The notes beneath the pieces were generated by a model. The model made no database searches. It was given only the letters and a program-made list of their open reading frames with translations, and was not told where the DNA came from. From a virus, in IMG/VR virus record IMGVR_UViG_3300008448_000585, positions 1 to 25,035 of that record: a DNA stretch of 25,035 nucleotides; one strand, written 5' to 3'. Positions 1-25,035 of the stretch are shown piece by piece. The position numbers and the translations under genes are program-made. The first letter of the stretch is position 1. The number at the start of each line of letters is the position of its first letter.

Positions 1-28
1 AGGCTCTAGTTTCGGCTAGGGCCTTTTT
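1..28 (+). terminator. Rho-independent terminator, plus-strand orientation
   Basis: On the plus strand a 9-bp stem (AGGCTCTAG pairing with CTAGGGCCT, one G-U pair) with a six-base loop is followed at once by TTTTT and then ATTT. This is a good intrinsic terminator for transcription moving left to right. Read on the minus strand the stem has a C-A mismatch, and any following T run would lie outside the window, so I cannot tell whether it also ends the lysis transcript. The stop codon of the Rz1-like gene (16-18) lies inside the stem. Confidence 0.65.
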
Positions 29-342
29 ATTTCCCACCACCGCTTAGGCTTCTGCGCCTCATTAGCCGCTTCAATAATCGACACAAGCGCCTCTCTGCGC
101 GCGTCACATGCCTGTAGATCGGCTTCCTGCTGGATTGAGTATGTCGCAAGCCTTCCAACCGTTAGGCCATCCACGGGCGGTCTCTCAGTCTTGTGGCAGG
201 TCTTTAGGCTTTCCGGCACCGTTATCTTGAGCGTTGGTTGAGTGTGAGCGCAGGCCGTCATGACCAGCAGCCCAAGCATTGGCAACGTCAGGCGGCACAA
301 GTGCTTCACCTGAAGGGAGAGCCTCGATTTGCTTTTCGACAT
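16..342 (-). CDS. Rz1-like outer-membrane spanin lipoprotein
   Basis: This is a 108-residue putative o-spanin, the outer-membrane partner that works with the Rz-like i-spanin to disrupt the outer membrane at lysis. The N-terminus is basic, followed by a hydrophobic stretch ending LLVMTAC, with Cys31 as the likely lipidated residue (a slightly unusual lipobox, with Met at -3). The rest is short and hydrophilic and ends in a basic WWEIKRP tail. I chose the ATG at 342 because GAGG lies 7 bases upstream; an in-frame ATG at 354 has no such site. The start lies inside the Rz-like gene in another frame (158 bases of overlap), the classic Rz/Rz1 arrangement. Rz1 proteins diverge quickly, so the call rests on the lipobox, size, overlap and position. 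Confidence 0.72.
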   Translation of the reverse strand: MSKSKSRLSLQVKHLCRLTLPMLGLLVMTACAHTQPTLKITVPESLKTCHKTERPPVDGLTVGRLATYSIQQEADLQACDARREALVSIIEAANEAQKPKRWWEIKRP

Positions 343-547
343 AATGAACCTCATTCGTGATACGGCGCTCAGTCAGCGTCACCCGATCCACCGCCTGCAC
401 CGTGGCTTCACTCACGACAGATTGAGCCTTGGCAATCTCAGCCGCTTTTTTGGCCTTGCGTTCTTCGGTTTGCAGGTGAACGATATAAAACGCCACTGCA
501 AACATGGATGCAAGCAGGCCACCGATTAGGTAGAGGCGGAAGGTCAT
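185..547 (-). CDS. Rz-like inner-membrane spanin
   Basis: A 120-residue putative i-spanin. Residues about 4-24 form one N-terminal transmembrane helix (LYLIGGLLASMFAVAFYIV). A charged, probably coiled-coil periplasmic region follows, rich in Glu, Lys and Ala, to about residue 75, and the C-terminal tail is looser. Type II membrane topology with a periplasmic coiled coil is the normal Rz design. An in-frame ATG at 580 would give 131 residues, but ATG 547 has AAGGA 7 bases upstream, while ATG 580 lies in the loop of a hairpin and has no ribosome site. The 3' part overlaps the Rz1-like gene in a different frame. In lysis the protein should bridge to the lipoprotein after the murein is degraded. 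Confidence 0.75.
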   Translation of the reverse strand: MTFRLYLIGGLLASMFAVAFYIVHLQTEERKAKKAAEIAKAQSVVSEATVQAVDRVTLTERRITNEVHYVEKQIEALPSGEALVPPDVANAWAAGHDGLRSHSTNAQDNGAGKPKDLPQD

Positions 548-559
548 GGAATAATCCTT

Positions 560-592
560 AAAATGCCAAGGCCACCACATAGCAGCCTTGGC
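560..592 (-). terminator. Hairpin with short T run between gp66-like gene and Rz
   Basis: The minus strand carries GCCAAGGC, a 12-base loop and GCCTTGGC (an 8-bp perfect stem, 565-592), then ATTTT. It lies between the stop of the gp66/gp49-like gene (603) and the Rz start (547). It could be a weak intrinsic terminator or a structure limiting Rz translation; the T run is short, so termination would be partial. Confidence 0.4.
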
Positions 593-602
593 TTGTTACG
601 GT

Positions 603-947
603 TTATTGGTTGCGCAATTTCTCACGCAAGGCATAGCCCATAAGCGGCCAGATTTGACGCACAGCATCTTCACGAGCAAACTTGCGGCCCAATTCCTCGT
701 TGAAATTGAGAGCGTCAGCAGGTGCGGTTTTTCCGAGAACTATGAAGCCATTTGAAAGCGTGATGACGCAGATTGTCAACAACTTGTGCGCTTCATGCAC
801 TGGTTGCCCCAATGCGTCCAAAGCATCGCTTGCAATAAACGTGTTTTCAGCCGCAATGTTCGCCTCAATGTCAGCTAGGGAAACCCTAGTCTTTTGTGAG
901 ACCGCAACAGCGGATGATTGGGCTTCGGTTACTTCAACAGATTGCAT
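603..947 (-). CDS. Sf6 gene 66 / N4 gp49-family phage protein
   Basis: A 114-residue soluble protein. Its C-terminal half carries the pattern I associate with the N4 Gp49/Sf6 gene 66 family (Phage_gp49_66): a histidine near the start of the domain, then CVITLSNGFIVLGKTAPAD, then an N-F-(D/N)-E-E-G-K-A block and a final IWPLMGYALREKL. The function of this family is unknown to me; members are small accessory proteins common in tailed phages. In-frame ATGs exist at 995 and 968, but ATG 947 has AAGGA about 7 bases upstream and gives the cleanest start. The gene sits between lysis genes, with 65 bases upstream and a hairpin downstream. Whether it takes part in lysis cannot be told from sequence. 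Confidence 0.75.
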   Translation of the reverse strand: MQSVEVTEAQSSAVAVSQKTRVSLADIEANIAAENTFIASDALDALGQPVHEAHKLLTICVITLSNGFIVLGKTAPADALNFNEELGRKFAREDAVRQIWPLMGYALREKLRNQ

Positions 948-1012
948 GACTGTATCCTTTCCAGACATATGCAAAAACGCGATTCCGTCGCGCACGGTTT
1001 AAGCACCAATTA

Positions 1013-1270
1013 TTATGGTGCCGAAATGCTACAAAGCAAAGCAGCCACCGCAATTCCTAAAACGGCATTGGCTGGCAGTGCTGAATTTGAAGATGACCAG
1101 CATGTGCGAGTTTGAGAGGCGTCGTTCAATACCACAGAAACCAGCGCCGTAGGCTCAAATCCGTCAGCGATAATTGAGTCAAGGTTTTCGGTGAATGTCT
1201 TGATTAGGCGTGCCCGAATGTCATTCCGTGCATCCGTCGCGCCGAAGGCCAACACTACATTATCTGTCAT
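1013..1270 (-). CDS. Small putative tail-anchored membrane protein
   Basis: An 85-residue protein of no recognised family. Residues 1-50 look soluble and mostly helical (FGATDARNDIRARLIKTF region). The last 20 residues (ANAVLGIAVAALLCSISAP) form one hydrophobic segment at the extreme C-terminus, which suggests tail anchoring in the inner membrane. Its ATG overlaps the stop of the upstream L,D-transpeptidase-like gene by 4 bases, so translation is likely coupled. Its place in the lysis cassette hints at a lysis-linked role such as an antiholin or lysin partner, but that is inference. A weak hairpin (GCACCA ... TGGTGC, 1003-1021) covers its stop codon. Confidence 0.6.
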   Translation of the reverse strand: MTDNVVLAFGATDARNDIRARLIKTFTENLDSIIADGFEPTALVSVVLNDASQTRTCWSSSNSALPANAVLGIAVAALLCSISAP

Positions 1271-1647
1271 GCCACCACCTTCAACAGATTAACGGGGCTA
1301 TTAATCATCGGCACACGGAATTGAGGCGCAATGATGATACAGCCGCTTGATGCCGACCGATTGCCTTTGCCGTTGTCACCGTGGATCTGAAACGCAGATC
1401 GACCAAATGTGTTTGTTCCCGGCATTGGTTCAAGGCGTGAAATGTTTTTGCCCGTGCGAGCCGAGCGCGCTTCAAGAGGACCAATGCGCCACATACCTTG
1501 AGGGATGGGCCCCGTTGCTACAACGTGCTGCATGGCCGGATTATTCAGGCCCTCGCCTTTACCGCTGTAACCGCCGCAATAGCGGTTTCCATCAGGATCA
1601 AGCATTAAGCCTGCCGACTGGTCCCACGTCCAAAATTTGTCAGTCAT
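1267..1647 (-). CDS. L,D-transpeptidase-fold (DUF2778/Tlde1-like) putative lysin
   Basis: A 126-residue protein without a signal peptide. It has a Gly-rich early part (GGYSGKGEGLNNP, residues 25-37), a G-P-I-P-Q-G-M-W segment (46-53), and a catalytic-looking FQIHGDNGKGNRSASSGCII region with His89, Ser100/Ser101 and Cys103. The H-x(10-15)-S-x-G-C arrangement is the signature of the L,D-transpeptidase fold, and the overall order fits the DUF2778/Tlde1 family, known from T6SS toxins acting on peptidoglycan and found in some phages. The gene follows the holin candidate with an 8-base overlap, exactly where an endolysin is expected, and no other murein hydrolase is visible here. I infer it is the lysin, cutting or exchanging peptide stems. 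Murein remodelling without lysis is the alternative. Confidence 0.7.
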   Translation of the reverse strand: MTDKFWTWDQSAGLMLDPDGNRYCGGYSGKGEGLNNPAMQHVVATGPIPQGMWRIGPLEARSARTGKNISRLEPMPGTNTFGRSAFQIHGDNGKGNRSASSGCIIIAPQFRVPMINSPVNLLKVVA

Positions 1648-1930
1648 CCGCCTTGTCCTTCTCGTTGATATTTACTTCCATTCCGCCCGGTCCTTTGACC
1701 GATAGCGACGATATGCCTTGCCGCCCTAAAAATAGGGACAGGCCAAGAAGACCTAGCACAAGCAGCATTCCTATCCCTAAGAACTGAATGCGCTGTTCGG
1801 CGGTTTCTAGCGGCCAATTGCCAAGCCATAAGATAAAAACCAAGCCGCCCGCAAACAAAGTGAGTGGGATCGGCGCGCCAATTCTGATGCCATCGGCAAC
1901 CCATCGCCACCCCGGAAACTTCCAATTCAT
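1640..1930 (-). CDS. Two-helix membrane protein, holin candidate
   Basis: A 96-residue protein with two clear hydrophobic helices: about residues 20-38 (IPLTLFAGGLVFILWLGNW) and 49-68 (FLGIGMLLVLGLLGLSLFLG), separated by a short charged turn. The C-terminal tail is hydrophilic (ends KDKADD). Two helices with a charged C-terminus is the class II holin pattern. It overlaps the next gene, the putative lysin, by 8 bases and starts by a 4-base overlap with the upstream one-helix coiled-coil gene. Holin calls rest on topology and neighbourhood, since holins share little sequence. Other membrane genes in this cassette (1927-2187, 2184-2696) could instead be the true holin. Confidence 0.6.
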   Translation of the reverse strand: MNWKFPGWRWVADGIRIGAPIPLTLFAGGLVFILWLGNWPLETAEQRIQFLGIGMLLVLGLLGLSLFLGRQGISSLSVKGPGGMEVNINEKDKADD

Positions 1931-2187
1931 GACAGCTTCACATGCGCTTGGAGTTGAGCCTCCAAAGCTGCAATCCGTTTTTCAAGATCGGTGTTGCGCG
2001 TTTGGCAGGCTTCCTCAGCCGCTTCCAGTTTGGCAATCTTCACGAGCAATTCAGACACAGCGCCAGGCACAATCACGCCACGATTGAACAGCCAATAGGA
2101 CGCCAACCCAAACAGCACCGTAAAAGTCACAAACCCCGGATTATTCGCCGCGTTTGTCAGAGCGTTTACCAATACGCTTTCCATCAT
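1927..2187 (-). CDS. One-helix membrane protein with C-terminal coiled coil
   Basis: An 86-residue protein: a short N-terminus, one transmembrane helix at about 18-36 (FVTFTVLFGLASYWLFNRG) and a long amphipathic, heptad-like C-terminal helix (about 44-82) with repeated Leu, Ile and Ala and many Glu and Lys. It begins ATGATG, with the first ATG overlapping the upstream stop codon by 4 bases. It could be a holin, an antiholin or a spanin-like membrane partner; this topology is frequent next to holins in phage lysis cassettes. I do not recognise a named family. The nearest neighbours are the five-helix protein upstream and the two-helix holin candidate downstream. Confidence 0.6.
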   Translation of the reverse strand: MMESVLVNALTNAANNPGFVTFTVLFGLASYWLFNRGVIVPGAVSELLVKIAKLEAAEEACQTRNTDLEKRIAALEAQLQAHVKLS

Positions 2188-2272
2188 GGTCTGCCCTTAT
2201 ATCGTGCAGCCACCCGACCAGCCCCACTAAGGCCGCTCCCGTTATGACTATGAAGGCCAAAACCCATGCCAT
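2141..2272 (-). CDS. Possible nested small membrane protein, out of frame with neighbours
   Basis: A 43-codon frame starting at ATG 2272 (or GTG 2323 for 60 codons) encodes one strongly hydrophobic segment (MAWVLAFIVITGAALVGLVG) and then a highly charged tail rich in Arg, Lys and Asp. It overlaps the 3' end of the five-helix gene and the first codons of the coiled-coil gene, each in another frame, so three frames would be used at 2141-2187. A clean membrane helix with a basic tail is what a small lysis protein looks like. Against it: the ribosome site is weak, and a hydrophobic second frame can arise by chance when the first frame is itself rich in Leu and Val codons. Moderate to low confidence. 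Confidence 0.35.
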   Translation of the reverse strand: MAWVLAFIVITGAALVGLVGWLHDIRADHDGKRIGKRSDKRGE

Positions 2273-2696
2273 GCCTGCCCACCAACTGACTAAGGGCAGT
2301 GCAAAGCAGGCCCAAACACGCAACCACCATAGCGGAGTTTGTCACAAGAAAATAGGCCAAAGTTGCGCCCTCTCCAATTCCTGCAATGTGATAGGCCACA
2401 TGGGACATGAGACTAACACACATAGCAAAGCCAGCCACATGCAAGCCCGTGCGCCGCTTAGCCTTCATCAGAACCCAACCAATGACACCAAGTGTCACCA
2501 TGTCACAGGCAGCCGTCAGAACCGTCAGGGATGGCGCTACAAGGCCAAGGACAAGTTGGCCATATAGGACAGTGGAAAACGACATGAACAGCACTGTGCC
2601 TGCCACCCTAAGCCGTCCACCCGCTGCATAGGTGGCAAAGACAACGATGGCCGCCAAAATGAATATGGCGACCACATGGGCTTGAGGCTCTATCAT
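2184..2696 (-). CDS. Five-helix integral membrane protein of unknown function
   Basis: A 170-residue very hydrophobic protein with about five predicted transmembrane helices (roughly residues 7-26, 31-53, 57-77, 83-108 and 110-134) and a Gly/His/Arg-rich soluble C-terminus. I do not recognise the family. It is joined to both neighbours by 4-base ATGA overlaps and opens the membrane-protein run of the lysis cassette, just after the tailspike and an 89-residue protein. A holin with five helices would be unusual. A superinfection-exclusion or host-membrane function is equally possible. The weakly structured last 40 residues overlap the nested frame at 2141-2323. Confidence 0.65.
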   Translation of the reverse strand: MIEPQAHVVAIFILAAIVVFATYAAGGRLRVAGTVLFMSFSTVLYGQLVLGLVAPSLTVLTAACDMVTLGVIGWVLMKAKRRTGLHVAGFAMCVSLMSHVAYHIAGIGEGATLAYFLVTNSAMVVACLGLLCTALSQLVGRHGMGFGLHSHNGSGLSGAGRVAARYKGRP

Positions 2697-2962
2697 TGGG
2701 TGTTGCCACCGCCTAACGTGGCAGGATCGACACCAGCCATGTTTGACGCCTCGACTAGCACGCCATGAATTTGCCCAACCGACAGATAAGCATTGTCCAA
2801 ACCAGCCAAGGCATAATTAGCCGCTTCGGAAAATTCGGTCTGGTTTTCGGATTGAAATGGGGCGATATGATTGCGAACACCGAGCCGATTGCTTGGCGTT
2901 GGGTTGTTCTTGTAGGCCTGAAACGCCATAGAGATGGCTTCAAAGTCTGGCATATCTGGCAT
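2693..2962 (-). CDS. Hypothetical small soluble protein
   Basis: An 89-residue acidic, mainly helical soluble protein starting MPDMPDFEAISMAFQAYK, with a Gly-rich C-terminus (LGGGNTQ). I recognise no family. The start is well supported: AAGGAG lies 7 bases before ATG 2962. It is the first gene after the tailspike, separated from it by 53 bases, and its stop overlaps the next start by 4 bases. It could be a virion accessory or an early member of the lysis cassette; the sequence does not decide. Confidence 0.6.
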   Translation of the reverse strand: MPDMPDFEAISMAFQAYKNNPTPSNRLGVRNHIAPFQSENQTEFSEAANYALAGLDNAYLSVGQIHGVLVEASNMAGVDPATLGGGNTQ

Positions 2963-3003
2963 TTGCTTGCTCCTTGGTTGAGATTATCGGATTATGCGAA
3001 AAC

Positions 3004-3017
3004 GCGTTGATTTGGTT
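3004..3017. repeat. 14-base direct repeat, copy at the 3' side of the tailspike gene
   Basis: The sequence GCGTTGATTTGGTT here is identical to positions 4681-4694. This copy ends on the tailspike stop codon. The two copies bracket the tailspike gene and its upstream spacer. Confidence 0.5.
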
Positions 3018-4521
3018 ATAGCGCAGTCACATCAACAATTGTAAGATTGCCCGTGGTGTTGGTCGGGTCGTATCTTCGACTGTTGGCAACCGTTCCTTGC
3101 GGGAAGGCTTGCGTTACCGCCGTGACGTTCGTTCCAAGCTGCAAGTGGTCGTGAGGTCCGTTAGTGTAGGACGCCGGAGGCGTTGGCCTCAGCGATTGCA
3201 TGGGGCCAATATAGACATTGTTGGTCAGGCCAGCGCCCGTGGACGTGATTCGCACCGCCGAGGCAGACAATTGCGTAGGCCATAACCAGATATTGCTGTA
3301 TCGACCGCCGCCGATAGAGACTTCGCGCGCATCGTTGACCCAAAGCAGACCGCCGCCTGAAATATCGTATCCCTCAATAAAGCCAATGGTCGTTTGAACC
3401 GACGCATTAGCCGTAGAGAGATTGCCAGAGTTGATGACAACCGCATCACCAAGCGCGCCAACCGCAGCAGAGGGATTGCCCGGAACAGCGCCATGGTTAC
3501 GGACCGTAATGCGGTCAATGTGGACCTGACTTGTGCCGGAAAGTAGCACGCCAGCATGGCCGCTTGTCTCTTGCGCGCAACGTTCGGCAAGGATGCTGCC
3601 CACACGCACCCGCGCGTTGACCCGAACAGCGGGTGCGGTATCCGATGCCGTGTCACAGTCAAAGAGCACACCAGTCCGCGCGCAGTCATAGACCTCGATC
3701 GCCTCAGCGTAGATGTCGTAGTTGTCTTTGAAGGCGGCGAAACCAAATCGGCAGTTGGTTGCCTTCATGACGCCCAAGCAGGTGACGCCGCGCATTGCCG
3801 ACAGATAGAAGCCGTCACCGCTGATGTTTTCGGCAGTCATATTGGACAGGACAATGTTGCTATGCGTTGCACCGCCGCCCGTGTTCTCGAACACAAGACC
3901 GTGAAAGTCGTTGCGTGCGCCGCTTGTGTAGCTTCCCCGCACCGTGAATTGGTCGAGATAGATGTTATCAGCGCCATCAGCCACCAAGATCATGTGATCC
4001 GATGTGTTCGCGATTTTCATCACCGAAGTCCGCGAAGAATCGCCAAGGATGGTGGTGTTGCTTTGTAGAGTGATTCGGCTTGCAAAAGTGTATTCGCCAG
4101 ACCCAAGGCAGATTATCCCGCTTGCCGCCCGTGCAGCCGTGTAAGCCGCGTTGTTTTGCGCGCCAGTTTTAGAAATGCCGCCACCGAATTGCTCCAGCGT
4201 GACAAACACATTTCCGCTGTAGGTCGAAGCAAACACCCCCGACCAAGTGCGGGTTGCGGCGCCCGCCGTGACTTGAATATCAAACGACGCCGCGTCAGCA
4301 GCCCACCAAAGCCTTGCAACAGCGCCCGCTAGTGTGGTAGGCTCACCCGCTGCATTGGTTGTCAGCGACGTTCCTAACGACGTTGCGAGCGTGCCATCGG
4401 AATAAACCGCCTTTGGCGTCGTTGTGCCAGCTTGGTAAAAGTTGATTGTCGCCCCTGATACTGGATCGCCATTGGCGTCAAAGACTGGCCAGAGACCGGG
4501 GACGATTAAAAGACCTGCCAT
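3016..4521 (-). CDS. Tailspike with parallel beta-helix domain
   Basis: A 501-residue receptor-binding tailspike candidate. Residues about 8-60 (PVFDANGDPVSGATINFYQ and following) match the short beta-strand module common at the N-terminus of phage tail fibres and spikes, which attaches the spike to the tail. From about residue 115 there are repeated short strands with Asn, Gly, Asp and Thr turns and runs like N-x-x-x-S-N-M-T-A-x-N, typical of a right-handed parallel beta-helix (pectate-lyase-like). Such domains bind and often cleave capsule or O-antigen. It is shorter than P22 gp9 (about 666 residues). AGGAG lies 8 bases before ATG 4521. It follows the ejection-protein genes, as gene 9 does in P22. 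Active-site acids cannot be assigned from sequence alone. Confidence 0.8.
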   Translation of the reverse strand: MAGLLIVPGLWPVFDANGDPVSGATINFYQAGTTTPKAVYSDGTLATSLGTSLTTNAAGEPTTLAGAVARLWWAADAASFDIQVTAGAATRTWSGVFASTYSGNVFVTLEQFGGGISKTGAQNNAAYTAARAASGIICLGSGEYTFASRITLQSNTTILGDSSRTSVMKIANTSDHMILVADGADNIYLDQFTVRGSYTSGARNDFHGLVFENTGGGATHSNIVLSNMTAENISGDGFYLSAMRGVTCLGVMKATNCRFGFAAFKDNYDIYAEAIEVYDCARTGVLFDCDTASDTAPAVRVNARVRVGSILAERCAQETSGHAGVLLSGTSQVHIDRITVRNHGAVPGNPSAAVGALGDAVVINSGNLSTANASVQTTIGFIEGYDISGGGLLWVNDAREVSIGGGRYSNIWLWPTQLSASAVRITSTGAGLTNNVYIGPMQSLRPTPPASYTNGPHDHLQLGTNVTAVTQAFPQGTVANSRRYDPTNTTGNLTIVDVTAL

Positions 4522-4549
4522 TGTTTAGGCTCCTGAGAGAGGGTGTAAT

Positions 4550-4687
4550 TTGCGAGAACCGATAATCAACCCAGATGCGTGGTGGAAAATCTTATTCTGG
4601 GTGATATTTTTTTCCGGCATGATTGGCGTCCACATGGTTGCGAAATGGGTGTTTACTGACCTGTTGGGTATCTTCCCATTGCGTTGA
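4550..4687 (+). CDS. Possible small plus-strand membrane protein upstream of tailspike
   Basis: A 45-codon plus-strand frame begins with TTG at 4550; GAGG lies 7 bases upstream. It encodes a polar start (REPIINPDAWW) and then a strongly hydrophobic, aromatic stretch (KILFWVIFFSGMIGVHMV), ending LLGIFPLR. It fills the otherwise empty 131-base gap between the 670-residue gene and the tailspike, and its 3' end overlaps the former by 35 bases. It would be the only plus-strand gene in the window. A single inner-membrane helix is expected. Superinfection exclusion is a reasonable guess from its position beside a host-range gene, but I have no family match. No clear plus-strand promoter is visible, and chance cannot be excluded. 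Confidence 0.42.
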   Translation: MREPIINPDAWWKILFWVIFFSGMIGVHMVAKWVFTDLLGIFPLR

Positions 4688-6665
4688 TTTGGTTGCCCGT
4701 CTGGATGCCGATCTGAGAACCGATAAGGCCTTTAATCACGCTCGGAATTTTGTCAGGCTCACGAGCGGCCAGCGCTTGAAGTTTTGCCAAGTCAGCAGGC
4801 TCAACACCTAGACGCACAAGTGCTTCCATCTCTGCTTCGGTGAAAGCGTTAATGCGACGGAAAGCAAAATCCATTAGCTTGGTTGTCCATCCCATTGGGG
4901 TAGTTGGAACACCGCCAATGTCTGGCATATCGGTTGCACGCAATTGCGTCTGACTGCCAGTGTTAGGCGAGATGAAGTCAGCGTTACGAGCGCGGCCCAC
5001 CTCAATTTGAGCGGCGCGTGTGATGTCCTGAGTTGGTGCGCCCATTGCGTTTAGACGCTCTGCCATGTTTGGCCGGAAGCCAAGCGCGTTCACAGTTGCA
5101 AATGGATTTTCACCAATGCGCTGTTGCAATTGCGCTTGACCGCCCGCCAATACATTAGGCCTCGCAGAAGCTGGAAGCGCGCTAACATCATTTGCAAGCG
5201 CAGCGGGAAGGCGTGACGGCGCAAAACCACCAAAGCCAACATCTAGTGCATCAGCACCTTGACGGGCTTCACGGGACGCCGCACGGGCTTGTGCGATCTG
5301 TGGCGATTGGGCTTGCAATGCTGTGTCAAACTCATTGCGAAGTCCGCTCATTGCCTGACCAACAGACCGCGTGCCAGCGTTGCCGTAAAGGTCGCTAGTA
5401 ACATCACGCAGGCTGCGATAGATTTGCTCAGCAACAGGTGTTGAGACTTCTAGCCCCTGCATCTTGGACACGTTGCCAGTTTGCAAGATGTTCGTGATGG
5501 TATCCAAAGCTGCCACGTCATCTTGACGTCCGCTTAACTCAGCAACACGGCGTGCATTGGCAATTGCCGCTTGTGCATCGGATGGCCGCAATGATTGCAG
5601 CATTTCAGGCGTGACCGTAATCCGTTGGTTTTGGATTGGGCCATAGTTAAAGTCATCGACCGCCTTGATGTTATTTAGTGCCGCAGACTGAGATGCAGGA
5701 AAGTCAACATCGCCGCCTGTCATTTGACGAACGATGCCTTGAGCGCGATCTGGTAATGCTTCACGGGTTTGTGTGCGATAATTCAGGGCCAACTCTTGAC
5801 CGTCATCGCCTGCCGATGCAGCGGCGCGCACAGTGCGCTTGCCAGAGTTACGCATCACATCAAGCAGCGGTAAAGGATCGAGGCCCAGACGGTTTGCCTC
5901 GTCAATAAGTGCTTGCGCGTCAGGGCGGACCTTATCCACCACCTTGCGAGCAGCCTTAACCTCAGGCTTGACCTTGCCCTTACCAGCCAAGCGACGGACG
6001 CCGCTAACAACAGCGCCACCAACGCGCGCAACAGGCTCAGCCGCAGCGCCACCAACAGCGCCATAAAGCGCATTCTCAGCCGCCCGACCTTCGCCAGACC
6101 CATACACCCCGCCTGCAACAGCGCCACCGCCCGCAGCTACAGCCGTGCGTCCACCGAAGCGTGCGACTTTGCCGCCAACCGATCCAGCACGAGGAGCCAA
6201 AGCCGCAGCAACACGAGGCGCAGCTTTAGGTGCAACTCGCGCTAGTGCCTGACCGCCTGCCTTTGCAATCGTGCCGCCCGTGACCATGCCGCCTGCAATC
6301 TCAATGCCTGTGCCGACTAGGCCAGAGCGCGCACGGGCTTGGTCGATAGCGTCAATTTCTGCCTGCCTGTTCTGACGATAGGCGTCAGCGATAGGGCCAA
6401 GTTTACCCTGCCGCACCGCATCAGGCACACCCATAACAGCGCCCATTGCACCCATGATGCGTGGCGATTGACCAAACGCAAAGCCTTGTGTCGCAAGTCG
6501 TTGAGCGTCGTTTGCGTCGGTGAGGTTGACGTCAACGCCAGCCACCTTGACGCGCTTGGGAATGACGTAGTTTGGCTTTTGCCCCGCAGGACGTCCACGA
6601 TTGGAAAAATCAGGTGCACCTTGATTTACAGGCTTGCCGCGTGAGGAAAAGTCAGGACCAGCCAT
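4653..6665 (-). CDS. Large ejection / internal virion protein candidate (gp16-position)
   Basis: A 670-residue protein, the largest in the window. The N-terminus (about 1-120) is soluble and contains a near-repeat (PDFSSRGKP and PDFSNRGRP). Residues about 125-235 are extremely Gly/Ala-rich with several weakly hydrophobic helices, such as GTGIEIAGGMVTGGTIAKAG. The remainder is helical, rich in Gln, Ala and Arg. It is last of four large Ala/Gln-rich genes before the tailspike, the position of gene 16 in P22, whose 609-residue product is ejected with DNA and helps DNA cross the cell envelope. The Gly/Ala segment would fit membrane insertion. No transglycosylase motif is evident. It starts TAATG with a 1-base overlap. 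Function is by position and composition, not homology. Confidence 0.6.
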   Translation of the reverse strand: MAGPDFSSRGKPVNQGAPDFSNRGRPAGQKPNYVIPKRVKVAGVDVNLTDANDAQRLATQGFAFGQSPRIMGAMGAVMGVPDAVRQGKLGPIADAYRQNRQAEIDAIDQARARSGLVGTGIEIAGGMVTGGTIAKAGGQALARVAPKAAPRVAAALAPRAGSVGGKVARFGGRTAVAAGGGAVAGGVYGSGEGRAAENALYGAVGGAAAEPVARVGGAVVSGVRRLAGKGKVKPEVKAARKVVDKVRPDAQALIDEANRLGLDPLPLLDVMRNSGKRTVRAAASAGDDGQELALNYRTQTREALPDRAQGIVRQMTGGDVDFPASQSAALNNIKAVDDFNYGPIQNQRITVTPEMLQSLRPSDAQAAIANARRVAELSGRQDDVAALDTITNILQTGNVSKMQGLEVSTPVAEQIYRSLRDVTSDLYGNAGTRSVGQAMSGLRNEFDTALQAQSPQIAQARAASREARQGADALDVGFGGFAPSRLPAALANDVSALPASARPNVLAGGQAQLQQRIGENPFATVNALGFRPNMAERLNAMGAPTQDITRAAQIEVGRARNADFISPNTGSQTQLRATDMPDIGGVPTTPMGWTTKLMDFAFRRINAFTEAEMEALVRLGVEPADLAKLQALAAREPDKIPSVIKGLIGSQIGIQTGNQINAMGRYPTGQ
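4681..4694. repeat. 14-base direct repeat, copy at the 5' side of the tailspike gene
   Basis: Identical (GCGTTGATTTGGTT) to 3004-3017. This copy lies within the last codons of the 670-residue gene and contains the stop codon of the plus-strand 45-codon frame. Confidence 0.5.
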
Positions 6666-7426
6666 TAGCGCACCTTTGTGTAAACTTTGCCATCGGCAGG
6701 ATTGACATACTGAGAACCAACGGGAAGCCGATTAAACTCAGCCTCATTTCTTGGACGTGCAATGTTGCGTGATTGGCTTTGTGCTTGCGTGCGAGGGTTA
6801 TAAACTGGACCGCCCTTTGGTCTAAGCGGCGAAATACCAGCAAGTGGACCAGTTGCGCCTGGACGTGGAGGGCCACGATAAGCGCGAGACGCAGGGAAAA
6901 CAGGTTCACCACCAAGAGCCGCAACAGCGCCGTTTAACATTTGTTCCCGACGCCTTGCCTTATCTCGTAAGGTTTGTGGGCTATCACCAAGCTGAGGAAG
7001 TGCTGCTTCAATCATACGGCGACCTTCGCTTTCGGTTACCGATGCACCCGACAAGATCGGCAAAATTGCGCTTTCAAATGCCTTGGATGCAGATTGATAA
7101 TCCTGATATTGCTGCCCACCAGTAACACGAGCAGCCACACCACCAACAACGGGAACGCCGCTTAATGTGCGCGCTATTGGATTGTTGTTGAAAGAGTTGC
7201 CGACATATTGTTCACTTGCAACAAGCTTTCTATGTGCTTCCAACGCCGGATCAAATGTTAGGTTGATGCGGCCCCGCTGTTCTGCTGAAGCTTGCACGCC
7301 TTTTGTATCGGTGCCATCACCACCAGATTTACCGCTTTTAATCGGTTCATCTGCATAAACGGTGACACCGTTTCTAACGACAACGCGACGGCCAGTTACC
7401 GTATCAATTCCTGTGCGACCTTCCAT
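6665..7426 (-). CDS. Putative internal virion protein
   Basis: A 253-residue hydrophilic, Gly/Arg/Gln-rich protein of no recognised family. The middle (about 60-170) is probably helical and the C-terminal third is low in predicted structure (Pro/Gly/Arg-rich), ending SQYVNPADGKVYTKVR. It starts by a TAATG junction with the upstream gene and ends the same way into the 670-residue gene, so the four genes from 9443 down to 4653 are tightly coupled. A role as a minor internal or ejected protein is inferred from this context; P22 has three such proteins and this phage would have four candidates. Confidence 0.5.
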   Translation of the reverse strand: MEGRTGIDTVTGRRVVVRNGVTVYADEPIKSGKSGGDGTDTKGVQASAEQRGRINLTFDPALEAHRKLVASEQYVGNSFNNNPIARTLSGVPVVGGVAARVTGGQQYQDYQSASKAFESAILPILSGASVTESEGRRMIEAALPQLGDSPQTLRDKARRREQMLNGAVAALGGEPVFPASRAYRGPPRPGATGPLAGISPLRPKGGPVYNPRTQAQSQSRNIARPRNEAEFNRLPVGSQYVNPADGKVYTKVR

Positions 7427-8484
7427 TACCGTCCCCCATCATCCCATTTGACACGACCGCTTTGCTGACGAACGGGAGTGCCAGCAGGTGCATTATAATC
7501 AACCTCACGAGCCTTGATTGCGTTTTCCTCAATCTCTCTCGCATTGGTTAACGTCTGCCCGCGCAGTGTTGCCCCTACGGTTGCTTGTGTGTTGGGGCTG
7601 ATAGTTATAGGAACAGGCTTGCCAATAGTCGTGCCAGCGTTGGTTGGCATAACGCCGATTGCCCTAAACGATCCGCCGGTGTCTCTAATTTCAGGCGGGC
7701 GATATTGCTCAAACGTGCCAGTAACGCGCACTGCTTCTTTTGCCGCTTCTTCAGGATTGCCCAAAGCAATTTGAACCCGCAAAGCGCGTCGCAATTTTGG
7801 CAAGTCATTGATATAATCGTCTAGCTTGGTTGCTGACAGATCAATGTTCAAGTCTTGCAATGTTTGCATAACTGCGCCTGGCAATTGGTCATCAGGCAAA
7901 TTGATAAGCGCGCCAGAAATAACGGCAATCTGTTCCCGACCCTTTTTTTCCTCAGCCGACATATTTTTACGGCGCAAGTTAATGCGGTCGTTTAAATAAG
8001 TGTCGTCCCCGCGTTCAGCAGCATCTTGAATTTCAAAGTCCAAGATTTCTTCTTCAGTCGGCATTGCTCCGCGACTAACAGCGCTTGCGGTATAGCTTGC
8101 GCCTTCCTTGCCCGTTGCATCGTCAATAAAGGTTTGTCCTTGAACTGGTTGGTTCAATGGCGCGCCACCCGTCATAGGTGCAGCAGGTGCGGCTTGTGCA
8201 GGTGCAGGCGTGCGATTTGGAAACATTGTGCCCTTGATAAATCCAGCACGATTTTTAGCGCGCATCAATTCAAGTTGACGCGCAGCCTCAGCCCGTTGAG
8301 CTTCAGCCTGTGTTTGTCCAAACTCAAACTCTTTCATTTGCATTTCACGCTGCTTCATTTCCATCTCACGCTGAAGCATAGCGTTCTTGGCGTCTTCTTG
8401 CTGACGTTTGCGAGCATCCCCGCGCGGATCGCCTAAAGCGTTTTGGACGCCCGAATAAGCATCAAAGAAGGCGTTAATGCTCAT
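7426..8484 (-). CDS. Putative DNA ejection protein (gp20-position)
   Basis: A 352-residue protein. Residues about 22-80 form a highly charged, long helix or coiled coil (QREMEMKQREMQMKEFEFGQ). A Pro/Ala linker follows at about 90-110, then a mixed helical domain and a Thr/Gly-rich C-terminus. Coiled-coil, Gln-rich composition and the position (second in the run between the acetyltransferase and the tailspike) match ejection proteins such as P22 gp20, but there is no sequence signature. The ATG overlaps the upstream stop by 4 bases and its stop forms TAATG with the next gene, indicating coupled translation and coordinated dosage. Confidence 0.55.
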   Translation of the reverse strand: MSINAFFDAYSGVQNALGDPRGDARKRQQEDAKNAMLQREMEMKQREMQMKEFEFGQTQAEAQRAEAARQLELMRAKNRAGFIKGTMFPNRTPAPAQAAPAAPMTGGAPLNQPVQGQTFIDDATGKEGASYTASAVSRGAMPTEEEILDFEIQDAAERGDDTYLNDRINLRRKNMSAEEKKGREQIAVISGALINLPDDQLPGAVMQTLQDLNIDLSATKLDDYINDLPKLRRALRVQIALGNPEEAAKEAVRVTGTFEQYRPPEIRDTGGSFRAIGVMPTNAGTTIGKPVPITISPNTQATVGATLRGQTLTNAREIEENAIKAREVDYNAPAGTPVRQQSGRVKWDDGGR

Positions 8485-9443
8485 TGGAACCCCCGAGGTG
8501 CGTAGTTGTTAATTCCGGTGTTGCGATAATTGCCCCAGCCTGATGTAGGTGCCTGACCCATAGAACCGCCACCGCCAAACATGCCAGATTGATTTGCAAA
8601 CCAGTTGCCAGCACCCAAAACCGCACCGACACCAGAGGCGTTAGCCTGCCCGCGTTGCTGATAGCTTGAGGCCAAAGCGTTGGCATTTGCCGTGCGTGCG
8701 TTGGCGTTGTTATTCGCCATGTTTTGCCCCGCTGATTGCAAGGCGTTAACCGCACCCGTAGGCGCACCCTCAAGGCCAGAGCGGAACCGATAGAAGGCGT
8801 CTTGAGTAAGGCCAGTCAGAGCCTTTCCCATAGCGTTAGAGGCGGAACTATCAAGGCCCTGCCCCTTTGCCGAAAATGCCGCATTGGTTGCGTTAATCAC
8901 GGGCTCATAATTCAGAAGCGCTCTATCAGCCGAGGCGTTAAAGTCTGACAGCGGATCAAATGGTTGCCCGCTTACTTGGCCTTGTGGCTGTTGCGTTTGT
9001 TGCGATTGGAACAATGGCAGTTGACGCCCTTCACCTCGACCATGGGTGTCGTAGTGAATTTGCCCGAAGTCCTCAATACCGCCGTATTGCCCACCAGATG
9101 CCTCATAGGCGGCTAACAGGTCAGGATTGGCCCGCACATAGTCGCCATAGTTTGGTTGGCCTGCATTGCCGTCATAAACGCTTTGTTGTCCCATCATGTC
9201 GCTGGATTGGATGCCATACGAGCGGTCAGCCATGTTGCGACGTGCGAGGTCGGAGCGCTGGAACGGAAGCCAGTCTTGACGGGTTTGGTCGTATTGCCGA
9301 CGCTGTTCCGCAATGTTTTGATCTGTTGCCGATTGTGCGGCTTGTGCGCTTTGTTTTGCGGCCTTTGACTGTTGGTTAGCGGAATAAATTCCACCAGCAG
9401 CGTTTGCAGCGGCCATAACGGCCATGGCAGTCGTAATGCCCAT
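8481..9443 (-). CDS. Putative DNA ejection / internal virion protein (gp7-position)
   Basis: A 320-residue protein. It begins with a hydrophobic Ala-rich helix (TTAMAVMAAANAAGGIY), then an Ala/Gln-rich helix (SANQQSKAAKQSAQAAQSAT), then a Gln/Asn/Gly-rich middle and a helical C-terminal region with many Asn and Ala. An N-terminal Ala/Gly membrane-seeking helix followed by a Gln/Ala coiled coil is characteristic of ejected internal proteins in many podoviruses. It is the first of the four genes between the acetyltransferase and the tailspike. It starts TAATG, sharing one base with the upstream stop. I infer packaging in the head and ejection with the genome; composition and place are the only support. 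Confidence 0.6.
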   Translation of the reverse strand: MGITTAMAVMAAANAAGGIYSANQQSKAAKQSAQAAQSATDQNIAEQRRQYDQTRQDWLPFQRSDLARRNMADRSYGIQSSDMMGQQSVYDGNAGQPNYGDYVRANPDLLAAYEASGGQYGGIEDFGQIHYDTHGRGEGRQLPLFQSQQTQQPQGQVSGQPFDPLSDFNASADRALLNYEPVINATNAAFSAKGQGLDSSASNAMGKALTGLTQDAFYRFRSGLEGAPTGAVNALQSAGQNMANNNANARTANANALASSYQQRGQANASGVGAVLGAGNWFANQSGMFGGGGSMGQAPTSGWGNYRNTGINNYAPRGFQ

Positions 9444-9862
9444 TATGTCACCCTTTTGAAAAAGCCGCGCTCACTAGGCTTGTAGCCTGCTTTGCGCAGT
9501 TTTGCTTCTGTTTTTTCGTCATGATCTGCGCCTAAGGTGGACATTTGCACACCGATAGCGCCGTTATCTTTTGCCCATTGCTCGAAGGCTTCCAAGAGCG
9601 CCAAGCCTTCACCCGCACCCCACCAAGCTAACTCCACCGCAATCTTATGCTGAGGTGAAGCCCAGACAGGCCCCATGAAGCCAAAGATGACCCCGCGTTC
9701 ACCGACAAAGCACGAGCCGCTATCAATGGCGTTCTCTAGCGTTGAACAGATAGCCACATCATCGCGCTCAATGCCCATTGAAGCCCAAGGCGTCATTGAC
9801 CAGAACTGAACCGCAATATCCATCAGCCGTGGTAAATCATCAGTTGTCGCTTGCCGGATCAT
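9443..9862 (-). CDS. GNAT-family acetyltransferase
   Basis: A 139-residue protein with the GNAT fold layout: an N-terminal IRQATTDDLPRLMDIAVQF strand and helix; a central strand where the acceptor site normally lies (CFVGERGVIFGFMGPVW, about 51-67); a helical G-x-G-x-A/L segment (WWGAGEGLALLEAFEQWAK) standing for the acetyl-CoA pyrophosphate loop; and a C-terminal GAIGVQMSTLG strand followed by LRKAGYKPSERGFFKRV, the usual final GNAT strand-turn-strand. GNAT genes sit between tail and ejection genes in many podoviruses, where their substrate is unknown. The start overlaps the upstream stop by 4 bases. I am confident in the fold, not in a role. Confidence 0.8.
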   Translation of the reverse strand: MIRQATTDDLPRLMDIAVQFWSMTPWASMGIERDDVAICSTLENAIDSGSCFVGERGVIFGFMGPVWASPQHKIAVELAWWGAGEGLALLEAFEQWAKDNGAIGVQMSTLGADHDEKTEAKLRKAGYKPSERGFFKRVT

Positions 9863-10473
9863 GTTGCTTTAGCCGCCCTAAAATCTGCATAAGCCTTTGA
9901 AATAATCTCATCACCTGAAGCGCGTGCAACTTCTAGGCGATAAGTCACGTCGCCAGTAATGCCGACCGTTGGCCTTGCAGCGTCGAGCGTGGTTGGATCG
10001 TCAATGAAAACATCAGCGTCATTAGCGCCGTTTCCTTCACCCAATCCGGACCAAGTGCCCGTGTAAAGGTCGTTTTTTGTGCCGCCCGATGTAAGTTGCT
10101 CTGTGATCCAGAACGTGCCGAAAAACTGTGTCCCGTTGGCGATTTTAGTCAAAGGATAGAGCGCGTAAATTGCCGTTGTATCAAAGCGCAAAGTCCCCGC
10201 CGTAATGCCAGTTAGGGGCACCGCTGCGACAATAACCCGTGTTCCAGAGTTGCAATCAAACTCGACATTGGGAGCCGACCCAGAAGCCAACCCAGAACCC
10301 GCGCTATTTGCTGTAGCTGCAGCGGTTGCGGCTTGGATGACTGCGGCAACCGCTTGGCTTTGTGCCTGCTTGACCCCTGCGATGTTTTGTTGCCACCAGC
10401 GCGCAAAGTCAGCCGATACCGTGCCATCTGTGTTCTGGATTCTCATGCCACGAGGTAACGGGGGAATAGCCAC
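9859..10473 (-). CDS. Virion protein of unknown role next to the gp10-like gene
   Basis: A 204-residue protein: a short N-terminal segment (MAIPPLPRGMRIQNTDG), a helical Ala/Gln-rich stretch at about 34-60 (KQAQSQAVAAVIQAATAAAT), then a beta-rich domain with many Thr, Gly and Asp. I do not recognise the family. It starts at GTG (TAGTG, sharing one base with the upstream stop) behind a strong GGGGAGG site. P22 has its tail needle (gp26) at this position, and a helical stalk with a beta tip would suit such a part, but the helical stretch here is much shorter than a needle. Call it a probable tail-tip or accessory structural protein. Confidence 0.5.
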   Translation of the reverse strand: MAIPPLPRGMRIQNTDGTVSADFARWWQQNIAGVKQAQSQAVAAVIQAATAAATANSAGSGLASGSAPNVEFDCNSGTRVIVAAVPLTGITAGTLRFDTTAIYALYPLTKIANGTQFFGTFWITEQLTSGGTKNDLYTGTWSGLGEGNGANDADVFIDDPTTLDAARPTVGITGDVTYRLEVARASGDEIISKAYADFRAAKAT

Positions 10474-11849
10474 TAGAACGCCTCCCCGACATAGACCCCA
10501 GACACACGACGCGGAACAGGATCAGACACCATCAGCTCGCCAATGATGCCAGGCGGCTTGAATTGCCCAATTCGGTTGAACCTCACCCGCTTGTTATATT
10601 CACCCTGTTGACCCAAAGCGCCTTGACGCCACGGCCCGTAAACCTGCCCACCATCCCGTGAGAACCGCACTTGAACCAGCGGACTTGAGCCCTGCCCTGT
10701 CAATGTGGCGTAGCCTGTGACCATATCCACCGTCAGAGCCCCAAACACAGGACGTTGCCCAATAATTGCTTGGCCAAAGGTTAAAACCCCCACAATCGGT
10801 TGACCATCATCGGTGAACTTCGATGCAGACAGTGTGTAAATTGAGCCTGTCTCCACGTCACCTACTAGAGGGAAATTATCCCAGCCGATGCAGCCCAGCC
10901 CCGGCAACCAGCGGTTTTGACCATAAGTCAGCCATTTTGCCCACCGATCCGTGGTGAGGTCATAAACAAATGTCCCTTGATCCCCAATAGTGAGGCAATA
11001 AAACACATGACCTTGCCAAGCAAAGCCCCACGCATAAATATCAGCCACATCTGCATCAGCTAGGCGCTCAGCAATGAAGTTATCCGAGATGGCTTGCGGC
11101 ACATCGGAGCCACGATAGATAATGCGGTCGTCACCCACCCAAATCGCGGTGTTATCCAAGGCTACAATCGTATCACGCGACAGACAGCCCCGCTCATAGG
11201 ACCGCCCGACCTCCACCGCAAACGGCGCAGTTGAATCACCAGAGGCATAACGGAACTCAATTGACCGCTCGCCAAAATCCCAAATCCGGCCCGAAATGAT
11301 GGCGCACCCTAACAGCCGATCGGTTGAACTGGACGCACTGTCAAAGTTGCCATCCCAGACCGTAGGAGCCGTGTCAGACTGATAGAAACGGCGCTGCGTG
11401 CCACCCTCGACACAAAGCCAATAACCCGCCGTATAGCCCACCCAAATTGGATTGGAGAAGGTAATCGTGCAAGTAACTAAAGCCCCGCCCGTAGAGTATT
11501 GCAGGCTCACCCCGTCGGCAATCATGATGCCAGCAAGGTTGCCCGCGATGATAACCCGACCAGAACCCGCAACAGAGCCGATATTGGTTGCAACACCCGC
11601 TTCGGAGATCCGATAGACCACATTGGCAATAACGGCGATCAAGTCACCATTCAGGCACCCCGGCGCGCGGAACATGCCCCGAAGCGCACCTGCACCAGCG
11701 CGGAACAATTCTAAGCCGGGGCGCGGCATCCACATTTCACCGTTAGGGGTAACGGCGGACTTTTCCCAATAATAATTCTCCACCCGTGCTTCAGGCAATT
11801 GTGCGTCGGTGCGCCTGTAGGCAGATGATCCGATACTCAGATTAGGCAT
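10473..11849 (-). CDS. P22 gp10-like tail / packaged-DNA stabilisation protein
   Basis: A 458-residue protein similar in length and layout to P22 gp10 (472 residues), the hexameric hub that closes the portal channel below gp4. The N-terminus (SSAYRRTDAQLPEARVENYYWEKS) resembles the family start (Phage_stabilise), with a following M-x-R-P-G-L-E-L-F motif. The rest consists of repeated beta-strand blocks such as GRIWDFGERSIEFRYASGD, DNTAIWVGDDRIIYRG and HVFYCLTIGDQGTFVYDL that look like propeller blades. It overlaps the upstream stop by 8 bases and has a GGGGG site. With the P22-type portal and the gp4-like adaptor it points to a P22-type tail machine. Confidence 0.78.
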   Translation of the reverse strand: MPNLSIGSSAYRRTDAQLPEARVENYYWEKSAVTPNGEMWMPRPGLELFRAGAGALRGMFRAPGCLNGDLIAVIANVVYRISEAGVATNIGSVAGSGRVIIAGNLAGIMIADGVSLQYSTGGALVTCTITFSNPIWVGYTAGYWLCVEGGTQRRFYQSDTAPTVWDGNFDSASSSTDRLLGCAIISGRIWDFGERSIEFRYASGDSTAPFAVEVGRSYERGCLSRDTIVALDNTAIWVGDDRIIYRGSDVPQAISDNFIAERLADADVADIYAWGFAWQGHVFYCLTIGDQGTFVYDLTTDRWAKWLTYGQNRWLPGLGCIGWDNFPLVGDVETGSIYTLSASKFTDDGQPIVGVLTFGQAIIGQRPVFGALTVDMVTGYATLTGQGSSPLVQVRFSRDGGQVYGPWRQGALGQQGEYNKRVRFNRIGQFKPPGIIGELMVSDPVPRRVSGVYVGEAF

Positions 11850-12477
11850 CCAATTCCCCCAACCTAAAGGCCGAATCCAACATGCTTTGCGTTAGCTTCT
11901 CGATTTGATAATTCGTTGCACCACCTGCCCCTTGCGGGATCAGGCCAGTGATTGCGCCGCCTGCACCTTGTGGAACCGACACATTGACCGCGCCGCCCGT
12001 GCCTTGCGGGATCAAAAGAAGGTTGCTTGCCTCGACAATACCCGAAGCGCTTAGCGTCAAAAGCCCCAGCGTGGCGTTTAATTGCCCGTTGGTATTGACG
12101 CCCGCAAAAGCTGTTGACGACAGCGTTAAGCTGCCAAGTGAGGCGCTTAATGTGCCCCGAATAGAAACTCGACCAGTTGAAGCCGAAGTCAGCGCACCAA
12201 GCGTATTGACTGCCGCCCCAGCTACCCGCACCGCACCAGCAGAGACAGACGTCAGCGAGGCTAAGGTTACGTTTAGTTGGCCAGTGTTTAGAGACCCAAC
12301 AACGCCAGCCGACGCCAAAGTCAGCGCGTCAAGATTAGCGGTTAAAGCGCCCGCAACACGAACAGCACCCGCCGACGAAGATGTCAGAGCGCCTAGTGTG
12401 GCCGTTAATGTGCCTGTGACCCCCGTTGGCGCCGTGCCACCTGCAAGGACGCCAGTTAGAAGGTAAATGGCTGACAT
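11842..12477 (-). CDS. Repeat-rich putative virion protein
   Basis: A 211-residue protein built of repeats. Residues 22-151 hold six units of 21-23 residues with the pattern G-x-L-x-A-x-L-G-x-L-T-x-x-S-A-G-x-V. Units 2 and 5 carry a two-residue insertion before a GQLN start of the next unit. Residues 156-191 hold three 12-residue units beginning I/V-P-Q-G-A/T-G-G-A. A short helical C-terminus follows (KLTQSMLDSAFRLGEL). The composition is almost entirely Ala, Gly, Leu, Thr, Ser and Val, suggesting a beta-solenoid or fibrous element on the tail or capsid. No family recognised. No ribosome site precedes its ATG, which directly follows a TAG stop (TAGATG), so it probably relies on coupling with a small upstream frame. 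Confidence 0.6.
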   Translation of the reverse strand: MSAIYLLTGVLAGGTAPTGVTGTLTATLGALTSSSAGAVRVAGALTANLDALTLASAGVVGSLNTGQLNVTLASLTSVSAGAVRVAGAAVNTLGALTSASTGRVSIRGTLSASLGSLTLSSTAFAGVNTNGQLNATLGLLTLSASGIVEASNLLLIPQGTGGAVNVSVPQGAGGAITGLIPQGAGGATNYQIEKLTQSMLDSAFRLGELDA

Positions 12478-12564
12478 CTAAACGCCCACGCTAGTCAGAG
12501 GATAGCCAAAAGGGGCCAACCGAAGCCAGCCCCGCAGGCGATTAGGATGGGAAGTTAAACTCAA
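12478..12564 (-). CDS. Possible 28-residue coupling peptide
   Basis: A 28-codon frame starting TTG at 12564, within the end of the 91-residue gene, reads through the 64-base gap (NRLRGWLRLAPFGYPLTS) and ends TAG immediately before the ATG of the repeat-rich protein. The peptide is basic and aromatic. The downstream gene lacks its own ribosome site, so reinitiation after this frame would explain its expression. It may also be an unannotated real small protein. Low to moderate confidence, since it has a TTG start and no clear site of its own. Confidence 0.35.
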   Translation of the reverse strand: MSLTSHPNRLRGWLRLAPFGYPLTSVGV

Positions 12565-12817
12565 GAACAGAAAGATTTGCCTCAGGATCGTCAACACGAG
12601 ACAGAAGCGTTGCTGGCGAGTTCACGACATCGTAAGGGCGAACCCGCACGGTGATGTCTTCAGGTGGCGTTCCAACAATGGTTGGGACATAGCCGTGCAG
12701 AATCGTCACGGTTTCGCCATTGTCTTCAGTGGTACCAGCCGCTTCGTGAATTGAAACAATCTCGTTCGTTTCAACATCACGAACATTTACCACAACGTAT
12801 GCTTGCTTAGTGGTCAT
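12542..12817 (-). CDS. Hypothetical small beta-rich protein
   Basis: A 91-residue acidic protein with alternating hydrophobic residues (AYVVVNVRDVETNEIVSIHE and DITVRVRPYDVV), suggesting a small beta-sandwich. I recognise no family. A strong AAGGAGG 7 bases before ATG 12817 supports expression. It lies between the 494-residue structural gene and the repeat protein, so a small virion or assembly component is likely but unproven. Confidence 0.6.
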   Translation of the reverse strand: MTTKQAYVVVNVRDVETNEIVSIHEAAGTTEDNGETVTILHGYVPTIVGTPPEDITVRVRPYDVVNSPATLLSRVDDPEANLSVLEFNFPS

Positions 12818-12829
12818 TGAATTGCCTCC

Positions 12830-14314
12830 TTAGGCGTGGACAGTAAAGCCGGACACGTCACCCAATGCGAGGCCGGTTGCTGTATTGTCGGTCAGGCCGC
12901 GTGCAGCCGTCACCATGATCATCATTCCCGTCGAGAACCCAAGGCCGCCATCGAACGACAATTCAAGCGAGCCACCTGCTGCGATAGGTCGCTCAAAGTT
13001 TGCAGACGTGGTGCCGGGGGTTACAGACGTGGCGTTAAAGAACTTCACCCACCGAACGCCCGCGGATGTGTTGCAGAGGTTGACGGCCAGTAATCGACCC
13101 GCGCCGCTCTTGATTAGCGCGCCCGCAGGTGTGGCAGGGGAAGCAACGTTGATAAACGTGCCCGCCCCCGTCGCGTTGGCGCGATACTGGACGCCGACAT
13201 CGCCAATCGCGTTTGTGCCAGCGTTTAAGTTGGCCGAAACCGCACCAATAACAGATGTAGGCACGGGATTGACGCTGCCCTGCGTCCTGAAGCCCTGAAT
13301 GTAGACCGACTGATTGGGAAATTGCTCAACCGACACATGGCCAAGCGTCCAAGTCGTGGTTGATGCCGGAGCCGTGGTGCCGTTGAACGACCAAAGAAAG
13401 ACGTAAAACTGCGTCGTATGTTCTGGAATGTTCTCATAGCGGGATGCGCGCGATGCAAAGTTTGGACTTGTTGAGGTTGCGCGCACCGCGTCCATAAGCC
13501 AGACATCTCGGCCTGTAATTTCGTTTTGGAAAACGATACCAGCGCCAGTTGTCGAGTTGACTGTTGCCGCCGTGTCCCCAGCGGCCCAGCCATTGCGCTG
13601 CGTGTCCCAATTCAAAACAGTAGCAGTCGTCCCTGTAAACAGGTTGCGAACGTAATTGCGACCAAACAAGGTCAGCGTGCCAGTGCCAGAAGCAGGCCAG
13701 CCAGCAACGGTAAAACGGATTGTATCGACGCCGGGGATTGAGGCGATGGCATAGCGACCGGGAACGCCCGCAGCACCCGTGATGCCGCCAAGCAGCACGA
13801 ATTGGCCGACCATCGTGGCGTTAAAGCCGTGCGCGGTCAAAGTCACGTCAACCGTGGTCGAGTTGACAATATTGTAAGCCAAGCCTTCGCCAAGCAAATC
13901 AGCCAGCAAAATGGCAAAGTTCTGGTTCGCGATCCGCTGCGAGGTGATGATTGACGCACGAAGCCTCATAGAGCCGTCATAGGCGTTGACAGAGCGCGCT
14001 AAAAACTCAGCGTTGGCCGTCGTGCCAGTAAGGATATTGAGCGAACCAGCGCCTTGGTTATAGGTGACGCCCGTCCCCACGCGGGGAGATTGGTCAAAGA
14101 AAACATCCAAAACCGACGATCCCACCGCGCTAAAACCAGCGGTTTCTAGGCGCTGTTGCGAGGCGGTCGGTAGGAAGTTATGGTTTGACAGGTCTTGGCC
14201 GTCAGGCGTGATAAGAACACCCGCCGCAGCAAAGCCCGCAGCCGTGTTATGGCCCGCTAGCTGATCGGTGCCAGCGCCCGTATTCGCTTTTGCGGTTAAT
14301 GTGTCCAAAGCCAT
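12830..14314 (-). CDS. Large beta-rich virion structural protein
   Basis: A 494-residue protein rich in Thr, Ala, Gly, Asn and Ser, with beta-strand patterns throughout. It contains recognisable blocks such as FFDQSPRVGTGVTYNQGAG, NAEFLARSVNAYDGSMRLR and GVPGRYAIASIPGVDTIRF, which I associate with uncharacterised structural proteins found in several tailed phages. The last third looks like a separate beta-sandwich (NVASPATPAGALIKSGAGRL onward) resembling a carbohydrate-binding-like module. Its ATG directly follows the TAA of the upstream gene (TAAATG), with AGAGG 8 bases before it. A receptor-contacting or tail-decorating component is the likely role; I cannot name it further. Confidence 0.6.
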   Translation of the reverse strand: MALDTLTAKANTGAGTDQLAGHNTAAGFAAAGVLITPDGQDLSNHNFLPTASQQRLETAGFSAVGSSVLDVFFDQSPRVGTGVTYNQGAGSLNILTGTTANAEFLARSVNAYDGSMRLRASIITSQRIANQNFAILLADLLGEGLAYNIVNSTTVDVTLTAHGFNATMVGQFVLLGGITGAAGVPGRYAIASIPGVDTIRFTVAGWPASGTGTLTLFGRNYVRNLFTGTTATVLNWDTQRNGWAAGDTAATVNSTTGAGIVFQNEITGRDVWLMDAVRATSTSPNFASRASRYENIPEHTTQFYVFLWSFNGTTAPASTTTWTLGHVSVEQFPNQSVYIQGFRTQGSVNPVPTSVIGAVSANLNAGTNAIGDVGVQYRANATGAGTFINVASPATPAGALIKSGAGRLLAVNLCNTSAGVRWVKFFNATSVTPGTTSANFERPIAAGGSLELSFDGGLGFSTGMMIMVTAARGLTDNTATGLALGDVSGFTVHA

Positions 14315-14647
14315 TTATAAGCCCTCTAAGCGGTAGCCAACACCGTGGCAGTTTGTAATTGAAAGCCCGTGCGGCTTTAGTTTTGCTTTGGTCTTGACGA
14401 TGATCACATCGACATAAGACCGCGTTCCAAATTCATCCCGCAACATGTCCAGAGTGCAGACCCGATTGGACCGGAGAAGCCGATACAAATCCGTCTGCCG
14501 CCGTGACAGACCGTATTTGAACGCCTCAACCTCAATCGTTTCGTCTGGATCAGCGTCGTGTTCTAGCTGCGCCTTGAGGTCTTCGATTTTGTCCTCAAGA
14601 CGCGCTATGACTTCATGACACCGCTGGACTGTTTGCGGGTAGGCCAA
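14315..14647 (-). CDS. Winged-helix (OmpR/PhoB C-terminal-like) protein
   Basis: About 110 residues from TTG 14647. An N-terminal helical part (VIARLEDKIEDLKAQLEHD), probably a coiled coil, precedes a domain of about 60 residues: LSRRQTDLYRLLRSNRVCTL, then DMLRDEFG, a recognition-helix-like VDVIIVKTKAKLKPHG, and a C-terminal SITNCHGVGYRLEGL hairpin. The order and the G-x-G-Y-R-L ending match the effector domain of OmpR/PhoB response regulators (Trans_reg_C). No receiver domain is present. The start is uncertain: no ATG is available, and TTG 14725 would overlap the upstream gene by 74 bases. It lies inside the structural operon, so it may be a regulator made late, or a virion-associated DNA binder. 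Fold likely, role unknown. Confidence 0.68.
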   Translation of the reverse strand: MAYPQTVQRCHEVIARLEDKIEDLKAQLEHDADPDETIEVEAFKYGLSRRQTDLYRLLRSNRVCTLDMLRDEFGTRSYVDVIIVKTKAKLKPHGLSITNCHGVGYRLEGL

Positions 14648-14651
14648 TGGC

Positions 14652-15053
14652 TTATGCGTTGCCGTCAGTGAGCGTGTAGGTCGTAATCGTGACCTGCTGG
14701 CCAGCAGTGATTGATGCGCTGTCAAGCGTCATATCGCCACCGCCGCCCGTTGCCGTCACAGTGCCTTGCGTGTGGCAGGTTGCGCCTTGCTTGAGGCGGA
14801 AATGACCAGCCGTGCCAGTCGCATCAGCCGTTAAATCTTGCCATGTGCCTGCAAGCGCTTTTGCGCCAGAAGCAGCCGCAGCCATCCAGTCAGAAGGCAA
14901 AACCATAGTTGCCAGAACCGTGCCGCTATCAGCCGCTGCACAGTTTGCAGGGGGAGAACCAGAGCGGATTTCCAGCGTTGGCGACGTGCCGATTGCGGTT
15001 TCGATAGCGTCAAGGCGAGCGTTGCGCACCGCAACAGAAAGTTGAATGGCCAT
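14652..15053 (-). CDS. Conserved small virion-associated protein
   Basis: A 133-residue protein: a short N-terminal helix (VAVRNARLDAIETAIGTSP) then a beta-rich body with G-S-P-P-A-N-C, LATMVLPSDWMAAAASG and TATGGGGDMTLDSASITAGQ, ending TITTYTLTDGNA. I recall closely similar proteins next to head-tail genes in many tailed phages, annotated only as hypothetical or structural. AAAGGA 7 bases before ATG 15053 supports the start. It lies directly after the gp4-like adaptor gene. A head or tail surface component is likely. The two Cys residues are too few for metal binding. Confidence 0.6.
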   Translation of the reverse strand: MAIQLSVAVRNARLDAIETAIGTSPTLEIRSGSPPANCAAADSGTVLATMVLPSDWMAAAASGAKALAGTWQDLTADATGTAGHFRLKQGATCHTQGTVTATGGGGDMTLDSASITAGQQVTITTYTLTDGNA

Positions 15054-15063
15054 GGTAGTTCCT

Positions 15064-15627
15064 TTAATTCAGGATTGCTTGATCTTCCAAATCCTGAAGT
15101 CTGTTTTTTTGACGAGAGATTAAACGGGATGCAATTGCCGCATCGCGTTGTAAATCTGCGGTTACTGGAACTTGGAACTTGCGCGCAACACGAAAGGCAA
15201 GCAGATCGCAAAGCGCCTGATCATATTCAACCCCAAGCGGGCTATCAGTGTCATCAGTGATGGCTTCTACCACCAACCAAACAGCCTTGGACCCTACGTA
15301 AATATAGAGGAAGTTATTGCCGCCTGATGTAACAGCCACGCGGTCGCCATGGCGCGGAGGCAGGCCACCATCAACCAAGGCAGGAAGGTTTAGGGAAAGA
15401 AACCCTGTGCCCGCCCACAAAATGCGTTCATTCATCTTCGGTGTATATGGCGACACCGTTACAACTACATCATCTAACCCACCAGCAACGCCAAAGCCTG
15501 GAATAGCCTTAATCATGTTTTTAAACGATGTAAGGCAAGTGGCTTGATCTTGCGCTGACACGGTTTCACCCGCAGCCAAAACACCTAATTGCTCTAGAGC
15601 TTCTTGAATGATGTCGCTAACGGTCAT
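15064..15627 (-). CDS. P22 gp4-like head-tail adaptor
   Basis: A 187-residue protein, close to P22 gp4 (166 residues), which binds the underside of the portal and starts the tail. The N-terminal helix pair (TVSDIIQEALEQLGVLAAGE, then AQDQATCLTSFKNMIKAIPG) is the typical start of the gp4/head-tail connector families, and the C-terminal part is a long basic helix (QRDAAIASRLISRQKNRLQD). A central beta section lies between. Its ATG has GGAGG 8 bases upstream and follows the previous stop (TAATGAATG). Family assignment rests on the N-terminal motif, its length, and its place between capsid and gp10-like genes, as in P22. Confidence 0.7.
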   Translation of the reverse strand: MTVSDIIQEALEQLGVLAAGETVSAQDQATCLTSFKNMIKAIPGFGVAGGLDDVVVTVSPYTPKMNERILWAGTGFLSLNLPALVDGGLPPRHGDRVAVTSGGNNFLYIYVGSKAVWLVVEAITDDTDSPLGVEYDQALCDLLAFRVARKFQVPVTADLQRDAAIASRLISRQKNRLQDLEDQAILN

Positions 15628-15630
15628 TCA

Positions 15631-15891
15631 TTAGCCCTCCAAGGCTTCGTCAATCGCCTTCTGGATACGCTCTGCGCCCCAGCGACGATCTATCTTAATG
15701 CCCAATTCTTCCGCCATCTGACGCAAATCAGGCATGTCAACAGGCTTTGCACCCGATGAAATTTCAAACCAAGGATTGTCAGCCGCCTTGGCAATCATGT
15801 CAGGATCAGACACCGACACAGCAAGGTGCGGCTCGAAAGCCACACCCCGCCACGAAGTCGGTTCGTCACCCAAATAAGTGACAAGCATCAT
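15631..15891 (-). CDS. Hypothetical small head protein with LEM/HeH-like C-terminus
   Basis: An 86-residue acidic protein. Residues about 1-45 are beta-rich (MLVTYLGDEPTSWRGVAFEP). Residues about 50-85 (MPDLRQMAEELGIKIDRRWG, then an AERIQKAI helix) resemble the two-helix Rho_N/LEM/HeH-type module that is common at the ends of small phage head proteins. It starts with a 4-base overlap with the decoration-like gene and precedes the gp4-like adaptor. Likely a head or connector accessory. The domain resemblance is by eye only. Confidence 0.55.
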   Translation of the reverse strand: MMLVTYLGDEPTSWRGVAFEPHLAVSVSDPDMIAKAADNPWFEISSGAKPVDMPDLRQMAEELGIKIDRRWGAERIQKAIDEALEG

Positions 15892-16307
15892 GCGTCAATC
15901 ACACCCAAGAGCGAGATTTGCACCGTGCCAGCCGCAGCGGTTGCAGCAGCAGCCGTTGCAGTCAGGTTGATGGTGGTTTCTTCGGTGTAACGGAATTGAT
16001 GACCAGCCACGTCAATTGCGCTAGAGATGCCACCAGTCCGACCGATGGTCAAACCAGTCAGAATGCGGTCATTGTCAGTTGCGTCACCAACAGCCAAAGT
16101 CAACAGCGGTGTGCCGTTGGTGTCCATGTCGGTAGCTTCAAGGGTTGCGTGAATGAGCGTAAAGCCCTTTGGAACGCGAACCAAAGGGGTCACGGCATTG
16201 AGCGCCAGACCAGCGGTCCCAACTGCAACCGTGCCAGCAACACACACAAGCGTGTTAGCCATGCCACGAGAAGCAACTGGGTTAGTCAAACCATTTGCAA
16301 GAGCCAT
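15888..16307 (-). CDS. Putative capsid decoration protein
   Basis: A 139-residue Ala/Thr/Gly-rich beta protein. Its motifs (VTPLVRVPKGFTLIHATLEA, D-T-N-G-T-P-L-L-T-L-A-V-G-D-A, D-N-D-R-I-L-T-G, F-R-Y-T-E-E-T-T-I) form a jelly-roll-like strand pattern that I have seen in small proteins encoded beside DUF4043/N4-gp56-type capsid genes. AAGGA precedes its ATG by about 8 bases. A strong hairpin terminator separates it from the capsid gene, so it would be made in smaller amount than the capsid protein unless readthrough is high. Decoration or head-stabilising function is inferred from the neighbour and fold. Confidence 0.55.
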   Translation of the reverse strand: MALANGLTNPVASRGMANTLVCVAGTVAVGTAGLALNAVTPLVRVPKGFTLIHATLEATDMDTNGTPLLTLAVGDATDNDRILTGLTIGRTGGISSAIDVAGHQFRYTEETTINLTATAAAATAAAGTVQISLLGVIDA

Positions 16308-16330
16308 TGTCTTGATCCTTATGAGAAGAG

Positions 16331-16359
16331 GGAAAAGCCCGGCACTTAAGCACCGGGCT
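16331..16359 (-). terminator. Rho-independent terminator after the major capsid gene
   Basis: The minus strand has AGCCCGG, TGC, loop TTAA, then GTG and CCGGGCT: a 10-bp stem with two G-U pairs, followed by TTTT and a pyrimidine stretch. It starts six bases past the capsid stop codon and lies before the next ribosome site. The T run is short, so partial termination is likely, which would favour capsid protein over downstream genes. Confidence 0.65.
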
Positions 16360-16364
16360 CAAAA

Positions 16365-17465
16365 TTAGACGCCAGTGAAAACGCTCACGATGCCATGCTG
16401 ACGGTTGCCAAACATGACCTTCGCAATGCCGCGCTGTTCTTCGATGCCGACGTTATTGATAAAGTCGTAATCGTTGTTGGTGTCTTTGGTAAAGCGAGGC
16501 ATTTGACCCCACGCCATTGCCAAAGCCTGAGCGCCGCAGAAGTAGCTTGGAGCCACGTTTGCAGACGATGCACCTACACCCAACAAGATTGGCAACTCTG
16601 GAATCTCAACGATGATAACGCCGTTGTATTCCAGCATACCACCGCTGAAGATGATGTTGGTTTCAGAGCGTGGCAATGCGTTAGAATTGACGGTTTCAAG
16701 GTCAGCCTTGAGGTGGTTGAATGCGATGGTCGGAGCGAACATCACAAACTTTTCAACGCCATCTTCACCAAATGCCATTGGCTGCAAAGCGTTCACCAAG
16801 CTATCGGTGCGGCTTTCAGTCATTGCCAACGCTTTAATGCTGTCAATGTGGCCACGGCTCAAACGCTCTGCGCTGTTGACGTTGGCCAAAGACGACGCAA
16901 AGTTACCAGCAACAACTTCGTTAGCAGCCGAACCACCAAACCAAACGCGGTCGGCATTGGCAGCGATAAAGGCGTTGCGCTGCGTTGCGTTTGCATCCGC
17001 GTAAGGAACGTATGTTTCCACGCCATCTTCTTCATTGAAGCGGGTTTCATCATAGGCAACCACCGACAATGCGTCATGCAAGCGATACTTCAAGTCCCAG
17101 GTTGACCAAGTGCGAAGTGCGTCACGTTGCGCGCGGTAAAGGTCAATCGAAGCTTTCTTTTGCTCCGACTTCTTCACAGCAGCAGCGTTACGACGCCACA
17201 CAGGGCGGATACGCATGGAAGTGTTAACAATGCCAGCTTCGTTACCAGCCAATTGACCAGTGCCGACGCCGCTATTCTTAACAGGGTAAACGATAGGAAC
17301 GTTCAGTTCCTTGCCTTCATCGTTCAGATCGGAATAGGTCTTGATGACCTTATCCATGCCCGAACCCATGAAAGAGGTAAGACCAGTCTTGCGAATATAG
17401 GCCTTAAAATAGTCAGGCTGAAACTTAATAAGTTCGTTAGCCGTGGCAACGGTAGTAGTAGCCAT
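16365..17465 (-). CDS. Major capsid protein, N4-gp56/DUF4043-like HK97 fold
   Basis: A 366-residue coat protein. It starts with a helical segment (TANELIKFQPDYFKAYIRKT), followed by KELNVPIVYPVKNSGVGTGQ, the L-N-V-P-x-V motif of the N4-gp56/DUF4043 capsid family, and a long helix with S-I-D-L-Y-R-A-Q-R-D-A-L-R-T-W like the spine helix. Later blocks (FAPTIAFNHLK, LEYNGVIIVEIPELPI, QALAMAWGQMPRF) are typical of the P-domain and C-terminal region. AAGGA lies 10 bases upstream of ATG 17465. It follows the scaffold gene by 12 bases and is followed by a terminator. The P22 coat protein is unrelated in sequence and longer (430 residues), so the head module differs from the tail machine in origin. 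Confidence 0.85.
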   Translation of the reverse strand: MATTTVATANELIKFQPDYFKAYIRKTGLTSFMGSGMDKVIKTYSDLNDEGKELNVPIVYPVKNSGVGTGQLAGNEAGIVNTSMRIRPVWRRNAAAVKKSEQKKASIDLYRAQRDALRTWSTWDLKYRLHDALSVVAYDETRFNEEDGVETYVPYADANATQRNAFIAANADRVWFGGSAANEVVAGNFASSLANVNSAERLSRGHIDSIKALAMTESRTDSLVNALQPMAFGEDGVEKFVMFAPTIAFNHLKADLETVNSNALPRSETNIIFSGGMLEYNGVIIVEIPELPILLGVGASSANVAPSYFCGAQALAMAWGQMPRFTKDTNNDYDFINNVGIEEQRGIAKVMFGNRQHGIVSVFTGV

Positions 17466-17477
17466 TGTTTTCAGTCC

Positions 17478-18194
17478 TTATGGAAAGACAGCGTTGAACA
17501 CATCCTGTTCATTCAATGGCGCGTTAGCCTTAGGGGGACGAACCCCACCAGCTTGCGCAATTGATTTCAAGGAGGTCATTGCCGATTGAGGGGAAGCCGC
17601 TAACGGAGCCGCAGCGACGGGTTGTTGGGTTTGCATCTGTTGCTGTTGCCAAGCCTGAAAAGCCGCGAAGGTCTCAGGAGTTACTTGGCTGGCGATTTGG
17701 TCGCGTTTGTATTCAGCAACGGCTTCAGCATAGGGGTTTGAGGATTGCGCCATGCGTTGATTAAAATACGGATCAACGTTGCACTTATTGAACGCCCATT
17801 CATGAGCCTTTTCAACCAATTCAGCCCCGTGGGTCTGCTTGGCCAGTTCTTTGGACATTTCCAAGCGCATAGATTGCATTTGAGCCTGTAGCAAAACCAC
17901 AGGGTCAACATACTCATCTTCTTGAGGTTGAACGAATTGTTCAAGATATGCGGCACGTTGCTCCGCTTCTTGACGCCGACGTTCTTCCTCTTGACGCTTA
18001 AACCGCTCTTCATGAAGCACCGCAAGGGGAACACTACGCTCCACAATTGGTTCTTCTTGGATTGGTTCTGGAATAGGGTCAGGCTCAACAGCGGGAACCG
18101 CAGCGGCTTGCTGTTCTACTTGAACCTCTGGCACTTCAACAGCGGCTTGCGCCTCTGGTTCGTTACCATCCAAAAAAGCTAAAGGGTCTGACAT
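17478..18194 (-). CDS. Putative scaffolding protein
   Basis: A 238-residue protein with scaffold-like composition. Residues 1-55 are acidic and Pro/Glu/Val-rich. Residues about 60-130 contain a highly charged coiled coil (HEERFKRQEEERRRQEAEQR and following helices). Residues 150-200 are helical with Gln-rich runs (AFQAWQQQQMQTQQP), and the tail is short and basic (RPPKANAPL). It sits between portal and capsid genes, the scaffold position in P22 (gene 8). Phage scaffolds show little sequence conservation, so the call is from composition and order. AGGATGAGTAACC before ATG 18194 gives a ribosome site. Confidence 0.68.
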   Translation of the reverse strand: MSDPLAFLDGNEPEAQAAVEVPEVQVEQQAAAVPAVEPDPIPEPIQEEPIVERSVPLAVLHEERFKRQEEERRRQEAEQRAAYLEQFVQPQEDEYVDPVVLLQAQMQSMRLEMSKELAKQTHGAELVEKAHEWAFNKCNVDPYFNQRMAQSSNPYAEAVAEYKRDQIASQVTPETFAAFQAWQQQQMQTQQPVAAAPLAASPQSAMTSLKSIAQAGGVRPPKANAPLNEQDVFNAVFP

Positions 18195-18230
18195 GGTTAC
18201 TCATCCTCTTGCGCCCGAACAGCGGCGGCC

Positions 18231-18256
18231 TGAAGCGCCCGACAACCCGGCGGCGG
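18231..18256. repeat. Degenerate direct repeat, intergenic copy
   Basis: On the minus strand, CCGCCGCCGGG, TTGT, CGGGCGCTTCA. It matches the copy at 18286-18312 except for the 4-5 central bases and lies in the gap between portal stop and scaffold start. A looser third version (GCCGCCG ... GGGCGC) lies just downstream at about 18211-18230. Confidence 0.5.
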
Positions 18257-18267
18257 CTCGACCAGTT

Positions 18268-20106
18268 TTACACCGTGGCCATAGGTGAAGCGCCCGTTAA
18301 TCCCGGCGGCGGATTAAAAGAGTTCATCGCCATTGCAGCATTGAACCCTAATTCTTGTTGGATTTGCGCGGTCTGTGCCTTCTTGTATTCGGCCTCCGCC
18401 GTCACCTTTTCAGCTTCAGCAGAGCCCTTTTGTTGTTCTGCTTGCTGTTCAGGATTAGGTTGGCCTTTAGCACTCTCCAACGCTTCCAATAATTCGCGTT
18501 TGTTTGGTAGGCTTGAAGCCCGAATAATCAACTCAGGCGGAATTGGCAGGCCATTAGCCGCCATCTGTGCCAAAGCCTCGAACTGCACCTCTTGCAACGT
18601 CGTGGTATCAGGCTGCGCGTCAACGATGATGTCCATATCCATCTCAGCCAAGCGGTTATTATAACCCGTGACCTGTGGTGTCATAATCGTCATGGGAACG
18701 CCAAACGGTCCCATTTGCTGTTGTGGCACCATTTCCACAATCGGCTCGTTAATCTGCAACATCTGGACGGTTTTAAGATCATCCGTAATGCGGATCATCT
18801 TAGGATCAGTGTAAAACTGACGAGCCCTCGCCCACATTGCTCGATAGCAACGCAAAGTAAAATCAGACAAGCGCACAAAGACTGGGCTCAATTCCTGCAT
18901 GCCAGCCTGTTGACGCTGACGAATGGCAATCCCAGACTGATTAGCGTCTTGCCTACCCAATACCGCAGGCGCAGGCGTCAAGCGGTCGATGTGCTGCTTG
19001 GCATCCTGAAGCAATTGACTTTGAAATGACGCCATGTCCGTCGCAGGCACGGGCTGATAGCCAACAGGGATAATCCCATCAGGTCTAGCAGCCTCTCGCC
19101 TTGCCGTCTCAGCATCCACATCTGGAATGATATTCGGATCGGGAACCGCCATAAGCTGACGATTAGACGCATGCTGCAATAGCTTTTGACGCCGCTTGTT
19201 AGCCTCTTTCTGGACTGGAATCATGGTCTGGACAGGGCCATACCTGTTATTATCCACATCCAAATAGATTGAGAACGCAACCACACCACACGCTGGACGG
19301 CCACGAGCATCAACCAACGGACTGGGGCCATGTTCCAGCATGCAATCGCGCGTGAACAACGACCGCATCCATGTGCCGCGCTCACGATGGTATAATTCAA
19401 CCACCGCAACACGCCCGCCCGTCTTGCCCTTGTCAGCCCATTGAAAGCGGGGCTTGTCATCCATTGCAGGATCCATCGCAACAGATTGATCTTGCCGACC
19501 TCGTAACTTTTCTTCCTTGTCTGGAAACATGCCCACAAGGTCTTCAATCCATGCCCACCGGTGGCGGCCTAGATACCTAGCGTCTGAGAAATCATATTCA
19601 CGGCTTGCAGCGTCCCAAATGAACTCTTCATTCTTGATACGTTCACAGCCAATATCTTCGCTGTCTTCATCCCACCCAATGATGACCGCGCCTGCATGGC
19701 CAATCACGGCATCTTCAAGGCAATCACCGCGCATCACACTGTCAAAACGGTTTATGTCGCTGACGTAGCGCAGAACCTTAGTGGCAATCTCTGCCGCCTG
19801 TTCATCATCCACATTGCGAGGCAAAGCGCGCGGATCTACCTGCATGTTACGAGCAACACCCGTAATCGAGTTAATGGCAGGCTGGATATAATTCAGAACC
19901 ACATCCGGCAACCGAAGGCGCTTGAACGCTTCCAACTCTTGCGGCGTATATTGTTGCCCGTCATAGAACTGGCGACCAAGCACAGACCAGTCACGGCTTT
20001 TAATCGTGTCAGACACGCTATCTTCGACCAGACCCACCACACGCATAAGCTGAGGGCCGTAATCGACCTCTTGCGTGGCTTCTGGTTGATTTAAACTGTC
20101 ATCCAC
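18268..20106 (-). CDS. P22-type portal protein
   Basis: A 612-residue portal protein. The N-terminal half has the order seen in P22-type portals: RDWSVLGRQFYDGQQYTPQE, LPDVVLNYIQPAINSITGV, then a block with D-C-L-E-D-A-V-I-G-H-A-G, a domain with FIWDAASREYDFSDARYLGR, and a long central helical part (VPVQKEANKRRQKLLQHASN) corresponding to the tunnel and clip. The C-terminal tail (from about 540) is Gln/Glu/Ala-rich and helical, like the P22 barrel but shorter (P22 gp1 is 725). The start is GTG at 20106, with GGAGG 7 bases upstream, overlapping the terminase stop by 16 bases. It forms the dodecameric vertex ring used in DNA packaging and tail attachment. Confidence 0.85.
   Translation of the reverse strand: MDDSLNQPEATQEVDYGPQLMRVVGLVEDSVSDTIKSRDWSVLGRQFYDGQQYTPQELEAFKRLRLPDVVLNYIQPAINSITGVARNMQVDPRALPRNVDDEQAAEIATKVLRYVSDINRFDSVMRGDCLEDAVIGHAGAVIIGWDEDSEDIGCERIKNEEFIWDAASREYDFSDARYLGRHRWAWIEDLVGMFPDKEEKLRGRQDQSVAMDPAMDDKPRFQWADKGKTGGRVAVVELYHRERGTWMRSLFTRDCMLEHGPSPLVDARGRPACGVVAFSIYLDVDNNRYGPVQTMIPVQKEANKRRQKLLQHASNRQLMAVPDPNIIPDVDAETARREAARPDGIIPVGYQPVPATDMASFQSQLLQDAKQHIDRLTPAPAVLGRQDANQSGIAIRQRQQAGMQELSPVFVRLSDFTLRCYRAMWARARQFYTDPKMIRITDDLKTVQMLQINEPIVEMVPQQQMGPFGVPMTIMTPQVTGYNNRLAEMDMDIIVDAQPDTTTLQEVQFEALAQMAANGLPIPPELIIRASSLPNKRELLEALESAKGQPNPEQQAEQQKGSAEAEKVTAEAEYKKAQTAQIQQELGFNAAMAMNSFNPPPGLTGASPMATV
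18286..18312. repeat. Degenerate direct repeat, copy inside the portal 3' end
   Basis: On the minus strand, CCGCCGCCGGG, ATTAA, CGGGCGCTTCA, coding P-P-P-G-L-T-G-A-S of the portal C-terminus. The copy at 18231-18256 lies 55-56 bases downstream and would be read in another frame. Confidence 0.5.
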
Positions 20107-21350
20107 GAATTATCCTCCGAAGCCCGCTTTAGGCCGTAGTCTCGAACCTTGGGCTTGTTGGTATCTTCATCTTTAGGCTTTGCAGCCCGACGAACCGCCT
20201 CACACGCATACCGCAGCGCATCAATGCAGTTGTTGTATTTGTCCTCTAGGATCGGCAAAACTTCCTCGGTTGCAGGATCAACCTTGTAAGAGTAGTTTTC
20301 CAACTCCCGACGCAAAAGCACATCACACCGTGGATGCACCACAATGTCATAAGCCTTCAAAAACCTCACGCCCTCTTCAATTGAGCCCGGCCCTTTAACC
20401 GCTGACACCATCTTAAAGCCAGAGCGCCGCATGTAGCTAATCGTCTCAGGCCTTGCACTATCCGCACAAATTGGCCAGCGCCTTGCATTTGGCACTTTGT
20501 CGAACATATCAGGCGTTGCATCAATCTCGACACCAACGCCAGCCTCGCAATAGTCAATCCGTATCTCACGACCGACAATATGCGCACGAATAAGCACCGT
20601 AGGATCGTTAGCAAAACCCCAGTCAGCCCCAAAGCGATGCACCGCATTGTGTGGCGTCTCAAACTCTTCCACACGCCAGTTACGAAACACCGTTGCTTGT
20701 GACTGGCTTAAATACTTGCCATCCCAAACGTGCGCGGCCATGTCAGGATCACGTTGTCTGTCCCGATCCATGTCCTCTTTCAAGGCCTCTGGAAACCAAG
20801 GGTTATCCAACCAGTTAACCGACACAACCACCGCATCAGATGGCGGCGCAGAGCCACGCAACAACGCATCAACAGGGTCATCAGCCTTGGCAGGGTTCCA
20901 TGAGAACCAAATCTCGCTTCCAGGCTTACGAATGGTTGGCGTCAATGTCCGTAGTGACTTAGCCGAAAGGCTTTGCGCCTCTTCCACCCAAGCAATGTCA
21001 AAACCCTCAAACGACTTGAAACTATCAGCCGTGTGGTTCTGCATGCCAGCAAACACAATGCGCGAACCGTTGCGGCCCCGTATCTCAGTGTCGGTCGATG
21101 ACGCAAAGAACGCCTGCAGCCCCAGCTTGACAATCTTGTCGTGCAAAAGCTGCTTAACCGAATCCTTCAGGCTCTTTTGAATCTCACGAACGCAGACCGC
21201 GCGCGTCTCACCCATCAAGCACCGTTCAATCAACAACTCAGCAAAGAAATGCGACTTACCCGAACCCCGACCACCGTATGCACCCTTGTAGCGTGCTGCC
21301 CTGAGCAAAGGCTTTGCCCAGCGCGGTGTGTCAATCGTTAGGATCGACAA
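20091..21350 (-). CDS. Terminase large subunit
   Basis: About 419-423 residues with all motor and nuclease landmarks of a PBSX-type (Terminase_3) large terminase. Numbering from TTG 21362: Walker A GGRGSGKS (30-37), Walker B IAWVEEAQ with Glu127/Glu128, coupling motif region WFSWNP (152-157), and nuclease aspartates D247 (FGADWGF), D301 (CADSARP) and D381 (NNCIDALRYA). No ATG is available. I prefer TTG 21350, giving MSILTIDTPRWAK, because AGAGG precedes it and the length fits the family; TTG 21362 is the alternative. The start lies within the small terminase gene and the end overlaps the portal start. It cuts the concatemer and drives DNA into the prohead with ATP. Confidence 0.9.
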   Translation of the reverse strand: MSILTIDTPRWAKPLLRAARYKGAYGGRGSGKSHFFAELLIERCLMGETRAVCVREIQKSLKDSVKQLLHDKIVKLGLQAFFASSTDTEIRGRNGSRIVFAGMQNHTADSFKSFEGFDIAWVEEAQSLSAKSLRTLTPTIRKPGSEIWFSWNPAKADDPVDALLRGSAPPSDAVVVSVNWLDNPWFPEALKEDMDRDRQRDPDMAAHVWDGKYLSQSQATVFRNWRVEEFETPHNAVHRFGADWGFANDPTVLIRAHIVGREIRIDYCEAGVGVEIDATPDMFDKVPNARRWPICADSARPETISYMRRSGFKMVSAVKGPGSIEEGVRFLKAYDIVVHPRCDVLLRRELENYSYKVDPATEEVLPILEDKYNNCIDALRYACEAVRRAAKPKDEDTNKPKVRDYGLKRASEDNSWMTV

Positions 21351-21732
21351 TTCGCCTCTCAATCATTTGAAACTGCATTGGTCCGCCATCAGCGCCTACG
21401 TTCTCGTTGACGACACGTTCGCCAAACCGCTTAGGAAGCAGACGGGACAAAATCCATTTGCGAGAATCAATCTGGACGCGAGCCTTTGCTGCATCGTCGC
21501 AACTATCCGCAATCATCAAAATCTCATTAGCGTGATGTGACAAAAGCCCGTCGCGCGCGCGTGTGTATTGCTTTGACCATTCGCCAGTTTCATCAGCGTC
21601 GATCCATCGCAAGACGGTAGCTTCTGATATTCCTTCATCTCTGCAAGCATGGCGAAGGCTCTTTCCACCTTCCATCGCAACGAACACAGCCCAAACGATA
21701 TTGTTCTTATCGTCTTGAGTGTATGCTGGCAT
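21331..21732 (-). CDS. Terminase small subunit
   Basis: A 133-residue protein: an N-terminal helical DNA-binding region with a helix-turn-helix (SLRHACRDEGISEATVLRWI), a Trp/Lys-rich linker (ADETGEWSKQYTRARD), and C-terminal helices (IDSRKWILSRLLPKRFGERV) for oligomerisation. This layout fits Sf6 gp1-like small terminases, which recognise the packaging site and feed DNA to the large subunit. An in-frame GTG further up (21789) would run through the terminator hairpin, so I take ATG 21732. Its own ribosome site is weak (GGTG). The stop overlaps the large-subunit start. The terminator ending only 9 bases before this ATG implies that expression depends on readthrough or antitermination. Confidence 0.82.
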   Translation of the reverse strand: MPAYTQDDKNNIVWAVFVAMEGGKSLRHACRDEGISEATVLRWIDADETGEWSKQYTRARDGLLSHHANEILMIADSCDDAAKARVQIDSRKWILSRLLPKRFGERVVNENVGADGGPMQFQMIERRIVDPND

Positions 21733-21740
21733 ATTACACC

Positions 21741-21767
21741 AAAAGAAAAGGCCCGCCGCAGCGAGCC
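21741..21767 (-). terminator. Rho-independent terminator just before the small terminase gene
   Basis: Minus strand: GGCTCGC, tetraloop TGCG, GCGGGCC (7-bp GC-rich stem, one G-U), then TTTTCTTTT. A strong intrinsic terminator pointing into the structural operon, ending about 9 bases before the terS ATG. A pyrimidine-rich stretch (TTCCTCCTTTCCCC) lies just upstream of the stem. Confidence 0.75.
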
Positions 21768-21825
21768 AGTTGGGGAAAGGAGGAACCACAAAATGACCAT
21801 CACACGCAAAGCGAGATGATAAGCC

Positions 21826-21854
21826 TTTATGCCGCTGATTTGTTCCGAGGTCAA
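21826..21854 (-). promoter_or_regulatory. Candidate sigma70-like late promoter
   Basis: Minus strand: TTGACC (21854-21849, 5 of 6 to the -35 consensus), 17-base spacer, CATAAA (21831-21826, 4 of 6 to the -10 consensus). Transcription would start near 21819 and meet the terminator after about 50 bases. The -35 overlaps the stop codon of the 34-residue gene. Confidence 0.5.
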
Positions 21855-21955
21855 TATGCCATAAACAAAATTATAATCAGCACCCAAAACGCCGTTGAGA
21901 AGCCAGCACCAATCAGAAATCCGTGAGCATGTGATAGGTTGTCGTCTTCTTTCAT
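21851..21955 (-). CDS. 34-residue single-helix membrane protein
   Basis: A 34-codon frame starting ATG 21955, overlapping the upstream stop by 4 bases (ATGA). It has a short charged N-terminus (MKEDDNLSHAHG) and one transmembrane helix (FLIGAGFSTAFWVLIIILFM) running to the C-terminus. No family can be assigned at this length. The 4-base coupling shared by every gene of this operon and the clean membrane helix argue for a real gene. It is the last gene before the late control region, and its stop codon overlaps the candidate promoter. It could act at the membrane in superinfection or lysis timing, but there is no direct evidence. Confidence 0.55.
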   Translation of the reverse strand: MKEDDNLSHAHGFLIGAGFSTAFWVLIIILFMAY

Positions 21956-22128
21956 GCCGTCATCCTCAATGCGTCTCGCACAGCGGCTTCATACTGTGTT
22001 TTGGTTAGGTTCCAATCGTGAAGCCAAACCGGATCGGGGCTTGTAAGCTGGTTGCGTAGCCAAGTTGGGGTTTGCTCGATTAGCACCGACAATAGCGCGG
22101 CCTTGTGGTTATATTCTTGAAGGGTCAT
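21952..22128 (-). CDS. 58-residue hypothetical protein
   Basis: A 58-codon frame starting ATG 22128 (4-base overlap with the upstream stop) and ending in a 4-base overlap with the next gene. It is soluble, Trp- and Leu-rich (TLQEYNHKAALLSVLIEQTP, then DPVWLHDWNLTKTQYEAAV), and looks like two or three short helices. No family recognised. Tight coupling on both sides is the main support. A small partner or modulator of the upstream 161-residue protein is conceivable. Confidence 0.6.
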   Translation of the reverse strand: MTLQEYNHKAALLSVLIEQTPTWLRNQLTSPDPVWLHDWNLTKTQYEAAVRDALRMTA

Positions 22129-22610
22129 AACCGCGCCCTTGCCATGCGACCAAGTAAATCAATTAACGTTTCATGTGCCGCAACGTATTTACGCCCGCTT
22201 GCCATTGATCTAATCGAATGGCCCTGGCCTACAACATGCCGTAAAAGCCCTAGTTCTCCCGCTGACGTGCAAAACTTCTCAGCCCTTGCAACCACCCTAC
22301 CAGAGTCAATAACCGCCTGTAACGCCGTATCTCTGTCACCAGGAGGCGTATCGTTTAGCGCGTTGCGACCCCGAAGACCCGCGCAAGCCTCATAGGCCCG
22401 CTGATATGCCAAACCCACCCTGTGCATGTCATCAGTTAACTCGCCAGCCTTGTGAAGTAAGCCCAACCCATCCAACGCCCGAACCTGACGAAACTCACCC
22501 CGCCGTTCAGAAGCCTTCTCGTCAGCCTCACGAAGCGCAGCGCGTTTAGATGCTGCCATTTCTTTAGCGCGTTCTGCTTGTGCTGTGGTGGTTATGTGGA
22601 CGTAACTCAT
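22125..22610 (-). CDS. 161-residue helical protein, possible late regulator
   Basis: A 161-residue basic, almost wholly helical protein. The N-terminal 45 residues are highly charged (RAKEMAASKRAALREADEKA). The C-terminal 60 residues (GELGLLRHVVGQGHSIRSMA, then a helix ending LLGRMARARL) recall the helix-turn-helix-like DUF6456 domain, where a short G-x-G-x-S-x-R element precedes a final helix. The middle (LLHKAGELTDDMHRVGLAYQ, RAYEACAGL) also fits that family. I cannot confirm a match. It is joined to the primase by an ATGA overlap and lies near the end of the early operon, where antiterminator genes sit in lambdoid phages. A DNA- or RNA-polymerase-binding regulator of late genes is my inference. 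Confidence 0.5.
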   Translation of the reverse strand: MSYVHITTTAQAERAKEMAASKRAALREADEKASERRGEFRQVRALDGLGLLHKAGELTDDMHRVGLAYQRAYEACAGLRGRNALNDTPPGDRDTALQAVIDSGRVVARAEKFCTSAGELGLLRHVVGQGHSIRSMASGRKYVAAHETLIDLLGRMARARL

Positions 22611-23566
22611 GAACGCTCCTCGGCTAAATCGACCATATCAGCATAATCTGTATCGTTAAAGCCTGTTGTAAATATCACGCCGGGAATACAAACCTGCACT
22701 TCAAGCCCTTTGCATGCAGCCCGCCTAGCCAATTCAAAAGCCGCAGCCTGCCCCGTAAAACTAGCATCGTTATCCCCAAAGATCATAACCGATTTGCAGT
22801 CTTCAGGCCATTGCCATTTTGCCAACATCTGCGCATTAATTGCCGACCATACAGGCATCTTAAACCGTTTTGCCGCTGCAAATGCCGTCTCTATGCCCTC
22901 GGCAATACCAAGAGGCCCATTACCATCCCAATCCATAAGACGGATGCAGGAACCTAACGCAACCGTGCCAGCGCTCATCTTACGCGGGCTTGCCATCTCG
23001 GCTTTATCGAATCCATCTTTGGTCAAAAACGTTCGATGCAAACTGGTTGGATTTCCCTCTGGATCACGGATCAAAGCAACCATGCAAGGACGTTGCCCAC
23101 CTTCGCCATCAAACAATGCAGACCCAAACCGCAAATCCTTGACGTAGCTTTCCTGCACAACACCGCGGCGCTTCAAATAAACATCGGCAAGGTTTCCAGC
23201 TTCCATCTTTTGCGTTGCCACCCATATCTTTCGATTAGCAGCCTTCACATCTTCGTCAGTGCGCTCTCTTGGTATGGCATCAATCGGCATCTCAGCAGTG
23301 CCAACAATATCCGCAACATCTTTCACCACGTCAATAAATCCCTTACCCGTTGCTTTCTGTGCAAGGTGGAACCCATCACCAGCCCCACAATTTGAGCAAA
23401 ACCATGTGCCGTCACCGCCTTGGTTATCAAATCGAAACCGATCCTTGCCACCGCACAAAGGACAGGGCCCGTGTTTCTTGTGCAGGTGCGTTTCACTTAT
23501 TCCCATTGAGATTAGGATGCCACGCCATTTCCCCCGAGCCGCTTCCTTTGTCTGTTGAATATTCAC
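22607..23566 (-). CDS. Phage primase: zinc ribbon plus Toprim
   Basis: A 319-residue primase. Residues 33-61 hold a zinc ribbon with Cys35, Cys38, Cys57 and Cys60 and the G-K-D-R-F-R-F motif of the Prim_Zn_Ribbon family (as in P4 alpha and T7 gp4). Residues about 217-300 form the Toprim domain with GIAEGIETA (Glu223, Glu226) and IFGDNDAS (Asp265, Asp267), the metal-binding acids. There is no fused helicase domain, so this is a stand-alone primase. It starts at GTG 23566 with a 4-base overlap with the helicase stop, and ends in an ATGA overlap with the next gene. It should lay RNA primers for replication alongside the helicase encoded immediately upstream. Confidence 0.85.
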   Translation of the reverse strand: MNIQQTKEAARGKWRGILISMGISETHLHKKHGPCPLCGGKDRFRFDNQGGDGTWFCSNCGAGDGFHLAQKATGKGFIDVVKDVADIVGTAEMPIDAIPRERTDEDVKAANRKIWVATQKMEAGNLADVYLKRRGVVQESYVKDLRFGSALFDGEGGQRPCMVALIRDPEGNPTSLHRTFLTKDGFDKAEMASPRKMSAGTVALGSCIRLMDWDGNGPLGIAEGIETAFAAAKRFKMPVWSAINAQMLAKWQWPEDCKSVMIFGDNDASFTGQAAAFELARRAACKGLEVQVCIPGVIFTTGFNDTDYADMVDLAEERS

Positions 23567-25035
23567 GCTGCAATCCCCCCTAATTTTGCCTTCTCGGCTT
23601 CTTTCATTTTGGCAAAAGCAATCCGCCTTGACTTCTCATAATTCAGAAATGCTTGATCGGCCGGCAAACGATTATGCAACAAACCATTCGGCCAAACTCC
23701 AAACTTCCCCTTGTATAGCCCCTTTGCCAGCTTACCACCGCGCTCCCTGCTATCGTCAAGCCAAAGCGCCATAGACCAAAAGCGTTGCTTCTCAGCCATC
23801 GTTACAACCGTCTTTTTTCCGTCTCGTGACCGCTCCTGCAACTCCCCGTCAATCTCCCTCTCTACAGGCGGTAACTTTCGCTCATGGCCGCATGCAGGGC
23901 AGATAGAGACCCGTGGAGGCATCACAGCCTCACACTTAGGGCAAGGCTTCGGCAATGGCTTGTTGCGCTTTTTCTTGCCTGCCTGATCCCCGCTTAGGAA
24001 AGTGTCATAGTGAATGTCAGTAACAAACCCGACCCGTTGCGTGGTGTTGCCCGCATGGTCTAGCACAATGCAGCGCCCGTGCTCATCACCACAGCCCGGA
24101 TTAACCCGAAGCCCTCGACCTATCCGCTGGACGTGTAGCATCTCAGAGGCAGTCGGTGCCGCGTCAATGATACACCCAACAGGCAAATCGACTCCCGTCG
24201 TCATTGTGCGAACCGAACACACCACTCGAATGTTACCGTTTGCAAAGTCGCGCTTGATTTGTTCCCGCTCAATCTTGTCGGTATTGGCGTCCATGTAGCC
24301 AGCCGCAATGCCGACCGCCTGAAACCGTTGCTGGAAGTCCTTGGCTGACAAGCAATCGACCGCAAATAGCAATGTCGGTTGGTTTTGCCCCTTCTCTAGC
24401 CACGTTTGAACAACGTTGCCGACAATGGCTTTCATAGCCTTTGAGGCATCCTTTTCCGAATAGTCATAATCGCCATCTTTCGTCTTGCGTAGCTTTGCCC
24501 CCGACATGTCAGGAATATCCGCCTCATACACCACAAAATCAGACAGCAGGCCCGCTTCAATCAAATCCTTGCTAGTAGCCGCCACAACCAGATCATCCCA
24601 CTCAGCGTCCATCCCTACGCGCCACGGAGTAGCAGTAAGGCCAACAAACCGTGCGTTAGGATTGCCCTTCATTAGCTTCAGGATGCCTTCGCTGCGAATA
24701 TGCGCCTCATCGACAATAAACAGATCGGCCCGAACATCATCGCCACGGTTGACCAATGTTTGAGCCGAAGCAATCACAACTTGCGCATGTTTGTTCTTGG
24801 TGTTGCTGCCCTGAATGATGCCGATGTTGTGAATACCCTCTCGACCAAATGCAGCCCTAGTCTGTTCAATCAGGTTCAACATCGGAACCACAAAAACGAC
24901 ACGAGCGTTAGGGTTCTTCTTCCATGTCAGGTTAATGATGGAAGCAGCAATGAACGTCTTACCACCACCAGTGGCAAGCTGTAGAACTGGCCTTTTGCAT
25001 CCACGAGAGAATGATGAACGCAGCCCGTCAATCGC
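23563..25035 (-). CDS. SF2 DEAH helicase with C-terminal zinc ribbon (partial, cut by window edge)
   Basis: At least 490 residues; the start lies beyond base 25035 and the frame is open to the edge. In visible numbering the motifs are: I ATGGGKT (21-27), II DEAH (109-112), III TATPW (134-138), V-like TMTTGVDLP, and VI QRIGRGLR (303-310). A zinc ribbon with Cys365, Cys368, Cys379 and Cys382 follows, then a basic C-terminal part. This is the SSL2/type III restriction-like helicase architecture used by many phages for replication or recombination. A GTG codon at 24891 could mislead into a shorter call, but the Walker A motif lies upstream of it, so the true gene extends right. The gene is coupled to the primase by a 4-base overlap. 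Confidence 0.88.
   Translation of the reverse strand, partial: AIDGLRSSFSRGCKRPVLQLATGGGKTFIAASIINLTWKKNPNARVVFVVPMLNLIEQTRAAFGREGIHNIGIIQGSNTKNKHAQVVIASAQTLVNRGDDVRADLFIVDEAHIRSEGILKLMKGNPNARFVGLTATPWRVGMDAEWDDLVVAATSKDLIEAGLLSDFVVYEADIPDMSGAKLRKTKDGDYDYSEKDASKAMKAIVGNVVQTWLEKGQNQPTLLFAVDCLSAKDFQQRFQAVGIAAGYMDANTDKIEREQIKRDFANGNIRVVCSVRTMTTGVDLPVGCIIDAAPTASEMLHVQRIGRGLRVNPGCGDEHGRCIVLDHAGNTTQRVGFVTDIHYDTFLSGDQAGKKKRNKPLPKPCPKCEAVMPPRVSICPACGHERKLPPVEREIDGELQERSRDGKKTVVTMAEKQRFWSMALWLDDSRERGGKLAKGLYKGKFGVWPNGLLHNRLPADQAFLNYEKSRRIAFAKMKEAEKAKLGGIAA

Follow-up and report, generated by a model that had tools for sequence, protein, structure and literature searches.

A conserved promoter-leader-terminator cassette at the head of a phage late operon, with a leader that resembles alphaR8 small RNAs

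In a phage whose host is probably an alphaproteobacterium, a cassette of promoter-like sequence, leader, terminator and ribosome site lies in front of the terminase gene terS; its conservation is established by sequence comparison. We consider it an even call that this is a self-contained 5' cassette of the late operon, whose terminated, small RNA (sRNA)-like leader would become the 5'UTR of the late mRNA upon read-through. New here is that all leaders share a layout of the alphaR8 type and that the cassette is the best match to the Rfam family RF00519 (suhB/mmgR) in 12 of 12 contigs tested. If this reading is true, the late promoter, sRNA, terminator and ribosome site would travel as a unit behind which packaging genes are exchanged, offering a simple, testable model of late-gene control outside the lambdoid phages; it would also suggest that alphaproteobacterial phages use or mimic alphaR8 sRNAs.

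The window, i.e. the whole stretch of DNA analysed, is an IMG/VR virus record 25,035 bases long, and the minus strand carries nearly all of its genes. Along that strand, genes for a helicase, a primase and a 161-aa protein and two small ORFs are followed by terS (Sf6-like), terL, a P22-like portal gene and the capsid gene; the cassette sits between the two small ORFs and terS. At the operon end, an overlapping pair of ORFs in different frames (16-580, minus strand) resembles a spanin (Rz/Rz1-type) pair. As to the host, a related contig of 37,723 bases (L292/L293), apparently a complete genome to judge from the identical 127 bases at its two ends, encodes RecT, a protein with a DnaA C-terminal domain and a homologue of GcrA, a regulator typical of alphaproteobacteria, and it is because of the latter that an alphaproteobacterial host is probable. 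The features referred to below, all on the minus strand, are:

22125-22610, minus strand: gene of the 161-aa protein, helix-rich, a candidate late regulator by its co-occurrence with the cassette
21851-21955, minus strand: 34-aa ORF that has a single membrane-like stretch and whose stop codon overlaps the predicted -35 hexamer
21826-21854, minus strand: predicted sigma70-like promoter, TTGACC (21854-21849), 17-nt spacer, CATAAA (21831-21826)
21840-21846, minus strand: GGAACAA motif in the -35/-10 spacer, a candidate operator
21741-21820, minus strand: predicted terminated leader RNA of about 80 nt, sRNA-like by its common fold and RF00519 match
21796-21820, minus strand: weak 5' hairpin of the leader, from RNA folding (single-sequence z only -0.1 to -2.1)
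21774-21785, minus strand: single-stranded UUCCUCCUUUCC core, anti-Shine-Dalgarno-like (unpaired probability 0.95)
21750-21767, minus strand: intrinsic terminator hairpin GGCTCGC-TGCG-GCGGGCC, from sequence, folding, simulation and conservation
21741-21749, minus strand: T-tract TTTTCTTTT
21730-21740, minus strand: ribosome-site-like GGTG (21740-21737) and the terS ATG (21732-21730)
21331-21732, minus strand: terS (Sf6_terminase PF20901, E 8e-23)
20091-21362, minus strand: terL (Terminase_3)

The promoter, the leader and the hairpin with T-tract that the initial annotation had placed before terS are all present where it located them. Its sigma70-like hexamer pair was likewise recovered and is conserved in one class of relatives, yet by sequence this promoter is weak: it matches 9 of 12 bases and is without the T at position 6 of the -10 element, which is why a standard promoter scan does not list it. 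Sites of that quality number 19 on the minus strand against 17.5 expected, with a local expectation of 0.09 per 120 nt. The terminator was rightly called strong. With a hairpin energy of about -11.5 to -13 kcal/mol, the hairpin and T-tract (21741-21767) form the only strong terminator of the minus strand (at most -11 kcal, at least 7 T of 9), where 0.25 were expected from simulated sequence. It does end close to the terS ATG, as described, the T-tract stopping 8 nt before it rather than about 9; as counted across contigs, the ATG follows the T-tract by 7 nt, with GGTG in between, in 12 of 13.

Twelve other IMG/VR contigs carry the same cassette, giving ten distinct leaders in all, although these relatives are few and closely related and hence do not represent independent events; IMGVR_UViG_3300042691_023293, excluded from the count, shares 99.98% identity with the window. 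They were found in three ways, namely via terL, with the spacer motif as query and with hairpin plus T-tract as query. Each of these two queries was thus a bait, and contigs caught by a given bait show that motif as invariant; the conservation of each motif was judged only on contigs found via the other bait or via terL. On average, two contigs are 82% identical within the element, as against 62% over the 210 nt that precede it and 66% over the 200 nt that follow. In L006-L008, found via terL (92-93% protein identity), the element is kept while the terS family and the small upstream ORFs differ, and the region of the 34-aa ORF shows no conservation among the relatives. The genes 3' of the cassette encode Sf6_terminase, Terminase_2 or, once, a methylase; the last is a ParB-N/N6-N4 methylase gene that stands in the place of terS (L178:1943-3160). 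At the level of sequence, the cassette is an island conserved between unrelated flanks, and it is this conservation in relatives, not any single-sequence score, that lifts it above chance.

A block with exchanged neighbours might also be a recombination boundary or a packaging (pac/cos) site, kept for module exchange or terminase binding. The flanking genes are indeed swapped on both sides, and terS adjoins the block, as at many pac/cos sites, which often lie by this gene. Against this, the block stays unchanged in front of two unrelated terS families and a methylase gene, and its RNA features (fold, T-tract and fixed ATG spacing) are unneeded by such sites, so that we regard this explanation as very improbable.

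Individual motifs differ in how they are conserved. Class I relatives keep the TTG...CATAA pair, whereas in class II relatives (L175, L176 and L178) TTTACA is found and the -10 region differs. GGAAC occurs in 13 of 13 contigs, in both promoter classes and at a fixed 28 nt before the leader's CATCT, only L006-L008 and L175/L176/L178 having been found without this motif as bait. The motif might act as an operator inside the promoter. Reading GGAAC as the -35 element of an EcfG-type promoter was rejected, as were LexA and IHF sites, since in each case the second element is unconserved (judged by eye). Further downstream, the T-tract is identical in 13 of 13 contigs, an identity that is non-circular for those found by terL or the promoter motif, and the terminator stem is kept despite an altered 5' arm (GGCTCGC or GGCCTGCC). 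The core reads TTTCCTCC/TTCCTCC in 12 of 13 cassettes, L157 having UUUCCUUCC in place of UUUCCUCC. Leaders differ between contigs by indels whose lengths are not multiples of three; because these break the frame, a coding reading of the leader is ruled out. A search with the relaxed motif GGAACAAANCNNNNGCATAA returned 55 further loci, with the cassette in none of them, and three hits of a leader-pattern search (L234-L236) were dismissed as unrelated chance matches.

How is transcription through such a terminator to be understood? The initial annotation held that a terminator this near to terS would have to be overridden. This argument is weakened by a second conserved terminator (16333-16360, minus strand) that separates the major capsid gene from the gene after it, is also found in L157, G005 and G012 and is tolerated in the same operon without an obvious switch; the mere presence of a terminator in this operon does not call for an antiterminator. 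The cassette could be a passive boundary, its terminator shielding the late genes from early transcription with constant partial read-through, its promoter weak or absent and its leader functionless. The tolerated post-capsid terminator and a promoter score that is ordinary for the window both fit this explanation. Yet not only the hairpin but the leader in full and a portion of the promoter are conserved, and a terminator that only marks a boundary could do without a promoter in front. We therefore judge a passive boundary improbable.

The opposite alternative is the switch suggested by the likeness to lambda pR'-tR', in which RNA polymerase would be modified by a protein of the phage (the 161-aa protein, acting on GGAACAA, is one possibility) such that the terminator is ignored and the late operon is turned on. 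The order of promoter, leader, terminator and late gene, on which this analogy was built, stands and is kept in front of different terS genes, and the conserved motif inside the promoter agrees with it. So does the gene of the 161-aa protein, which lies upstream in every cassette contig that extends that far; in lambdoid phages, Q genes are found just upstream of the late promoter region. The Q-type part of the analogy fared less well. In searches that covered the conserved upstream candidate only, no Q-family antiterminator was found just upstream of the cassette: the 161-aa protein matched neither the Q family nor any other in Pfam, PHROGs, NCBIfam or the PDB, and it had no match among phage records. 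Its structure model, helical and of low confidence (pLDDT 68), returned no fold match. In addition, terS is directly next here, where lambda has lysis genes. Antitermination of the Q type is unlikely on this balance, if less so than a passive boundary; the 161-aa protein could possibly be an unrelated antiterminator or late regulator.

What the initial annotation overlooked is the sRNA-like character of the leader. Although the stability of the whole leader is ordinary for a single sequence (z -1.05), a common fold was predicted for all ten distinct leaders, consisting of a weak 5' hairpin, an unpaired UUUCCUCC-type core (unpaired probability 0.83-1.0 across the ten) and the terminator hairpin. 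Long as well as short leaders occur, and their 5' arms vary; the 5' hairpin is nonetheless present in all classes, despite differences in sequence and length. The alphaR8 RNAs, Hfq-dependent sRNAs of alphaproteobacteria that include MmgR and SisA-D, have a published layout of a weak hairpin, a single-stranded UUUCCUCCCU and a Rho-independent terminator (PMC12559287). All ten phage leaders have this layout, although the 10-mer UUUCCUCCCU is matched inexactly, 8-9 of its 10 positions agreeing. While an Rfam scan at the gathering threshold gave no match, a relaxed scan of the window ranked RF00519 top (17.3 bits; E 0.18 with all families counted). Scores across the contigs tested ranged from 17.3 bits in the window to 28.8 in the best relative, below the curated cut-off (gathering score 41 bits). 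Among 41 related contigs serving as control, only one RF00519 match exceeded 14 bits (25.2 bits, a CUCUCCUUU variant without the exact core), and the core lay within 35 nt of a strong terminator in just 1 of 195 cases (145 control loci). In the reciprocal search, run on four alphaproteobacterial genomes, a model of the phage leaders did not retrieve the genuine alphaR8 genes; its structure is the terminator stem only, which makes the test a weak one. Given scores below 41 bits and this failed reciprocal search, membership in alphaR8 is not established; the phage leader resembles an alphaR8 RNA and may work like one. Pairing of the leader with the window's gene starts gave no specific target.

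Core and terminator also recur together elsewhere. When viral contigs were scanned for GTTTCCTCCC followed by CCTTTTTT, at least 80 loci were obtained, and among the matches listed 41 of 80 have a strong hairpin whose 3' end meets the T run, as opposed to 6 of 46 CCTTTTTT sites that lack the core at the same loci (again among the matches listed) and 4 of 51 at control loci. ACU, which was absent from the search pattern, stands at the stem foot in 31 of the 41 hairpin loci among the matches listed. The viral loci L301-L377 show a recurrent module of the form GTTTCCTCCC-N-ACT(T)GG-hairpin-T6. Some of the GTTTCCTCCC-hairpin loci are true alphaR8 genes, with at least six matches in at least five of the scanned contigs exceeding the RF00519 cut-off, and others lie directly behind the stop codon of capsid-like, polymerase-like or other ORFs (named by eye). 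Among named phages, blastn with the cassette matched terminators only: Roseobacter phage CRP-125 has TTTCCTTCCAACTGG and a similar hairpin 3' of its lysozyme gene, and CRP-114 and CRP-738 have shortened forms as intergenic terminators. Since the module or its shortened forms serve elsewhere as plain intergenic or 3' terminators, it may be a type of terminator rather than an sRNA. It is a tentative idea, possible rather than probable, that alphaproteobacterial phages carry alphaR8-like anti-Shine-Dalgarno sRNAs and that one of these has here been fused to a late promoter and terminator, such that the late switch would release a host-directed RNA.

Returning to the self-contained cassette, the weak promoter with its conserved spacer motif would initiate an RNA of about 80 nt, and most transcripts would end at the intrinsic terminator. 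We infer both that this promoter is active and that the short RNA accumulates; it is likely that one start yields a terminated short transcript as well as a late mRNA made by read-through. The short product, with its weak 5' hairpin, exposed UUUCCUCC-type core and U-tailed terminator, would have the alphaR8 layout. Read-through would join the leader to the coding part of the late mRNA, which begins with terS and goes on to the virion genes, the ribosome site lying immediately 3' of the T-tract; read-through might be controlled, possibly by the 161-aa protein. A trans-acting function is possible, in which the short RNA would bind Hfq and pair with mRNAs through its core. The known Caulobacter members of alphaR8 repress the mRNAs of TonB-dependent receptors (PMC12559287). 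This model of the cassette is weakened by the deviating core of L157, the weak promoter, the different promoter of class II and the fact that no target can be named.

With alphaR8 RNAs (MmgR, SisA-D; RF00519 suhB), the phage leader thus shares a weak 5' hairpin, a single-stranded UUUCCUCC(C)-type core and a Rho-independent terminator, as well as a length of about 75-85 nt and, in several members, ACU(U/C)GG at the stem foot. It differs in scoring below the Rfam gathering threshold, in not being linked by the reciprocal model, in being without the GCCC...GGGC hairpin and in its location, a late 5'UTR instead of the vicinity of an FGase gene. Lambda pR'-tR' with its 6S RNA and Q has in common a promoter, a short leader and an intrinsic terminator before the late genes, seen here by sequence and conservation only; the present leader is shorter and unrelated in sequence, no Q homologue was found, and the terminator abuts the terS ribosome site, whereas that of lambda precedes the lysis cassette. 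StxS of the Shiga-toxin phages originates as a terminated late-leader transcript. Like the RNA proposed here, StxS is a short, phage-derived regulatory RNA (74 nt; PMC12197685), yet it is enterobacterial, unrelated in sequence and accompanied by a known Q. IsrK of Gifsy-1 differs in sequence, order and target, and antQ lies upstream of isrK, but there, too, a single phage promoter yields both an sRNA, by termination, and an mRNA, by read-through (PMC4825925). Together with lambda 6S, a phage RNA reported to depend on Hfq (PMC12197685), IsrK illustrates that a dual role as leader and sRNA is known in principle.
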